A stretch of 64,000 nucleotides of DNA from Ulvibacterium marinum (GTDB lineage: Bacteria; Bacteroidota; Bacteroidia; Flavobacteriales; Flavobacteriaceae). Shown here in pieces: positions 1-64,000 of this stretch. The notes under the pieces were generated by a model. That model did no database searches. It saw nothing but the letters and a program-made list of their open reading frames with translations, and was not told the DNA's origin. The stretch's first letter is position 1. Every line of letters starts with the position of its first letter. The stretch covers positions 1,240,001 to 1,304,000 of the forward strand of contig NZ_RBCJ01000002.1 in the NCBI RefSeq assembly GCF_003626755.1. Direction: 5' to 3'. The position numbers and the translations under genes are program-made.

Positions 1-360
1 AAGACTATCTCCGGTATCCATATCTATGATCAGCCTCTTTATAGTAAAGGTTTTCAATAGACGTATCACTTTTCCAATCCCCATTCTTTTCCCTTTCTTC
101 TTTCTCACATTCTTTTTTGTCTTTCCTTTTTGGGAAAGTCCTATCGTTCTAAGAGGATAGAAATAAAAATTTCCAAAAATGAGGTTTAGCCGTATCCGTA
201 TAAGTTCTTTTTCATGCCCTTCTATATCCGCCCTGATCAAGCCTCTTAACCGAAAATAATATTCATTAGTGATGGTATCGACATACAATTCTATTGGAAC
301 AAATAACAAACTGATTATCAATAAAAAAAGAAGTGTAAATAGGACAATAACCCACATCAT
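1..360 (-). CDS. Conserved hypothetical membrane-anchored protein, 5' part only
   Basis: An open frame of 120 codons runs leftward from an ATG at 358-360 (a second ATG follows at 355-357) and leaves the window at base 1. The first ~22 residues form one strongly hydrophobic segment, followed by a soluble, very basic stretch around residues 80-100 (many Lys and Arg). I recognise only a general likeness to small DUF2953-like proteins of flavobacteria and cannot assign a function. A Crp/Fnr-like dyad and a -7-like box lie just upstream (373-417). The missing C-terminal part would be needed to name it. Confidence 0.6.
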   Translation of the reverse strand, partial: MMWVIVLFTLLFLLIISLLFVPIELYVDTITNEYYFRLRGLIRADIEGHEKELIRIRLNLIFGNFYFYPLRTIGLSQKGKTKKNVRKKKGKRMGIGKVIRLLKTFTIKRLIIDMDTGDSL

Positions 361-372
361 TCCATTTTTGTG

Positions 373-417
373 CAAAGTAAATGAGGGCAAAGATTCGTTA
401 CAATGATTCAGATCATT
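373..417 (-). promoter_or_regulatory. Candidate promoter with Crp/Fnr-like dyad
   Basis: Positions 402-417 read AATGAT-N4-ATCATT, a perfect 6+4+6 inverted repeat containing the Fnr-type core TGAT-N4-ATCA. On the minus strand TTACTTTG at 380-373 resembles the Bacteroidota -7 box TAnnTTTG with one mismatch. Centre-to-centre distance is 33 bp, the same as upstream of ppdK and of the sqr-like gene. It would drive the partial gene at 1-360. The factor is unknown; the Crp/Fnr assignment rests on dyad geometry only. Confidence 0.45.
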
Positions 418-611
418 AAGACTAATTATTTATAGACTTTGGCCGGTTTAAAACTGATTTTAATCATATCATTACTAGCCATACGTATCTACCTTTAGCA
501 GAATCAAGAAATATTTGGCCAAAAAATTGGAGAGGTACAGTGAACTTCCGTTAATTTCAAAAAGTAAAAATCAAATACATAGGCTTATTTGAAAAACCTT
601 ATCAAGATTGT

Positions 612-827
612 ATGAGTAACAACGAGGCAATCATAGAATGGCTTTTAAAAAGTGATATGGCGATTCTATATCAGGTACACAGGGTTTTAGTTGCAACACA
701 TCGTCCCGATTTAAGAAGCAAGATATCGTTCGAAGGCTGAGGAGCCGAATTCCTAATAATCCTTAAGTCTGAAAATTTCAATATCTCATGGATTGAAAGC
801 ACATACCCCATGCATTTAAAACTATGG
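612..827 (+). pseudogene. Decayed remnant of a gene (prenyltransferase/squalene-oxidase-repeat-like)
   Basis: From an ATG at 612 the frame reads 42 residues (start MSNNEAIIEWLLKSD, then YQVHRVLVATHRPDL) up to a TGA at 738-740. Read through that stop, the frame continues GAEFL and on to about 827. I recall flavobacterial proteins of the prenyltransferase/squalene-oxidase-repeat type that begin with a similar EWLL...YQVHRDLL...RPDL...EGWGA pattern, so TGA appears to replace a Trp codon. Only the N-terminal ~70 residues are present, and the end abuts the 3' end of galK. The rest of 361-828 holds the promoter described above and nothing else I can support. The family assignment is from memory and needs a search. 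Confidence 0.4.
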
Positions 828-828
828 A

Positions 829-1959
829 TCAAACTACAACGGAAGTTCCTCCGCTGGGCCTTACCTCAAAAGCTTCCAAATCAATGGCAAAAGCATTTTT
901 GTATGCTTTGGTGGCAGCGGTTACAAATTCATCGATGCCTGCTTCATGAACTAAATTAAGGGTACATCCTCCAAATCCACCACCAGTTTGTCTAGCTCCG
1001 AGAACGGTGTCATAGCCTTTGGAGAAATCGACCAAAAAATCGGATTCCGGACAGCTCACCTCATACAATTTGCTAATTCCCCCATGAGCCTCATAAAGTA
1101 AATCCCCTGCCTCCTTTAACCTATCGGACTTGAGTGCTTCCGTCATGGCAAGAACACGTTCATTTTCCTCGATAATAAAGGAACATCGATTAAAAACGGT
1201 TTGGCTCATTTCAGCCTTAAAAGGCATCAACATATCCAAAGTAACATCGCGAAGCGAGCTTATCTCAGGATGCTTTTGCTTTATGATATCTACCCCTTCC
1301 TGACATTCCTGCTTTCGCGTGTTGTATTCGCTGGAAGCCAAATTATGGGAAACTTTTGTGTTGAGAAGTATAATTCTGTACGGGCGGATATCAATGGGAA
1401 CATAATCGTATTCCAAAGATTTACAATCCAAAAGGATCACGTGCCCTTCCTTGCTCATAACCGATGCGAATTGATCCATAATTCCACATTGGGTACCTAC
1501 ATAGGTATGCTCTGCGATTTGGGACAATTTTACCATGTCCATTTTGGAAAGCCCCAAACCAAACAATTCATTTAATCCGAAAGCCAGCCCACATTCCAAG
1601 GCTGCCGAAGAACTTAGGCCAGATCCCGTAGGAAGGTTGCTCTCCAACGTACAATCAAACCCTTTAACCCCATCCGTCAACTTTGAAATTTCGTTAAGAA
1701 CACCTAAGATGTAATTCTCCCACTCAATCTCACTTCTTGAAATCTTGTTCAAATCCAAGGTAAAACCGGTATTGTAGGTAAGGCTATACAAATTACACTT
1801 GTTTACCGATCCGTTCTTTCGCAACTTAAATGTTATTTGGTTTTCTATTGCGGTCGGAAGTACATAACCCAGATTGTAATCCGTATGTTCTCCGATAAGA
1901 TTAATTCGTCCCGGTGACTTCACGGTCAATTCGGGAGTGAAACCCGTAATAAATTCCAT
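829..1959 (-). CDS. galK: Galactokinase
   Basis: GHMP-family kinase that phosphorylates alpha-D-galactose at O1 with ATP, the first step of the cytosolic Leloir pathway. All three family signatures are visible: the galactokinase N-terminal motif GRINLIGEHTDYN (residues 17-29), the glycine/serine-rich ATP loop GSGLSSSAALE (112-122), and the C-terminal GARQTGGGFGGC motif (~320). The likely catalytic Asp lies in GIMDQF (D162). The length of 376 aa is normal for the family. It is the last gene of a minus-strand run, 14 bp after the FGE-like gene. No galT, galE or galM is present in the window, so the remaining pathway must be elsewhere. Confidence 0.93.
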   Translation of the reverse strand: MEFITGFTPELTVKSPGRINLIGEHTDYNLGYVLPTAIENQITFKLRKNGSVNKCNLYSLTYNTGFTLDLNKISRSEIEWENYILGVLNEISKLTDGVKGFDCTLESNLPTGSGLSSSAALECGLAFGLNELFGLGLSKMDMVKLSQIAEHTYVGTQCGIMDQFASVMSKEGHVILLDCKSLEYDYVPIDIRPYRIILLNTKVSHNLASSEYNTRKQECQEGVDIIKQKHPEISSLRDVTLDMLMPFKAEMSQTVFNRCSFIIEENERVLAMTEALKSDRLKEAGDLLYEAHGGISKLYEVSCPESDFLVDFSKGYDTVLGARQTGGGFGGCTLNLVHEAGIDEFVTAATKAYKNAFAIDLEAFEVRPSGGTSVVV

Positions 1960-1973
1960 AATTCTTCTCTTGA

Positions 1974-3119
1974 TCAGTTTTCTTTTCCTAGTAACATATC
2001 TGCAGTAGCAACCGTTCTAAAACCCAAATGCTCCAACGAGGAGTCCAAACTAGTCGCCATTCGAGAGGATATGCGATAGCTGGCACAATACGATTCGCTA
2101 CACAAGAACGAACCGCCTTTCATCACTTTTTCCTTGGCATAGGGATCTCTTTCATTATAAGGGGTTTCCGCGCCTTTGGGATTCCTCAGGATAGCGCCTT
2201 TGGAGCCAATTTCACTATAATAATCGGTGTTGTACCAGTCGCTTGTCCATTCCCAAACATTGCCCGCAATATCATAGAGATTGAAATCATTGGGTGGATA
2301 GGATTTAACAAGTGCACGTAGCTCAAAACCATCTATAAGGGTATTGTTTACGGGAAATTCTCCCTCCCAGGTATTCGCCATTTGAGAAAGTACGGAAAGG
2401 TCGTCGCCCCAAAAATAAATAGTACTTTCCTTGTTGCCCCTAGCAGCCCTTTCCCATTCGGCCTCTGTAGGCAAACGCCTTCCGGCCCATTCACAATAGG
2501 CTACGGCATCTTCATAGGCAACCTGTACTACCGGATGATTGTCCTTGCCCTTAATAGAACTTTCCGGTCCATTGGGGTGCTTCCAATTGGCCCCTATGGT
2601 CCATTGCCACCATTGGGAAAAATCGTATAGATTGGGCACTGAACTTTTGGCTTTTTTAAAGGTTAAAGATCCAGGTTGCATTATGCTATCATGGGGTTTG
2701 GGGGTACCTTCGGGCAACTGCTTTTTCATTTCTTCCCAATCTATTTCCCGCTCGGCCACAGTGACATACCCGGTCTCTTCAACAAATTCCTTGAACTCCC
2801 TATTGGTCACTTCTGTAATATCCATAAAGAATCCATCTACTGCTACCTTATGTGCCGGTTTTTCGTGACCCATGGCCGTTTGATCTTGTGGGACGGCTCC
2901 TTGGGTGAAAATGCCCCCGGGAATCCAAACCATTCCTTTAGGTGTTTTAAGATTATCAGGTTTTTTAACAAGGATATCCGCTGTATCTACAACAACTTCA
3001 GATTTTTCGGTTATCTCTGCAGATATCTTAGCCTCAGGAACTTCTTTCTTCTCTTCTTTGCATTGGGTTATAAAAAAGATTATTGACAATAAAAAAAGTA
3101 GTTTTGGGATGAATTTCAT
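1974..3119 (-). CDS. Exported formylglycine-generating-enzyme-like lipoprotein
   Basis: SUMF1/FGE-sulfatase family protein. FGE converts the active-site Cys of S1 sulfatases to formylglycine. The N-terminus is a lipoprotein-type signal (hydrophobic residues 5-18, Cys at 20 after FFITQ). The FGE fold covers about residues 55-375, with typical WIPGG, PVVQVAYEDA and DIAGNVWEW segments. Near the C-terminus CSESYC (C340, C345) reproduces the C-x4-C pair that forms the oxidase active site in true FGEs; many Bacteroidota FGE-like lipoproteins lack it. It lies 34 bp downstream of a Cys-type S1 sulfatase in the same transcription direction, which supports a maturation role. An exported location would be unusual, since bacterial FGE is normally thought to act before export. 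A structural, non-enzymatic role remains possible. Confidence 0.8.
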   Translation of the reverse strand: MKFIPKLLFLLSIIFFITQCKEEKKEVPEAKISAEITEKSEVVVDTADILVKKPDNLKTPKGMVWIPGGIFTQGAVPQDQTAMGHEKPAHKVAVDGFFMDITEVTNREFKEFVEETGYVTVAEREIDWEEMKKQLPEGTPKPHDSIMQPGSLTFKKAKSSVPNLYDFSQWWQWTIGANWKHPNGPESSIKGKDNHPVVQVAYEDAVAYCEWAGRRLPTEAEWERAARGNKESTIYFWGDDLSVLSQMANTWEGEFPVNNTLIDGFELRALVKSYPPNDFNLYDIAGNVWEWTSDWYNTDYYSEIGSKGAILRNPKGAETPYNERDPYAKEKVMKGGSFLCSESYCASYRISSRMATSLDSSLEHLGFRTVATADMLLGKEN

Positions 3120-3153
3120 TGTGGATAAAAATTAAGGAGCAACAAAGGTAAAG

Positions 3154-4749
3154 CTATTTTTCCGTCAGTAACCCATTCTGAACTAGAGGTATCTTAAAAT
3201 GTTCCAATTCCGGGGATTCCCGTTCCCTATCAAAGATTTCTGCGGCCTTCTTCAATACCTCTGGATGTGCATCAGCCATGTTTTTCGTTTCCGTGGGATC
3301 CTCCTTTAAATCATAAAGCTCCAAGGTGGGGGCATCGTTATTGAGCAAGTTACGGCGTACTACCTTCCAATCGCCCATCCTTAGCGCAATTTGTCCACCG
3401 TAACTGGGAAATTCCCAATATAGAAATTCATGTGGTTCTTGTTCATCTTCGCTCATTAAAGTGGGCAACATGCTTATTCCATCCGTATCCTGAGGCTTTT
3501 CATAACCTGCTACTTGGGCAAGGGTAGCTACCATATCATAATGTGCCGAAATATGATCGCTTCTACTACCAGCCTTTATTTTTCCAGGCCAAACGGCGAT
3601 CATGGGCACTCTAATTCCACCTTCATACAAAAATCCCTTCCCTCTTCCATAGGTGCCATCAAAGGGTTTGGCACTATCAAAATGTTCCGGATCGGCACCT
3701 CCTGCATAGCTAGGGCCATTATCTGAAGTGAATACAATAAGTGTATTTTCGTAAATGCCCTCATCTTTCAATTGTTGTACCAGTTTTCCGATATTCTCAT
3801 CCAAGTAAGAAACCATTGCCGCGTAGGCCGCATGTGGATTTTTATGTGAAAAATAACGGTTTTCCCCGCCCGAAAGGTAGGGTTTCTCTTCTCCGAATTT
3901 TTCAATATAATAATCTACCCAACGTTGTGGAGCTTGGAGCGCAACATGTGGAATAGGGGTCGCCCAATACAAAAAGAAAGGTGTTTCCTTATGGCCTTCT
4001 ACAAACTGGGTAAGCTCTTTGAACATCAAATCCGGTGCATAATCCGTTAAGGTAAAATCCGCATAACTTGCCATGTCTTTTGGATCGGCTCCTTCAGGAA
4101 AAGGGGTATTGGGAGCGATGGTATCATTGGCCAAATGTACCCGATTTGTATTCTTGTATAAATGCAGGGGATAATAGGTATGGGCCTGACGTTGACAATT
4201 ATAGCCATAGAAAAAATCGAATCCCATTGTATTGGGAATGGACGATGTATGGGGAGCACCGAGTCCCCATTTGCCAACCATGCCCGTGGCATATCCGGCT
4301 TGCTTTAAGCGATGTCCCAAAGTGACTGTATTTGTAGGCATAGGTCCCTGACCTTCCAAAGTAGAATCCTTTGCCATGGCCATATAGTTCCAAACGTCAC
4401 CCCTTTCTCCCCATTCCGAATTGCTCCGAATATAAGCATGCCCGGCATGCTTTCCGGTCATTAGCATATAACGCGCCGGGGCACATACAGGCGCACTAGT
4501 GTAGTGTTGCGTAAACAACATACCTTCTTTGGCCAAGGCATCGATATTTGGAGTTTCTATTTTCTCCTGGCCATAGGCACCTATTTCCGCATAGCCCAGG
4601 TCATCCGCTAGAATATAGATGATGTTGGGTTGCTGGATTTTTGAAACTTCTCCCGTATCAATCGACTTTTCCTTACAGGCCAAAAAGAGTGTCCCTGCCA
4701 AAAGCAGGGACACGAAAATGTTTGTGTTCAATACACTTCTTCGTTCCAT
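3154..4749 (-). CDS. S1 family sulfatase (arylsulfatase-like), lipoprotein
   Basis: Formylglycine-dependent sulfatase that hydrolyses sulfate esters, probably on sulfated algal glycans. Evidence: the metal-binding start IIYILADDLGY (D49, D50), the sulfatase signature CAPARYMLMTGK with C89-x-P91-x-R93 (C89 being the residue converted to formylglycine), and a later FTSDNGP metal-site motif. The N-terminus has a lipobox-like LFLAC (Cys 25), so the protein should be a periplasmic or outer-membrane lipoprotein. The length of 531 aa is normal. It lies only 4 bp downstream of a Tat-exported Gfo/Idh/MocA gene and 34 bp upstream of the FGE-like gene, so these are probably co-transcribed. The exact S1 subfamily and substrate cannot be read from the sequence. 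Confidence 0.92.
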   Translation of the reverse strand: MERRSVLNTNIFVSLLLAGTLFLACKEKSIDTGEVSKIQQPNIIYILADDLGYAEIGAYGQEKIETPNIDALAKEGMLFTQHYTSAPVCAPARYMLMTGKHAGHAYIRSNSEWGERGDVWNYMAMAKDSTLEGQGPMPTNTVTLGHRLKQAGYATGMVGKWGLGAPHTSSIPNTMGFDFFYGYNCQRQAHTYYPLHLYKNTNRVHLANDTIAPNTPFPEGADPKDMASYADFTLTDYAPDLMFKELTQFVEGHKETPFFLYWATPIPHVALQAPQRWVDYYIEKFGEEKPYLSGGENRYFSHKNPHAAYAAMVSYLDENIGKLVQQLKDEGIYENTLIVFTSDNGPSYAGGADPEHFDSAKPFDGTYGRGKGFLYEGGIRVPMIAVWPGKIKAGSRSDHISAHYDMVATLAQVAGYEKPQDTDGISMLPTLMSEDEQEPHEFLYWEFPSYGGQIALRMGDWKVVRRNLLNNDAPTLELYDLKEDPTETKNMADAHPEVLKKAAEIFDRERESPELEHFKIPLVQNGLLTEK

Positions 4750-4753
4750 ATAT

Positions 4754-6106
4754 CTAAATTACCACGGTCTTTCCAGGAGTCGGAATTTCATACCATCCAT
4801 CCGCATTGGGATTGACCGGTGCCGGTGATTCCCAAGTCAGATTCTCAGGAACCAAAACCAAATTGGAGGCCATGGCCTCATCCCACTTTACAACTTTTCC
4901 CGAGTAAGTGGCCATTCTTCCTAAAATAGCGGTCATGGTACTTTTTGCACCGTTCTCCGCATCGGAAATTACACCTCCGTTTCGGATGGACTCAAAGAGT
5001 TTTACATGCTCCACTTCATATGGGTTTGGATCATCCTTACCCCTATGTTCAAAAATAGTACTTCCATCCCATCCTTTGATAGCTGCATTATCCCCTTCTG
5101 TGGAAACCGTTCCTTTGGTACCTTGGAAAAATTCAGAAACCCGACTCATGGTCTCTGGTTGGTGACGGCACTGACTTGCTATTACCGCCCCGCTAGGATA
5201 AGTGAATTCTACAAAATGATGGTCATAGATCTCTCCATGATCTTTCCCGGTACGAACTTGTCTTCCACCCATTCCTTGGGCAGAAATCGGATATTCCCCT
5301 ATAAACCAGTTGGCTACATCAATATTATGGATGTGTTGTTCTAAAATATGATCGCCACATAACCAGTTGAAATAGTACCAATTTCGCATCTGGTACTCCA
5401 ATTCCGTTTGTTCCGGTTTTCTTTCCCTTACCCAGACTCCGCCACTATTCCAATACACCTGACCGGACACAATTTTACCGATGGCATCCTTCTTTAAATG
5501 ATCCATTGCTGCCAAATAGTTGTCTTGGTAATGACGCTGTAAACCAACCACCACGTTCAATTTGCTCTCTTTAGCTTTTTTAGCAGCTGCCAAGACCTTG
5601 CGAACTCCAGGAACGTCAGTTGCAACCGGTTTTTCCATAAAGACGTGTTTGCCGCTATTCACAGCATATTCAAAGTGTTCCGGGCGGAAACCGGGAGGTG
5701 TCGCCAAAATGACAACATCAGCTAAATCCATTGCCTTTTTGGCACCATCGAATCCCACGAACTTGTTTTTTTCCTTTACATTCAATTTCTTTTTGTTTTC
5801 CCCCAATGCCGTTGCAATGTTCATAAAGCTACTCTGCAAACGATCCTCGAAAGCATCAGCCATGGCTACTAATTCCACATTATCGTCTGCATTTAAAGCC
5901 TGTACTGCGGCACCCGTTCCTCGACCACCACAACCTACCAAGGCAATTTTGAGTTTCTTGTCATTGAGGACATTTACCATGGCATTCATTTGAAGGTTTG
6001 GTAACAGCATGGCGCCTCCAGTGAACAAAGCACTTTTCTTTACGAAGTCCCTACGCGATTTTTTTTCCTGATCGATAGAATTTTGATTCTTTCCTAAGTT
6101 TTTCAT
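4754..6106 (-). CDS. Tat-exported Gfo/Idh/MocA family oxidoreductase
   Basis: NAD(P)-dependent sugar oxidoreductase fold. The N-terminus carries a twin-arginine signal (SRRDFVKKSALF at ~17-28 followed by a hydrophobic stretch), so the enzyme is exported folded with its cofactor. The Rossmann motif KIALVGCGGRGTG follows at ~53-65, and the Gfo/Idh EKP motif (VFMEKPVATD) lies near residue 160. The length of 450 aa is typical of exported members. These proteins often hold a tightly bound nicotinamide cofactor and act on glycosides or keto-sugars; the substrate here is unknown. It heads the sulfatase-FGE-galK run, with 133 bp of noncoding DNA upstream. Confidence 0.85.
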   Translation of the reverse strand: MKNLGKNQNSIDQEKKSRRDFVKKSALFTGGAMLLPNLQMNAMVNVLNDKKLKIALVGCGGRGTGAAVQALNADDNVELVAMADAFEDRLQSSFMNIATALGENKKKLNVKEKNKFVGFDGAKKAMDLADVVILATPPGFRPEHFEYAVNSGKHVFMEKPVATDVPGVRKVLAAAKKAKESKLNVVVGLQRHYQDNYLAAMDHLKKDAIGKIVSGQVYWNSGGVWVRERKPEQTELEYQMRNWYYFNWLCGDHILEQHIHNIDVANWFIGEYPISAQGMGGRQVRTGKDHGEIYDHHFVEFTYPSGAVIASQCRHQPETMSRVSEFFQGTKGTVSTEGDNAAIKGWDGSTIFEHRGKDDPNPYEVEHVKLFESIRNGGVISDAENGAKSTMTAILGRMATYSGKVVKWDEAMASNLVLVPENLTWESPAPVNPNADGWYEIPTPGKTVVI

Positions 6107-6239
6107 TATATCTAAATTTATTTTGTGTAATTTTTTGGGATAGGCAGTTAAGATAAAACTTTATTGGGAAATCGGCAATGATATAGATGCCGCTTAACGC
6201 AAAAAGTCCTTTTAGTTAAAAAAGAAAAGTACAACGCTC

Positions 6240-7025
6240 TTATTTGGCGGTCCACCCACCATCTACAGTGAGCATGGATCCCACTACATAACTGCCGGCA
6301 TCACTGGCCAAAAAAAGTGCGGCTCCCTGAATTTCCCGAAGTTCTCCCCAACGTGCCAATGCCGTGGCCCCTACAATAAAGTTTTTGGCCTCCGCAGTTT
6401 CTGCAATCGGGATATTCATTTCCGTTAAAAAGGGTCCGGGACAAATGGCATTCACCGTAATATTGAACGGAGCCAGTTCCAAGCCGAGGGCTCGAGTCAT
6501 TTGTACTACGGCGCCCTTGCTAGTGGCATAGGGCGTACGGTTGGCCAAACCAACCAGACCAAGGGTACTCGCCATATTGATAATACGCCCACTGCCTTGT
6601 TTTTTCATCTGTGGGGTAACTGCTCGGGAAGCGTTCCAAGTACCATCAACATTCACTTTCATCACCTGTTCGAACTCATCCGGAGTAAGCTCGTCTATGG
6701 CCCCACGAATGTTGATTCCCGCACTGTTTATCAAAATATCCAACCGCCCAAATTCATCAGAGATTGAAGCTACAACAGCTTCTACAGCCGCTAAATCGGT
6801 TACGTTGGCGGCATAAGCCTTGGCGGTAACACCATAGTCTTGGGTCAATTGTTGGGCTGCGGTCTCTCCTTCTTCCAAATTCCGGTTCAACAGACAAATA
6901 TTGGCCCCGGCCGAGGCCAGACCAGCGGCCATGGCAAAGCCCAATCCTTTGGAGCCACCAGTAATCAGGGCGCATCGTCCCGTGATATCAAATTGTTTTA
7001 TTCCAGGTAAAGTTGTTTTGGTCAT
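6240..7025 (-). CDS. SDR family oxidoreductase (gluconate 5-dehydrogenase-like)
   Basis: Classical short-chain dehydrogenase of 261 aa. The cofactor loop is GGSKGLG (23-29), the catalytic set is S153, Y166 and K170 (PYATSK), and NSAG and the C-terminal VDGGW segment are present. Overall likeness is to gluconate 5-dehydrogenase and 2-deoxy-gluconate/KduD-type enzymes that interconvert hydroxy and keto groups of sugar acids. No signal peptide is seen, so it is cytosolic. It is 12 bp downstream of the exported TIM-barrel gene at 7038-8105. Substrate assignment is inference. Confidence 0.8.
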   Translation of the reverse strand: MTKTTLPGIKQFDITGRCALITGGSKGLGFAMAAGLASAGANICLLNRNLEEGETAAQQLTQDYGVTAKAYAANVTDLAAVEAVVASISDEFGRLDILINSAGINIRGAIDELTPDEFEQVMKVNVDGTWNASRAVTPQMKKQGSGRIINMASTLGLVGLANRTPYATSKGAVVQMTRALGLELAPFNITVNAICPGPFLTEMNIPIAETAEAKNFIVGATALARWGELREIQGAALFLASDAGSYVVGSMLTVDGGWTAK

Positions 7026-7037
7026 GTATTTCTGCTT

Positions 7038-8105
7038 TTATTTAAATCCTAAATTTTGTTTGGCATAGACCAGGCAGGTTCGATTATTTTCCACCTCCAA
7101 GGACAATTGTTCGTCAGTTGTCCTATTTGATATCAGAGGCAATTGTTCTTTTTTCTTCAATGTTCTGATTTTATGAAGGTAAAGTGCAAGTTCGCGGGCC
7201 AATATTTGGTCAAAGGTGGCCCAATATTTTTCGGTAAGGCAAGGGATTTTCAAAGGATCCCGGGTAATCATTTCCAAATTGAAACGGACATTGGGTTGAT
7301 GCCTTTTAATGGTATTGATCATGCCTTCGATATCAAGGTATCCTTCGCCTAAATTGACTTCGGAAAGTAAGAATCCATCTTTGTATTCTTCAACGGCCAT
7401 ATCCTTAAGGTGTACAGAAAAAGCGTAAGGTGCAAGGGCTTCCACCACCTCCACGGGGTCTTCCAAAAGCGAAATATTGTTCCCGGTATCCAGGGTGACC
7501 CCTACCCATTCACTGTCGATCATCTTCAAAATAGCCACCATTTCCTTGATACGCCAGTCTTTGTGGTTCTCCACCGCAAGTTTCACTTTATGCTTGTGCA
7601 TTATGGGCTCTGCTAGCTGTATGGAATTGATAGCGGCCTTCTTAAAGGTCTGGAAGGCTTGCATACTATCAAAACTCTCGTAGCGCCTTCCCGATAAACA
7701 GGCCGTTCTGAAAACATCAATGCCAGTTTCCTTTGCGGTTTTGACCTCATGATCAAAACGATTTATATCACCTTCATCTTTAGGCAGCCTAATCTGGGCT
7801 TCTAGAAAAATATCCAGTTTTTCTTTTCGTTTTTTGACTTTTTTGGAGAAATCGGAATCCCAGCCACCAACACCTACTTGCATCCCCCCAAATCCAAGGG
7901 AACTACAGTGTTCTATCATTTCCAAGGCATTGGTAAACGGAGGATATGCCTCACTCTTCATTTTTCGATACCGCCGCATCATATAGGAAGCATCGGCCAC
8001 GCCAAATCGTGTCTCCGCTACTACTGTTGAAAAGGTTGGTAGTACGGGCAGGCTCATCGCCATAGTGCCTGCTAAGGAGCTTTTAACAAATTTTCTTCGC
8101 TTCAT
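7038..8105 (-). CDS. Exported sugar phosphate isomerase/epimerase-like TIM-barrel protein
   Basis: Xylose-isomerase-like TIM barrel (AP endonuclease family 2 fold), 355 aa. The N-terminus MKRRKFVKSSLAG and the following hydrophobic run resemble a Tat signal. Barrel signatures include AVENHKDW, GVTLDTGN and FSVHLKDM, which provide the usual acidic and histidine metal ligands. Family members isomerise or epimerise sugars or cleave keto-sugars. The exported location and the neighbouring Tat Gfo/Idh proteins suggest work on a free sugar or keto-sugar in the periplasm rather than a sugar phosphate. Exact reaction unknown. Confidence 0.75.
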   Translation of the reverse strand: MKRRKFVKSSLAGTMAMSLPVLPTFSTVVAETRFGVADASYMMRRYRKMKSEAYPPFTNALEMIEHCSSLGFGGMQVGVGGWDSDFSKKVKKRKEKLDIFLEAQIRLPKDEGDINRFDHEVKTAKETGIDVFRTACLSGRRYESFDSMQAFQTFKKAAINSIQLAEPIMHKHKVKLAVENHKDWRIKEMVAILKMIDSEWVGVTLDTGNNISLLEDPVEVVEALAPYAFSVHLKDMAVEEYKDGFLLSEVNLGEGYLDIEGMINTIKRHQPNVRFNLEMITRDPLKIPCLTEKYWATFDQILARELALYLHKIRTLKKKEQLPLISNRTTDEQLSLEVENNRTCLVYAKQNLGFK

Positions 8106-8314
8106 GATGCATTTTTGATTCGATAGATATCATTTTCATTTCGATCCTTTTTAACCCTATCATGGAAGGAAAGCTTGCAACAGGTCTCTGGAACACCGTC
8201 CCTAAAGGTAAAAGAAAGCATTAAAATGGCAATAAAGTTCTAGTATAAAATACCTCGACTATAGCCAAAGGTCCTTGGCTGGTATTACAAAGTTGTAATT
8301 ATTTTCATAGACCT

Positions 8315-9646
8315 TTAAATCATATCCCAGGGTTTGCGCGCCTTCCTTCCCATTAGTTTCGTCGCTTCCGGGGCATCAATGATTTCTTCCTTTTCACTAT
8401 CCCATTTAAATTTTAATCCGGACTTGAAGGCAATATTTCCTAGGTGACAGGCATTGGATCCCTTATGTCCAATTTCGATATCCGCTACAGGTTTTTTCCT
8501 GGATCGTACACAATCAATGAAATTTTTGGTATGGTCCGGTGTAGAATCTCCCACGGACATTTCCTGTCGTTCCATTTTATCTCCCTCAGGGTATATTTCA
8601 AATCCGATACGATCGGCGAACAATGTTCCATTGCTACCATAAAAGGCAAGTCCATTGGGCCTATCGGTATCGCCCTTGGCATTGTAATATTTCCTACCTG
8701 GGATTCGCCCACCAGATCCATGCGCATTGTTTCGCAACGATTCGTAACTTACCACAAATCCTGGATACTCATAAGTGACCTGCAATACATCCGGGATATC
8801 ACCGCCATCTTCAACAATGTCATAGAGATTCCCGGTTGCGGAAACGGTCAACGGGGCATCTTGCCCCATAACTTGGTGCATACTATCCAAGCGGTGTGCC
8901 GCATAGTCCGTGATTATGCCCCCACAATAGTCCAAAAACCATCTGTAGGTTCCTACAAACCTATTTTTATTGAATGGGACATAAGGAGCAGGACCTAGAT
9001 AGAAATCCCAATCGACCCCCTCTGGAGGTTTTGAATCCGCTACCTTCCCTAAACCACTCGGGTAGGTGTTTTGGCAATTCCAAACGCGAACGTACCGTAC
9101 GGCCCCTAATTTACCACTTTGAACAATTTCCCGAATTACTTCCCAATGTGGAGCGGAACGATGTTGTGTACCGGTCTGAACAACATTGTTGGCTTCCCTG
9201 GAAGCTTTAAGGATGGCTTGACCTTCACGAATATTATGGCCCAGAGGCTTTTCCAAGTACATATCAAGTCCGGCTTGACAGGCCATTACGGCAGGAATCG
9301 CATGCCAATGATCAGGAGTGGCTATGAGCACTGCATCCAACCCTTTTTGATCCAATAGATGGCGAAAATCCTTATAGGCGTTATCCTTGCTTCCAGTCCA
9401 TTCCTTGGCACGGTCAAGATGCTTGGGGTATAGATCACATATGGCGGAAAACTGCATATTGTTCATTTCTTGCATCGCTTTGCCTACAAAAGTTCCCCTC
9501 CCACCACAACCTATAAGCCCTACCTGAACACGGTCATTGGCTCCAAGGATTCTTTTATAGGAGGTGGTGGTCGCTGGTAAAATTGAGGGTACGGATAGAG
9601 CGGCAGAAGCTACTGCCGTTTTCTGAATAAAGATTCTTCGTTTCAT
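8315..9646 (-). CDS. Exported Gfo/Idh/MocA family oxidoreductase
   Basis: Second exported Gfo/Idh/MocA protein, 443 aa. The signal MKRRIFIQKTAVASAAL has the RRxF pattern of Tat substrates. The nucleotide-binding motif VGLIGCGGRGTF lies at ~42-53, with ATPDHWHAIP and the EKP motif (YLEKPLGHN, ~130) downstream. This is the common Bacteroidota and Planctomycetota exported subgroup with the GGRG loop. It is the first gene of the left minus-strand group; a 209-bp gap separates it from the next gene and includes a weak 6-bp-arm hairpin (AGCCAA/TTGGCT near 8263-8280). Substrate not predictable. Confidence 0.85.
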   Translation of the reverse strand: MKRRIFIQKTAVASAALSVPSILPATTTSYKRILGANDRVQVGLIGCGGRGTFVGKAMQEMNNMQFSAICDLYPKHLDRAKEWTGSKDNAYKDFRHLLDQKGLDAVLIATPDHWHAIPAVMACQAGLDMYLEKPLGHNIREGQAILKASREANNVVQTGTQHRSAPHWEVIREIVQSGKLGAVRYVRVWNCQNTYPSGLGKVADSKPPEGVDWDFYLGPAPYVPFNKNRFVGTYRWFLDYCGGIITDYAAHRLDSMHQVMGQDAPLTVSATGNLYDIVEDGGDIPDVLQVTYEYPGFVVSYESLRNNAHGSGGRIPGRKYYNAKGDTDRPNGLAFYGSNGTLFADRIGFEIYPEGDKMERQEMSVGDSTPDHTKNFIDCVRSRKKPVADIEIGHKGSNACHLGNIAFKSGLKFKWDSEKEEIIDAPEATKLMGRKARKPWDMI

Positions 9647-10226
9647 ACTATGGTCTTATTGGAGTCAGCTATTGGAATTTAAAATGTCTTTGGTACCAGG
9701 ATAATTTCAAAAAATAGTCCGAAGATGTATTGCATAAAAATGATGTGGCAACATGTCTTATATACCGAATTCAGGTCTTTACAGGATCAAGGTAAACTAG
9801 AATGTTCGGCCATAGCATCACATATGATCCAAATCATTGCGCAAATGGCCTATCACTACTTAAAAGGTATAAATTTCATGGGCAACTTACCATTCCTACT
9901 ATCAGGAAAACTATGGATTCCTTGCTCGGTCAACTCGTTTGGGGCCAGTAATCGATTATGATATTTTACTTCTTTTAAAATATGTATTACAGACCATAGC
10001 ATCGCCCAATAGATTTACGATTCTTCACTTCTCTAAAGCATAAAACCCAATGAACTAAAAATAGCAAAAGATTATCATAATTATAAAAAAATCATCAAAA
10101 GAACATCAAGATGATAAATAAATAAGCATTCCGTTTTGTTAACTGTAGTAAAGATGATACCTTATTCCGAAATTTTTAAAAATCAAAAAATGGGCGACTT
10201 GAACATGAAAAGGTCAAATTTGAAAT
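9647..10226. other. 580-bp divergent intergenic region
   Basis: This spacer separates the leftward 8315-9646 gene from the rightward 10227 block and must hold promoters for both. I find no recognisable gene: the one open frame in it (9725-9961, 78 codons) has no motif and an AT-rich, noncoding look. The only candidate element I can name is the weak plus-strand promoter listed separately at 10135-10165. No operator palindrome stands out. Confidence 0.5.
10135..10165 (+). promoter_or_regulatory. Weak candidate promoter for the 10227 block
   Basis: TTTG at 10135-10138 is followed after 19 bp by TACCTTAT (10158-10165). This fits the Bacteroidota layout of a -33 TTTG and a -7 TAnnTTTG, but the last two bases of the -7 box do not match. 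It sits ~60 bp upstream of the dehydratase ATG. Chance occurrence is quite possible in this AT-rich spacer. Confidence 0.25.
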
Positions 10227-11957
10227 ATGGGGAATAAGAATCAAAAAAAAATGCGAAGTGAGGATTGGTTTAATCCCGAAGATGAAAAATCAGCTTTTAT
10301 ACACAGGTCCTGGCTTAGAAACCAGGGGTATCCCAATGACTATTTTGAGGGGCGTCCGGTAATTGGTATTTGCAATACGTGGTCGGAACTCACACCTTGC
10401 AATGGACATCTTCGTGAATTTGCGGAATTCGTGAAACGAGGGGTGCTAGAAGCTGGAGGCGTGCCATTTGAATTCCCCGTGACCAGTCTGGGCGAAATCC
10501 TGATGCGACCTACAGCGATGCTTTTTCGGAATTTGGCCAGTATGGATACCGAAGAAAGTATTCGAGCCAATCCACTTGATGGTGTAGTGCTATTGACCGG
10601 ATGCGACAAGACCACCCCTTCCACGGTAATGGGCGCATGTAGCGTAGATCTTCCCACCATAGTGGTACCAGGTGGGCCTATGCTTAACGGTAAGTATAAA
10701 GGTGAACGTATTGGTTCGGGCACTTTTGTTTGGCAATTGAAGGATAAGATCAAAAACGAGGGGTTCACAAAAGAAGACCAAATAGAGGCCGAAATATGTT
10801 CCGCTCGAAGTGCCGGGCATTGTATGACCATGGGAACGGCCTCCACTATGGCATGTATGGTAGAGTCACTTGGGCTTACCCTTCCCGGTGCTGCAGCAAT
10901 CCCAGCGGTGGATTCCAGAAAAAAAGTAATGGCGCAACTCTCGGGTAGACGTATTGTGGAAATGGTCAAGGAAGACCTTAAACTATCTAAAATATTGACC
11001 AAGGAAGCTTTTGAAAATGCCATAAAAATCAATGCCGCCATAGGTGGATCCACCAATTTCATTATTCACTTATTGGCCATTGCCGGTCGAATAGGAATAA
11101 AACTTGACTTGAAAGAATTTGACACCCTAGGAAGCAAAATTCCCTTGTTGGTCAATTTGATGCCTTCCGGTAAATATCTCATGGAGGATTTCTTTGATGC
11201 CGGCGGCCTTCCCGTAGTAATAAAAGAAATGAAAGATCAACTTCATAAAAATGTGATTACTGCAAATGGCAAATCCCTTATAGAAAACAACGTTACTGCA
11301 GAATGCTATAATTCAGAAGTCATTGCTACCTTGGACAAACCCTTTATGGAAGAGGCCGGTATTGCGGTTTTGTATGGAAATCTGTGTGAGGACGGGGCGG
11401 TGATAAAACCATCTGCGGCAACTCCGGAACTGATGACCCATAGGGGCAAGGCCGTGGTCTTTGAGACCATAGAGGACTTCCTATCATCCGTGGACAATCC
11501 GGATTTGGATATTGATGAAAACAGTATAATGGTTTTGAAAGGTGTAGGGCCCGTAGGATATCCGGGAATGGCCGAGGTAGGCAATATGGATATCCCGGAA
11601 AAACTGCTAAAAAAAGGAGTAAAGGATATGGTACGCATCTCGGATGGACGGATGAGCGGTACCGCTTTTGGTACGGTAGTACTCCATGTATCTCCGGAAT
11701 CTTCTATCGGTGGTCTTTTGGCCCTTGTGCAATCAGGTGATTCCATTGTTTTGGATGTGCCTAACCGTAAACTTCACTTGGAGGTGGATGAGGCCGAAAT
11801 CCAAAAAAGAAAAGCGGCCTGGACCCCACCTACACCACCAATGAATAGAGGCTATACCAGTCTGTATACCAAAACCGTTCAACAATCGCACCTAGGGGCC
11901 GATCTTGATTTTTTAGTCGGAAAATCAGGGGACCAGGTAAGTAGGGACGCTCACTAA
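10227..11957 (+). CDS. IlvD/Edd family dehydratase, probably a sugar-acid (aldonate) dehydratase
   Basis: Fe-S dehydratase of the IlvD/Edd family, 576 aa. Cluster ligands are visible as C58 or C49 in CNTWSELTPC (49-58), C126 in TGCDKTTP and C199 in SARSAGHC; K128 after CDK is the usual metal-site lysine, and SDGRMSGTAFGTVV is the C-terminal signature. The sequence resembles L-arabinonate/D-xylonate-type dehydratases more than biosynthetic dihydroxy-acid dehydratase, and it is directly upstream of a GntP gluconate-type permease (11-bp gap) rather than ilv genes. Likely reaction: aldonate to 2-keto-3-deoxy-aldonate. A second ATG at 10251 could also be the start. Confidence 0.82.
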   Translation: MGNKNQKKMRSEDWFNPEDEKSAFIHRSWLRNQGYPNDYFEGRPVIGICNTWSELTPCNGHLREFAEFVKRGVLEAGGVPFEFPVTSLGEILMRPTAMLFRNLASMDTEESIRANPLDGVVLLTGCDKTTPSTVMGACSVDLPTIVVPGGPMLNGKYKGERIGSGTFVWQLKDKIKNEGFTKEDQIEAEICSARSAGHCMTMGTASTMACMVESLGLTLPGAAAIPAVDSRKKVMAQLSGRRIVEMVKEDLKLSKILTKEAFENAIKINAAIGGSTNFIIHLLAIAGRIGIKLDLKEFDTLGSKIPLLVNLMPSGKYLMEDFFDAGGLPVVIKEMKDQLHKNVITANGKSLIENNVTAECYNSEVIATLDKPFMEEAGIAVLYGNLCEDGAVIKPSAATPELMTHRGKAVVFETIEDFLSSVDNPDLDIDENSIMVLKGVGPVGYPGMAEVGNMDIPEKLLKKGVKDMVRISDGRMSGTAFGTVVLHVSPESSIGGLLALVQSGDSIVLDVPNRKLHLEVDEAEIQKRKAAWTPPTPPMNRGYTSLYTKTVQQSHLGADLDFLVGKSGDQVSRDAH

Positions 11958-11968
11958 AACAACCAACC

Positions 11969-13306
11969 ATGATCAATATTATTCTGTTATTACTAAGTGT
12001 TCTAATTATAATTCTGCTGACCGTAAAGTGGAAGGTACATCCATTTTTATCCCTTTTGGCGGCGGCACTATTTTTTGCCCTTTTTTCCGGCATGACCCTG
12101 GATACCATAGTTAATCTGGTCAATGATGGTTTTGGAATCACGTTGGGAAAAATTGGTATTGTAATTGTTTTGGGGGTTATTATAGGAGCCTTTTTGGAAC
12201 ATTCCGGAGGTGCCTATAAATTAGCCGAGGTGGTCCTGCGCGTTATCGGGAAAAAACGGGTTCACGAGGCCATGGGCATTGTAGGTTTTATTGTCTCCAT
12301 TCCTGTATTTGCCGATAGTGGGTTCATTATACTTAATCCCTTGAACAAAAGCTTGACCAAAAGGGCAGGGCTCTCCATTGTTGGCACGGCTACGGCCTTG
12401 ATTCTAGGTTTGATGATTACCCATGTACTGGTTCCTCCTACCCCCGGGCCCATAGCAGCGGCGGGAATCATAGGTGCCGATGTGGGGCTGGTCATGTTGA
12501 TAGGGCTTGTAGTAGGACTGTTGTCCTTGATCATTGCCGTAATCTACTGTAAAAAAATGGGGGCCAAAAAGTACATAGATCCCAATCCCGACATTACGGA
12601 AGAGGTTATCCAAGAACGAATGAAACAGGCGCCAAGCGCCTTCAAGTCCTTCCTGCCTATATTGATTCCCATTTTGCTCATTGTAGGAAAATCCATTTTG
12701 GAGTTTAACATGGTCGAAGGGGAAGAAGTTTCGGGCCTCATGAAGTTTATCTCTTTTGTTGGCTCTCCAATTATAGCATTGATGATCGGTATGCTTTTCG
12801 CTTTTCTTTTACCGAAAAAGTGGGACAATGAAATGTTGGCTACAACAGGTTGGGTCGGGAAGGCACTTTCGGATGCCTCCAATATTATTTTGATTACGGG
12901 AGCAGGGGGTATTTTTGGAACAATATTACAAAATAGTGGTATCGCCGATACTTTGGCAGATTCCCTATCTGGTGCCAACCTCGGTATTTGGCTCCCATTT
13001 TTATTATGTGCGGCCATTAAAAGTGCCCAAGGTTCATCTACGGTTGCCTTGATAACCACAGCATCTATTGTAGCTCCCTTGTTGGCAACGATGGGCTTTA
13101 CCACGGAAATCGACAAGGCTTTGGTAGTTTCGGCCATTGGAGCCGGTGCCATGGTCGTTTCACATGCCAATGATAGCGGATTTTGGATTCTCACCCAATT
13201 TTCAGGTATTGATGTTAAAACGGGATATCGGGTGTATACCCTGGGGACATTAGTTGTAGGAACTAGTGCCGCATTTATGGTTTTTCTGGCTAGTTTTCTT
13301 TTCTAA
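11969..13306 (+). CDS. GntP family permease (gluconate:H+ symporter type)
   Basis: Inner-membrane carrier of 445 aa with about 12 hydrophobic segments. The glycine-rich GAFLEHSGGAYKLAEVVL region, the HVLVPPTPGP motif near residue 152-161, and the ANDSGFW motif near the C-terminus are typical of GntP/GntT/IdnT permeases, which import gluconate, idonate or related sugar acids. Its position directly after the aldonate dehydratase gene makes an aldonate or uronate-derived acid the likely substrate. Confidence 0.88.
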   Translation: MINIILLLLSVLIIILLTVKWKVHPFLSLLAAALFFALFSGMTLDTIVNLVNDGFGITLGKIGIVIVLGVIIGAFLEHSGGAYKLAEVVLRVIGKKRVHEAMGIVGFIVSIPVFADSGFIILNPLNKSLTKRAGLSIVGTATALILGLMITHVLVPPTPGPIAAAGIIGADVGLVMLIGLVVGLLSLIIAVIYCKKMGAKKYIDPNPDITEEVIQERMKQAPSAFKSFLPILIPILLIVGKSILEFNMVEGEEVSGLMKFISFVGSPIIALMIGMLFAFLLPKKWDNEMLATTGWVGKALSDASNIILITGAGGIFGTILQNSGIADTLADSLSGANLGIWLPFLLCAAIKSAQGSSTVALITTASIVAPLLATMGFTTEIDKALVVSAIGAGAMVVSHANDSGFWILTQFSGIDVKTGYRVYTLGTLVVGTSAAFMVFLASFLF

Positions 13307-13358
13307 ACCATAGCCAAAATTAATATGGAAAAAGGTTGGTAGGTGTACGCTAAAATGT

Positions 13359-15869
13359 ATGGGGATTTATTCTAAAAATATCGTATGGTTTACTCTTGTC
13401 CTGGCATGTTTACTATTAAGTTTATCAGGTTGTAAAAAAGACCCCTCCCCACCCCTATCTCCAGAAAAAGCTCTAATTTCTTTTGTTTTGGCGGATGATA
13501 GTTTACAAATTCAACTAGTCGCCGCCGAACCTTTGGTACAGGATCCCGTAGCTATTTCGTTCGATGAAGGCGGAAGACTTTGGGTGGTGGAAATGCTAGG
13601 GTTTATGTCCGATATTGATGGTACCGGCGAAAAAGATCGCGTAGGTCGTATCTCGGTATTGTTCGATGATGATCAAGATGGCCAAATGGATCGAGGCCAG
13701 ATCTTTCTGGATAGCCTTGTACTGCCTAGGGCCCTTGCGGTCATCAAAGGAGGTGCTTTGGTAGCCGAAAACATCCCGCTTTGGCATATCCAGGATACTG
13801 ATGGAGACTTTAAGGCGGATACTAAAACCTTGATCGATTCTACCTACGGAGGTAGTGGCATGCCCGAACATTCCGCGAACGGGCTTTGGCGGGGAATGGA
13901 CAACTGGCTCTACAACGCTAAATCTAAATACCGGTATCGAAACATCAATGGGGAATGGGTAAAGGATGAAACTGAATTCCGCGGGCAATGGGGCATTATC
14001 CATGACGATTCTGGCCGACTATTTTATAACTACAACTGGTCACAGTTGCACGCCGATCTGGTTCCTCCAAATGCTTTGCAGCGGAATAAAAACCATACCC
14101 CATCAAGCGGAATTGACCATGGTTTGACTTTGGAACGCAAGATATTTCCCATTCGCAGCAACACGGCTGTAAATCGGGGGTATGTTCCAGGTACTCTGGA
14201 TCAGGAAGGACGCTTGTTGGAATTTGCCTCAGCCTGTGGCCCATTGATCTACAGAGGGAATATCCTACCAAGGGATTACAAGGGTGATGCCTTTGTTTGC
14301 GAACCCACGGCCAACCTTATCAAACGCAATAAAATTACAGAAGAGGGCTTTATGCTAAGTGCTCAAGGCGTTTATAAGAATCGGGAATTTTTGGCATCGA
14401 CCGATGAGCGATTCCGGCCTATTTCCTTAGCTTCAGGCCCTGACGGAGCCTTATATGTAGTGGATATGTACAAAGGAATCATTCAGCATGGCCCGTATAT
14501 GACCCCCTATCTTCGAAAAGTAACCTTGGAACGCAAACTCGATAGACCCATCCATATGGGTCGCATCTGGAGGATAACCTCAAAAAAGAAAAGTCGGGAA
14601 AAACCCATTGACCTTTCCCAGGCCGATTCCAAGACTTTGGTTGCCCTTTTGGGGCACCCCAATGGATGGACGCGTGACATGGCCCAGCGATTATTGGTCG
14701 AAAAAGGAGAACCTATTGCTTATGACCTGGAAGAAGTAATCAAAAAGGGAAATCCTCTTGCCCAATTGCATGCCTTATGGACATTGGAAGGCCTAGGTTT
14801 GGCACAACCAGAGGTGTTGTTGCCAGCTTTACGATCCGAAAATTCTAGGGTGGCCCAAACGGCTTTGCGATTGATCGGTGGTAAAGATTCCGACCATGTA
14901 GATGTAAAAAAGGAAATTACCAAATTTATAGAGGAAACCTATGATCAAGCTTCGCCTTTGTTACAGATGCAAATGGTACTGGAAAGTAGTGAAATCGATT
15001 CCGAAATTGCATTCGATATTGCACAGAAGTTCCTATCACGCTTTGGACAATTGCCCGTAGCCAGGGATGTCGTGATGAGCAGTCTTCAAAATAGAGAGGC
15101 CGCATTGTTGAAGACGCTACTAGTCAAATCGGGATGGAAGACCTACAATCAAGCTAAGGAAATATTCATTGAAATGTTGGGCACGGCCATTGCTAATAAA
15201 GGTTCGGAGAAAGAAGTACAACACATGTTGGCCTTGACCCAAGATAAAATGCTGAAGAATCAAAAATGGATCAAAAATGCGTTGATAAATGGGATGCTCA
15301 ATTCCAAAGGTACCAACGCCATGGGAGAAATAGTGCTTTCAAGAAAACCAACTCTTTTAAAAAATGAAGCATTACCCGAAGAACTCCTTCAAAAATTGAC
15401 TTGGCCCGGAAAGCCTAAAAAGCAACTTGCCATAAAAAAAGCCGAACATAAAGTTGACCCTCAACAGTTTGCCCAGGGAAGACAAAAGTACTTAAATCTC
15501 TGTGCCAATTGTCACGGTACGCAAGGCGAAGGTATATCCCGTTTTGCTCCTCCCCTTAAAAATTCGGAATGGGTCACCGGGGCGGATTACAGATTGGCTA
15601 TGATATTGTTACATGGTATGGAAGGCCCGGTTACCGTAAATGGCAAGAAATTTGGCATCCCGGACATTTTACCCAGCATGCCCTCGTTCTCTACCCTACA
15701 AAACGAGGATATCGCTGCTATTTCCACCTATATTCGAAATGCCTGGGGCCACTCGCAGAAACCTTTATCCGCGGGAGCTGTAGGTCATATTCGTTTTCGT
15801 ACCCAAGGGCAGGTAACCCCCTGGAAAGCAACAGAACTGGATACTTTGGTCTTTGATATGGACTTATAA
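13359..15869 (+). CDS. Multidomain c-type cytochrome lipoprotein (PVC-type heme-binding dehydrogenase domain)
   Basis: Exported 836-aa protein. The lipobox is LSLSGC (Cys 25). Residues ~40-410 form a beta-propeller-like region of the family annotated as 'PVC-type heme-binding membrane-bound dehydrogenase' (FDEGGRLWVVE, SGPDGALYVVDMYKG). Residues ~415-690 are HEAT-like helical repeats. The C-terminus (~700-795) is a cytochrome c domain with CANCH (C715, C718, H719) and a plausible Met ligand in LPSMPSF. The combination suggests periplasmic oxidation of a sugar or alcohol with electrons passed to heme c. Lies 52 bp after gntP and 9 bp before the next gene. The substrate is unknown for the whole family. 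Confidence 0.82.
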   Translation: MGIYSKNIVWFTLVLACLLLSLSGCKKDPSPPLSPEKALISFVLADDSLQIQLVAAEPLVQDPVAISFDEGGRLWVVEMLGFMSDIDGTGEKDRVGRISVLFDDDQDGQMDRGQIFLDSLVLPRALAVIKGGALVAENIPLWHIQDTDGDFKADTKTLIDSTYGGSGMPEHSANGLWRGMDNWLYNAKSKYRYRNINGEWVKDETEFRGQWGIIHDDSGRLFYNYNWSQLHADLVPPNALQRNKNHTPSSGIDHGLTLERKIFPIRSNTAVNRGYVPGTLDQEGRLLEFASACGPLIYRGNILPRDYKGDAFVCEPTANLIKRNKITEEGFMLSAQGVYKNREFLASTDERFRPISLASGPDGALYVVDMYKGIIQHGPYMTPYLRKVTLERKLDRPIHMGRIWRITSKKKSREKPIDLSQADSKTLVALLGHPNGWTRDMAQRLLVEKGEPIAYDLEEVIKKGNPLAQLHALWTLEGLGLAQPEVLLPALRSENSRVAQTALRLIGGKDSDHVDVKKEITKFIEETYDQASPLLQMQMVLESSEIDSEIAFDIAQKFLSRFGQLPVARDVVMSSLQNREAALLKTLLVKSGWKTYNQAKEIFIEMLGTAIANKGSEKEVQHMLALTQDKMLKNQKWIKNALINGMLNSKGTNAMGEIVLSRKPTLLKNEALPEELLQKLTWPGKPKKQLAIKKAEHKVDPQQFAQGRQKYLNLCANCHGTQGEGISRFAPPLKNSEWVTGADYRLAMILLHGMEGPVTVNGKKFGIPDILPSMPSFSTLQNEDIAAISTYIRNAWGHSQKPLSAGAVGHIRFRTQGQVTPWKATELDTLVFDMDL

Positions 15870-15878
15870 AACGATAAC

Positions 15879-18800
15879 ATGAAAGATGTGCTTAGGTATT
15901 TCATTTTTGTCTTGGGGTTTACCTGTATAGCTGCCTGTCAGACTAAAAAAAGTAAACAGCAAATCGTTGAAAACGGCCAAGAGCATAGTTTTGTCATCAA
16001 AAAAGGAGATGACGTTATAGAAGTATTCACTGCCGATGACAATGTGGCCTTGGTCACTCAAAATATCAAAGCTGACTTTCGTCCATTTATCCATCCTATT
16101 TTAGCGCCCGGTTCCACTGCTGAGCTGACGCAGTACAGTCCTGGTCACCATCCGCACCAAACTGGACTCTATTGGGGTTTCACCCGTGTAAACGGTGCTG
16201 GAATCGATTCCGCCGGGTTAAAAAAATGGTTCTATGACCGGAACAAACCCGAAGACATAAAGAAAAAAATAGGGAGGGATTATTTTCATTTTCCCGGAGG
16301 AGACCATTGGCAAAAAGTATCGGCCCAAGTGCTCATACCCGAAGGGAAGGAAGTAAAATGGAAGACCGTGTACCACATGCTGGATGAGGCCGGTATACCC
16401 ATCTTAAAGGAGTCCCAGACCTGGACCTTCACCGAGAAATCGGATAGCTACCTTATGAGTTTGGAATGGCAAGGGGAGGCGCTTACCGATATTACCGTCA
16501 ACGAATTTGATTATGGTGGATTGTTTCTTAGAATGCCTTGGAAAGAGGGAATCAAAGGCGAGGTGGAGAATGCTGCTCGGCAACGCAACGAAAAGGCCGA
16601 AGGACAACGAGCCATGTGGGTAAATGCGGGTATGGAAATCGCTGGATTGGACGAATGGGGCCATATTGCCATTTTTGATCATCCCGATAATAAAGGCTTT
16701 CCCCAGACTTGGCGGGTGGACTCCCAATTGGGCATCGGACCGGTACGTGCAAAAATGGGAGATTGGCATATTAAAAAAGGGGAAGTCGAAACCATACGGC
16801 ATCAAATAGTAGCTTATACCGGAAAACTGAACGCCATTAAAATGGACGACCTCTGGGGAGACTATGTTGGCGATAAAGGAATGTACAATACCGCTTCGCT
16901 TTGGGAGCTTGCCAAAAAAGAGGGACGGGATGCCAAATTACTGAGTCCGCAAGAAGCGGTGGAAGCCATGACCTTAAAAGAAGGTTACCAAGTGAATGCA
17001 TTTGCATCCGAACCTATGATTACGCAGCCCATGGCATTCTGTTGGGATGATAAGGGGCGAATGTGGATTGCCGAGAATCGCGATTATGAATCCCGAGGAC
17101 ATGGTTTTTCAAATTTCGGTGACAGCCGCATCCTCATTTTGGAAGATACCGATAAAGACGGAATTGCCGATAGCAAAAAAGTCTTTTTGGAAGGTATTCC
17201 ATTCCCTTCGGCCATTGCCGTTGGTCACGGAGGACTTTTTTTAGGAGCACCACCCAACTTATTGTTTGTACCCGATAAAAATGGAGATGATAAAGCAGAT
17301 GAGGAAGATATCAAGGTTCTATTGACCGGTTGGGGTATTCGGGATCGGCATGAAACCATCAACAGTTTGCATTGGGGCCCGGATGGCTGGCTCTATGGCC
17401 TTGAAGGGTTTGCTACACCATCGGTCATACGAAAACCAAAAGGCAAAGGTCGCATTTACAGACACCGGGAGGCCTTCCCAGAAGATTTGCTGGATGCGGA
17501 TGGAGTGGATATCAATGGGGGCGTTTGGCGTTACCATCCCATAAAAGATCGTTTTGAAGTGGTCTCGCATGGTTTTAGCAATCCTTGGGGCATCGATTAT
17601 GATTCCAAAGGCCAACTATTTATTTCTGCATGTGTCATCCCTCATTTATTTCATATCATTCCTGGTGGTATTTATCATAGACAAGGCGGGCAACATTTTA
17701 ATCCTTATGTCTATGAGGACATTAAGACCATCGTAGATCATCGCCATCGATCCGCTCATGGTGGTGCAAGAATTTATCAATCCGATGCCTTCCCCAATGA
17801 TCAATACGGGCGGCTTTTTATGGCCAACATTCATGAGCACGCCGTGCTATCAGATATATTGACCCCGAATGGTTCCGGTTTTACAGCGAGCCACGGAGAG
17901 GACTTTATGTTGGCCAACAATGCCCAATGGGTAGGATTCAGCATGGAGGTAGGTCCGGAAGGCGGACTCTATGTCCTCGATTGGCACGATGCGGATATTT
18001 GTGGTGGGGAAGTACTCAACAAGGAAACGGGTCGCGTTTTTAGAATTATGCCGGAAAAATCTACTGCTAAAAATTGGCCGGGGAGATTTGAAGATCTAAA
18101 TAAACAAAGTGACCTGGAGCTAGTGGAATTGCAACGGAGTAAAAGCAACTGGCATGCACAAAGGGCAAGGGTAATCCTTCAGTATAGGGCGACAAAAAAA
18201 GCACTGGAAAAGGAGGCCATTACCCAATTGGAAAATGTTCTGAAAAAAGAAAGGAACGAAGATCTTAGGCTCCGTGCTTTGTGGACACTCTGGATCACAG
18301 GGAATATTACTTCTGACCGACTGATGGGACTGCTTAAAGACGGGCAGCAGTATGTCCGGGCATGGGCCATTCAATTTCTAACTGAAGATGGGCCACCATC
18401 GAAGACGGTGGTAGCAGCCCTTACCCGATTGGCAAAAAATGAAAACTCTCCCGTAGTCCGTAGGTATCTGGCCGGTGCGCTACAAAGAATAAACAAAGCC
18501 AATCGCTGGGATATGGCTTCATTTCTAGTACAATTTGAAGAAGACATAGATGATCCCAATATTCCGTTGATGTTGTGGTTCGGAATAGAACCCATGCTAG
18601 TGGACCGACCGGAAAAGGCACTGTTACTAGCCAATGTCAGTGCCATTCCGTCGCTAGTAGAAAAAATTGCTCGGCGTTTGCTAGATGGAGACCAATTGCA
18701 AAAGTTAATCGCCGAGATAGATAAAAAATCCAGCAAACAAAAATATCTATTGAAGGGTATATTGGCGGGTCTGGAAGGTAGATCGGACTTGAGGGAGCCC

Positions 18801-19787
18801 TCAAATTGGGCCTCGGTCTACAAATCGTTACAGTCCAACTCCGAACTGGTTACCTTATCAGATCAAATAGCACAGCATTTTGGTAATGCGGATGCGGCCA
18901 AAAAAATGATGGCGGTCATTAGCGATGCCAAGTCCAGTCCTGAACAAAAACAAAATGCGATAAAAAACCTCGCCCTCCACCAACGAGAGGAACTTGAAAA
19001 GGAGTTGCCCAAATTATTGGAGAATCCTAACCTTAGGATGGAGGCCATTCGGGCCATTGCCGCCTATGAAAATGAGAATCTGGGTAAGGCTCTGTTCCAG
19101 AAATATCAGGAACTTTCCTCTAAAGAGAAGCAGGAGGCCATCCTAACGCTCGCCTCAAGGGGCACCTATGGCAGAATTCTGGCCAATGCCATCAAGGAGG
19201 GGACCATCCCTAAAGAAGACATTCCGGCTTATGTCGCTATGCAAATGCGAAGGGTGGTAGGAAGTGGTTTTGTAGAAATTTGGGGGCCTATCGACGATAT
19301 TTCAGGAGATATCCAAGGGCAGTTCAGCAAGTATCAACGATTGCTTTCCGATGAAGCCATAGCCAATGCCAATGCTACTGAAGGAAAAGGCATTTACCAG
19401 CGAACCTGCGCAGCATGTCACGTTATGTTCGGGGAGGGTGGGGTTATTGGACCTGATCTTACCGGTTCTAACCGTACCAATACAGCCTACCTTTTGAACA
19501 ACATCCTAAATCCCAGTGGTGAAATTCAAGATGATTATAAACTAGTGGTAATCATTACTCAGGATGGCAGGACCTATAGTGGAAACGTTATTGCTGAAAA
19601 TGATAGGAATATTACCCTTAGGGTGGTTGGGCAGGAACCAATTTCCATCAACAAATCAAAAATACGATCCAGGGATGTCACCGAAAAATCGATGATGCCC
19701 GAAGGCTTATTAAATACCCTAAGCGATTCGGATGTCCTGAATCTAATCGCTTATTTAAAAACATTGAATCCATCAAAAAATCTATGA
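15879..19787 (+). CDS. Fusion: PmoA-like (DUF6807) + PVC-type propeller + HEAT repeats + cytochrome c, lipoprotein
   Basis: Very large (1302 aa) exported protein. The signal ends in CIAAC (Cys 20). Residues ~30-330 match the PmoA-like/DUF6807 family (HHPHQTGLYWGF, ~84-95), a beta-sandwich unrelated in function to methane monooxygenase here. Residues ~365-720 are the PVC-type propeller (DDKGRMWIAENRDY; GPEGGLYVLDWHD), ~740-1130 HEAT-like repeats, and ~1160-1300 a cytochrome c domain with CAACH (C1177, C1180) followed by the GPDLTGSNR segment typical of the family. Several of these domains commonly occur as separate proteins. Likely sugar-oxidising or sugar-binding redox enzyme of the envelope; substrate unknown. 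Nine bp from the upstream cytochrome gene. Confidence 0.8.
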   Translation: MKDVLRYFIFVLGFTCIAACQTKKSKQQIVENGQEHSFVIKKGDDVIEVFTADDNVALVTQNIKADFRPFIHPILAPGSTAELTQYSPGHHPHQTGLYWGFTRVNGAGIDSAGLKKWFYDRNKPEDIKKKIGRDYFHFPGGDHWQKVSAQVLIPEGKEVKWKTVYHMLDEAGIPILKESQTWTFTEKSDSYLMSLEWQGEALTDITVNEFDYGGLFLRMPWKEGIKGEVENAARQRNEKAEGQRAMWVNAGMEIAGLDEWGHIAIFDHPDNKGFPQTWRVDSQLGIGPVRAKMGDWHIKKGEVETIRHQIVAYTGKLNAIKMDDLWGDYVGDKGMYNTASLWELAKKEGRDAKLLSPQEAVEAMTLKEGYQVNAFASEPMITQPMAFCWDDKGRMWIAENRDYESRGHGFSNFGDSRILILEDTDKDGIADSKKVFLEGIPFPSAIAVGHGGLFLGAPPNLLFVPDKNGDDKADEEDIKVLLTGWGIRDRHETINSLHWGPDGWLYGLEGFATPSVIRKPKGKGRIYRHREAFPEDLLDADGVDINGGVWRYHPIKDRFEVVSHGFSNPWGIDYDSKGQLFISACVIPHLFHIIPGGIYHRQGGQHFNPYVYEDIKTIVDHRHRSAHGGARIYQSDAFPNDQYGRLFMANIHEHAVLSDILTPNGSGFTASHGEDFMLANNAQWVGFSMEVGPEGGLYVLDWHDADICGGEVLNKETGRVFRIMPEKSTAKNWPGRFEDLNKQSDLELVELQRSKSNWHAQRARVILQYRATKKALEKEAITQLENVLKKERNEDLRLRALWTLWITGNITSDRLMGLLKDGQQYVRAWAIQFLTEDGPPSKTVVAALTRLAKNENSPVVRRYLAGALQRINKANRWDMASFLVQFEEDIDDPNIPLMLWFGIEPMLVDRPEKALLLANVSAIPSLVEKIARRLLDGDQLQKLIAEIDKKSSKQKYLLKGILAGLEGRSDLREPSNWASVYKSLQSNSELVTLSDQIAQHFGNADAAKKMMAVISDAKSSPEQKQNAIKNLALHQREELEKELPKLLENPNLRMEAIRAIAAYENENLGKALFQKYQELSSKEKQEAILTLASRGTYGRILANAIKEGTIPKEDIPAYVAMQMRRVVGSGFVEIWGPIDDISGDIQGQFSKYQRLLSDEAIANANATEGKGIYQRTCAACHVMFGEGGVIGPDLTGSNRTNTAYLLNNILNPSGEIQDDYKLVVIITQDGRTYSGNVIAENDRNITLRVVGQEPISINKSKIRSRDVTEKSMMPEGLLNTLSDSDVLNLIAYLKTLNPSKNL

Positions 19788-19835
19788 TTGTTTATTCACA
19801 GATTTCTTTATCATGCATACCAAAAAAATGAAGTG

Positions 19836-21845
19836 ATGAAAAATATATGCCGGTTCAACTATATCGATTTCGTTTGGGTTAGAAACACTTTTATAATCTT
19901 ACTGTTTTTAATTTCCTCTTGTAAAGAAAAGAAGATAGAAACGAAAATCGTGGAAACTTCGGCCACCCAGTTGGATTACCCGATACAACCAGTGCCGTTT
20001 ACCTCGGTTACGATTAAAGATAATTTTTGGTCGCCCAGATTGGAAACAAATCGAAAAGTAACTATTCCTTATAACTTTCAAAAATGCAAAGAAACGGGGA
20101 GGCTCAGAAATTTTGCGATTGCCGGCGGACTTGAAGAGGGTGATTTTGAAGGTATTTTTTTTAATGATTCAGATGTGTTTAAGGTCATTGAAGGAGCTAG
20201 TTACTCCTTACAGGTTCATAGTGACCCACAGCTTGAATCATTCTTAGATGAATTGATAGCAAAAATAGCTGCGGCACAAGAGAAAGACGGCTATTTGTAT
20301 ACCAACCGTACCATAAATCCGGAAAAGGCAGCGGATGGTGCCGGTGAGAAAAGATGGACCAATCTTCAGACTTATCACGAGCTCTATAATGTGGGGCATC
20401 TGTATGAGGCAGCAGCTGCCCATTTTCAGGCAACCGAAAAAAGGTCATTACTGGAGGTGGCCCTTAAAAATGCCGACCTCATCGATAGCGTTTTTGGCCC
20501 CGGTAAAAACATGGGCGTGCCAGGCCATCAGGAAATAGAAATCGGATTGGTAAAATTATATCGCGTAACCGGTAAAAAAAGATATCTTGACCTTGCCAAG
20601 TTTTTCATTGATCAACGTGGAAATGCCGAAGGGCATAACACTACGGAAGGGAAGTATGCTGGAAAATATCAACAGGACCACGTACCACTTGCCGAACAAG
20701 AAGAGGCCGTTGGGCATTCCGTACGGGCCGGATATTTCTATGCTGGGGCTACTGACGTGGCGGCCTTGACCGGTGAAACGGCTTATGATGAGGCCCTAGA
20801 CAAAATTTGGAACGATATTGTACACCAAAAAATTTATCTTACCGGGGGTATCGGTGCCGAACCCAAACACGAAGGCTTTGGACCGGATTATGAACTTCCG
20901 AACGCTACGGCCTATACGGAAACTTGTGCCGCTATTGCCCTTATGCTCTGGAACCATCGGATGTTTTTAAAGAGTGGTGATGTAAAATATATGGATGTTT
21001 TTGAAAGAACCCTGTATAATGGTTTTCTCGCCGGGGTTTCCCTTGAGGGGAACACCTTCTTTTATCCCAACCCCTTAGAAGTGGATGGCGTTTCAAAATT
21101 TAACCAGGGGGTATGTGGTAGATCGCCGTGGTTCGATTGTTCTTGTTGCCCTGTAAACGTTGTACGTATTCTACCTTCCCTTCCTGGTTATATGTATGCT
21201 GTTAAAGGCAATGAAGTATATGTGAACTTATATATTGGCAACGAGACTGAAATTCCTTTGGAAAATGGAAATTTGCAGCTTTCCCAAACCACAAATTATC
21301 CTTGGGAGGGTTCGGTAGAATTAGAGATTTTAAACAAGAAAGCTATTTCGGCCGTTCTAAAGCTAAGGGTTCCAGGATGGGCCAGGAACCAAGTAATGGA
21401 TGGAGACCTGTACCGTTATAATGATAATCATTCCCCTGCCATTGTAGTGACTATAAATGGCGAACCTTCCAAAACATTAATCGAGGACGGTTACATAACA
21501 TTGGAAAATGATACCTGGGCACCGAACGATAAAATCAATATCTCTTTCGAAATGCCCATTCGAAAGGTGGTGAGCCATGAATTGGTGGCCGCCAACGAGG
21601 GTAAAATTGCACTGGAACGTGGGCCATTGGTGTATTGTGCCGAAGAAGTTGATAATCCTAAAGGAGTCCTTGGCATTCAGATACCCGAGGAAGGGGAGGA
21701 ACTCAACTATTCCTTCGATGCGGAACTATTGGGTGGCATTGGCAAAATCAATGGTCAAACAATTACCGCGGTTCCCTACTATTCCTGGGCACACCGGGAA
21801 ATTGGGGAAATGTCCGTTTGGCTAAAGCAAAAAAGTACGCCATGA
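19836..21845 (+). CDS. GH127 family glycoside hydrolase (beta-L-arabinofuranosidase-like), lipoprotein
   Basis: Retaining glycosidase of the DUF1680/GH127 family, 669 aa from the ATG at 19836. The open frame reaches back to a TTG at 19788, but the ATG directly precedes a lipoprotein signal (LFLISSC, Cys 29), so I prefer it. The Zn-binding site known from HypBA1 is complete: E362-T-C364 (YTETCA) and C437-C438 (DCSCCPVN) match Glu338, Cys340, Cys417 and Cys418, including the nucleophilic Cys. Known members cleave beta-L-arabinofuranosides or related deoxy-pentose residues. Followed by a sulfatase with an ATGA overlap, which implies translational coupling. The true substrate in this cluster is open. 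Confidence 0.88.
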   Translation: MKNICRFNYIDFVWVRNTFIILLFLISSCKEKKIETKIVETSATQLDYPIQPVPFTSVTIKDNFWSPRLETNRKVTIPYNFQKCKETGRLRNFAIAGGLEEGDFEGIFFNDSDVFKVIEGASYSLQVHSDPQLESFLDELIAKIAAAQEKDGYLYTNRTINPEKAADGAGEKRWTNLQTYHELYNVGHLYEAAAAHFQATEKRSLLEVALKNADLIDSVFGPGKNMGVPGHQEIEIGLVKLYRVTGKKRYLDLAKFFIDQRGNAEGHNTTEGKYAGKYQQDHVPLAEQEEAVGHSVRAGYFYAGATDVAALTGETAYDEALDKIWNDIVHQKIYLTGGIGAEPKHEGFGPDYELPNATAYTETCAAIALMLWNHRMFLKSGDVKYMDVFERTLYNGFLAGVSLEGNTFFYPNPLEVDGVSKFNQGVCGRSPWFDCSCCPVNVVRILPSLPGYMYAVKGNEVYVNLYIGNETEIPLENGNLQLSQTTNYPWEGSVELEILNKKAISAVLKLRVPGWARNQVMDGDLYRYNDNHSPAIVVTINGEPSKTLIEDGYITLENDTWAPNDKINISFEMPIRKVVSHELVAANEGKIALERGPLVYCAEEVDNPKGVLGIQIPEEGEELNYSFDAELLGGIGKINGQTITAVPYYSWAHREIGEMSVWLKQKSTP

Positions 21846-23551
21846 AGAAAACAATCGGCTATGTAGTCCTGGGTGTGATCCTACTTTTCCAAAGTTGCAC
21901 ATCCCCTACTCCATCAAAAAAGAATAATCTTCCGAACATTGTTCTCATTATGGGAGACGATATGGGCTATTCCGACATTGGCTGCTATGGCGGTGAGATT
22001 AAGACCCCGAGGCTAGATGAACTTGCCGCCAATGGCCTGCGGTTTACCCAATTCTACAATACCGCACGTTGTTGCCCTACACGAGCTTCCCTGCTCACAG
22101 GCCTTTATCCCCAACAAGCGGGAATTGGCCATATGGTCAATGACCGGGGGACGCCAGCTTTCAGAGGGGACTTAAGTTCCAATGCAGTAACCATTGCGGA
22201 GGCCTTAAAAAAATCGGGATATTCCACCTATATGTCCGGGAAATGGCATGTAACTCCCTATGTCATAGATAATCCGGACAAACACAATTGGCCCAAACAA
22301 CGGGGTTTTGATAGGTTCTTTGGTATGATTTCCGGAGCAGGCAGTCTCTATGATCCGCGTTCCCTAACAGAGGATAATGCATATGTTGCACCTCGTGAAG
22401 GCTTTTATTGCACCACCGACTTTACCAATTATGCTGTGGAACGTATTGAGGAACATGAAACTAGTAATCCTTTTTTTCTGTATTTGTCCTACACAGCGGC
22501 ACATTGGCCCATGCATGCACCGGACGAGGCCGTCGAAAAATATAAGGGACGCTACAATAAAGGCTGGGACGAGATGCGAAAAAATCGTTTTGAACGAATG
22601 AAAAAAATAGGGTTGACCAAAACAGAATGGGAACTTACTCCTCGTGATTCCCTCATACAGCATTGGTCCGAAGATATTCCGGATAAGGAATGGGAACTCG
22701 CCAATATGGAAACCTACGCCGCAATGATCACGCTAATGGACGAAGGTATTGGAAAAGTAGTGGACGCCCTTAAGGCCAAAGGGGAATTGGAGAATACCTT
22801 GATCATCTACCTGCAGGACAACGGTGCCTGTGCCGAGGAATTGAAATGGATGTCAAAACGTACCATGGAAAAGGACAGAGTGCCCTTAACCCCTGATGAG
22901 CTACAAACCGAAATGGTCCCCTTTTTTACTAGGGACGGCAAGCCCATTGGGATAATGAAAAATGGATGGCCAGGTCCACCGGATGGTTATACCGCCTATG
23001 GCCGTAACTGGGCCAATGTTAGCAATACGCCCTTTAGGGAATACAAGCACTGGGTACATGAGGGCGGTATTTCCTCGCCTTTAATTGTGCATTGGCCGGA
23101 AAAAATTAATCCTGAAACCACAGGAATCGGGGGATTTAGAACCGAGCCCGCCCACTTGATCGATATCATGGCAACCTGTGTAGATGTTGGTGGCGATCTT
23201 TACCCCACTACCTTTAATGGTAATGAAATACCACCCATGGAAGGTAAAAGTCTGGTTCCCGTATTTGAGGGAAAGCGACTGGAGAGAGATGCCATTTATT
23301 GGGAGCATGAAGGTAACCGTGCCATTAGGATGGGGAAATGGAAATTGGTCTCAAAAGCGAACAAAACGCATTCGTTCGTATGGGATCAAATTGATGATTT
23401 GGAGTTGGAAAATTGGGAGTTGTTCGATATGGAAAATGATCGTACAGAAATGCATAATTTGGCGCCAAAACATCCAGGGTTGGTACAAAAAATGGCCGAA
23501 ATGTGGTCAATCTGGGCAAAAAGGACGGGTATTGTCCCAAGGCCATCATAA
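21842..23551 (+). CDS. S1 family sulfatase, lipoprotein
   Basis: Formylglycine sulfatase of 569 aa. I use the ATG at 21842, which overlaps the GH127 stop as ATGA; an upstream TTG at 21818 only adds eight polar residues before the signal peptide. The signal ends LLFQSC (Cys 19). The metal site NIVLIMGDDMGY (D39, D40) and the signature CCPTRASLLTG (C77-x-P79-x-R81) mark a Cys-type sulfatase needing FGE maturation; the FGE-like lipoprotein at 1974-3119 is a candidate. A YLQDNGACAEE motif gives the second metal site. Located with GH127 and GH88, consistent with desulfation during stepwise glycan breakdown. Confidence 0.92.
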   Translation: MKKTIGYVVLGVILLFQSCTSPTPSKKNNLPNIVLIMGDDMGYSDIGCYGGEIKTPRLDELAANGLRFTQFYNTARCCPTRASLLTGLYPQQAGIGHMVNDRGTPAFRGDLSSNAVTIAEALKKSGYSTYMSGKWHVTPYVIDNPDKHNWPKQRGFDRFFGMISGAGSLYDPRSLTEDNAYVAPREGFYCTTDFTNYAVERIEEHETSNPFFLYLSYTAAHWPMHAPDEAVEKYKGRYNKGWDEMRKNRFERMKKIGLTKTEWELTPRDSLIQHWSEDIPDKEWELANMETYAAMITLMDEGIGKVVDALKAKGELENTLIIYLQDNGACAEELKWMSKRTMEKDRVPLTPDELQTEMVPFFTRDGKPIGIMKNGWPGPPDGYTAYGRNWANVSNTPFREYKHWVHEGGISSPLIVHWPEKINPETTGIGGFRTEPAHLIDIMATCVDVGGDLYPTTFNGNEIPPMEGKSLVPVFEGKRLERDAIYWEHEGNRAIRMGKWKLVSKANKTHSFVWDQIDDLELENWELFDMENDRTEMHNLAPKHPGLVQKMAEMWSIWAKRTGIVPRPS

Positions 23552-23693
23552 AACTCATTAAAATGATTTGTAAAGAATCAAGTTTCGAAAGCAGAGAGGA
23601 TAGGTTCTTTATTCCTATATTTAAAACGCAATATGTTGTTAATTACTATTTCTTCAAGAAGCAAACTATACTACTCCAAAGCAAATTGAACTT

Positions 23694-25076
23694 ATGCAGA
23701 TAAACCCCGAACTAAAGACCCAAGACCTTAAGGATAAGATCGAAAGACTCTGGACCCTATCCGGGCAGAAAATAAAAAGTATGGCTTCCCATCTGGAAGG
23801 AGTTTCCGGCTCCCCGGTAGTTACTGTAAACGGAACCTATGAACCTAGAAGTTGGACGGATTGGACACAAGGCTTCCAGTATGGTTCCGAACTATTACAA
23901 TTTGATGCCACAAAAGATGCCCATTTCCTAAATCTTGGTATCGATCATATAAAGGCACACATGCCACCCCATATTAGCCATTTTGGTGTACATGATCATG
24001 GTTTCAACAATCTAAGTACCTATGGCAACTGGCTCCGTTTGTTAAATGAAGGCAAGGTTGAACAGAATGCCGGTGCCAAGGAGTTCTGTGCCTTGGCACT
24101 TAAACTTTCGGCCTCGGTCCAGGCACAACGTTGGACCTCCCTTCCAGAAGGAGGATTCATCTACTCCTTTAATGGACCACATTCCCTATTTGTAGATACG
24201 ATGCGGACTATTCGAATTTTGGTTGTAGGTCATATGTTGGGTCACTATTCTTCTGGTGAGAACGATTCCAAAATAAATTTGCTTAAAAGGGCCTATCAAC
24301 ATGCCTTGGCCTCGGCAAAGTATTCTATTTATTACGGCGAAGGACGTGATACGTATGACGTATGGGGAAGAACGGCCCACGAAGCTATATTTAATACGAA
24401 TGACGGTAACTTTCGCTCTCCTTCCACCCAACAGGGGTATAGCGGGTTTTCTACTTGGACACGCGGTTTAAGTTGGGCTATGCTAGGCTTCGCGGAACAA
24501 TTGGAATTTCTGCAAAGTCAAGAACACTTGCCAGAACTGGACGAGTTGGGCGGAAAAGCATATATAGAGGAAGTTTTTCTAAAGGCCGCAAGGGCCACTT
24601 GCGATTTTTATTTGGAAAATAGTGCCATCGATGGAATTCCATATTGGGATACCGGAGCGCCTGGATTGTTTCATCTTCTAGATTGGCGAAATAAAAAATC
24701 GGACCCCTTCAATGATTACGAACCTATTGACAGTTCGGCGGCAGCTATAGGGGCCCAAGGTTTATTGAGGTTGGGCAACTATTTAAAAGTGAGGAACAAG
24801 GCCGATGCGGATACCTATTGGTCCGCAGGTTTGACCATAGCCGATAGTCTTTTCGATGAGCCATACCTCAGTACAAATGAAAATCATCAAGGATTGATTC
24901 TACATGCCATCTATCACCGCCCCAATGGTTGGGACCATATTCCAAAAGGTAGTACCATTCCCAATGGCGAGGCCTGTATGTGGGGGGATTATCACACCCG
25001 GGAACTGGCGTTGTATTTAGGCGAGGTTATCAAGGGTGATTCGTATTATACATTCTTTAAAGGTATAACATTGTAA
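23694..25076 (+). CDS. GH88 family unsaturated glucuronyl hydrolase-like protein
   Basis: 460-aa (alpha/alpha)6-barrel protein of the GH88 type. It removes delta-4,5-unsaturated uronic acid from oligosaccharides made by polysaccharide lyases, by vinyl ether hydration. Both acidic residues expected in the active site are visible: D101 in HDHGF (counterpart of Asp88 in Bacillus UGL) and D168 in LFVDTMRTIRIL (counterpart of Asp149). The aromatic STWTRGLSWAMLGF segment and IDSSAAAIGA (D346) are also family-typical. No clear signal peptide, so it may act in the cytosol. It implies a lyase elsewhere in the genome, since none is in the window. Confidence 0.8.
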   Translation: MQINPELKTQDLKDKIERLWTLSGQKIKSMASHLEGVSGSPVVTVNGTYEPRSWTDWTQGFQYGSELLQFDATKDAHFLNLGIDHIKAHMPPHISHFGVHDHGFNNLSTYGNWLRLLNEGKVEQNAGAKEFCALALKLSASVQAQRWTSLPEGGFIYSFNGPHSLFVDTMRTIRILVVGHMLGHYSSGENDSKINLLKRAYQHALASAKYSIYYGEGRDTYDVWGRTAHEAIFNTNDGNFRSPSTQQGYSGFSTWTRGLSWAMLGFAEQLEFLQSQEHLPELDELGGKAYIEEVFLKAARATCDFYLENSAIDGIPYWDTGAPGLFHLLDWRNKKSDPFNDYEPIDSSAAAIGAQGLLRLGNYLKVRNKADADTYWSAGLTIADSLFDEPYLSTNENHQGLILHAIYHRPNGWDHIPKGSTIPNGEACMWGDYHTRELALYLGEVIKGDSYYTFFKGITL

Positions 25077-25077
25077 T

Positions 25078-26526
25078 ATGGCCAAATCAAGACCAAAGTT
25101 TCCACGCATTGCACAATTGAAGACCGCCGAAAGTTTTGCTCAACATCTCTCAAAAATCGGGGCCGATTTGCCTTTTAATGAAACATTGAATAATACGGGG
25201 CAATCCATTATGAACCAGCCTTTTAAACTCAAATCGGGCAGGGTTATCGGTAATCGATTTTGCATTCTTCCCATGGAAGGATGGGATGGAACGTTAGAAG
25301 GTAGGCCTTCGGAAATGACCAAGCGACGATGGCATAATTTTGCCATCAGCGGGGCCAAACTACTTTGGGGATGTGAAGCTGTCGCAGTAAACCCGGAAGG
25401 CAGGGCCAATCCGAATCAGTTGTTGATCAATGAAGCCAATTTGGATGCGTTCAAAATTCTATACAACAATTTGATCGAAGCCCACGAATCCAAATTCGGA
25501 ACAACATCTGACTTGTATATTGGTCTGCAACTCACCCATTCCGGTAGGTTTGCGATTCCGGATGAGGACCGAAAGCGTAAGCCCAAGATTTTATATAAGC
25601 ATTCTATTCTGAATAAAAAATTTAATCTTCCAGAGGATTACCCAACATTGACCGATACTGAAATCGATACCCTGGTAGAAGATTTTATAAAGGGAGCCGC
25701 ACTTGCCAAAGAAGCGGGGTATCAATTCGTAGACATCAAACATTGTCATGGATATTTGGGCCATGAATTTCTAAGTGCCTTCAATCGCGAAGGAAAATAT
25801 GGAGGCTCCTTGGAGAATCGTATGCGTTTTATAACATCTATAGTGGATGGCATTAAAGCCACTAGCAATATACCTGTTGCGGTTAGGCTTAGTGCCTTTG
25901 ATTGGATTCCATTTACAAAAGATGAAAACGACATAGGAGTCCCCGAAAAATCCCCAAATACATACAGTGAAGCATTTGGGGGAACGGATCAAGGCCTTGG
26001 AATTGATCTTTCCGAAGTTTTCGAAATGATCGGTTATTTGGAAAAATTAGGCGTCGAAATGGTTTGCATCACAGCCGGAAGTCCGTATTACGTTCCCCAT
26101 ATCCAAAGGCCAGCACTTTTCCCACCTTCTGATGGTTATCTCCCTCCAGAAGATCCACTTCTTGGAGTTGCGCGCCAAATACAGGTTACCCATGAAATAA
26201 AAAGAAAATTTCCCAACCTTGCCATTGTGGGATCGGCCTATTCTTATCTTCAGGAATGGCTACCCCATGTGGCCGAGGCCGTCGTGGAAAATCATATGGC
26301 GGATTTTGTCGGTTTGGGGAGAATGGTATTGAGTTACCCTGATATGCCGGATGACATTATAAACGGGAGACCACTAACTCGGGGTAAAATTTGTAGAACT
26401 TTTTCAGATTGTACCACGGCACCTCGTATAGGTATGATATCCGGTTGTTTTCCCTTGGATCCCTATTATAAAGCAAAACCTGAAGCTGTTCAGTTGAAAG
26501 CCTTCAAAAAAAATTCTGGCTTATGA
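25078..26526 (+). CDS. NADH:flavin oxidoreductase (Old Yellow Enzyme/2,4-dienoyl-CoA reductase type)
   Basis: FMN-binding TIM barrel of 482 aa. The catalytic region CHGYLGHEFLSAFN, followed by YGGSLENRMRF (~230-260), is the OYE-family signature, and the LTHSGRF strand matches the usual substrate-side QLxHxGR motif. A 45-residue N-terminal extension precedes the barrel; an internal ATG (MNQPFKL) would be an alternative start. No C-terminal FAD/4Fe-4S domain is present, so this is the single-domain form. It starts one base after the GH88 stop and overlaps the following SDR by ATGA. Such enzymes reduce activated C=C bonds, perhaps of unsaturated uronate products; that role is inference. Confidence 0.83.
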   Translation: MAKSRPKFPRIAQLKTAESFAQHLSKIGADLPFNETLNNTGQSIMNQPFKLKSGRVIGNRFCILPMEGWDGTLEGRPSEMTKRRWHNFAISGAKLLWGCEAVAVNPEGRANPNQLLINEANLDAFKILYNNLIEAHESKFGTTSDLYIGLQLTHSGRFAIPDEDRKRKPKILYKHSILNKKFNLPEDYPTLTDTEIDTLVEDFIKGAALAKEAGYQFVDIKHCHGYLGHEFLSAFNREGKYGGSLENRMRFITSIVDGIKATSNIPVAVRLSAFDWIPFTKDENDIGVPEKSPNTYSEAFGGTDQGLGIDLSEVFEMIGYLEKLGVEMVCITAGSPYYVPHIQRPALFPPSDGYLPPEDPLLGVARQIQVTHEIKRKFPNLAIVGSAYSYLQEWLPHVAEAVVENHMADFVGLGRMVLSYPDMPDDIINGRPLTRGKICRTFSDCTTAPRIGMISGCFPLDPYYKAKPEAVQLKAFKKNSGL

Positions 26527-27296
26527 CAAAAAATGTTTTGATTACCGGGGGATCGCGCGGGATTGGATTAGGTATTGCCAGAGCGTTGGCAAAAGGTGGT
26601 TGCAATTTGGCCATTAATGGGGTTAGGGAAGCTAAGAACGTCGCCTTAGCTTTAAAAGAGTTACAAGGACTCGGCGCCAAAAAGGTAATCTACTGTCAAG
26701 GAAATATAGCCGTTCCCAAGGAAAGGGAAAAAATAGTTACGGAAGTATTGGAGGCTTTTGGCCAACTTCATGTACTGGTCAATAATGCCGGTGTTGGTCC
26801 TTTAAAAAGGCTTGACGTATTGGAGACTACGGAAGAAAGTTATGACCGGGTGATGGACATTAATCTTAAAGGGCCTTTTTTCCTTACCCAAAAAGTGGCC
26901 GATCACATGATACAATACAAAGAGAAGAACACGGAAAACGTTCCTTGCATCATCAACATATCATCTATCAGTGCTACCACGGCCTCCATAAGCCGTGGAG
27001 AATACTGTTTATCCAAAGCCGGTCTGAGTATGATGACCCAATTGTTCGCTACAAAACTGGGTGAATACGGCATACCTGTATATGAGGTAAGACCAGGGGT
27101 AATTGAAACTGATATGACGGCAAAGGTACTTCAGAAATACCAAGAAATGATTAATAAGGGACTTATGCTTCAATCCAGGATAGGGTCTCCAGAAGATGTG
27201 GGCCAGGCGGTTTTGGCCTTGGTAGAAGGAAAATTCCCTTACTCCACCGGTCAAGTGATTATGGTCGATGGAGGTTTAACTATACCCAGATTATGA
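26523..27296 (+). CDS. SDR family oxidoreductase (3-ketoacyl-ACP-reductase-like)
   Basis: 257-aa classical SDR with cofactor loop GGSRGIG (9-15), NNAG (87-90), and catalytic S148, Y161 and K165 (EYCLSKAG). The C-terminus has the usual VDGG segment. Its ATG overlaps the OYE stop and its own stop overlaps the next ATG, so it is translationally coupled to both. FabG-like SDRs in glycan clusters usually act on sugars or sugar acids rather than fatty acids. Substrate unknown. Confidence 0.82.
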   Translation: MTKNVLITGGSRGIGLGIARALAKGGCNLAINGVREAKNVALALKELQGLGAKKVIYCQGNIAVPKEREKIVTEVLEAFGQLHVLVNNAGVGPLKRLDVLETTEESYDRVMDINLKGPFFLTQKVADHMIQYKEKNTENVPCIINISSISATTASISRGEYCLSKAGLSMMTQLFATKLGEYGIPVYEVRPGVIETDMTAKVLQKYQEMINKGLMLQSRIGSPEDVGQAVLALVEGKFPYSTGQVIMVDGGLTIPRL

Positions 27297-27514
27297 AAAA
27301 AAGACGTGTTGCCCTATTAAAGATTTTGGATGGCCTGGCCCTTCTCACCTTCATTGCCTCATTCAGTCCTTTGGTGACCCCTGAACATGTGGCCGAACCT
27401 TTTATATTGGGACTGCCCTATACCTTAGGGGCAGGACTTTTGGTCAGTTTTCTTTTTGTAATCCTCGCTTATCTGGTATCCATCATAAACAAAGAAGAGA
27501 ACCATGCTGACTAA
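27293..27514 (+). CDS. Small membrane protein, probable partner of the SSS transporter
   Basis: 73-aa protein with two hydrophobic helices (~11-28 and ~42-66) joined by a short loop. It overlaps the SDR gene by 4 bp and the sodium:solute symporter gene by 11 bp. Small two-helix proteins encoded directly before SSS carriers (DUF485/DUF997-like, e.g. YhdT before PanF) are a known pairing. I do not recognise the exact family; the partner role is inferred from overlap and topology. Confidence 0.6.
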   Translation: MKKRRVALLKILDGLALLTFIASFSPLVTPEHVAEPFILGLPYTLGAGLLVSFLFVILAYLVSIINKEENHAD

Positions 27515-28919
27515 GTTTTTAATTGCGGGCGCGATTTATCTGGGTATCTTGGTCTTTTTGGTAAGACGTACACGTGTTAAGGAAAAAACCACATCAAGCT
27601 ATCTACTAGGTGGTGGTAATATAGGGTTTGTTATTGGGCTTTTCACAACAGCGGCTACCTTATTCAGCGCTTTTACCGTAATAGGGATGCCGGACTTTTT
27701 CCGTACACATGGTATTGGGGCTTGGATTTTTTTGGCAGTTTCGGATACTATGATGGTCTATGCCTTAATCCGGGTAGGAGAAATGCTCAGAAGAAAAGCA
27801 AGAAAACTGGATTTTAAAGGAATGTCCGGTTTAATGGTCAATACCTATGGGGCAAAATTAGCAGGGTATGTAGCTTTTGGGGGAGCGGTGATTTTTTTGA
27901 TTCCCTATATAGCTGTACAAATTAGTGGTATTTCTATATTTCTTAACGCGGCCTTTCCAAATGCGATTCCTGTCTGGGCGTGGAGCCTGATTATTGTAGG
28001 TATTATGATATTATATAGTGAAACAGGTGGTCTTAGGGCAATTATGTATAACGACACCTTACAGGGAATTCTACTTTTTATAACCATATGGATCATTGGT
28101 TGGAACTGTGTAAGTCATTTTGGGAACATGACGTCCATGTTCGATAAGGTTGAATCCATCAGCAATGAATTACTCTCCGTTCCCGGTCCCAAAGGACTAT
28201 TTACCACTCAATTTTTGATTATTTCGGCCATTGCTATCATTTCATTACCTTTTACACAACCACAGATTTCTACTCGGGTTGTCATCATGAAAAGCAGTTC
28301 GGCTTTGCGTAAGATGGCCATTGGTCTGGGCATTGTAGCCATATTGATTATTCTTCCCACGCTGTTTATGGGAATGTATGGAGCGGTATTGTATCCAGAG
28401 GCATCCACCCAGGAATTTATAGGACATGTACTTTTATACGATCAAGCTGAAGGTATAGCAGCATTAGGATTGATAGGGCTGATTGCGGCGGCTATTTCAA
28501 CTTCTGATTCCCAAATATTCGCACTAGGTTCGGAGCTAAGGTCGTTACTTACCTTAGGGGATAAAAAAGCGATTTTAATAACCCGAGTCTTTATTTTCTT
28601 TTTTGGGATATTGGCCCTAATTTTTTCCATCCTCAGTACAGAACATTTGGTTTTGTTGGCACGCACCAGTTTTACGGGAACAGCCATGATGGGCCCTATG
28701 ATTCTGGTCGGTATACTGAGTTCACGAAAACCGTCGCTCCTAATGCCTATTGTAACCGTAATGGCTTTGATTACCTTCATTCTCGCCAAAATAGGAATTA
28801 TTCCATCCAAAATAGGAGTCTTGGAAGTTGAGTTGTTCCTATTTTCAATACTGGCAATTGCCTGTGTTTTAGAAGGTTTTCTTCTAGGTAAAGCCAAGGG
28901 TACTACTTCAAAGAATTGA
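27504..28919 (+). CDS. Sodium:solute symporter (SSS) family protein
   Basis: 471-aa inner-membrane carrier with about 13 hydrophobic segments. Early residues SSYLLGGGNIGFVIGLFTTAATLFSAFTVIGMPDF are the characteristic SSS N-terminal pattern (given here as a landmark at ~31-66), and AAAISTSDSQIFALGSEL near residue 325 is the SSS sodium-site region. Overall likeness is to PanF-type carriers of small carboxylates. In this operon it probably imports a sugar-acid or degradation product with Na+. It overlaps the small membrane protein gene by 11 bp. Confidence 0.85.
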   Translation: MLTKFLIAGAIYLGILVFLVRRTRVKEKTTSSYLLGGGNIGFVIGLFTTAATLFSAFTVIGMPDFFRTHGIGAWIFLAVSDTMMVYALIRVGEMLRRKARKLDFKGMSGLMVNTYGAKLAGYVAFGGAVIFLIPYIAVQISGISIFLNAAFPNAIPVWAWSLIIVGIMILYSETGGLRAIMYNDTLQGILLFITIWIIGWNCVSHFGNMTSMFDKVESISNELLSVPGPKGLFTTQFLIISAIAIISLPFTQPQISTRVVIMKSSSALRKMAIGLGIVAILIILPTLFMGMYGAVLYPEASTQEFIGHVLLYDQAEGIAALGLIGLIAAAISTSDSQIFALGSELRSLLTLGDKKAILITRVFIFFFGILALIFSILSTEHLVLLARTSFTGTAMMGPMILVGILSSRKPSLLMPIVTVMALITFILAKIGIIPSKIGVLEVELFLFSILAIACVLEGFLLGKAKGTTSKN

Positions 28920-29026
28920 AGGGCCGTGCAAATGCATCGACGAAAAAATAATTACATTTATGGGATGGACCTCCTATCGGAGAAGAATAAATAACCAATC
29001 GCACGGAATAATATAAAACCACGATT

Positions 29027-30115
29027 ATGAAAAATAGCCTATATGTTTTATTTGCAATGAGCATTTTTTTTGCCTGCAAGCCAAAGGCAGAAAGTCAATC
29101 TTCGAATAATGAACCAGTAATTACCCTGGACGAGGGAACTCTAAAAAAAATAGATGTCCATGCACATTTTAAACATGCCAGGGAATACCTACCCGCATTC
29201 TTTGAAAAATGGAACATGCAGGCTGTATTGGTCGATGTTTACCGAGAGGATGAGGTAGGTATCATTAGAAGTTGGGATAACTATTTGACCCATGTCCAAA
29301 CCTATCCTGAAATGTTTAGTCTATGTTCCGCAATTATCGGAGTGGGCATAGATGAGCCCGACTATGCACAAAAAACCATTGAGCAGTTAAGCAAGGAAAT
29401 CGATTCCGGAGCTAGAATGGTCAAGGTATGGAAGAATTTTGGCATGGTCACCAAGGATGCTTCAGGGAAATATATTCAAATTGACGATCCCCGTTTACAG
29501 CCAATCTGGGACTTTTTAAAATCGAAACGAATTCCGGTGATGGCCCATATCGGAGAGCCTGAACAGGCGTGGAGGGAGCTGGATCCCCAAAATCCACACT
29601 ACGGATATTATAAGGAGCACCCGGAATACCATGCCTACAACTTTCCAGAGATACCATCCTATGAAACGATAATAGCTGCGAGGGACAACTGGATAGAAAA
29701 AAATCCGGATATAAATATTTTGTGTGCACACTTGGGCAGTATGTCCCACAATGTGGATATGGTAGCGGAACGGCTTGATAAATTTCCAAATATGTACGTA
29801 GAGCCAGCCGCAAGGTTTGGAGATTTGGCGGGACAGGATAGCGATAAGGTAAAGGCTTTCTTTACGAAATATCAGGATAGGGTGTTTTTTGGTTCCGACT
29901 ATGGAAATAGCACACCACAAGACTCCTTGAGCACCACCCAACTTAAAGAAGAACAGCAATCACTTGATGCCAATTATTGGCTGTTATGGAACTACCTTAG
30001 TGGTACGGATTCGTTGGAGATAAGAGGTCAAAAGACCCGTGGCCTGGGCTTGCCCATTGACATTCTGAAAAAGGTATATTATCAGAATACAGTAAACTTT
30101 TTAAAGCTAAAATAG
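29027..30115 (+). CDS. Amidohydrolase family lipoprotein (Amidohydrolase_2-like)
   Basis: 362-aa metal-dependent TIM-barrel hydrolase. The signal ends SIFFAC (Cys 17). The barrel starts with IDVHAHF (two His metal ligands), has PVMAHIGEP (~171-179) and CAHLGS (~226-231) further on, and FGSDYGN (~288) supplies the usual Asp. This set matches Amidohydrolase_2, whose members include sugar lactonases (L-fuconolactonase, L-rhamnonolactonase type) and decarboxylases. Here it would act outside the inner membrane. Lactonase activity fits the dehydratase and mutarotase in the same block, but that is inference. Confidence 0.75.
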   Translation: MKNSLYVLFAMSIFFACKPKAESQSSNNEPVITLDEGTLKKIDVHAHFKHAREYLPAFFEKWNMQAVLVDVYREDEVGIIRSWDNYLTHVQTYPEMFSLCSAIIGVGIDEPDYAQKTIEQLSKEIDSGARMVKVWKNFGMVTKDASGKYIQIDDPRLQPIWDFLKSKRIPVMAHIGEPEQAWRELDPQNPHYGYYKEHPEYHAYNFPEIPSYETIIAARDNWIEKNPDINILCAHLGSMSHNVDMVAERLDKFPNMYVEPAARFGDLAGQDSDKVKAFFTKYQDRVFFGSDYGNSTPQDSLSTTQLKEEQQSLDANYWLLWNYLSGTDSLEIRGQKTRGLGLPIDILKKVYYQNTVNFLKLK

Positions 30116-30181
30116 AGTTTGGAGAGATAAATCGATATCAATTTAAAAATAACCGTTGCAATCAATTAAACGTAATAACCC

Positions 30182-30520
30182 ATGAAAAGACACTGCTTGG
30201 CCCTTGATCTAAAGAATGATGAAGCCCTAATCGCAAAATATGAAGAATACCATAGGGAGGTATGGCCAGAGGTACTGGACAGCCTGCAGGATTCCGGTAT
30301 TGTACATATGGAAATCTACCGAATTGGGAATCGTTTGTTTATGATTATTGAGGTGGAGGATTCCTTCTCCTTTGAGAAAAAGGCCCAAATGGATGCGGAC
30401 AATGAAAAAGTTCAGGATTGGGAGGTACTCATGTGGGATTACCAACAAGCGCTGCCTATGGCCAAACCCGGTGAAAAGTGGTTGCCCATGGAGAAGATTT
30501 TTGACTTTAAGGCCTCCTGA
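30182..30520 (+). CDS. L-rhamnose mutarotase family protein (RhaM/DUF718)
   Basis: 112-aa single-domain alpha/beta protein of the RhaM family, which interconverts the alpha and beta anomers of L-rhamnose; relatives act on L-fucose. Residues Y20 and H24 in YEEYHREVWPEV keep the Tyr-x3-His spacing of the catalytic pair in E. coli RhaM. It is the last gene of the 10227-30520 plus-strand block and ends 3 bp from the convergent cytochrome gene. It suggests that a deoxyhexose is among the sugars handled here. No rhaA, rhaB or rhaD is present, so an oxidative route is possible. Confidence 0.88.
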   Translation: MKRHCLALDLKNDEALIAKYEEYHREVWPEVLDSLQDSGIVHMEIYRIGNRLFMIIEVEDSFSFEKKAQMDADNEKVQDWEVLMWDYQQALPMAKPGEKWLPMEKIFDFKAS

Positions 30521-30523
30521 ATT

Positions 30524-33500
30524 TTATTCCATAGGGTATAATTCAAGAAGTTCTCCCGGACTATAAAATCCCTCCTTGCCCTTAATTCCTTCCCGTATTT
30601 TTTTGACCGTAGCGGGTAGAACTGGCAGGGCTTTGTTTCCGGGCATGTTTCTTACATAAGTCAATACCGAGGCGACTTCCTCATCATTGAGCATTTGGCC
30701 GAAAGGGGTCATGGGAACTTGGCCAGGGTACTTCTTACCTAAAACCTCAATTGGGCCCATAAGCCCTTTCAAAGTCAACATAATTAACCGTTCCTCGCTT
30801 CCGGTAACCCATTTTGAACCTATAAGCGGAGGAAATTGTGAGGCTTCGAGCCCCTTACCGTCGGGCTGATGACAAGTGGCACAATACCCGTCTCGTTCAT
30901 AAATTTCCTTACCCTTTTTGAACATGTCACGGTTTGTTCCAATGAGATTGGTTTCCACCGTTTCCTTTTTACGTCCCAGTCTTTCATCGTTTAGATGTGC
31001 GATAGCGGCGGCAAAAGGTTTTTCCATCCACTCGTCCAATTCCTTCTTGCCCGCTTCCTCAATGATGGGCAAGCCCACATCCTTTCCAAGCCAAGAGGCC
31101 GCCACAAGTGCTTCAAGCCTTACACGAGGGTTGTTGTCCTGTGCGGCTTTCATTAATAGTTCTGCCTGATCGCTTACCTGATGGCTTGTATACCTTAGTA
31201 CCCTTATGGCAGCCGTCCTAGCCCTAAAGTCCTCGGCACTCAATAACTTCTTCAACAATTCCTGATCAACCTCATTGGCACCCCAGGTAACCCACAGGGC
31301 TTCCAAAAGGAGTTGTTCATATTTTTGGGAATTTTCATCCAGGGCATCGACCCATGGTTTCAATTTTTTTAGCACTTCCGAAGTTTCCCTAGCACGTAAT
31401 TCCCTTTTTGTCCGATATCTTGTCCTATATTCGGGAAGCTTTAAGTTATCCAGTAATTCCTCAATAGTCGCATCCACTATTTTAGCTGGTTCTACCAGCG
31501 GTCGTGATGGGTAGGTAATCCGATATACCCGTCCGTGAGCATGATCCCGCAAGGGATCCCGTGCATTATGTTGCATATGGCCTATTAGAACATTATGCCA
31601 ATCGATAAAATACAGGGAGCCGTCCGGGGCAAACTCCAAATCTACGGGGCGAAAATTCTTATCGTCGGCATAAACCAGATCTTGCCGATGTTTGGTTATA
31701 TAACCGGATGAATTGGGATCATCTACGACCCTATGTTGTTTTGTACCTAAAAAACCAATGGTATTGTTTATGAGAAGGTCGCCCTGCACATTATCGGGAA
31801 AGTGCCTACTGGACACGAATTCTATTCCCGAAGTTGGCCGAACTAGGTGTTTTTTTTCAATAAAGTTTTCGGGTATGGGAGAACTTACCCCATAGCGGGG
31901 AACAATGGTTCCAGGCATCATCCAAGTAGCGGAAGGTCCAGAAGTATGAATAAAGAAATTTTGGCCCCAATCATCAAACGCAATACCCCATGGATTTGGA
32001 ATGGCCAATTGGGCCGTTCGCTCCAGATGATGCCGCTGTGGGCTGTATCTATAAAATCCACCATTGGTTCCCCTTACGGGCCCGTAGGCCGTTTCCACAT
32101 TGGTATGTAGAAAGGTGCCTTCACCCATATAAATGGCTCCAGAGGGATCTGTTGTAAAGGCGCTAATGGCATGATGGGTATCATGGTCATCAAAACCGCT
32201 CAGTATGATTTCCTTTTCATCGGCCTTATCATCCCCATCGGTGTCCTTTAAGAGTATCAGATCGTTGCCTTGGGATACATAGACCCCTTCCGGGGCAAAC
32301 TCGAATCCGATAGTCAAATGTAGTCCATCCGCAAAGATGGTCTCCTTATCGGCCTTGTAATCTCCATCGGTGTCCTCCAGAATAATGATTTTGTCATTGG
32401 GCTTACTATCCCCCGCTTTGTAATGGGGATAACTTGGCATTACCCCTACCCAAAGTCTGCCTTGATTGTCAAATGACATTTGCACGGGATTCGCCAAATT
32501 GTTGAATTCTTTTTCGGAAGCAAAAAGCTCTATTTTATACCCTGGTGCAACCTTGATCTTATCCAAAGCATCTTGACCGTACAAATATTCGGGATTTCCG
32601 TTTTTTTCACTGGCCTTATAGTTAGTCTTTACCGGAGGAAGCACCTTGGTATGGGCATCGCTTTTGGCCAAATCCATTTTTTTGCCTTGTGAGGCCATCC
32701 AAATGGCAGTGTCGCGAATGGCAGTCATTTGCCTAATCTTTTCTATTTCAAAAGGATAGTTGTCCGGGCCAAAGGGATCATATCTTCTTCCATATACATG
32801 CACGCCGTTGGGAATCTTGAAATCATTGAGCCAAAACCAGTTTTTTTCCTTTACTGCCTCATGGACCAAGGTTCTGTTTTTTTCTACCTTACTCGTAGTT
32901 TTACCAAAAACCTGATCTGCCAGGAAGCGGGAAAATTTTTGATAGCCCTTATCATTTAACTGAAATCCATCTGAGGTCAAATTGTCGGAAGTAGAATCAA
33001 ACCAATTTTTGGACGCATCAAACGCATTTACAAATAGTATACCCTCTTCCGCTGCAACTTCTCCCATGGCCTTGGTATATAGTTCCAAGTTCTTGTTTTC
33101 TTTTTCTCCATTGGGCAAATCCATTTTTTCGGAAAGATCTTCATAAGCAATCGGTGATATCAAGGCCAGTTGTGGAGGATGGCTACCATTATAGTTCTGA
33201 CTTAAGGTATGTTTGATAAAGGCCCGTAATTCCTCACGATAGTTTTCCAACCCTTCGGCTCCCTCAAAGGACTCCGTATATCCAAAAAATGCAATGATAA
33301 TATCGGCTTCCAGACTGGTAATCCATTCATCCGGAGTGGGGAAATGCCCTACCCCTCCTTTTTGATGCCCTCCATCGTCCTCCTCAAAATGTATTTTACT
33401 ACCAGAATCATGTTCAAACCTGTCCGCTCCAGGAAAGGCCCAAGGAGAAGGCCGTGCCGCATGTGGCCTAAAAGCCGGAGTGTTGGCCCCGTCTCCCATA

Positions 33501-33721
33501 TTTCGTATAAAAAGGGAATCTTCCGGATATCGCAATTGCACTTCGGTCTCAAAGTGACCAAAATTCATCATTCGCCATGCCAGGTTATTGCCTATCAAAA
33601 CGATGTGGGAATCCTTTTTTAATTCCAAAGTCGGACCTTCTTTTCTACTACAACCGACTACCACTAGGGTAAGGCAAAACAATAGTATTTTTCCTTTGCT
33701 CCAATCTATCCTTCTTCTCAT
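30524..33721 (-). CDS. Fusion: degenerate SGNH-like + PVC-type propeller + HEAT + cytochrome c, lipoprotein
   Basis: 1065-aa exported protein with signal ending LVVVGC (Cys 24). Residues ~38-275 look like an SGNH/GDSL hydrolase fold, but block I reads IGNN instead of GDS, and the C-terminal DGxH motif reads DGFQ (D251, Q254), so catalytic Ser and His appear lost. Residues ~390-720 are the PVC-type propeller (FDNQGRLWVGVMPSY, APDGSLYFIDWHN), ~740-900 HEAT-like repeats, and ~930-1030 a cytochrome c domain with CATCH (C947, C950, H951). Convergent with the plus-strand block. Likely a periplasmic redox protein acting on sugars, with the SGNH-like part serving as a binding module; this is inference. 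Confidence 0.8.
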   Translation of the reverse strand: MRRRIDWSKGKILLFCLTLVVVGCSRKEGPTLELKKDSHIVLIGNNLAWRMMNFGHFETEVQLRYPEDSLFIRNMGDGANTPAFRPHAARPSPWAFPGADRFEHDSGSKIHFEEDDGGHQKGGVGHFPTPDEWITSLEADIIIAFFGYTESFEGAEGLENYREELRAFIKHTLSQNYNGSHPPQLALISPIAYEDLSEKMDLPNGEKENKNLELYTKAMGEVAAEEGILFVNAFDASKNWFDSTSDNLTSDGFQLNDKGYQKFSRFLADQVFGKTTSKVEKNRTLVHEAVKEKNWFWLNDFKIPNGVHVYGRRYDPFGPDNYPFEIEKIRQMTAIRDTAIWMASQGKKMDLAKSDAHTKVLPPVKTNYKASEKNGNPEYLYGQDALDKIKVAPGYKIELFASEKEFNNLANPVQMSFDNQGRLWVGVMPSYPHYKAGDSKPNDKIIILEDTDGDYKADKETIFADGLHLTIGFEFAPEGVYVSQGNDLILLKDTDGDDKADEKEIILSGFDDHDTHHAISAFTTDPSGAIYMGEGTFLHTNVETAYGPVRGTNGGFYRYSPQRHHLERTAQLAIPNPWGIAFDDWGQNFFIHTSGPSATWMMPGTIVPRYGVSSPIPENFIEKKHLVRPTSGIEFVSSRHFPDNVQGDLLINNTIGFLGTKQHRVVDDPNSSGYITKHRQDLVYADDKNFRPVDLEFAPDGSLYFIDWHNVLIGHMQHNARDPLRDHAHGRVYRITYPSRPLVEPAKIVDATIEELLDNLKLPEYRTRYRTKRELRARETSEVLKKLKPWVDALDENSQKYEQLLLEALWVTWGANEVDQELLKKLLSAEDFRARTAAIRVLRYTSHQVSDQAELLMKAAQDNNPRVRLEALVAASWLGKDVGLPIIEEAGKKELDEWMEKPFAAAIAHLNDERLGRKKETVETNLIGTNRDMFKKGKEIYERDGYCATCHQPDGKGLEASQFPPLIGSKWVTGSEERLIMLTLKGLMGPIEVLGKKYPGQVPMTPFGQMLNDEEVASVLTYVRNMPGNKALPVLPATVKKIREGIKGKEGFYSPGELLELYPME

Positions 33722-33748
33722 CTAAACGTTACTTTGGTTGATTATTTC

Positions 33749-34720
33749 TTATTTGAAAGTTATATGTAATCCTTCTTCTACCGACTTTTCACAAGCTTCT
33801 ATTATTTGCTGACAGGTAATGGCATCTTCCAAACTGGAAAGTGGCTCCGCATCCTCCCGTAAAACCTTATTGATGAAATGCGTAGTGGTATTCTTTATGG
33901 ATTCCGGATAGCTGTAATAGGTCTGGGAGTGGGCACCATTCCGGTCATTGATTACCCAATCGCGATAGCTATAGCGTGTACTGCCCTTGGTACCGATGAC
34001 CTTGATGATACAGGTCCAGGGGTCGCCAGCATGGTCATCATTCGCAAAACTGGCACATAAATGGCTTAGGGTTCCGTTTTGCATTTGAATATTGGCCATA
34101 GCTACATTTTCCTGTGGTGCCAGAGTATCATCAACCGTATGTTTTAAACACGATATGGTCTTTGGCTTTCCTGCCAAATATAGCATGGTATAGCTATGGT
34201 GGGTCAAAATCTGACGAATTACGCCAGGATATCTGGCCCTAATCTCATCCGCGTGATGAATATTATACATCATGTAAAACTGGGTAACATCTCCCAGCTT
34301 ACCGCTCTGGATCATATCCTTTGCCCGGCGAATTCCCGTTTCATAAATATAGTTATGGACGGGCATACATTTTACGCCAGCTTCGGCTATGGCCTTACCC
34401 ATTCTTTCCAATTCTTCAATTGTGGAAGCCGCAGGTTTCTCCACCAAAACATGCTTCCCCGCTTTTGCGGCCCTAATAGTGTACTCGCAATGGGTCTCCA
34501 TATTGGTCAATATGAATACCGCGTCAATATTCGGGTCATTCATCAAATCATCTACAGAAGCATAGGTCTTGCAACCATATTGCGCTGCCTTCACCTTACC
34601 TTTTTCGGGAGTACGATTCCAAAGTCCGATTAATTCCGAGCCTTCCAGACCATTGATGGCCTCCGCATGCAAATCGGCCACATCACCCGCACCGAGTAAA
34701 CCTATTCGTATTGTGTTCAT
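33749..34720 (-). CDS. Gfo/Idh/MocA family oxidoreductase, cytosolic
   Basis: 323 aa, no signal peptide. The Rossmann motif IGLLGAGDVADLH starts at residue ~6 and the EKP motif (VLVEKPAAST) is near 94. Shorter than the exported relatives at 4754 and 8315 and closer to soluble sugar dehydrogenases. Its ATG overlaps the stop of the upstream epimerase-like gene by 4 bp, so the two are coupled. Probably oxidises or reduces a ring hydroxyl of a sugar with NAD(P); substrate unknown. Confidence 0.85.
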   Translation of the reverse strand: MNTIRIGLLGAGDVADLHAEAINGLEGSELIGLWNRTPEKGKVKAAQYGCKTYASVDDLMNDPNIDAVFILTNMETHCEYTIRAAKAGKHVLVEKPAASTIEELERMGKAIAEAGVKCMPVHNYIYETGIRRAKDMIQSGKLGDVTQFYMMYNIHHADEIRARYPGVIRQILTHHSYTMLYLAGKPKTISCLKHTVDDTLAPQENVAMANIQMQNGTLSHLCASFANDDHAGDPWTCIIKVIGTKGSTRYSYRDWVINDRNGAHSQTYYSYPESIKNTTTHFINKVLREDAEPLSSLEDAITCQQIIEACEKSVEEGLHITFK

Positions 34721-35733
34721 GTGTTTATCGAAAAATCTAAAATATCCTTCTCCGCCATTTTCTTGAACTCTTGTAAGGACGTCCGCACCCCTTCGGCAAT
34801 GGCAGTACGCGGTAAATTTTTGAAAGTACCATCAATTTTAGTGTGGTCCAAATCACAGATAAAAAGATTGGGAGGAGCATTATCTATTATGGAAAGTTTT
34901 ACAAACGCTCCCATTCCCAAGGCATTGGCCTGTTCTTCAACAATTTGTAAAAACGATGGTATGGGTATAGTTTCTCCCTTAATATTAAAAGCTCCAAAAC
35001 CGGAATACGATTGTAACGTACAAGCAGCAAAGTGAGCCCCTACGTCTTCCACAAAATGATAATTCTCGCGTCCCTGATATGGCATCACAAAGGGCATCAG
35101 CCTCCCTGAGACCGACCCCATGGCTATAGCCTTCATGGCATTGGTAGGTGCTGAGGTCTTGCCTTTGTCCCTACCCTTACCATAGGTGGTATTGATACGT
35201 AAACAAACCGTTGGCACCTTTGTATTGTCATAAAATAAACGGGCCAAATGCTCTCCTGCCAATTTCCAAATTCCATAATGATTAGGTGGTGCCAGAGGTA
35301 CATCCTCGGCAATGGTCTCCTGAGGGTACATGGATCGCATCCCATATACTGCTCCAGAACTTGCGAATACGAACCTTTTTAAATCCGGAAGTTTCTCGGC
35401 GGCGTCAAAAAGGGCCACTGTACCTCCTGTATTGATTTCCATGCCACGGATGTGATATTTTGAACAATCCGGACTTTGGTATGCACCCAAATGAATAATA
35501 TGGGTCGGGTTAACTTTTTGGAGCACTTCTTCAATGGCTCGGTAATCAGAAACGTCCAGGGTGACAAACTCCAAACGGGAATCCAAATCTTCGCCTAACC
35601 ATAATTTCAAGGGATCGGTATTGTTGGATCGTGTAGCGACGATAATTCTATCGACTTCGGACGACTGCAATAACTTGTAAATGGTTACCGAGCCTATACA
35701 ACCCGTGCCTCCTGTAATAAATATTGTATGCAT
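34717..35733 (-). CDS. NAD-dependent epimerase/dehydratase-like (extended SDR)
   Basis: 338-aa extended SDR. Nucleotide loop GGTGCIG (8-14), catalytic Y153-x3-K157 (HYGIWK) and a Ser pair near 125 are present. The family acts on nucleotide sugars, but relatives in sugar-catabolic clusters also oxidise free sugars (for example uronate dehydrogenase-like members). Coupled to the Gfo/Idh gene downstream. A 186-bp AT-rich gap with no recognisable feature separates it from the Zn-alcohol dehydrogenase upstream. Confidence 0.78.
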   Translation of the reverse strand: MHTIFITGGTGCIGSVTIYKLLQSSEVDRIIVATRSNNTDPLKLWLGEDLDSRLEFVTLDVSDYRAIEEVLQKVNPTHIIHLGAYQSPDCSKYHIRGMEINTGGTVALFDAAEKLPDLKRFVFASSGAVYGMRSMYPQETIAEDVPLAPPNHYGIWKLAGEHLARLFYDNTKVPTVCLRINTTYGKGRDKGKTSAPTNAMKAIAMGSVSGRLMPFVMPYQGRENYHFVEDVGAHFAACTLQSYSGFGAFNIKGETIPIPSFLQIVEEQANALGMGAFVKLSIIDNAPPNLFICDLDHTKIDGTFKNLPRTAIAEGVRTSLQEFKKMAEKDILDFSINT

Positions 35734-35919
35734 GTATGTTGAATGCTAGATTATTGATATTTGATGTTGGACAATAGACTGGTCTTCCATTGGAATTATT
35801 AGGTTTAATAATTTATGGGTAAGACAAAATAAAATGGAATGATTCCTCAATCCGCCATAATTGTCTTGAATCCCATATCACTTCTCTCCCCTCTCATATC
35901 TCTTGTCTCTTTAAAAAAA

Positions 35920-37032
35920 TCAGTTCATTTTTATTACGGCCTTTACATTGTTTGCCTTGATCGAATCCTCAAAAGCCTGCGTAATATTCTCAAAATCATA
36001 AAAATTGGTATAGTGTTCCGATGGAAATACTCCGGTTACCATCAATTTTTGGGCAACCATATAATCATCCCTACAGGATCCCATAGACCCCCTCATATTC
36101 AAAGACGTACGGGTAAGATGTGTAGCGTTTATTTCAACTTCCTTGGGATAGGTGGCAATAACACAGACATCCCCTTCCGGTCGCACAACGTCTATGGCTT
36201 CGGTCAATACTTGGGGGACTCCAGAGCATTCAATAAGTAGATCTACCTTCCCATTGGTTCCAAAAGGGATGCCCTTATCATCCACAATACCTTTGGACAA
36301 TTGGGTGTTCAACGTATGGTCCGGGGAGACTTCTATGGTAATAAAACCTCGTTCCTTTGCTTTTTTAAGGCGAATATCCCGATCATGGGCTATTCCGGTA
36401 ACAGCAACCCTAGCCCCTGCCGCCCTTGCCAATTCGGCGGACATAAGACCGATAATCCCACATCCTGTGACCACCACATCCTGCCCTGGTTTTATGTTAC
36501 ATTTATTATGCAGGGCGTTTACGATAATGGATAATGGTTCTACCAAGGCACCCTGCTCGGGCGTAAGACCATCAATCAAATGAACGACCCGGTCGGACTC
36601 CAGCACCACCTGTTGACCAAAGCCTCCATTTCTATGAAAGCCGATGATTTGTTTATTGGGGCATAGATTCCATTTTGCCACGCTGCAGGCCGGGCAATCT
36701 TCGTCTTGGCAACCTAGCATGGCCAAGGGTGTAAAAACATCACCCACTTTTACATCACCGTGATCTCCAGGTCCCAATTCCAATACCTCGGCACTGAACT
36801 CATGGCCTATTACCCTTGGACGTTCTACCCAATCAAAATTGGGTTTCCCTAAACTTGCACTATTATCCGAGCCACAGATTCCGGTATAGAGTGTCTTGGC
36901 CAAAATTTCACCCTCCTTTAATCCAGGAAGGTCCATATCCACTACGGAAGTATTGCTTGTTACCGAAACTCCGGAGTTAGGATATATTTTTTCCCTTCCA
37001 TGAAGGCAAAAACCTTTTATTGCGTTGGTCAT
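35920..37032 (-). CDS. Zinc-dependent alcohol/polyol dehydrogenase (MDR family)
   Basis: 370 aa. Catalytic zinc residues are C53 (TGICGSD), H77 and E78 (GHEFSAE). The structural zinc lobe uses C108, C113, C116 and C124, with the first spacing x4 instead of the usual x2. The Rossmann segment VVTGCGIIGLMSAELA is at ~186-201. Resembles threonine 3-dehydrogenase, sorbitol dehydrogenase and other polyol dehydrogenases. It sits in a run with two Gfo/Idh proteins, an epimerase and a TIM-barrel isomerase, so a sugar or polyol substrate is likely. Confidence 0.85.
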   Translation of the reverse strand: MTNAIKGFCLHGREKIYPNSGVSVTSNTSVVDMDLPGLKEGEILAKTLYTGICGSDNSASLGKPNFDWVERPRVIGHEFSAEVLELGPGDHGDVKVGDVFTPLAMLGCQDEDCPACSVAKWNLCPNKQIIGFHRNGGFGQQVVLESDRVVHLIDGLTPEQGALVEPLSIIVNALHNKCNIKPGQDVVVTGCGIIGLMSAELARAAGARVAVTGIAHDRDIRLKKAKERGFITIEVSPDHTLNTQLSKGIVDDKGIPFGTNGKVDLLIECSGVPQVLTEAIDVVRPEGDVCVIATYPKEVEINATHLTRTSLNMRGSMGSCRDDYMVAQKLMVTGVFPSEHYTNFYDFENITQAFEDSIKANNVKAVIKMN

Positions 37033-37101
37033 TCTTAACGAGTTCTTTATTGGATTTTTAAAATAGGATATAACTGGGGTTTGGAGATATTTCCGATACC
37101 A

Positions 37102-38256
37102 CTACCAATCAACACCAGTTTCCTGCCAGCTTTTAGATTTTGCGGAATTCAACACGGCTTCGCAAACCTTTTGCGTTTCCTGGGCCTCTTTAAAGGTCGG
37201 GGAACAAGGCGTCCCATCTTCAATACTTTTGAAGAAATCGGCCACTTGGTGTACAAAACTATGCTCATACCCGATAGACAGGCCAGGGACCCACCATTTG
37301 TCCATATAGGGTTGGTCACCATCGGTAACGTGAATGGACCGCCACCCCCGTTCTATAGATTCATCCCGATGGTCAAAATATTCCAATCGGGACAGGTCGT
37401 GCAAGTTCCATTTAATCGATGCGTGCTCTCCATTGATTTCAAAGGTATACAGGGCTTTATGGCCCCTAGCGTAACGTGTAGATTCAAAGAGTCCCAAAGA
37501 ACCATTATCAAAATGGCAATGGAAAATGCAGGCATCGTCTATACCTACTTTCTGTACCTCACCGGTACCCGTATGTACCCTTTCCTTGATAAATGTCTCC
37601 GTCATGGCCGAAACATCCTTGATGCCCCCGTTCAACCACATCGCCGTATCTATACAATGTGCCAAAAGATCTCCGGTAACTCCTGATCCGGCAGCATCGT
37701 TATCCAATCGCCATAATCCCTCCCCACCTTGGGGAAGCTCCGGACTAATGGTCCAATCCTGTAAAAAATTGGCCCTATAGTGAAATATCTTTCCAAGCTT
37801 TCCGTCATCAATCAATTGTTTGGCCAAGGTCACCGCAGGAACCCTGCGATAGTTGTAATATACTGTGTTGGGAACACCGGCCTTTTCCACGGCATCTACC
37901 ATGGGTTGTGCCTCGGCCACGGTCCGGGCCAATGGTTTTTCGCATAGTATCATTTTTCCGGCCTCGGCCGCGGCTATGGCAATCTCGGCATGCATGTTGT
38001 TCGGGGTACAAATATCAATGGCATCCACATCATCTCTGGCGACCACAGCCCTCCAGTCGGTTTCTATGGATTCATACCCCCATTGGTCGGCGAATGCCTG
38101 CAAACGTTCCTTGTTACGGGCACATACCACTTTCAGCACAGGTTTATGCTTCAATTCCGGGAAAAAATCACCCAAACGCTTATAGGCATTGGTATGGGTC
38201 CTACCCATAAATCCGTATCCTATCAGTCCTATTCTCAATTCTTTTTTGTCCGCCAT
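37102..38256 (-). CDS. Gfo/Idh/MocA family oxidoreductase, cytosolic
   Basis: 384 aa without signal peptide. Rossmann motif [13 protein letters not shown] (~8-20), [11 protein letters not shown] and EKP motif ([10 protein letters not shown]) are clear. The C-terminal half has the [10 protein letters not shown] helix typical of inositol- and glycoside-oxidising members. It lies 69 bp downstream of the TIM-barrel gene at 38325, which is the frequent Gfo/Idh + isomerase pairing of inositol and keto-sugar pathways. Substrate unknown. Confidence 0.86.
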
Positions 38257-38324
38257 TTATAGTAATCGATATTAAATTATTGGTGTTTTGTTTATTGTAT
38301 GAAATACTACTACTTCCTGCTCCA

Positions 38325-39371
38325 CTACCCCTCGTACCATCCGTGAAGCTCGCGCACCTTGATCATGGCACCCAGGACATCGTTCCAAGTTTTGGGTTGC
38401 ATCATTACCTCATTGGGGAACATACAGCCATCCCAACAGATATGTTTGAACCTTTTGGTAAGGCTGCCATCTTCATTTCGAAGCCAATGCCCTGCATCTA
38501 CAGGAATATCCAATTTCCCATTGGGGTCCGCGGCCTGGCAGTGCCTTCCGGTCTTGTCATGGGAACCTGCCCCGAACACCGTTCCATCATTTTGGGCTAC
38601 ATGAAAATCTATCGTCCAGGGCCGTAAGGCGGCCGTAAGGGTTTTAAGACCCTCGGTTAAGGTGGCACGATCGTTCCATTGAAAGTCTTCAGGTAAAATT
38701 CTTTCATCGGGTTTGTTATATCCTAGTAAATATAATAAGGTATGAGCCATATCCGCTTGGAAGCCGATATTTGGTCGGTCTACTGCTTCCAAGGTATTGA
38801 CCATGGATTTCCACCCATGCATCCCACCCCAACAGATTTCACCTTCCGCCGCCAGGGATTCTCCATAATCCGCAGCAATATCACAGGCCTCCCGGAATGT
38901 CTGGGCAATCAATTTTGTGTTTCCAACAGGATCCTGAGCCCAACTTTCGGGATCTATGGAGGAGTCTATACGAATGATACCGTTTGGACGGACTCCTATT
39001 TCACGTAGCTTTTGGCCTATCTTACAGGATTTGTGCACCTGTGTCACAAACTGCTTACGTTCTTCTGCGGTACCCATGGCAGATCCCCCTCCTGTAGGGG
39101 TCCACACGGGAGCGACCAGACTTCCAATTTCCAAGTTTTTGGACGTCGCCTTGTCCGCCATTCGTTTGATATCATCATCCGAAGCATCAATATCCATATG
39201 CGGATCGAATAGAAACAGGTCAAAACCGTCAAATTTTGTTCCGTCCACTTCCGCATTGGCGGTAAGTTCGATCATGGTATCGATGTCTATTGGGGGTTCG
39301 GAATCGGGGCCTTTACCCACTACACCGGGCCAAGAGGCATTGTGCAATTTAGGATAATTGTTCTGTTGCAT
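38325..39371 (-). CDS. Sugar phosphate isomerase/epimerase-like TIM-barrel protein
   Basis: 348-aa xylose-isomerase-like TIM barrel, no signal peptide. Acidic and His ligands appear in [21 protein letters not shown] and [10 protein letters not shown]. First gene of a leftward unit (38325 to 33749) and divergent from the MFS transporter at 39616; the shared upstream region carries the palindrome at 39409-39420. Probably acts on the same imported sugar as the MFS carrier. Confidence 0.78.
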
Positions 39372-39408
39372 TTTATCTTAGTTATTTAGGGTATTGTAAA
39401 TTATCGGT

Positions 39409-39420
39409 GTGTACGTACAC
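39409..39420. promoter_or_regulatory. Candidate operator: 12-bp perfect palindrome
   Basis: GTGTACGTACAC is a perfect palindrome with a central CG, as in many LacI/GalR-type operators. It lies 38 bp upstream of the leftward TIM-barrel gene and ~196 bp upstream of the MFS gene, in the 244-bp space between the divergent units. No LacI-type regulator is encoded in the window. Confidence 0.4.
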
Positions 39421-39585
39421 TAAGTGGACTAATTTAGCTAAAATCATGTATTTCATGAAATAAATGTTGTGGCTTTTTTAACAGCAACCTATATTTTGTG
39501 ATAAACTGGTAAGACAACCATAAAATAATTATGATAATAGCAAAAAAGTAAGTAAACTTATACTTTGAATTTAAATTTTCTAGTA

Positions 39586-39599
39586 TTGATTTTAATCAA
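39586..39599 (+). promoter_or_regulatory. Fnr-consensus-like dyad before the MFS gene
   Basis: TTGATTTTAATCAA matches TTGAT-N4-ATCAA exactly. It lies only 16 bp before the MFS ATG, downstream of a possible -7 box (TACTTTG near 39561), so if bound it would more likely repress. The region is AT-rich and chance is a real possibility. Confidence 0.3.
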
Positions 39600-39615
39600 C
39601 CTAAACTAAAAACGT

Positions 39616-40866
39616 ATGGAAAATACCGCTTCCACTTCAATGGTAAATGACAAAAGATTATTTTACGGTAGTTGTTTTGCCTTGATTACTACAGCTTTAT
39701 CATTTAGTATCCGGGCTGGCATCCTCCCCCAGTTGGGAGAAGAACTGAGTTTATCCGCTACACAATTGGGTTTCATCAACCAAATGTGGTTTTTGGGCTT
39801 TCCCATATCCATGGTTATCGGCGGACTGATATATCATAAGGTTGGTGGCAAGGCAATAATGCAATTTGCTTTCTTCGCCCACGCCATAGGCATTATCATG
39901 ACTATCTATTCAGGTAGTTATACGGGTCTGCTCATATCAACGCTTCTTATAGGGCTGGGCAATGGATGTACCGAAGCGGCCTGTAATCCTATGATAGCGG
40001 ATGCCTATGAGGGTAACAAAATGAGTAAAATGATGAACCGTTTCCACATGTGGTTCCCCGGAGGAATCGTCATAGGAAGTATTGTTTCTGAAGTTATGAC
40101 GAAAGTACTGGATATGAGTTGGGAATCACAAATTTGGGTCATCATGATACCTACGTTAATCTATGCCTACATGTTCTTTGGTCAGTCCTGGCCTAAGGCA
40201 AAAGTCAAGGAAGGTGCTACTCTTATGGGTAATTTAAAAGCCATGGTTTCTCCGTTATTTCTTTTTATGATTGCCTGCATGTCTTTGACCGCAATTTCAG
40301 AATTCGGGCCTCAGCAGTGGGTAGGACTGATATTGTCCAAAAGCGGGGCATCCCCTATGATTATACTGGCTTTGGTTACGGGAATTATGGCTGTGGCACG
40401 ATATTTTGGTGGCGAAATGGTACATAAATTCGATCAAACTGGAGTGCTTTTAGGGTCTGCGGTTCTAGCTACTATCGGCATTTATCTGTTTAGTACGCAA
40501 ACCGGAGCTATGGCCTATGTGGCGGCCATCTTTTTCGCCTTGGGCATTGCTTACTTTTGGCCGAATATGGTTGGTTTTGTAGCAGATAAAATCCCAAAAA
40601 GTGGTGCCTTAGGCCTATCCATTATAGGTGCGGTGGGTATGTTCTCCTCATCTATTTTCCAACCTATCATTGGTAGTTGGATTGATGCTGACAAGGCCGA
40701 AGCTGCGGCTGCAGGTCTTACAGGAGACGAATTGGAGTTGGTTTCCGGTCAGGCCACTTTGGAGACCATGACCTTGTTCCCCGGAATATTGATCGTACTA
40801 TTTACCATACTTTATTTTTGGATGAAGAATCGGAAACCGGAAGCTGCGGCTGCAACGGCATCCTGA
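39616..40866 (+). CDS. MFS transporter (sugar permease type)
   Basis: 416-aa inner-membrane protein with about 12 hydrophobic helices in two halves. The FINQMWFLGFPISM and GLGNGCTEAACNPMIADAY segments recall FucP/nucleoside-hexose MFS members of Bacteroidota. It is divergent from a leftward sugar-catabolic unit and is followed by a strong terminator at 40931-40966, so it is probably transcribed alone. The C-terminus is Ala-rich. Substrate not predictable beyond a small sugar or sugar derivative. Confidence 0.85.
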   Translation: MENTASTSMVNDKRLFYGSCFALITTALSFSIRAGILPQLGEELSLSATQLGFINQMWFLGFPISMVIGGLIYHKVGGKAIMQFAFFAHAIGIIMTIYSGSYTGLLISTLLIGLGNGCTEAACNPMIADAYEGNKMSKMMNRFHMWFPGGIVIGSIVSEVMTKVLDMSWESQIWVIMIPTLIYAYMFFGQSWPKAKVKEGATLMGNLKAMVSPLFLFMIACMSLTAISEFGPQQWVGLILSKSGASPMIILALVTGIMAVARYFGGEMVHKFDQTGVLLGSAVLATIGIYLFSTQTGAMAYVAAIFFALGIAYFWPNMVGFVADKIPKSGALGLSIIGAVGMFSSSIFQPIIGSWIDADKAEAAAAGLTGDELELVSGQATLETMTLFPGILIVLFTILYFWMKNRKPEAAAATAS

Positions 40867-40930
40867 CGACAGTAAAGTTTTGACCATATGGAATCGCAAA
40901 CCAGGTCAAAAAACACATAGTATTATATTC

Positions 40931-40966
40931 GCCCCCTGCCTATTACAGGTGGGGGTTGTTTCTTTT
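40931..40966 (+). terminator. Rho-independent terminator after the MFS gene
   Basis: CCCCC and GGGGG arms with an inner CCT/AGG pairing (40932-40955) are followed by TTGTTTCTTTT. This separates the MFS gene from the isomerase gene at 41012. Confidence 0.75.
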
Positions 40967-41011
40967 AAGAAATGGTATTGAAAACTGAAATACCGCAATA
41001 AATTGATATAA

Positions 41012-41851
41012 ATGAAAATTGGAATGAACCTTTTGCTCTGGACCAATCATGTGACGGAAGAGCATTATCCCATTATTGATAGTTTAAAGGAAACAGGATA
41101 CGATGGCATTGAACTCTATATGGGTGAAGGCGATGTGGCACACTATTCCAAATTGGGAAATCATTTGTCCCAATTAGGCCTGGGAGTCACAACGGTGACC
41201 GGATTGGGACCTGAAGAAAATATCGCCAGTCCCGATGCCAAAATCAGGCAGGCCGGGCTAGACCGACTAAAGTGGGCCATCGACAATGGGGAGGCGTTAA
41301 AAACTGAAAATATATGCGGGCCCCTACATTCTAGTTTTGCCCATTTTACCAGACAACCCCCGACAATGGAAGAACGCCAGTGGAGCGCCGAAATGTTACG
41401 TAAAGCAGCTGAATATGCCGCTGAAGCCGATATTATGTTGGCTCCGGAAGCCTTAAATCGGTTTGAATGTTACCTGTACAATACTATGGAAGACCTACGG
41501 ACTTTAGTAGAGGCCGTGGACCATCCCAATCTAGGAGCCATGTATGACACGCATCATAGCAACATTGAGGAAAAAAGTCAATCCAAGGCCCTTAAGACCA
41601 TAGCACCCCATCTTAAACATGTACATATTAGTGAAAATGATCGAGGAACACCCGGTAGTGGACAAGTACAATGGGAAGATGTTTTTACGACCTTAAAAGA
41701 AATTAAGTATGATGGATGGTTGACCATAGAGGCCTTTAGTACCATAATTCCGGAATTTGCCAATGCCATTAACGTATGGCGTGATTATTCACCATCAGAA
41801 GAAATATATACCAAAGGACTTGCCTTTATCAAAGAGGGATTGGGGATTTGA
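41012..41851 (+). CDS. Sugar phosphate isomerase/epimerase-like (hydroxypyruvate-isomerase-like) TIM barrel
   Basis: 279-aa cytosolic TIM barrel. Start MKIGMNLLLWTNHVTEEHY and the ligand-bearing strands APEALNRFECY, MYDTHHSNIEE, HVHISENDRGTPGSGQV and LTIEAF match the tagatose/psicose 3-epimerase and hydroxypyruvate isomerase group, in which two Glu, one Asp and one His bind Mn2+. Compact length is normal. Preceded by the MFS terminator and followed by the heptamer repeat. Confidence 0.8.
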   Translation: MKIGMNLLLWTNHVTEEHYPIIDSLKETGYDGIELYMGEGDVAHYSKLGNHLSQLGLGVTTVTGLGPEENIASPDAKIRQAGLDRLKWAIDNGEALKTENICGPLHSSFAHFTRQPPTMEERQWSAEMLRKAAEYAAEADIMLAPEALNRFECYLYNTMEDLRTLVEAVDHPNLGAMYDTHHSNIEEKSQSKALKTIAPHLKHVHISENDRGTPGSGQVQWEDVFTTLKEIKYDGWLTIEAFSTIIPEFANAINVWRDYSPSEEIYTKGLAFIKEGLGI

Positions 41852-41941
41852 AGTATAAGATATGAAGTAGGAAGTTAGAAATCAGCAATAGTAACCAACA
41901 ACCATAAACTATCAACCGACAACTAAATTGTGAAGTACGAA

Positions 41942-42039
41942 GTGGTAAGTGGTAAGTGGTAAGTGGTAAGTGGTAAGTGGTAAGTGGTAAGTGGTAAGTG
42001 GTAAGTGGTAAGTGGTAAGTGGTAAGTGGTAAGTGGTAA
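41942..42039 (+). repeat. Tandem heptamer repeat, 14 perfect copies of GTGGTAA
   Basis: Fourteen exact head-to-tail copies of the 7-mer GTGGTAA span 98 bp, with partial GAAGTAC/GAAGTGG-like units just upstream. It fills the 254-bp gap between the isomerase and ThuA genes. Its complement gives LTTYHLP-type repeats, so automatic gene callers may predict false proteins here. Similar heptamer runs (ACTTACC permutations) are common in flavobacterial intergenic DNA. Copy number probably varies by slippage. Confidence 0.95.
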
Positions 42040-42105
42040 GTAAAAATATCAAAATCAACCGGCAACGAACAACGAAATAAATAACATGAAAGTCAATCGA
42101 TAAAT

Positions 42106-43218
42106 ATGAAGAAAATATATACACTTTTACTCCTTGCCCTATTAATGGCTTGCGGACAAAAAACGGAAAAGAAAGAGACGGAAAAGACCGTTGAGGAACC
42201 GAAGCAACTATTGACCTTTGAAGGCAAGGGTGATACCGGAAAACATATTGTTTTGATATCAGGAGATGAGGAATACCGTTCCGAGGAGGCTTTGCCCCAA
42301 TTGGCTAAAATCCTGTCCAGACATCACGGGTTTACCTGTACGGTATTATTTGCCCAAAATCCGGATAAACCGGGAATAGTGGATGCCAATTACCTAAAAA
42401 ATATCCCTGGTTTAGAAGCCCTTAACACTGCTGATGCCATAGTACTCTTTACCCGTTTTAGGGCACTCCCGGATGAGCAGATGAAATATATTGATGATTA
42501 TCTCAAAGCGGGGAAACCGATTGTGGCTATCCGGACGGCTACCCATGCTTTTAACTTTACCGAGGAGGACTCTACCTCCAGCTATTCCCACTATAGTAAT
42601 GCATACAAAGGTGATATGACCGAATGGACGGATGGTTTTGGTCGTCTTATCCTGGGTGAAAAGTGGCATACGCATCATGGACACCATAAACACCAGAGTA
42701 CTCGTGGAGTTATTCCTCAGGAATCCACAAAACATCCTATTACCAACGGTATCGAAAATGGTGAAATTTGGGGTTCTACAGATGTATATGGTGTTAGACT
42801 CCCTTTACCAGGAGATGCGCAACATGTAGTTCTTGGTCAAGTTGTCAATAGAAAAGGGGAATACGATGAGAACGACCTTTTTTATGGAATGCGACCTACG
42901 GATGAAGAAATTGCCGATGTTAATGATAAGGGAATGAAGGTAAACGAAACCTTGATGCCCATTGCCTGGACCAAAAGTTACCAAATTCCAAATGGCAAAA
43001 TGGGCAAAGCTTTTACTTCTACTATCGGCTCTTCCAGTGACCTGATGAACGAAGGGGTTCGGAGACTTTTGATTAACGGAGTGTTTTGGGCATTGGATAT
43101 GACGGTACCCGAAAAAGCCAACGTGAATCTAGTTGGTACGTATAACCCTTCTGCCTATGGATTTCAAGCGGATGACTACTGGTTGGAAAAACGACTGAAA
43201 ATCGAGGATTTGGAATAA
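42106..43218 (+). CDS. ThuA-like domain lipoprotein
   Basis: 370 aa. The signal ends LLALLMAC (Cys 16). The ThuA-like (class I glutamine amidotransferase-like) fold covers ~45-340: HIVLISGDEEYRSEEAL, AIVLFTRFRALPDEQ, and PIVAIRTATHAF. ThuA occurs with Gfo/Idh proteins in trehalose and other disaccharide oxidation loci, and ThuA-like domains accompany PVC-type cytochromes in many Bacteroidota clusters. It contains no obvious catalytic Cys nucleophile. Its start lies ~66 bp after the heptamer repeat. Biochemical role is unsettled for the family. Confidence 0.8.
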   Translation: MKKIYTLLLLALLMACGQKTEKKETEKTVEEPKQLLTFEGKGDTGKHIVLISGDEEYRSEEALPQLAKILSRHHGFTCTVLFAQNPDKPGIVDANYLKNIPGLEALNTADAIVLFTRFRALPDEQMKYIDDYLKAGKPIVAIRTATHAFNFTEEDSTSSYSHYSNAYKGDMTEWTDGFGRLILGEKWHTHHGHHKHQSTRGVIPQESTKHPITNGIENGEIWGSTDVYGVRLPLPGDAQHVVLGQVVNRKGEYDENDLFYGMRPTDEEIADVNDKGMKVNETLMPIAWTKSYQIPNGKMGKAFTSTIGSSSDLMNEGVRRLLINGVFWALDMTVPEKANVNLVGTYNPSAYGFQADDYWLEKRLKIEDLE

Positions 43219-43248
43219 AAACAACATTTCTTATCAACAAGTCTGTAG

Positions 43249-43455
43249 CTAATCTTTACGGTACTCAAGAATTTCCCCGGGTTGGCATTCCAAAGCCTCA
43301 CAAATAGCCTGAAGTGTACTAAAACGAATGGCCTTTGCCTTTCCTTTCTTCAAAATGGAAAGATTGGACATGGTAATCCCTACCTTTTCCGAAAGCTCTT
43401 TAAGAGACATTTTTCGTTTGGCCAACATCACATCAAGATTTACAACAATAGGCAT
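43249..43455 (-). CDS. XRE-family HTH regulator (YozG-like)
   Basis: 68-aa single-domain Cro/C1-type DNA-binding protein. Helix-turn-helix spans LKELSEKVGITMSNLSILKKG (~18-38). This small subgroup is typically encoded next to a DUF2975 membrane protein, as here (9 bp gap). The pair is widespread and of unknown function. The gene converges on the ThuA-like gene. Confidence 0.88.
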   Translation of the reverse strand: MPIVVNLDVMLAKRKMSLKELSEKVGITMSNLSILKKGKAKAIRFSTLQAICEALECQPGEILEYRKD

Positions 43456-43464
43456 ACTCTTTTC

Positions 43465-44109
43465 TTAAATAGTTAAATCTTTTTCTGCCTTTAATTGTGC
43501 TCCAATACGAAATGCCTCAGCAATGACTAAAAGGAAAAGAGATATGAATAAAGAGTTTAGCGTGACCCAAGAAAATAAATTAAAACTTGTGAATACCATG
43601 CCAGAAAATTCCAATCTATCACTGAAATAGGATGCAGAAATTACCGTTCCCAATCGGTCTAGAATAAAAAACACAATCCCCAGTAACCCAATATACCTCA
43701 ATCGAATGGCATTTTCCACAATGAAGAACTTTCCTATTCGCACTGAATCTAGGATACGAATTGTCAACCGCAAAGAAAGAAGAAAAAGAACTTTAATCAA
43801 AAGGGCAATAAAGCTGTATATGGCCAAAAACCCTCTAGGAACATCATCTGACATAATTGCTCCGGTTGCACCTCGCATATAAAACTTTGCGGCCGAACCA
43901 TCATTGAGTGTTTTTAGAGAACCCTCATCGGCAAAGGAAAACATCACGGGAAAATCCATATGACGTGTTGGACCACCACTAACAAATATGAAGATGCTAT
44001 AAATCAGCCAAATAATTACTCCAATTGCAACAATGAAAAAGCCAATTCTAAGCACCCATAATAAAAACTGAATAAGAGCACTGCCATAAACCCTATTTTT
44101 CACTACCAT
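43465..44109 (-). CDS. DUF2975 family membrane protein
   Basis: 214 aa from the ATG at 44107-44109; an upstream ATG at 44176 adds 23 hydrophobic, Phe/Asn-rich residues that look noncoding, and flavobacterial homologs usually start near MVVKNRV. About four transmembrane helices are visible (~18-40, ~90-120, ~135-160, ~180-205). Forms a conserved pair with the downstream YozG-like XRE regulator, possibly as a membrane sensor or antagonist. Function unknown. Confidence 0.75.
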   Translation of the reverse strand: MVVKNRVYGSALIQFLLWVLRIGFFIVAIGVIIWLIYSIFIFVSGGPTRHMDFPVMFSFADEGSLKTLNDGSAAKFYMRGATGAIMSDDVPRGFLAIYSFIALLIKVLFLLSLRLTIRILDSVRIGKFFIVENAIRLRYIGLLGIVFFILDRLGTVISASYFSDRLEFSGMVFTSFNLFSWVTLNSLFISLFLLVIAEAFRIGAQLKAEKDLTI

Positions 44110-44279
44110 AACAATCAATTTAATTGTAAAAAAACAAAAAAAATTATTGATAAACAATAAATAATAACTGTTTTTCAATAAAATTCATCAATTAATGGAA
44201 AGCATTGGAATTGATAGACGCTAGAAGGGCTGCAATTGCTTACCTATCCATAATGAAGCCACTTTCTACATAATCCGGT

Positions 44280-45293
44280 TCAAATCAACGGGTATAGCTC
44301 CGGATGTTCCGAAAACCTTTTTCTAAGTGCCTTTATCGTATCCACGAATTGCTTACAGGCCACAAAGGGATCTCCGCCTATACGCCATCCTTGTGTGGAA
44401 ATGGGGCCAGTGTACCCAAATTCATAAAGTTTGGCCAACATCCAGGCCATATCTATTTGCCCCTCATTAAAACGAACTGCCTGAAAATTTGATGGTAAAA
44501 AGATACCATTAGTGAGGACCACATAATTTAAGTGCTTCATATATTCATTTTTTATGACTTTATCCAGCTCGTCCGAAGCCGCATTGGCGTACCAATGATG
44601 GGAGCAAAAAGCCGGACCTATGGCAGTCGCCTTAGCCCCTTTTAATATCTTAAATGTGGACTGGGGTGTATCGCATATCCAATGGATATGAGGATATAAA
44701 GCACCAATAATCCCAGATTCCTTACAAGCCTTATCGAAAGCGGCGATGATTTTATAGGCACGTTCCCAATGTCTGTCCTTGGCCCTGGCCGAACCACTTT
44801 CTGCAATAGTATCACCCATCAATTCCCCACGACCACTCAGGGACAAGGAATAATAGGGCTTTATGGGCAGTTGGGACAAGGCCTTAACGTTATTTACAAT
44901 TTTTGCAATCTCCTCGTCAATTTCAGGAGCCTTGGCATCAATAACGGCTTGCGTAGTACCATGAAAACCCATTACCTTAAATCGTGTTTTCCCGAAGAGG
45001 TCCGTTACTTCTTTCCACGTATCCGAATCCGTATGTAACCCAACAAACTCAAATCCATCAAAACCTGCATGATCAGCAGCTGCTAATTTTGCTTTCCAGG
45101 AATAGGACCTTCGGTTTCCCGAGTGGAAATTATCAAATAGAACCAAAGGGTTTTTTGGTAACTCCTTAATTATCTTTTCTTCGTAAAATACCTGTCCCTT
45201 GCCATTTGAAGCTCTTGTTTGTACAGGAATGCCCATGGCCATTCCTGCTGCAGTTCCAGCCACACGTTTTACAAATGTTCTTCTATCGCTCAT
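44280..45293 (-). CDS. Tat-exported sugar phosphate isomerase/epimerase-like TIM barrel
   Basis: 337 aa. The N-terminus MSDRRTFVKRVAGTAAGMAM is a good twin-arginine signal. TIM-barrel strands FDGFEFVGLH, IGALYPHIHW and PISTQGW carry likely ligand residues. It is 6 bp downstream of the cytochrome gene at 45300, so both are probably co-transcribed and act in the periplasm on the same compound. Confidence 0.76.
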   Translation of the reverse strand: MSDRRTFVKRVAGTAAGMAMGIPVQTRASNGKGQVFYEEKIIKELPKNPLVLFDNFHSGNRRSYSWKAKLAAADHAGFDGFEFVGLHTDSDTWKEVTDLFGKTRFKVMGFHGTTQAVIDAKAPEIDEEIAKIVNNVKALSQLPIKPYYSLSLSGRGELMGDTIAESGSARAKDRHWERAYKIIAAFDKACKESGIIGALYPHIHWICDTPQSTFKILKGAKATAIGPAFCSHHWYANAASDELDKVIKNEYMKHLNYVVLTNGIFLPSNFQAVRFNEGQIDMAWMLAKLYEFGYTGPISTQGWRIGGDPFVACKQFVDTIKALRKRFSEHPELYPLI

Positions 45294-45299
45294 AAATCT

Positions 45300-47879
45300 C
45301 TATTTTAACTGGCTTAGATATGTAATCAAATCGTTGAATTCCAATGGAATCATAGTCCTTTCCAGCCCTTCTGGCATCAAGGAACTTTCCATCACCCCAT
45401 AGGACGAGGGGTTTTTAAACGTATCATATTCTCCGTTTGTATTCATCAACTCGGCATAGTTAAGATGTACATCAATCTGTCTTCCCGTATGCCTAGTCCC
45501 TTCTGCATCCACCAAATACCAGCCCTGCCATTCCGGGGAAATCTCCAAAGAGGGTTCCAAAACCGCCGAAATTAGTTGGGAGATGGATTTACTGTCTCCA
45601 ATATTGGACAATTCAGGACCAAAAGATCCCCCCCAACCATTTACCTTGTGACAACTTGTACAGAGACCGATTCTATTTTCAAAAACCAATCGCCCGATTT
45701 CGGAATTCCCGTTGCCTTTTACCGATGCATAATCGGCTTCATTAAATGGCGCGGTAACATCTTTAAAACAATTATTCCAAATGGAAAAAGCAGTTTCCGA
45801 GATTTGGTATTTGGTATTTTCAACCCATTCCTCGATTTCAGATCTTGTTGTATCATCCAGTCTAGCCGCACAGAGATACTTTAGGGCGGCATATTGTAGG
45901 ATTTCGTCATTTTCATTAAGCATGCCCAGTACCTTCTTGATGTATTTTTGCGGGCCGTAACTCAGTTCCTGCACGGCCATTGATCGGGCAATTGATGTAA
46001 AATCAGTATTGAAAGCGACGGTTTGCAGTGCCCAACTGAAATCGGTTCCCGGTATTTTTTGAATGGCCTTTATTAGGGCGATTTGAAGCCTCCCGGACTT
46101 GGCATTCCCGAGAAGTTCTTCGATAATCGCCTTATTTGACTTAAAATCCTGCAAGTAAGGTATTGCCATTGCCTTTACCTCCTCGCCTATAACCGGGTTC
46201 TTCAAAATATCCTTAATAAACGATTTGGGCAGTTCCCTCGGGATTGTGGAACTTCTACCGGATCTTTTCCTTATCCTGTCCATGAAATCAGGTTGCAAAT
46301 GCCGAACGGTTGCCAAAAAACTCTCGAAAAGTTGGGGCGGTATTTGGTTTTCCCTCAATGTACTGTACAAATGAGGCTCCATTTCGGTGATACCTTTTTT
46401 GGCTATATACATCAAGGTCATCCTCTGCATATCCTGATTTCTATCTCTCAACAAGGAAAGTATGGACGTCTTATTCAAGTTTTTCTTTACCTTAAAAAGG
46501 GTCAATAGACCTTGTAAACGCAGGTGGGGATTGTCACTTTTTATTAAGGGAAGTAATTCTTCGAGGCCAGCATTTTTTGCCAGGGAGTGCCGGGTAATGG
46601 CCAATTCAAAAAGATCTTTTTGTTCGAGGTCAGCAATAAGCTGGTCTACGCTCCTTGTATCTTTTTTAAATATATTGATGCTACGCTCTGAGTATGGTTG
46701 TTTTGATACGACTGATTTAGACTTTACCCGCCATAAACGCCCACTACCATGATTAGGGTATTCCCGTAAGACCCAATCCGTAATATATAGGTCTCCCCTA
46801 CTATTTGTGGCCAACGAAACAGGATGAAAAGAGGCATCCCCCTGAATCAACACTTCGGGAATACCTTTTACGGAGGAGCCGTTTTGATCAAGAGGGATGC
46901 GAACCATGTTGTTCTCCTCCCAAATATTCACCAACATTTGAGAAGCGTAGGGGTCTCCAAAATTGGTAAAACTCCCATCGATCATGGCGCAAGGTGCCTC
47001 TCCCAAAGGAGCGGAAAAGGGCAATGTTCCCGGTAATTCCCCATTCCAAGAAGAAAAAGGATGTATACCACTTCCGCCGTATACCGATTTGTATCCGTAA
47101 TCCCCACCGGGTACAATCTCAATCAATCGATTTGGGCCTCGGCTGTCAGGATCGTTATCGGTTACAAAAAGTCGACCTTCGCTATTAAACTTCAAATCGA
47201 ACGGGTTCCAGAAACCGGTGGCCAATTCCTCCAATTGGCTACCATCTACCTTGCATCGAAAGACATTACCGCCGTCACCATATCCCTCAATTTGCGAACC
47301 ATCGGTTCCCTTAATGGTCCAAGGGTTTCCCCCTACATTTCCCCTGGAGACATAAAGCCAATCATCTTCACCTAGGGCAAGCCCCAAAATTCCCGCATGG
47401 TCATAAACATTTTTGGGCTCCACCATAGTAACTATTGCCCTCTTCATATCGCTCACACCATTTTTATCATGGTCAAGATATTGGAATACTCCGTTTTTGG
47501 TAGTCAAAAACAAACCATGTTCTAAATTGTAATGTAGATTCATCCCATCTTCTATACTATCGGCAAAAACTATCCATTTGTCCGGGATACCATCATCATT
47601 TTCATCTACCGATTTTTTGATTAAATCAAACTTTGGTCCTTGATAGTTATTTGGAGGAGTATGGGTATGGGATTCTAAAACATAAATGGCATCGTTTTCA
47701 TCGATGGCCATTCCAATGGGCGTCTTAATACTTGGATGTTCCGCAATCAGTTGCAACGAAAGGTTAGGATCATGGAGAATGATGTTGCTATGGGAGGAGG
47801 GCTCTTCCGCGCAGGAAACCAAGAATACCGTAATGCAAATTACACTCCAATTGAAACTATACTGTAATAAAGACATCAT
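45300..47879 (-). CDS. Multidomain c-type cytochrome lipoprotein (PVC-type)
   Basis: 859 aa. The signal ends TVFLVSC (Cys 23). Propeller region ~25-390 (GMAIDENDAIYVLESHTH, SRGDLYITDWVLREYP), HEAT-like repeats ~420-700, and a C-terminal cytochrome c domain with CTSCH (C740, C743, H744) followed by GPELSNIGD and a DUF-like tail, as in the 15879 gene. Likely periplasmic sugar-oxidising redox protein, paired with the Tat-exported TIM barrel. A hairpin at 47914-47937 lies just upstream. Confidence 0.82.
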   Translation of the reverse strand: MMSLLQYSFNWSVICITVFLVSCAEEPSSHSNIILHDPNLSLQLIAEHPSIKTPIGMAIDENDAIYVLESHTHTPPNNYQGPKFDLIKKSVDENDDGIPDKWIVFADSIEDGMNLHYNLEHGLFLTTKNGVFQYLDHDKNGVSDMKRAIVTMVEPKNVYDHAGILGLALGEDDWLYVSRGNVGGNPWTIKGTDGSQIEGYGDGGNVFRCKVDGSQLEELATGFWNPFDLKFNSEGRLFVTDNDPDSRGPNRLIEIVPGGDYGYKSVYGGSGIHPFSSWNGELPGTLPFSAPLGEAPCAMIDGSFTNFGDPYASQMLVNIWEENNMVRIPLDQNGSSVKGIPEVLIQGDASFHPVSLATNSRGDLYITDWVLREYPNHGSGRLWRVKSKSVVSKQPYSERSINIFKKDTRSVDQLIADLEQKDLFELAITRHSLAKNAGLEELLPLIKSDNPHLRLQGLLTLFKVKKNLNKTSILSLLRDRNQDMQRMTLMYIAKKGITEMEPHLYSTLRENQIPPQLFESFLATVRHLQPDFMDRIRKRSGRSSTIPRELPKSFIKDILKNPVIGEEVKAMAIPYLQDFKSNKAIIEELLGNAKSGRLQIALIKAIQKIPGTDFSWALQTVAFNTDFTSIARSMAVQELSYGPQKYIKKVLGMLNENDEILQYAALKYLCAARLDDTTRSEIEEWVENTKYQISETAFSIWNNCFKDVTAPFNEADYASVKGNGNSEIGRLVFENRIGLCTSCHKVNGWGGSFGPELSNIGDSKSISQLISAVLEPSLEISPEWQGWYLVDAEGTRHTGRQIDVHLNYAELMNTNGEYDTFKNPSSYGVMESSLMPEGLERTMIPLEFNDLITYLSQLK

Positions 47880-47913
47880 GGGAAAAAACTCCTAAGAATT
47901 AATTTTTTAATCT

Positions 47914-47937
47914 AGAGACTGTTTTGAAACAGTCTCT
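47914..47937 (-). terminator. Perfect inverted repeat, probable terminator-type hairpin
   Basis: Two 11-bp arms, AGAGACTGTTT and AAACAGTCTCT, are separated by only TG. This hairpin type is common as a terminator in flavobacteria. The tail is weakly T-rich in either direction, so it may attenuate rather than stop transcription between the 48130 and 45300 genes. The remaining spacer holds nothing else I can name. Confidence 0.5.
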
Positions 47938-48129
47938 TATTCTATGCATGTTTAAAGTACAGATTTCGAAAATGCCATCAAAATCCTTTTCTATCATAAG
48001 CCAACCATTTTTTGCATGGGTAGCTATTCCCTGGCAGGTCGATATAGGGTATCCAAACACTACCAAACTGGAGAAATTTCTTTTTTGCTACATTAAGCTA
48101 TTCTTTCTAATTAAGGAGATGATTTAAAT

Positions 48130-51100
48130 CTAAAGTGGTTCCTTTTCCATAGTCAAGGCATGTATGGTATTCTGAATGGTTCCTTGCATAGGGTCACCGT
48201 TTTGGGAAGCCAGATTGTAGTTTATCGTCATAACGTCCACGGGCTGTATATCCGGAATATAAAGTTTTACGGCTTTCCCATCGTGAAGTAATTCCACTTT
48301 GGAGATGTCCAAGGTTAGTTCGTCATAACGATCGGAACCGTATTTGCTACTTCTTACGAGGTTCCAAGTCTTTATCTCAAAATTCCCGACATCCTTGGCC
48401 TTGTTTTGATCTAAAGGCTGTTCAAAAACCAACTGCACCGATGACCTTGCTACCTTAAGGTCAACGGGAAGCGTTAGCGGTTTTCCGGTATAACGAACCC
48501 GATAAAGTCCCCCGCCCCGTAGCATTTGGTTGGTACCCCAGGCCGACATGCCACAGGCGTATAATTGTCCATCAGCGGGATTGAACCTTCCGCGCATAAC
48601 ACCCGTCAAAAATTTGACTCCAGGCAAATCAATGACACCGCCTTGCATCTGACCCTTCACTTTCTCATGAAGTACTAATTGGATTTTACCATAACCATAA
48701 GAGAAACTCAAAAGACTTCCATTTAGGGGTCCCCATTTTTCGCTATCTATCCATAAGAGTTCAGAGGGAGACCGGTCAAATTGCATGTCCACCCAGACCA
48801 TGGGTTGTTCCATCGCAACTCTGGTGGTATCTTTGGGCGGACCATACCCCCACATATTACCGTAGAATTTACCTTTTCCATCGACCCAATTAATACGATT
48901 CATAGGGTTCCAAAACCCTTGTTGATCGGTAACCAAAAAGCTACCGTCCGGATTAATACATACTCCATTGGCCGCCCTAAAACCAGTAGCAATGATATCG
49001 GTTTGGGAGCCATCCTTACTGACTTTTAGCAAGGTACCGTGCTGGGGTACCAAGGCCTCCCTTGCATGACGCCCACTCTTGGCATAATACAAATTCCCCT
49101 GAGCATCTGCCTGAAGCCCCATGGCGAACTCGTGGAAATGGTCGGTTACCTGATGATCATGATTAAAGCTTTCATAGAAATCGGTTTCATTATCCCCATT
49201 AAAATCATGCAATAAGACCAACTGATCTCGACAGATTACATAGATATTATCATTTAGTACTTTTATACCCAGCGGCTGAAAAAGACCGGAACCAATTCTT
49301 TGCCAGGTAAGTTGTCCTGTAGTATCCGTAAGTCCACTAATCACCCAAACATCGCCATCCGTGGCGCAAACCACGGCCTTGTTCGCATCACCCATAAAGT
49401 CGATACCGCTCAACTTCATCCTACAGGCCCACGGGTTATCGAATGGAGGGGTCAATTGGTCTACCGAAAAAAGGCCATCTTCATTTCCTGAGGTAATTGT
49501 AGTTTTTATCTTCTCGGGATAATGTGCGGGACCACTTGAAGTATATTGCGCCAATGATTCGGGTAGGCTTGAAGCGGCCAAAGCGTTCAAATTCTTTACG
49601 GATGAATCTGCAATAAATAACTTGAGGTTCACTGACGTTCCATGTTGAACCTTAAGTATTACGTAACCTTCCTCCTCTTCGAGCACAGCACCTTCACCCA
49701 CGAGAGCTACTTCATTAGCTACCGGTGCCACTTTCATTTTTAAATTAGAGGTCGATGGACTGATATTTAACGTTCGGGTAAAGATGGTTTCCTTGCCTCG
49801 TTCCTCTACACCCAATTCTTCCAGAATATTGGCATTTCCCACGGTGTAGGAAATAATCGTGTGATTTTCATAGTGATATAGTCCCTTGTAATCTGCCCAA
49901 CTTTTGGGTAACGGCCCAAAAGCTCTACCGTCCCGAGCCCGAAATCTCGGATCTTCAAAAGAACCTGTTTCGGGATTGGCCCATCCCGGGCCTACTGGAG
50001 TTTCAAAATGAAGTTTCCCTACCGTCCTAGGATACGTCTCATGTTTATCATTGAGAAGAATCCCGTCCCAGTCTATAAATCCCTCACCGGTCCATCCCCC
50101 GGCAACACGCATAACGTCATGATCAAATATCATCCAGGCCTTGCCTTTGGACACTCCCCCATCCCCTTTGTCCAAACGGATGGCAATACCTTTATACGCA
50201 AAATTGTTCTTGCTATAGTCCTCATCAGGATATGGGGCGGGTCCTGGGGAATGATATCGTTCCGGTCCGGTTTCTTCATCCACCAACTCATAGGTGTTGA
50301 TCAAAAAATTTCCATAATCCATGTCCGACCAGGGTTGGTAGGGTTTGGCTTCAGGACCTTGTGAAGTTCCTTTAGGCAGACCGGCCAAATAGCCTGGAGA
50401 ATTGGCAATATAGTTTTCCTCTTTGTTTTCCTTGATGTATTTATGACGTATATAGGAGATGACATCATATTTTTCCCTTGGGGTCAGCGTTGGTTGTGGT
50501 GGCATGGAACCATAACCGCGGCTTATGGTCCGGTACATGGAGAAAGCATCGCTACCGGCCTTTAACGGTTGCTCCCAAAACTTGGTGGACAGCGGAATTG
50601 AACCTTCTACCTCATCGGTTCCGTGGCAGTTGATACAATTAGCGGAATATATCCGTTCCCCTCTTTGGTATCCTTCGCGATCCGTACTGGCAATGATACC
50701 AGCATGGTCAATATTGGTCTCGGATTCGGAAAGATCTGACTCGGAAAGCACATATACAATAGTAGAGCGATCTATCTGAAAGGGTTCATTGGATAACCTC
50801 GAGGCCCTAAATGGGGATACCTCATCATTTATCCTAAGTTCCCCAGAAAACGTATTTTCTTTAAATGTACCTTCCAACTTGGCCGCATTTCCAAAAAGTT
50901 CGAAGTTCCCCGAAAAACGGTCCGAGGTAATGGAAACATTTTCAAGGTTGAATGTCCCCCAATCCAAAGAGACCAGTGAAGCTTGATTATCTCCACCTGA
51001 TTTCACCAATTTTAGAATTCCTTTGGGGTTTTCATCCCCAAGGTCAATCTCATAGTCCCAAGACTCTTCAAGGACCTTTGATCCACAACCGGTTAAATTG

Positions 51101-51195
51101 AGTAAAATTGAAGAAATCAATATCCAAAGGAGGTATTGGGGAAAGTTACTTTTTCGTGAACACCATTTTTCCCTTGTCCTGATTTGGAGTTTCAT
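48130..51195 (-). CDS. Cytochrome c / sorbosone-dehydrogenase-like multidomain lipoprotein (DUF6797-like)
   Basis: 1021 aa. The signal ends LLNLTGC (Cys 37). Here the order is reversed relative to the other cytochromes: the heme motif CINCH (C187, C190, H191) is N-terminal (~175-255), with axial Met likely in GSMPPQ. A middle region ~285-600 with GVSKGKAWMIFDHDVMRVAGGW resembles the family I recall as DUF6797. The C-terminal half (~610-930) is a propeller of the soluble sorbosone/glucose dehydrogenase type (NGVCINPDGSFLVTDQQGFWNP). Probable periplasmic sugar- or alcohol-oxidising redox enzyme; substrate unknown. The DUF number is from memory. Confidence 0.72.
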   Translation of the reverse strand: MKLQIRTREKWCSRKSNFPQYLLWILISSILLNLTGCGSKVLEESWDYEIDLGDENPKGILKLVKSGGDNQASLVSLDWGTFNLENVSITSDRFSGNFELFGNAAKLEGTFKENTFSGELRINDEVSPFRASRLSNEPFQIDRSTIVYVLSESDLSESETNIDHAGIIASTDREGYQRGERIYSANCINCHGTDEVEGSIPLSTKFWEQPLKAGSDAFSMYRTISRGYGSMPPQPTLTPREKYDVISYIRHKYIKENKEENYIANSPGYLAGLPKGTSQGPEAKPYQPWSDMDYGNFLINTYELVDEETGPERYHSPGPAPYPDEDYSKNNFAYKGIAIRLDKGDGGVSKGKAWMIFDHDVMRVAGGWTGEGFIDWDGILLNDKHETYPRTVGKLHFETPVGPGWANPETGSFEDPRFRARDGRAFGPLPKSWADYKGLYHYENHTIISYTVGNANILEELGVEERGKETIFTRTLNISPSTSNLKMKVAPVANEVALVGEGAVLEEEEGYVILKVQHGTSVNLKLFIADSSVKNLNALAASSLPESLAQYTSSGPAHYPEKIKTTITSGNEDGLFSVDQLTPPFDNPWACRMKLSGIDFMGDANKAVVCATDGDVWVISGLTDTTGQLTWQRIGSGLFQPLGIKVLNDNIYVICRDQLVLLHDFNGDNETDFYESFNHDHQVTDHFHEFAMGLQADAQGNLYYAKSGRHAREALVPQHGTLLKVSKDGSQTDIIATGFRAANGVCINPDGSFLVTDQQGFWNPMNRINWVDGKGKFYGNMWGYGPPKDTTRVAMEQPMVWVDMQFDRSPSELLWIDSEKWGPLNGSLLSFSYGYGKIQLVLHEKVKGQMQGGVIDLPGVKFLTGVMRGRFNPADGQLYACGMSAWGTNQMLRGGGLYRVRYTGKPLTLPVDLKVARSSVQLVFEQPLDQNKAKDVGNFEIKTWNLVRSSKYGSDRYDELTLDISKVELLHDGKAVKLYIPDIQPVDVMTINYNLASQNGDPMQGTIQNTIHALTMEKEPL

Positions 51196-51304
51196 ATTTT
51201 TGTTTTGTTGAATCGGTTGGTGAAAACGAGACTCTTTTTGAATCCTAATAAAGCCTATTCCCTAAAAATATAAAAATAATGGACTTCCAATACCAAAGGC
51301 CGCA

Positions 51305-52684
51305 TCAATGATTATGGCAAATATGATTTTCCAATTGGTGAAAGACTTCGGTAGGTGGTATTTGCTCCTTTAAGTTTGCTGAGCTATTGTTAGTAATGAA
51401 AATAGGGTAATCGTCCACGTGCTCTGGAATCCTACCATGTGACCCCTTTATTAAACTGGCATCCAAGGGAATGATATCCATTACTGTTCTAAACCCCAAT
51501 TTCTTTTTGATAAGTTTACCAATAACCTTGGGCATCACCCATCTATCATTTGGGTCCGTATGCATTTCCACTGGATCGTAACCCGGTTTTTTGTGAATAT
51601 CCACCATACGGGCAAAATCTGGGGCCTTGGCATCGTCCAACCAAAAATAATAGGTGAACCAGGAATCCTTGTCCGCTATAACTACCAGATCACCACAACG
51701 GTCATGATTTAAATTAGCCTCCTTTATTTCCTGTCCCGACAGTACTTTTTCTACCCCCTCTACTTTTTCCAATGCTTCCCGTACTTTGGATTTGATGGAG
51801 CCATCGTTTAGATACACATGTGCAATCTGATGATCCGCTACGGCAAAGGCCTTGCTAGCGCCGGCATCCAAAAGCTCTAATCCCCTCTCCGTGCGAATGT
51901 TTACATAGCCCGCTTTTCGAAGTATCCGATTTAAGTGTACTGGGCGGTTCACGTTGGTAATTCCATATTCCGAAAGCAGGATAATATGTGCTTCTTGTTT
52001 CTGATAATGTTCTACCAATTGTTTTACCACACCGTCAATCTCTCGCAAATCCTTGGATATGATGTTGAAATCAAGGCCATAGCGTTGCAGGTTATAATCC
52101 AGATGGGGAAGGTAGACCAACGTAAGCGTTGGGTTGTAAATTTCATCCGTTCGCAGGGTGGCATCCGCTATCCATTGGCTAGACTTTATGGATGTTTTCG
52201 GGCCCCAAAAATGGAACAACGGAAACGTTCCCAATTCCTCTTGTAGGGTATCCCGTAAGGTGGCAGGGTGGGAATAGATATCGGGTATCTTTCTTCCATC
52301 CGCCAAATAATTGGGTCGTGGCGTTACATTATAATCGGTATTGGCATACATGTTATACCACCAAAATAAATTGGCGCAGGTAAAATTCGAATCTTGCTTT
52401 TTTAGTTTGTCCCAGATTTTTTCACTTTGAACCAACTTATTGGATTGCCTCCAAAATTTCACCTCACATTCGTCCTTAAAATACCATCCGTTGCCTACGA
52501 TACCATGTTCCGAAGGGTATTTCCCAGTGAGGTAGGTCGATTGCGCCGAACAGGTAACTGCGGGAAGTACGGGTTGGATAACTGTTGATTTACCTTGTTC
52601 TAAAAAGGATTTTATAAAGGGCGTATGCTCCCCAATGAGTCGTTTGGTCAATCCTACTACATTAATCACCGCCGTTTTTTGCAT
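51305..52684 (-). CDS. eboF: EboF: alkaline-phosphatase-superfamily (nucleotide pyrophosphatase-like) protein
   Basis: 459 aa, type I phosphodiesterase/nucleotide pyrophosphatase fold. The nucleophile Thr lies in PAVTCSAQSTYLTG (~42-55), with metal-site residues in SEYGITNVN and ADHQIAHVY. No signal peptide, in contrast to most family members. It is the last gene of a six-gene run whose order matches eboA to eboF; the ATG is 4 bp after the eboE stop. In cyanobacteria the ebo cluster is needed for moving a scytonemin precursor to the periplasm; the reaction of EboF is not known. Confidence 0.85.
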   Translation of the reverse strand: MQKTAVINVVGLTKRLIGEHTPFIKSFLEQGKSTVIQPVLPAVTCSAQSTYLTGKYPSEHGIVGNGWYFKDECEVKFWRQSNKLVQSEKIWDKLKKQDSNFTCANLFWWYNMYANTDYNVTPRPNYLADGRKIPDIYSHPATLRDTLQEELGTFPLFHFWGPKTSIKSSQWIADATLRTDEIYNPTLTLVYLPHLDYNLQRYGLDFNIISKDLREIDGVVKQLVEHYQKQEAHIILLSEYGITNVNRPVHLNRILRKAGYVNIRTERGLELLDAGASKAFAVADHQIAHVYLNDGSIKSKVREALEKVEGVEKVLSGQEIKEANLNHDRCGDLVVIADKDSWFTYYFWLDDAKAPDFARMVDIHKKPGYDPVEMHTDPNDRWVMPKVIGKLIKKKLGFRTVMDIIPLDASLIKGSHGRIPEHVDDYPIFITNNSSANLKEQIPPTEVFHQLENHICHNH

Positions 52685-52688
52685 AGGA

Positions 52689-53882
52689 TTACAATCTATC
52701 CTTTAACCAATTGATTTCCCGAATAATCGATTCCGACAATTCGCGCTTTAATGCTTTTGGAAGCACGTCCCAGGTGTAGGTCTCGATTTCCAAATGTTTG
52801 GAAACGGCATGTTTTTTCAGATAGTCGATTACTTTCAAAATATGGTCCTGAGTAGAATACAAAGTGTCGAAGCGCTCCAAAAAAATAGGAACGTGAAAGT
52901 GAGCCCTTAACTCGGTAAAATCATTTTTTTGCTCTAAAACTATAGGTAAGTCGTTATAAGTCTTCACTTTGCCATCCTTTTTTTCAGTAACTTGATGCAA
53001 ATAGGTGGGTTCATCAAAACGGGCAAGAGATGCCCAAATTGCATCTTGATTCTCTTCGTCAAAAAGTATTTTTAGAGCAGCACTAACTTGAATCTTTCCA
53101 ATCTGGATCCCTATATCGGCAAACTTTTGAAAGGTATATTCCGGTTCTTCGTAGGCCAAGGAAAAATGACAAATGTCGTAACAAACCGTGATATGTTTTT
53201 TAATCAAGCCCTCGGCTTCGTCGGCGGTAATCCCAATTCTATCCTGTAACAGTGGAATGGCTATCGGCAGTAAATATTCTGCAAAAAAATGAACTACCTC
53301 CTCACTATTCTCCAGAAGACCGTCCGGTTCGGGCTCAATATCCAAATGTAAATATTTGCCTGTAGTAGATTCTAGATTACCAAGTTGTAAAACGATTTCC
53401 GCGAGGTGTTCGGCACCTGTTTCAAAGGCCTTTTTCTTTAGTTCTTCGCTCGCGTGCCAGTATTTGTAACTAACAGGTGAGGTAGAAATCCCACCTGACA
53501 TTCCACTGGGAAGTAATTCCACCAACTGCTCAAAAAGGCGTTTGGTATATGTTACCCTTTCCCGCGTTGTCCAATCCGGGGCATGCACCTCTTCCTTTAC
53601 ACGTTCATCATGGAAGTTTCCATAGGGGAACCCATTCATAGTGAACACATAAAGGTCGTGTTGCGTCAACCATTCCTTGAATTCCATTAAATGCCCCTCT
53701 TCATCAAGTTCTTCGCTGGCCTTATTGGACAAACGTAAACCTAATCCAAAAGGACGATCGGGAGATACCTTTGCCTTAATACCAGGAACATATTCCTTTA
53801 GACTATTAAATGTACTTTCCCAATTTGATCCTGGATGAATATTTGTGCAATAGGTAAGTTGAGTAGTGGTGCTTATATGCAT
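52689..53882 (-). CDS. eboE: EboE: xylose-isomerase-like TIM-barrel protein
   Basis: 397 aa from the ATG at 53880-53882 (MHISTTTQL). The frame extends to 53909, but that start lies inside eboD and adds nine polar residues. The TIM-barrel strands LHLDIEPEPDG, VCYDICHFSLAYEEP, IGKIQVSAAL and LEIETYTW carry likely metal ligands. The sequence matches the 'metabolite traffic protein EboE' type. Position in the cluster between eboD and eboF supports the call. Reaction unknown. Confidence 0.87.
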   Translation of the reverse strand: MHISTTTQLTYCTNIHPGSNWESTFNSLKEYVPGIKAKVSPDRPFGLGLRLSNKASEELDEEGHLMEFKEWLTQHDLYVFTMNGFPYGNFHDERVKEEVHAPDWTTRERVTYTKRLFEQLVELLPSGMSGGISTSPVSYKYWHASEELKKKAFETGAEHLAEIVLQLGNLESTTGKYLHLDIEPEPDGLLENSEEVVHFFAEYLLPIAIPLLQDRIGITADEAEGLIKKHITVCYDICHFSLAYEEPEYTFQKFADIGIQIGKIQVSAALKILFDEENQDAIWASLARFDEPTYLHQVTEKKDGKVKTYNDLPIVLEQKNDFTELRAHFHVPIFLERFDTLYSTQDHILKVIDYLKKHAVSKHLEIETYTWDVLPKALKRELSESIIREINWLKDRL

Positions 53883-53887
53883 TTTAG

Positions 53888-55054
53888 CTAGTCTATTTTT
53901 ATTTTGCAACCATCGTTTAGAACTTTAATTGCATGTTGCATAAGATCTAAATCGATTTTATTCACATCGTGCTTCTTGCCAATTTCAGAAATCAAGGTAA
54001 TACAAAGCTCACCTCCTAAATGTTCCCGAAATTCCTCGATTCCTTGCAACAGTTCCTGTATTTCTTTTTCGGTTTCTACGGGAATGTGCAAATCGAGCCC
54101 GATTTTTTGCATTACATTTAAAATACGTTTTTGGGTATCTTCGGAAATAAGGCCCATTAGCTGCGAATATGTAATGTCCAAGGCGATGCCTTTTGCCACG
54201 GCCTCCCCGTGTCTAAGCGTATACTGGGACATCTGTTCCAGTTTATGGGCGGCCCAATGGCCAAAATCCAATGGTCTGGAAGAACCACTTTCAAAGGGGT
54301 CGCCACCTTGGGCAATATGATGCATGTGCATTTCGGCACATTTATAAATCACATATTGCATAGCGGTCATATCTCTATTCCTCAATTTTTCCGCGTTATC
54401 TTCAAGGTAATTGAAAAACTTTTTATCCTTGATCAAGGCGACTTTTAGGGCTTCGGCTATCCCTGCTATCCAATCCCTTTGCTCCAAGGTTTTTAGAAAA
54501 TCCGTATCATTGATTATGGCGTAAGGCGGAGCGAAAGTGCCCAGAAAATTCTTCTTGTCAAAGCTATTGATGCTGTTCTTTACCCCTACGGCCGAATCGT
54601 TCTGGGAAAGTACAGTGGTAGGAACGCGAATCAGTTTCACCCCGCGATGTGCAATCGCGGCCGCATAACCCACCATATCTATTATGGCCCCTCCGCCAAT
54701 AGCCACCACAAAGGAATGTCTACAAATGGAATTCGTATTGATTTTCTCCAATATGGCGGAAACATTTCCATAGTCATTTTTACATTGTTCCCCTCCTTTT
54801 ATAATGAGACTTCCGGTATATTGTACGTTCGCGGAATACTGAACGCAATAGTCCTTTATCTCCCTATCCAGCCCAGGATGATGTTCATGAACACCCTTAT
54901 CAATTACAAAAAACGCCTTTACCCTTCCATTCTTTTTATACCCATCAAAAACATCCTTGAACAACGTATTATGGACATCGAACAGCTTTTGGGTAAAGTG
55001 TAGTTTGTACGCGTACTGTACGGCAAAGGATTGTTCTATAGTTTTTGAATGCAT
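53888..55054 (-). CDS. eboD: EboD: 3-dehydroquinate-synthase-like sugar phosphate cyclase
   Basis: 388 aa. NAD loop GGGAIIDMVGY (120-130), the PTTVLSQNDSAVGVKN segment (~145-160), and Zn ligands from GIAEALKVALI (~200), DFGHWAAHKLE (~270) and LRHGEAVAKG (~287) define the DHQ-synthase-like fold. Residue patterns differ from AroB; it belongs to the separate sugar phosphate cyclase group found in ebo clusters. Ten bp gap from eboC; product unknown, probably not shikimate-pathway DHQ. Confidence 0.9.
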   Translation of the reverse strand: MHSKTIEQSFAVQYAYKLHFTQKLFDVHNTLFKDVFDGYKKNGRVKAFFVIDKGVHEHHPGLDREIKDYCVQYSANVQYTGSLIIKGGEQCKNDYGNVSAILEKINTNSICRHSFVVAIGGGAIIDMVGYAAAIAHRGVKLIRVPTTVLSQNDSAVGVKNSINSFDKKNFLGTFAPPYAIINDTDFLKTLEQRDWIAGIAEALKVALIKDKKFFNYLEDNAEKLRNRDMTAMQYVIYKCAEMHMHHIAQGGDPFESGSSRPLDFGHWAAHKLEQMSQYTLRHGEAVAKGIALDITYSQLMGLISEDTQKRILNVMQKIGLDLHIPVETEKEIQELLQGIEEFREHLGGELCITLISEIGKKHDVNKIDLDLMQHAIKVLNDGCKIKID

Positions 55055-55063
55055 CGTTTTGGT

Positions 55064-55954
55064 TTAGGTCACTGCAAAAAGCTTGGACAAAAGTAGGGAT
55101 AAAGGCAACAATAGTAATAACAAAAGGCCGTACCACCAAACGGAAAAGCCTACGGCCAAGGAAGCGTCCAGGACAATTAGCGAAAGGACGCCTGCTATCA
55201 CCGCTTTTTTTATGTTTTGAGGGGAATTCAAGTTATAGGCACGAATAAGGGGTTTAAAGACCAAAAAAGCGAAGAGCGCTAAAAAAGGAATCACTTGAAC
55301 TATATTTTCGGTTTTGGACATAACAATAGTTGCAATGGCCAAAATAACCAGTATGTACAATACCCCTGCCCAAATGATATGGTTCTTATTATTTCCATGC
55401 ACCTCACCTCTACTTATTACCGTAATGGCAAAGATATACGCCAAAGGGATTCCGGCGTACCACCACTGGGAAAATGCTCCTAGGATGGACATACCCAAGA
55501 TTAGGTTCAGGCCCCTGCACAATCCCATATTCAAAGGTCCAAGAAAGCCATCTTTTTTTGAAAAAGCATCATAAAGGACAATAAAAAAAGCCAAAACAAA
55601 GGAAATAATACCGCTAAAAGATCCGGAAAAAAAGGCCAATACTATCCCCAATATCAATAAAAGCACTCCGTAAAGTGCTGCGGATTTTAGAGGAATCAAT
55701 CCACTTGGAATAGGCCTTTCCGGACGCTCCACTTTATCCAGATTTACATCGAATACGTCATTAAGAACAACCCCGCCCGCATACAAAAAGACTGATGCAA
55801 AAACCAAGAAGATTACTTTGTAAACGATTTCTAAACCAATAAAGTCATTGGAAAGAACTCCGGCAATTGCAATACCGGCCAAAATATCGGCGGCAGCGGT
55901 AGGTAAATTGGCTGGACGGGCCAAGCGCAAATATCCTTTTAGTACAGTGGACAT
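55064..55954 (-). CDS. eboC: EboC: UbiA-family prenyltransferase
   Basis: 296 aa with about nine transmembrane helices. The first aspartate-rich motif NDVFDVNLDKVERPERP (~66-82) is intact; the second reads YDAFSKKD (~147-154). Transfers a prenyl chain to a small acceptor in the inner membrane. Its ATG directly follows the eboB stop (TAAATG). The prenylated product in ebo systems has not been defined. Confidence 0.9.
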   Translation of the reverse strand: MSTVLKGYLRLARPANLPTAAADILAGIAIAGVLSNDFIGLEIVYKVIFLVFASVFLYAGGVVLNDVFDVNLDKVERPERPIPSGLIPLKSAALYGVLLLILGIVLAFFSGSFSGIISFVLAFFIVLYDAFSKKDGFLGPLNMGLCRGLNLILGMSILGAFSQWWYAGIPLAYIFAITVISRGEVHGNNKNHIIWAGVLYILVILAIATIVMSKTENIVQVIPFLALFAFLVFKPLIRAYNLNSPQNIKKAVIAGVLSLIVLDASLAVGFSVWWYGLLLLLLLPLSLLLSKLFAVT

Positions 55955-56863
55955 TTATACAATTTTATCCGAATCCACTTTTGGGACTTGACCGCGCAAT
56001 ACGCTATTCTCATTATACAGTTCCGTCTGGTCGATTCCTTTCGGGTTTAACCAATCGGATTCTTTCATTTTGCCATTTTTTCCAAAAATATCCAAAGCAT
56101 TTTGATAGCAGGTCTTCACCACATCTTCCTTTGCAATCCCTCGTTTCAACATTAAGTTGGCGGTTTTGGGAACTGCTAATGGGTCGCTTACCCCCCAATC
56201 TGCAGAGCTATCCACAATGATGTCCGTACTTCCATATTTTTTGACTACTTCTACCATGCGCTCGTTGCCCATTTTAGTCTTGGGATAGATAGTAAAAGCG
56301 GCTACAAAGCCCCTATCCAGCACTTCCTTTACCGTTTCTTCATTGTTATGATCAATAACGACCATGGCCGGATCTAAGCCATGTTCCAAACATACCTCCA
56401 TACTTCTAATCGTACCTGATTTTTTATCCCGATGTGGTGTATGTACCTGTACCACCATGCCCAGTTCTTTGGCCATTTCCAATTGAGCTCGAAAGTACTT
56501 GTCCTCCGCGGGGGTTTGATCGTCATACCCTATCTCACCTATGGCTACCACATTTTCCTTATGAAGGTATAAGGGCAGTAATTCGATTACCTCTTCGGCC
56601 AAGGCTTCATTATTTGCTTCCTTGGAATTTAAACCGATAGTACAATAGTGTTGTATCCCGAATTGTCTGGCCCTAAAAGGTTCCCAACCTACCAAGCTGC
56701 TGTAATAGTCCTGAAATGAACCCACTTTGGTACGCGCCTGACCCAACCAGAAGGAAGGTTCGATGACCGCTACCACCCCTGCCTCCGCCATAGCTTCGTA
56801 ATCATCCGTTGTTCTTGACGTCATATGAACGTGTGGGTCTATAAACATCATTTTTTCTTCCAT
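55955..56863 (-). CDS. eboB: EboB: TatD-like metal-dependent hydrolase
   Basis: 302 aa from the ATG at 56861-56863 (MEEKMMFIDPH), which sits 2 bp after the eboA stop. A longer frame to 56887 would overlap eboA and is less likely. Metal ligands: FIDPHVHMTSR (His-x-His), GEIGYDD (~105), VQVHTPHRD (~135) and VDSSADWG (~220, Asp). TatD/amidohydrolase fold of unknown substrate; the gene set around it makes the EboB call firm. Confidence 0.88.
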   Translation of the reverse strand: MEEKMMFIDPHVHMTSRTTDDYEAMAEAGVVAVIEPSFWLGQARTKVGSFQDYYSSLVGWEPFRARQFGIQHYCTIGLNSKEANNEALAEEVIELLPLYLHKENVVAIGEIGYDDQTPAEDKYFRAQLEMAKELGMVVQVHTPHRDKKSGTIRSMEVCLEHGLDPAMVVIDHNNEETVKEVLDRGFVAAFTIYPKTKMGNERMVEVVKKYGSTDIIVDSSADWGVSDPLAVPKTANLMLKRGIAKEDVVKTCYQNALDIFGKNGKMKESDWLNPKGIDQTELYNENSVLRGQVPKVDSDKIV

Positions 56864-56865
56864 AT

Positions 56866-57720
56866 TCAATCTTTTAGGGTTTTCCAACTTAGTATTTTAT
56901 TTTCAACCTGTTCCAACAGATGAGGATAGCCTTCCAGCATTTTTTTGGCTTCAGGGGTATCCGAATGATAACAACACAGAGCTCCGGCCCTATTTTCCAA
57001 AGAATCGGTACTGTCCAACAACCGTTTCATATCAGCTAAAAGGGTGGCATTTAGAAATCCGGAAACGGGACGCCAAAAATAAGGGTCAATATCCCTGGAG
57101 GCCGCCCATCGTTCATGGGCATAATCCGAAATAATACGGGCCAGTTCTTTGTTCGCCCTTTTGTCTACATCCAATATGGCGCTCAGATCTCCTTGCATAA
57201 AAGCGGTTTTCAGATACATCTGGTTCCATTGTTGCTCATTAAAGTACAATGCGGGATATGGGTTATTCAGGGCTATTGCATTAAAAACCGTGGATACATT
57301 GGTTCGAAGTGCATCGACTGCCTGGGTATTATAGGCCTCCGGATTGGGCAGCAATATCAAAAATTTTAAAAAAGTCTCCAATTCCCCGGTATCCGCCACT
57401 TCAATAATATTGGCAACCTTCGGTGTAAAAAATTCCCTATCCGCCTTCAATACGCTGATCAACAAATAAATTCTTGAAATCTGTTGGATATTCGCTTTCT
57501 GAATACGCAAGTAACCTTCTAGATCATTACCGGAATTGATACTTTGGATATTCTGAAGACCAATCTTGGACGGGACAAGACTGTAGGTTAAATACATATC
57601 CCGGGCATTGCCTTCGCGGGCGATTTTTTGGATTTTTTCCTCCAACCAATTACGGGCTTCCTGGTCAACGGTATTTTCAATAATCCTTGACAGCTGTTCG
57701 CCTACATCATTTAACTGCAT
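56866..57720 (-). CDS. eboA: EboA: EboA-domain protein
   Basis: 284 aa, mostly helical and soluble, with no signal peptide. No catalytic motif is visible; a short CCYHSDTPEA segment near residue 250 is typical of the family. It is the first gene of the leftward ebo operon. Upstream, TACCTTTA at 57742-57735 on the minus strand resembles a -7 box but leaves a very short leader. The spacer to ppdK is shared with the dyads at 57871-57916. Function unknown. Confidence 0.85.
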   Translation of the reverse strand: MQLNDVGEQLSRIIENTVDQEARNWLEEKIQKIAREGNARDMYLTYSLVPSKIGLQNIQSINSGNDLEGYLRIQKANIQQISRIYLLISVLKADREFFTPKVANIIEVADTGELETFLKFLILLPNPEAYNTQAVDALRTNVSTVFNAIALNNPYPALYFNEQQWNQMYLKTAFMQGDLSAILDVDKRANKELARIISDYAHERWAASRDIDPYFWRPVSGFLNATLLADMKRLLDSTDSLENRAGALCCYHSDTPEAKKMLEGYPHLLEQVENKILSWKTLKD

Positions 57721-57870
57721 AAAACCACCTATTTTAAAGGTAATCGGTAGTTCTTGAAATTGCTACCACTTCTACCAAGCAAACCATTTTGCCAAACATC
57801 ATCAAAAATAAAGCTAATTATCATATAATAAAAGTGGTGGATATCGGTATTAACCACAATCCCTTTTTTT

Positions 57871-57947
57871 GTAACCTATGTTACCGGATTTTCAAGCAAT
57901 AAGGTGATAAATATCATGAAAACACTTCAGTGAAGTCTATACTTTTG
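57871..57947 (+). promoter_or_regulatory. ppdK promoter with two dyads and a -7 box
   Basis: GTAACCTATGTTAC (57871-57884; GTAAC-N4-GTTAC) is followed by TGATAAATATCA (57905-57916; TGAT-N4-ATCA) and TACTTTTG (57940-57947), an exact TAnnTTTG -7 box. Dyad centres are 33 bp apart, and the second dyad is 33 bp from the -7 centre, i.e. near -40.5 as expected for a class II Crp/Fnr activator. The sqr-like promoter has the same layout. Confidence 0.6.
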
Positions 57948-57987
57948 AGTGATCCAAAATTCAGGTAAACACCTTAAAAACAATAGT

Positions 57988-60717
57988 ATGGAAATCATGG
58001 AAGAAGTTAGAAAACGGGTATTTCGATTTGGCAGCAAATCGGCCGATGGGGACAGCACAATGCGAAACTTACTTGGTGGAAAAGGCGCCAATCTAGCCGA
58101 GATGAGCGCTATCGGTATCCCCGTACCGCCAGGGTTTACCATAACCACAGAAGTTTGTACGGAATATAATAAGTTAGGAGAGGAGGCTACATTGAAACTG
58201 ATCAGGAAGGATGTTGAGCAGGCCATTGCCAATATTGAAAAGATCATGGATACCGAATTCGGTAATTCGGAAAACCCTCTTTTGATTTCCGTACGATCGG
58301 GAGCACGTGTTTCCATGCCCGGAATGATGGATACCGTTTTAAATTTAGGTCTAAATGATGATGTTGTAAAAGGCCTTGCCGCTAAGACAAAGAACGACCG
58401 ATTTGCCTGGGATTCCTACCGGAGATTTATTCAAATGTATGGAGGCGTTGTCCTCGGAATGAAACCGGAATCCAAGGACGATATCGATCCCTTTGAGGAA
58501 ATTATGGAACACCTTAAGGAAAAACGTGAAATTGAACTGGACACCCAGTTTACCGTACAAGACCTTAAGGATTTGGTCTATGATTTTAAGGATATTGTAA
58601 AGAAGCGTACCGGTCACGATTTCCCTACAGACCCATGGCAACAACTATGGGGAGCCATTATCGCGGTTTTCAATAGTTGGAACGGAGACCGCGCCCTGTA
58701 CTACCGTAAAATGCACGGCTACCCTGCGGATTGGGGAACCGCCGTAAACGTACAGGCCATGGTCTATGGTAACATGGGAGACAGTTCGGGTACCGGAGTA
58801 TGTTTTACCCGGGATGCGGGAACAGGTGAAAATGTATTTAATGGGGAATATCTGATCAACGCACAGGGCGAGGACGTGGTTGCAGGTGTACGCACCCCAC
58901 GACAAATCACCACGCTTGGATCCAAACGATGGGCGGAACTGGCCAAAATCAATGAAAACGAGCGTTTGGTTACCTATCCCTCCTTGGAGGAATTGATGCC
59001 TACCATATATAAGGAACTTCATGGGTATCAAGAAAAGCTGGAAAAGCATTATCGGGATATGCAGGACATGGAGTTTACCATTCAGGAAGGAAAACTCTGG
59101 ATACTACAGACCCGTAACGGGAAACGTACCGGAGCGGCCATGGTAAAAATCACGATGGATTTGCTCAAAGAAGGATTGATTGATGAAAAGGAGGCAATAC
59201 TCAGTATAGAGCCCACTAAATTGGACGAGTTGTTACACCCGGTCTTTGATACAAAAGCCCTAAAACGCGCACATGTCATCGCCCAAGGATTACCTGCCTC
59301 TCCAGGGGCCGCAACGGGACAGATCGTGTTTTTTGCCGACGAGGCACATAAATTCCGTCATAGCATCCTAACCCGGATAGAAACCTCTCCAGAAGATTTG
59401 GAGGGAATGAACATAGCCAAGGGTATCTTAACGGCTCGGGGCGGAATGACTTCCCATGCGGCCGTAGTCGCCAGGGGAATGGGGAAATGCTGTATCTCCG
59501 GTGCCGGTGCCTTAAAAATCAGTTACAAAAGACGGACGTTGACCGTAGACGGAAAAGTATATCATGAAGGAGATTGGATTTCCTTGAACGGTTCCACTGG
59601 AAATATTATTGAAGGTAAAGTAGCTACGAGCGAACCTGAATTAAGTGGAGAATTTGGTGAAATTATGAAATTGGCGGATAAGTATGGAACCATGGAGGTA
59701 CGTACCAATGCCGATTCTCCAAAAGATGCCAAGGTTGCCCGTAATTTTGGTGCAAAAGGTATTGGACTGGCCCGTACCGAACACATGTTCTTTGAAGTAG
59801 ACCGCATCAAGACCATGCGCGAAATGATTCTGGCCGATACGGTAAAGGGAAGAAAACATGCCTTGGAAGATTTGTTGCCCATGCAACGTAAGGACTTTGA
59901 GGGTATTTTTGAAGCCATGGACGGACATCCCGTTACCATTCGTCTTTTGGATCCCCCATTGCATGAATTTGTGCCCCATCAATTGGCCACACAAAAAGAG
60001 TTGGCCGAGGATATGCATATTTCCTTATTGGCCGTTAAGAACAAAGTAGCGGAATTACAGGAATTCAATCCTATGTTGGGCCATAGGGGATGTAGATTAG
60101 GAAATACCTATCCAGAAATAACCGAAATGCAAACCAGGGCCATCATTGAAGCAGCTCTAAATTTGAAGGAGAAGGGCATTGTCTCCAAACCTGAAATTAT
60201 GGTCCCCTTAGTTGGAACATTGAGTGAATTTATGGAACAGGAAAAGGTAATCCGGGAAACCGCCAACAAGGTATTTGAAGAATATGAGGATACCATCGAT
60301 TATTTGGTAGGTACCATGATCGAAGTGCCCCGGGCGGCATTAATGGCCGATTCCATTGCTGAACGCGCCGATTTCTTTTCCTTTGGAACAAACGATCTTA
60401 CGCAAATGGCCTTTGGCTATTCACGGGATGATGCCGGTAAATTCCTGCCCATCTATCTGGAAAAAGGAATTTTGACCGCAGATCCCTTTGAGGTTTTGGA
60501 TCAAAAAGGTGTAGGACAGTTAGTAAAAATGGGAACGGAACGCGGCAGAAGCACCAAGCCTGATTTAAAAGTAGGTATTTGTGGAGAACATGGCGGGGAG
60601 CCTAGTTCGGTAGAATTCTGTTATGCTACTGGAATGAACTATGTGAGCTGTTCTCCCTTTAGGGTTCCCATTGCACGGGTAGCAGCTGCCCAAGCAGTTT
60701 TAAAAGCAGGTAGTTGA
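57988..60717 (+). CDS. ppdK: Pyruvate, phosphate dikinase
   Basis: 909 aa from the ATG at 57988; the frame extends to a GTG at 57949 that overlaps the -7 region and so cannot be the start. Converts pyruvate, ATP and Pi to PEP, AMP and PPi, or the reverse. N-terminal ATP-grasp region starts FGSKSADGDSTMRNLLGGKGANLAEM. The phosphorylated His is H490 in GGMTSHAAVVARG. The C-terminal PEP/pyruvate barrel has ARTEHMFF, SFGTNDLTQMAFG and CGEHGGEPSSVEFC. Cytosolic; serves glycolysis/gluconeogenesis balance. Monocistronic, ended by the hairpin at 60760-60820. Confidence 0.95.
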   Translation: MEIMEEVRKRVFRFGSKSADGDSTMRNLLGGKGANLAEMSAIGIPVPPGFTITTEVCTEYNKLGEEATLKLIRKDVEQAIANIEKIMDTEFGNSENPLLISVRSGARVSMPGMMDTVLNLGLNDDVVKGLAAKTKNDRFAWDSYRRFIQMYGGVVLGMKPESKDDIDPFEEIMEHLKEKREIELDTQFTVQDLKDLVYDFKDIVKKRTGHDFPTDPWQQLWGAIIAVFNSWNGDRALYYRKMHGYPADWGTAVNVQAMVYGNMGDSSGTGVCFTRDAGTGENVFNGEYLINAQGEDVVAGVRTPRQITTLGSKRWAELAKINENERLVTYPSLEELMPTIYKELHGYQEKLEKHYRDMQDMEFTIQEGKLWILQTRNGKRTGAAMVKITMDLLKEGLIDEKEAILSIEPTKLDELLHPVFDTKALKRAHVIAQGLPASPGAATGQIVFFADEAHKFRHSILTRIETSPEDLEGMNIAKGILTARGGMTSHAAVVARGMGKCCISGAGALKISYKRRTLTVDGKVYHEGDWISLNGSTGNIIEGKVATSEPELSGEFGEIMKLADKYGTMEVRTNADSPKDAKVARNFGAKGIGLARTEHMFFEVDRIKTMREMILADTVKGRKHALEDLLPMQRKDFEGIFEAMDGHPVTIRLLDPPLHEFVPHQLATQKELAEDMHISLLAVKNKVAELQEFNPMLGHRGCRLGNTYPEITEMQTRAIIEAALNLKEKGIVSKPEIMVPLVGTLSEFMEQEKVIRETANKVFEEYEDTIDYLVGTMIEVPRAALMADSIAERADFFSFGTNDLTQMAFGYSRDDAGKFLPIYLEKGILTADPFEVLDQKGVGQLVKMGTERGRSTKPDLKVGICGEHGGEPSSVEFCYATGMNYVSCSPFRVPIARVAAAQAVLKAGS

Positions 60718-60759
60718 TCCACTTATGGATTTCATCCCCTTATAAAAAGAGGCGAAACT

Positions 60760-60820
60760 ATAGTAATTGCGAATTGTTACCTGGACCAAGTTCCGGGTAA
60801 CGGTTCGCAATACTATTTTT
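60760..60820 (+). terminator. Strong rho-independent terminator after ppdK
   Basis: A long hairpin: the left arm starts ATAGTAATTGCGAA (60760) and the right arm ends TTCGCAATACTAT (60816), with near-complete pairing over about 22 bp each, a short loop around ACCAAGTT, and a T-run at 60816-60820. Confidence 0.85.
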
Positions 60821-60931
60821 ATGTGAACCTAACCCCATCTGATTCCCTCCTAGAGTCCTTGGAACCACATTCTTTACGGCGATTTTTTAAATACAAAACA
60901 TTATAAATCAATCGATTATATTGGATTTTAT

Positions 60932-61007
60932 GTAACAATTGTTACCAAGTTTTGACCCTTCACCTGACTTTTGTCATGTCTTTTGACCCCATATCCCAAT
61001 AACTTTA
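60932..61007 (+). promoter_or_regulatory. sqr-like operon promoter with two dyads and a -7-like box
   Basis: GTAACAATTGTTAC (60932-60945) is a perfect 14-bp palindrome; TGACTTTTGTCA (60965-60976) is TGAC-N4-GTCA; TAACTTTA (61000-61007) matches the -7 box in 7 of 8 positions if the last base is free. Spacing is 32 bp between dyads and 33 bp from the second dyad to the -7 centre, as at ppdK. The rest of the 326-bp gap contains the ppdK terminator and AT-rich DNA. Confidence 0.6.
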
Positions 61008-61043
61008 TGTGTATAAAATAGAAAAGGATAAAGTTTAGAAAGC

Positions 61044-62291
61044 ATGAAACATTTGGTCATATTAGGCGCGGGAACATCAGGTACCATGATGGTAAATCAT
61101 CTCATCGGAAAGCTTCCCAAAAAAGAATGGAAAATTACCATAGTAGATCAGTATAAAACACATTACTATCAACCGGGGTTTCTGTTTCTTCCCTTCGATA
61201 TCTATACCACACAACAGGTAAAAAAAGATGGTAGAAAGTTTATTCCAAAAGAAGCGAATTATATCCAGAAAAAAATTGAGCTCATCCTGCCCAAGGAAAA
61301 TTTGGTAAAGCTTGAAGGTGGGGAGGAACTACCGTACGATATATTGATCGTCGCGACTGGTACAAATATAGCTCCTGATGAAATAGAAGGTATGGACGGC
61401 CCTGGGTGGTACAAGGACATCTTCGATTTTTATACCTATCAAGGAGCTAAGGCCCTACGCAATAAGCTACGGGAATGGGAAGGTGGAAAACTGGTAGTGC
61501 ATATTACCGAAATGCCGATTAAATGTCCCATTGCCCCTTTGGAATTTGTGTTCTTGGCCGACTCCTATTTTAAGAACAAGGGCATGCGGGACAGCGTGGA
61601 CATTACCTTCGTTACCCCTCTAAGCGGTGCTTTTACCAAACCCAAGGCCACCAAGGCCCTACACTACCTATTGGAAGAAAAGAACATTACGGAGATTACC
61701 GATTTTAATATAGAACGCGTCGATTATGAAAACAAAAAGATAGTCGATTATGCCGATACCGAGGTTGAATATGATCTGTTGGTTACCGTACCCACGAACA
61801 TGGGGGATGCACTTTTGGAACGCTCGGAAATGGGAGATGAACTGAACCATATCCCAACGAACAAGGCCACCTTACAGACCTTGGATCATGAAAACATATT
61901 TGCCATAGGCGATGCCACAAACTTACCGACCTCAAAAGCTGGATCGGTCGCTCATTTTGAAGCGGAGATACTGACGGAAAACATACTTCATTACATAAAG
62001 GGAGAACCTTTGAAAGAGGAATTTGACGGACATGCCAATTGCTTTATCGAGACCGGTAATGGCAAAGCCTTATTAATCGATTTCAACTATACCCATGAGC
62101 CGGTAGAGGGAACCTTCCCGTTTCCCGGCGTAGGCCCGCTGCAGTTATTGAAGGAAAGTAGAGCGAACCACATGGGCAAAATGGCCTTTAAATGGGTGTA
62201 CTGGAACATGTTATTGAAAGGCACACATATTCCGTTCGTATCCGCGAACATGAGTACAAAAGGCAAACATTTTGAAAAAATGGAATCTTAA
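61044..62291 (+). CDS. Sulfide:quinone oxidoreductase-like FAD flavoprotein
   Basis: 415 aa. FAD loop VILGAGTSGTMM (5-16), ATGTNIAPDEIEG (~104-116) and AIGDATNLPTSKAGS (~287-301) define the two-dinucleotide-binding flavoprotein fold. Two conserved cysteines, C161 (KCPIAPLEF) and C333 (NCFIET), match the redox pair that carries sulfane sulfur in SQRs. A Lys/hydrophobic C-terminal tail may bind the membrane. Predicted to oxidise sulfide to polysulfide or persulfide and reduce quinone. Followed by TusE- and DsrE2-type sulfur carriers, which supports a sulfur role. First gene of the operon. Confidence 0.82.
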   Translation: MKHLVILGAGTSGTMMVNHLIGKLPKKEWKITIVDQYKTHYYQPGFLFLPFDIYTTQQVKKDGRKFIPKEANYIQKKIELILPKENLVKLEGGEELPYDILIVATGTNIAPDEIEGMDGPGWYKDIFDFYTYQGAKALRNKLREWEGGKLVVHITEMPIKCPIAPLEFVFLADSYFKNKGMRDSVDITFVTPLSGAFTKPKATKALHYLLEEKNITEITDFNIERVDYENKKIVDYADTEVEYDLLVTVPTNMGDALLERSEMGDELNHIPTNKATLQTLDHENIFAIGDATNLPTSKAGSVAHFEAEILTENILHYIKGEPLKEEFDGHANCFIETGNGKALLIDFNYTHEPVEGTFPFPGVGPLQLLKESRANHMGKMAFKWVYWNMLLKGTHIPFVSANMSTKGKHFEKMES

Positions 62292-62310
62292 TAATCTAAA
62301 ACAAGGTAAA

Positions 62311-62619
62311 ATGGAAAAGCTAATCGCACAACGTACTATTTCAGTAAATGAAGAAGGATATTTGACCGATTTTTCGCAATGGACCAAGGAAATCGGTGAG
62401 GGAATCGCCAAAGAGCAGGATATTGCTATGACGGATAGGCACTGGGAGGTCATAGATTACATTCATGATAAATTTCAAAAGGAAGAACCCCTCTCCATAC
62501 GCGGTATCAAAAAAAGTGGGGTCATCAATATCAAGGAATTTTACAAGCTGTTTCCGGGAGGCCCATTAAAAAAAGCTACAATGATCGCCGGGATACCCAA
62601 ACCCAAAAGTTGTATTTAA
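62311..62619 (+). CDS. TusE/DsrC-family sulfur relay protein
   Basis: 102 aa from the ATG at 62311; a TTG at 62272 in the same frame overlaps the sqr-like gene and is rejected. Family signatures: GYLTDFSQWT (~16-25), LSIRGIKKSG and the C-terminal AGIPKPKSCI. Only the penultimate Cys (C101) is present; the second Cys, about 11 residues upstream in DsrC, is absent (Thr/Met there). That makes it TusE-like, a persulfide carrier rather than a trisulfide partner of DsrAB. Cytosolic. Confidence 0.85.
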   Translation: MEKLIAQRTISVNEEGYLTDFSQWTKEIGEGIAKEQDIAMTDRHWEVIDYIHDKFQKEEPLSIRGIKKSGVINIKEFYKLFPGGPLKKATMIAGIPKPKSCI

Positions 62620-62652
62620 ACCAGTATTTGTAAACAATTTAAATCAAAAATC

Positions 62653-63129
62653 ATGAGTAAGACCAAAGTACGGAAGATGATGTTCATCCTTTCCAAAGCT
62701 ACCATAGAAAATGTATATGCCGCCTTTATTATGGCCAATGGTGCCCGGATGGAAGGTATAGAGTCCGAGATATTCTTTACTTTTTTCGGATTGGAAGCCA
62801 TCCAGAAGAAAAAACTGGAACATTTGCGTGTGGCCACGGTGGGCAACCCTGCCATGCATATTCCAACCATGTTGGGTGGCCTACCGGGCGTTGAGGCACT
62901 GGCCACCAGTATGATGAAAAAGGAAATGGAAAAACTGGATATGCCACCTGTTGGTGAATTTTTGGAAATATTATCGGATTCTGGATGTAGGCTTTGGGCC
63001 TGTAAATTGGCCATGGATATGTTCCATTTAAAGGAAAAAGATTTGATCGATGAAATCGAAGGCATCCTTACCATAGGGGATTTTTACAATAGGGCCGATG
63101 CCGAAGGTACCCAGCTGCTTTTCATTTAA
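62653..63129 (+). CDS. DsrE2-type DsrE/F-like sulfur carrier
   Basis: 158 aa. Two Cys in SGCRLWACKLAMDMF (C112, C117) correspond to the conserved GC-x4-C region of DsrE2 proteins, and the GMEGIESEIFFTFFG-like strand near residues 33-46 is family typical. A mildly hydrophobic segment around 65-85 is consistent with the membrane-leaning DsrE2 group. It likely passes sulfane sulfur between the SQR-like enzyme and the TusE-like protein. Last gene of the operon. Confidence 0.82.
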   Translation: MSKTKVRKMMFILSKATIENVYAAFIMANGARMEGIESEIFFTFFGLEAIQKKKLEHLRVATVGNPAMHIPTMLGGLPGVEALATSMMKKEMEKLDMPPVGEFLEILSDSGCRLWACKLAMDMFHLKEKDLIDEIEGILTIGDFYNRADAEGTQLLFI

Positions 63130-63177
63130 TGGCTAGGTATCTGTTAGCTCATCTTTAACAGGATAAATAGTTATACA

Positions 63178-63319
63178 TTTTTTCTAAAATTTTATAAAAA
63201 TATAGATTTTATAGTCAATATACATCGATAAGTAAACAAATATATTTCGAAAAAGATTACTTGAAAATATAACTTTATTTTCAATAGATTACGTTTTTTC
63301 TTAAAATTTTATAAGAATT
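63178..63319. repeat. Pair of imperfect direct repeats, each with TAAAATTTTA palindrome
   Basis: Two ~24-bp AT-rich copies (63178-63201 and 63295-63319) differ by one inserted base and one substitution. Each contains the 10-bp palindrome TAAAATTTTA (63185-63194 and 63302-63311), 117 bp apart. They lie in the 369-bp gap between the DsrE2-type gene and the secreted protein at 63499, which otherwise shows nothing I recognise. Could be operators or a chance result of low complexity. Confidence 0.35.
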
Positions 63320-63498
63320 TACGTTCAATTAATGATACATACCGATAATTTGACGGAACCTACCGTTTACCCGATTACGGAAACGTCCACCCGTCTTTCC
63401 CCTTAATTTTGATATTGTAACCACCAGCCTCCCTTTTGGATGTGCCTCTCAAATGGATAATCTAGATTAGGGGGAAAGGCAGGTAAAAACGCATTGAA

Positions 63499-64000
63499 AT
63501 GTCCCCTTTTAAAAAGCTTGACCTACTTTTTATGTTCGTGCTATGTATTGTACTGAGCCATACCCTTACCGCACAGGTAATCTTGACCCATAATGTTGGA
63601 GAAATTGTACCCAGTACACAGTTTTCGTGTAGTCCATCATATATGGGGCGGATTTTTACGCTTCAGGATTTTGGGATTGCCGAAGATGAGGAGCTTATTA
63701 TCAATTCTGCCGAAATAGCGTATCAAATCAAGGTAGAAAGGGAACTTGGTGCTTGGGTAACTTTCTATGTATATGCCATTGATGATAACTTCCCGACCTC
63801 CTTCTTCCAGGCTACGCTGCTAGGAAAGAGCCAACTGGTTCAATTGGAGACATCACCAACCAATAATGGGCTGACCCCTTTGAAGACGTTGACGGCCGAT
63901 TTCAATATTCCGGTAACCGTGCCACCGAATACCAAAAGAATTCTGGTAGAAGTTGAGGAAAAATTAACACCAAACAGCCTCTATTTGGCATCTACCGAGG
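63499..64000 (+). CDS. Secreted protein, 5' part only
   Basis: Open frame from the ATG at 63499 to the window edge (167 codons). The first ~25 residues form a Sec signal (hydrophobic LFMFVLCIVLSHTL, then TAQ as likely cleavage site). The mature part is beta-rich (VILTHNVGEIVP, CSPSYMGRIFTLQDFG) and resembles the N-terminal part of secreted flavobacterial proteins that carry a T9SS sorting domain at the other end, which lies outside the window. Function unknown. Confidence 0.65.
   Translation, partial: MSPFKKLDLLFMFVLCIVLSHTLTAQVILTHNVGEIVPSTQFSCSPSYMGRIFTLQDFGIAEDEELIINSAEIAYQIKVERELGAWVTFYVYAIDDNFPTSFFQATLLGKSQLVQLETSPTNNGLTPLKTLTADFNIPVTVPPNTKRILVEVEEKLTPNSLYLASTE

Follow-up and report, generated by a model that had tools for sequence, protein, structure and literature searches.

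The locus lies in a stretch of 64,000 nucleotides of the Ulvibacterium marinum genome (G000), NZ_RBCJ01000002.1 positions 1,240,001-1,304,000, which we call the window and to which the following coordinates refer.

57871-57884, + strand: ppdK upstream dyad GTAACCTATGTTAC, predicted site of a V-type Crp/Fnr sulfur regulator, centre about -74.5; kept in the genus relative G200 and decayed in the genus relative G199
57905-57916, + strand: ppdK class-II dyad TGATAAATATCA, predicted FNR-type site, centre about -41.5; 33 bp (centre distance) beyond the first dyad
57940-57947, + strand: ppdK -7 box TACTTTTG, 33 bp past the second dyad; predicted start about 57952, some 36 nt ahead of the ATG
57988-60717, + strand: ppdK, pyruvate phosphate dikinase, 909 aa from ATG (TIGR01828, 1312.6 bits, cut-off 843.45)
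60760-60816, + strand: terminator-type hairpin after ppdK (-34.6 kcal/mol, z -9.54), with a T-rich stretch at its end
60932-60945, + strand: sqr upstream dyad GTAACAATTGTTAC, centre about -73.5
60965-60976, + strand: sqr class-II dyad TGACTTTTGTCA, predicted FNR-type site, centre about -41.5; 32 bp beyond the first dyad
61000-61007, + strand: sqr -7 box TAACTTTA, 33 bp past the second dyad; predicted start about 61012, some 32 nt ahead of the ATG
61044-62291, + strand: sqr, type III sulfide:quinone reductase, 415 aa (NF049943, 642.3 bits, cut-off 525)
62311-62619, + strand: second gene of the sqr operon, dsrC/tusE-like sulfur relay protein (TIGR03342, 83.1 bits, cut-off 53.5); tblastn match in 80/80 sqr loci
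62653-63129, + strand: third gene of the sqr operon, dsrE-type sulfur carrier (PF13686, 109.1 bits, cut-off 25); tblastn match in 80/80 sqr loci

The ppdK and sqr promoters contain, in the same order, GTAAC-N4-GTTAC, TGAY-N4-RTCA and TAnnTTTR. A sequence-only reading had described this three-element architecture for both, and a coordinate check found every position exact, with the dyads 33 bp (ppdK) or 32 bp (sqr) apart and the box 33 bp beyond the second dyad. The dyad centres had been placed at -40.5 and -73.5; since the flavobacterial promoter box occupies -12 to -5, according to the accessible text of PMC9723704, the second dyad moves by 1 bp to -41.5 and the first to -74.5 at ppdK, the original value of -73.5 holding for the first dyad at sqr. 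Given the strong terminator-type hairpin between the genes, ppdK and sqr-dsrC-dsrE are probably separate transcription units, and a single ppdK-sqr operon sharing the first promoter is disfavoured.

GTAAC-N4-GTTAC occurs twice in the window, a number that none of 100 shuffles reached. In the whole genome there are 9 copies, against 28 of the pattern read backwards and 6.7 expected from composition; hence, taken by itself, the dyad shows no numerical enrichment, which is the point in favour of a chance co-occurrence of short palindromes. Its placement in the genome is not random: two of the nine copies are the ppdK and sqr promoters, and in four (L002, L006, L007 and L008) a TAnnTTTR box follows the GTAAC dyad itself at a centre distance of exactly 33 bp, where 0.012 would be expected per genome. 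Three copies do not fit, L001 and L009 lying within long open frames and L003 being situated upstream of a resolvase-like gene with no box at 33 bp. Computed from the composition of the window, the expectation per genome is 0.004 dyad pairs (over four spacings) and 4e-6 full triples, and two are observed, which bears out the earlier contention that the sharing of three elements is hardly fortuitous. With so few triples expected, and with the triple recurring in relatives across genera, we regard the probability of a chance origin as negligible.

Among 199 Flavobacteriaceae genomes the dyad pair was found 15 times in 12 genomes (once with the control pattern), and in 13 of these 15 cases TAnnTTTR lies exactly 33 bp past the second dyad. 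Of 80 sqr promoters, 70 have an exact TGAY dyad in the class-II slot (TGAY-II), and 74 do so if up to one mismatch is allowed in each of dyad and box; after three mononucleotide shufflings of these promoters, 1-2 of 80 passed the looser test and none showed the pair. An exact GTAAC dyad lies within 38 bp in 47 of the 70 exact TGAY-II promoters, the other 23 having none. Maribacter halichondriae (L152) and a Flagellimonas/Allomuricauda strain are examples of carriers of the pair at sqr. The spacing of the dyads at sqr takes values of 22, 26, 27, 28, 31, 32, 34 and 38 bp across species, roughly in 5-bp steps that do not fit a single helical face, and at ppdK it is 33, 48, 70 or 118 bp, or there is no dyad. 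The fixed spacing of the original description does not survive this comparison, and 33 bp is ruled out as a general rule.

The situation at ppdK is less regular. Of the two further genomes from the genus, G200 has both double promoters intact and G199 has neither: the ppdK promoter of the latter carries the TGAY site only, no sqr operon was found within 12 kb around its ppdK gene, and its SulP and persulfide-dioxygenase promoters retain GTAAC. Ten ppdK promoters were found beside sqr (L151, counted here and among the 80 sqr promoters, is almost certainly the G200 genome, having the same promoter sequence). TGAY-II is exact in all ten, as it is at ppdK in G199; an exact GTAAC dyad is absent from five, one of which has a one-mismatch version, and is 48-118 bp away in four others. 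This patchy and distant occurrence makes co-control of ppdK lineage-specific at best. The notion that GTAAC at ppdK goes with an adjoining sqr fits the genus pattern, but was discarded, as 4 of the 10 ppdK promoters beside sqr are without a near match. Conservation in relatives, which the earlier reading had made the touchstone of its proposal, was seen in G200 and in the 12 genomes with the pair, and failed in G199 and in the inconstant GTAAC dyad at ppdK.

In the U. marinum genome 44 TGAY-II sites were detected, with 0 in the control and 0.8 expected. Downstream of them, in the 30 of 44 loci inspected, are genes for PFOR, 2-oxoacid:ferredoxin oxidoreductase, ferredoxin, ccoN, hemN and nadA and four Usp genes. 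This content identifies the TGAY-II sites as a predicted FNR-type low-oxygen regulon and agrees with the oxygen-limited response suggested earlier. A low-oxygen target spectrum is typical of FNR/FixK regulons, which the present set also resembles in having class-II TGAY-N4-RTCA sites ahead of genes for cbb3 oxidase, hemN and PFOR and a Glu-x-x-x-Arg helix; it differs in the flavobacterial TAnnTTTG box and in the Asn that the candidate regulator has for Cys29 of E. coli FNR. The most likely TGAY binder among three genomic candidates is the protein encoded at G000:C8:173977-174681, beside a fixI/ccoI-type gene, whose Glu-x-x-x-Arg recognition helix, together with the TGAT-type site and low-oxygen targets, fits FNR. 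Its best NCBIfam model is Fnr at 106.7 bits, below the cut-off of 228, and in an alignment with E. coli FNR three of the four positions that we take to be the cluster cysteines are Cys and the fourth, presumably Cys29 in E. coli numbering, is Asn. Two further paralogs in the genome have the same helix type. All three of these Crp/Fnr proteins, one of them checked by FNR alignment, keep Glu and Arg in the recognition helix.

The GTAAC dyad itself occupies the class-II slot (GTAAC-II) in 138 of the 199 Flavobacteriaceae genomes, with 6 control matches. Genes often found behind such sites encode persulfide-dioxygenase-type proteins, rhodaneses, TauE and SulP: among 75 downstream proteins, 17 of which came from loci fetched around the regulator described below, we counted OEP (14), rhodanese (13), TauE (13), metallo-beta-lactamase fold (11), SulP (4) and sulfite-oxidase type (2). 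That the commonest family is OEP, of efflux genes, is a point against a sulfur regulon. To judge by the genes behind them, the TGAY and GTAAC dyads mark two separate predicted regulons.

A candidate for the GTAAC regulator is a 211-aa protein (G000:C8:628289-628924) with a PF00027 cNMP_binding domain (38.1 bits, cut-off 27.5) and a PF13545 HTH_Crp_2 domain (38.5 bits, cut-off 27); in the U. marinum genome 5 kb separate its gene from the closest GTAAC site, so that the two do not adjoin. The recognition helix reads Arg-Val-x-x-x-Arg and aligns with the same helix in NtcA, where CRP has Arg180-Glu181-x-x-x-Arg185; CRP numbering was transferred by way of the NtcA alignment and the familiar CRP helix. 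Because of this NtcA-like Arg-Val in place of Arg180-Glu181, the helix fits a predicted GTAAC rather than GTGA half-site. Position 181 is Val in all of the 30 first-aligned homologues and, among 61 aligned homologues, Val in 55, Glu in 5 and Ala in 1. A GTAAC dyad lies near the regulator gene in 31 of the 55 Arg-Val cases, 0 of the 5 Arg-Glu cases and 0 of the 1 Arg-Ala case (p 0.02, Val vs Glu). Cys78 and Cys84 are retained in 59 of the 61.

The sites also follow this protein across genomes. In the family sample, GTAAC-II sites are present in 131 of the 152 genomes that encode a close homologue (E<1e-55, a threshold picked after inspection of the data) against 7 of 47 others (Fisher 1.7e-19), and without the threshold in 137 of 174 against 1 of 25 (p 2e-13). 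The phylum sample gives 26 of 137 with a close homologue against 3 of 159 others (p 4e-7); it includes 30 Flavobacteriaceae genomes, a number of which, if not all, belong to the family sample too, and for this overlap we give a separate figure outside the family, 9 of 107 against 3 of 159 (p 0.014). Genome classes in these comparisons were counted by eye from tables, five regulator-negative genomes being assigned by elimination, and the relatedness of the genomes makes all the p values overstate their independence. No exact GTAAC-II site is present in 21 of the 152 genomes with a close regulator. Genomes lacking the regulator are mostly small; the 14 that exceed 3.0 Mb and have no close homologue comprise 11 without and 3 with a site.

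These distributions bear on whether, as the earlier reading had left it, two Crp/Fnr paralogs or one factor act at the dyads. A single factor using them as strong and weak tandem sites would accommodate the fact that both are N4-spaced Crp/Fnr-type dyads and fit a merged NTRAY-N4-RTYAN consensus. Both site types, however, fill the class-II slot of functionally different gene sets, and GTAAC sites track one paralog, whose 57 loci (206 kb) contain 40 GTAAC dyads, 0 reversed-control dyads and just 2 TGAY-II sites. We therefore think a single factor improbable and favour two regulators, given the distinct regulon content and the co-occurrence with one paralog.

The GTAAC motif itself is not new. 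The accessible part of PMC1274295 sets out the R180/E181 specificity rule and gives GTAACnnnnGTTAC for a Crp/Fnr branch in which Glu181 is replaced, HcpR2, the same motif being published there at hcp genes of Clostridium, Bacteroides and others. The GTAAC dyad could, then, be an HcpR2-type site that answers nitrosative stress and not sulfur, and the substitution of Glu181 together with the identical motif is a true likeness. Yet the residue reported for HcpR2 in that text is Pro181, against Val181 here (all 30 first-aligned homologues; 55 of 61, with Glu in 5 and Ala in 1), and its target is hcp, linked to nitrogen oxides and the only target in most Bacteroides, with no sulfur regulon or pairing with FNR sites in the part of the source available (PMC1274295). 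Moreover, the 25 families listed of the 48 represented by the 75 proteins downstream of GTAAC-II sites include no hybrid-cluster family, and none of 58 PDB matches bears the name HcpR, one being labelled only 'Transcriptional regulator, putative'. An HcpR2-type nitrosative response accordingly receives little credence from us. For P. gingivalis HcpR, heme/NO sensing involving Met68 is described in the available portion of PMC12750200.

A further parallel in DNA reading is cyanobacterial NtcA, which recognizes GTA-N8-TAC, with a canonical site at -40.5 and some activating sites further upstream (-77.5), as far as the consulted text of PMC6316151 goes. The regulator and site described here have in common with it the Arg-Val-x-x-x-Arg helix (PDB 2xgx and 8h3v aligned), the GTA-N8-TAC core, and site positions both around -40.5 and farther upstream. 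They differ in that NtcA serves nitrogen/2-oxoglutarate control and in that the present regulator scores 50.6 bits on the NCBIfam NtcA model, whose cut-off is 244.95.

Based on the sites, their spacing, conservation, regulon content and co-occurrence, we consider it likely that each promoter is under two different Crp/Fnr activators, responding to low oxygen and reactive sulfur. An FNR-type protein would bind TGAY-N4-RTCA at about -41.5 and activate in class-II fashion at low oxygen, and the 211-aa V-type protein would bind GTAAC-N4-GTTAC farther upstream; this assignment of proteins to dyads we infer from their helices and distribution. In its core regulon (persulfide-dioxygenase/rhodanese type, TauE, SulP, rhodanese and sulfite-oxidase type) the V-type regulator would act as an activator from the class-II slot, and at sqr, at ppdK and, in relatives, at a thiosulfate/polysulfide-reductase-like gene, it would be an upstream co-activator. 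The target genes and the two cysteines, which are the basis for this point, suggest as its signal sulfane sulfur or persulfide derived from sulfide and sensed through Cys78 and Cys84. Under a presumed AND logic, full expression would be attained only with low oxygen and reactive sulfur together, as at an oxic-sulfidic interface, so that the cell probably integrates two inputs before it produces one enzyme of sulfide oxidation and one of carbon metabolism.

The upstream dyad might instead be negative, the regulator at -74 blocking the alpha-CTD and damping FNR-driven expression until the sulfur signal arrives. The alpha-CTD binds just upstream of a class-II site, and such repression would tolerate the variable spacing observed. 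Against it, the GTAAC dyad in the class-II slot elsewhere argues for an activator, and at two sqr promoters from Bacteroidetes (L214 and L219) the GTAAC dyad occupies that slot with no TGAY-II site found. We hold repression to be rather unlikely and retain co-activation by the V-type regulator.

BigR/SqrR, FisR and CstR, which belong to the ArsR, sigma54-activator and CsoR families, control sqr, persulfide dioxygenase, rhodanese or TauE genes. The sulfide/persulfide target genes are similar in our case, and the difference lies in the protein family, the regulator proposed here being of Crp/Fnr type. Oxic-sulfidic boundaries are a common habitat of flavobacteria; in the literature searched, no title or abstract opening named a regulator of flavobacterial sulfide oxidation or described a Crp/Fnr sulfur regulator in Bacteroidota. 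Tentatively, and with slightly more doubt than confidence, we propose that Flavobacteriia and some other Bacteroidota possess an undescribed sulfane-sulfur-sensing Crp/Fnr activator with an NtcA-type DNA code, which acts alone over persulfide/sulfite detoxification genes and is AND-gated with FNR at sqr, thiosulfate/polysulfide-reductase-like and ppdK genes. Site, protein and two-input promoter are all defined in this proposal and open to direct test. If true, the Arg180/Glu181 rule of the Crp/Fnr family would extend to a naturally occurring, non-cyanobacterial Arg-Val protein, and pyruvate-PEP conversion would be linked with sulfide oxidation in a few lineages.

The ppdK (pyruvate phosphate dikinase) and sqr promoters each carry a GTAAC dyad (GTAAC-N4-GTTAC), a TGAY dyad (TGAY-N4-RTCA) and a TAnnTTTR box, at the positions where the sequence-only reading had placed them:

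ppdK promoter: GTAAC dyad centre 57877.5, TGAY dyad centre 57910.5, box centre 57943.5 (spacing 33+33)
sqr promoter: GTAAC dyad centre 60938.5, TGAY dyad centre 60970.5, box centre 61003.5 (spacing 32+33)

A strong, terminator-type hairpin lies between ppdK and sqr, and the promoters therefore probably each serve their own unit. In established Crp/Fnr biology, class-II activators bind dyads at -41.5, and we call a dyad 33 bp before the box class-II. These double dyads represent a real, recurring two-regulator promoter type. Dyad pairs at 30-33 bp occur 15 times in 12 of 199 Flavobacteriaceae genomes (control 1), and all except L044 and L051 (13/15) have the box at a distance of 33 bp from the second dyad. 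By inspection, the genes following them encode 8 thiosulfate/polysulfide-reductase-type molybdoproteins (the one tested scored 340 bits with the PhsA model, below the cut-off of 694), 2 sqr products, and one each of rhodanese, citrate synthase, Usp, YceI and ppdK.

The best 80 of 406 sqr loci in public genomes include 70 with an exact class-II TGAY dyad, and 47 of these 70 also have an exact GTAAC dyad at most 38 bp upstream. Allowing one mismatch each in dyad and box raises the former count to 74/80, with 1-2 recovered in mononucleotide shuffles of the 80 promoters (n=3). The fixed dyad spacing claimed earlier holds for the two promoters of the window, but across these best 80 of 406 loci the sqr spacings are 22, 26, 27, 28, 31, 32, 34 and 38 bp. 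In this set (L151-L230) they cluster at 22, 27-28, 31-32 and 38 bp, approximately half-turn steps. In two sqr promoters whose records are labeled simply Bacteroidetes bacterium (L214, L219), GTAAC occupies the class-II position, and no class-II TGAY dyad was found in them. As regards the proteins, SQR (61044-62291) matches the type III NCBIfam model termed 'selenoprotein subtype', with an ordinary Cys at 161 (KCPIAP). The DsrC/TusE-like protein (62311-62619) has a Cys near its C-terminal end (tail ATMIAGIPKPKSCI) and a Thr at the position where DsrC proteins carry a second cysteine.

The 5.9-Mb genome contains 9 exact GTAAC dyads, against 6.7 expected from composition and 28 for the reversed control; their number alone is thus at about chance level and the information lies in their placement. 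Two are those of ppdK and sqr, three do not fit, and in the other four the centre of a TAnnTTTR box follows that of the dyad by exactly 33 bp (0.012 expected). These four precede a thioredoxin-family gene, a rhodanese/heavy-metal-domain/cytochrome-like cluster, a SulP permease and a metallo-beta-lactamase-rhodanese gene of the persulfide-dioxygenase type, and look like simple class-II promoters for a GTAAC-binding factor. The corresponding pattern (dyad, 22 bp, TAnnTTTR) was recovered in 138 of the 199 family genomes, sampled one per genus, with 6 matches, by our count, for the reversed control. Among 75 downstream proteins, 17 of them from regulator-centred loci, which favours the regulator's neighbours, the Pfam families (25 of 48 listed) include OEP (14), rhodanese (13), TauE (13), metallo-beta-lactamase fold (11), SulP (4), AhpC/TSA (3), molybdopterin sulfite-oxidase type (2) and YeeE-type sulphur transport (2). 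We read these as a putative sulfur-oxidation and detoxification regulon, plus an efflux component that is hard to place. TolC-type outer membrane efflux genes are the commonest first gene after class-II GTAAC sites in the set scanned (14/75; L061, L062, L063, L066, L069, L070, L074, L083 and others), which suggests an export arm of the response.

The class-II TGAY pattern gave 44 matches in the genome (control 0). By inspection, the genes at 30 of these loci include those for pyruvate and 2-oxoacid:ferredoxin oxidoreductases and ferredoxin, ccoN, hemN, nadA, a hibernation-factor-like gene and those for four Usp proteins, a set that we read as an FNR-type low-oxygen regulon. Of the 44 sites, just 2 have an exact GTAAC dyad upstream. 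There are two clusters, of 12 sites (G000:C8:1197658-1235961) and 8 sites (G000:C7:1223342-1240497), each near its own Crp/Fnr protein (L010, L012) with an N-terminal receiver-like domain by inspection.

Four Crp/Fnr-type matches in the genome exceed the Pfam cut-off. In L010, L011 and L012 the recognition helix (ATExxIRxxS) is of the FNR type, with its Glu and Arg retained. L011 (G000:C8:173977-174681), the likeliest of these three candidate TGAY binders, adjoins a fixI/ccoI-type gene by inspection. Among NCBIfam models it scores best with Fnr, at 106.7 bits, which falls short of the cut-off of 228. Three of the four FNR cysteines align with Cys in L011, and the remaining one with Asn. The gene for the fourth, L013, precedes the SulP and persulfide-dioxygenase-type genes by 5 kb; the helix TSRVV[IV]SR of this protein, conserved in 30 of 30 aligned homologues, has Arg, Val and Arg at what would be CRP positions 180, 181 and 185. 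NtcA aligns with L013 across this helix and is like it in having Arg-Val. The published NtcA site is GTA-N8-TAC, canonically at -40.5 (PMC6316151). An R180/E181 rule for the Crp/Fnr family has been stated, and the motif GTAACnnnnGTTAC reported for HcpR2, a branch with Pro replacing Glu181 (PMC1274295). HcpR2 thus shares the GTAAC motif, but its residue 181 is reported to be Pro, whereas that of L013 is Val. From both the protein and the DNA side, therefore, L013 is predicted to read GTAAC dyads. Genomic co-occurrence agrees with this: of the 152 family genomes that have a close L013 homologue, 131 contain a class-II GTAAC site, versus 7 of the 47 others (p 1.7e-19). The corresponding figures are 26/137 versus 3/159 in a phylum sample, and 9/107 versus 3/159 in that sample outside the family (p 0.014). 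Furthermore, 57 regulator-centred loci contain 40 GTAAC dyads and 0 reversed ones; a dyad lies near 31 of 55 homologues with Val181 and 0 of 5 with Glu181, a small sample that is not phylogenetically independent. Of 61 aligned homologues of L013, 59 retain its Cys78 and Cys84, and the Crp/Fnr protein 3dv8 has a cysteine aligned with each of the two, making a thiol/persulfide switch at these residues plausible.

The GTAAC motif is already known from HcpR2, and there is nothing new in the FNR half. In the listed titles and abstract openings of the literature searched, we found no description of a GTAAC sulfur regulon, no Crp/Fnr subfamily with an NtcA-type helix to which such a regulon had been assigned, and no pairing of GTAAC and FNR sites at sulfide-oxidation promoters.

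ppdK is rare: at E<1e-100, a search of 40 genomes, including its own, found it in 5. It adjoins sqr in 10 of the best 80 of 406 sqr loci, 65 of the 80 holding enough upstream sequence to show it, and all 10 of these ppdK promoters have an exact class-II TGAY dyad. An exact GTAAC dyad lies at 33 bp in L151, which is almost certainly G200 again, at 48 bp in L152 and L153, at 70 bp in L178 and at 118 bp in L189; L160 has one with a single mismatch at 32 bp, and none was found at the ppdK promoters of L156, L159, L179 and L187. The expectation that both double promoters be conserved in close relatives was borne out in part. One of two other genomes of the genus, G200, retains both, like the window's own genome, but in the other, G199, the ppdK promoter has its class-II TGAY dyad and a decayed GTAAC dyad, and no sqr operon was found near ppdK. 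G199 nevertheless has the regulator, with 91% identity, and intact GTAAC sites at its SulP and persulfide-dioxygenase-type genes. The TGAY dyad in 10/10 promoters and the variable GTAAC dyad argue that at ppdK the putative low-oxygen site is the constant element and the putative sulfur site is lineage-specific.

Because the spacing varies, direct contact of the two dimers is hard to envisage, and this is the main difficulty; it could be accommodated by flexible alpha-CTD contacts. The sequences themselves show what the elements are and where they lie, how far they are conserved, which genes each regulon contains and that GTAAC sites go with the regulator. Beyond this, we propose that an FNR-type protein at -41.5 would sense low oxygen, that the V-type regulator (L013) bound upstream would contribute a sulfur signal, and that full expression would require both.
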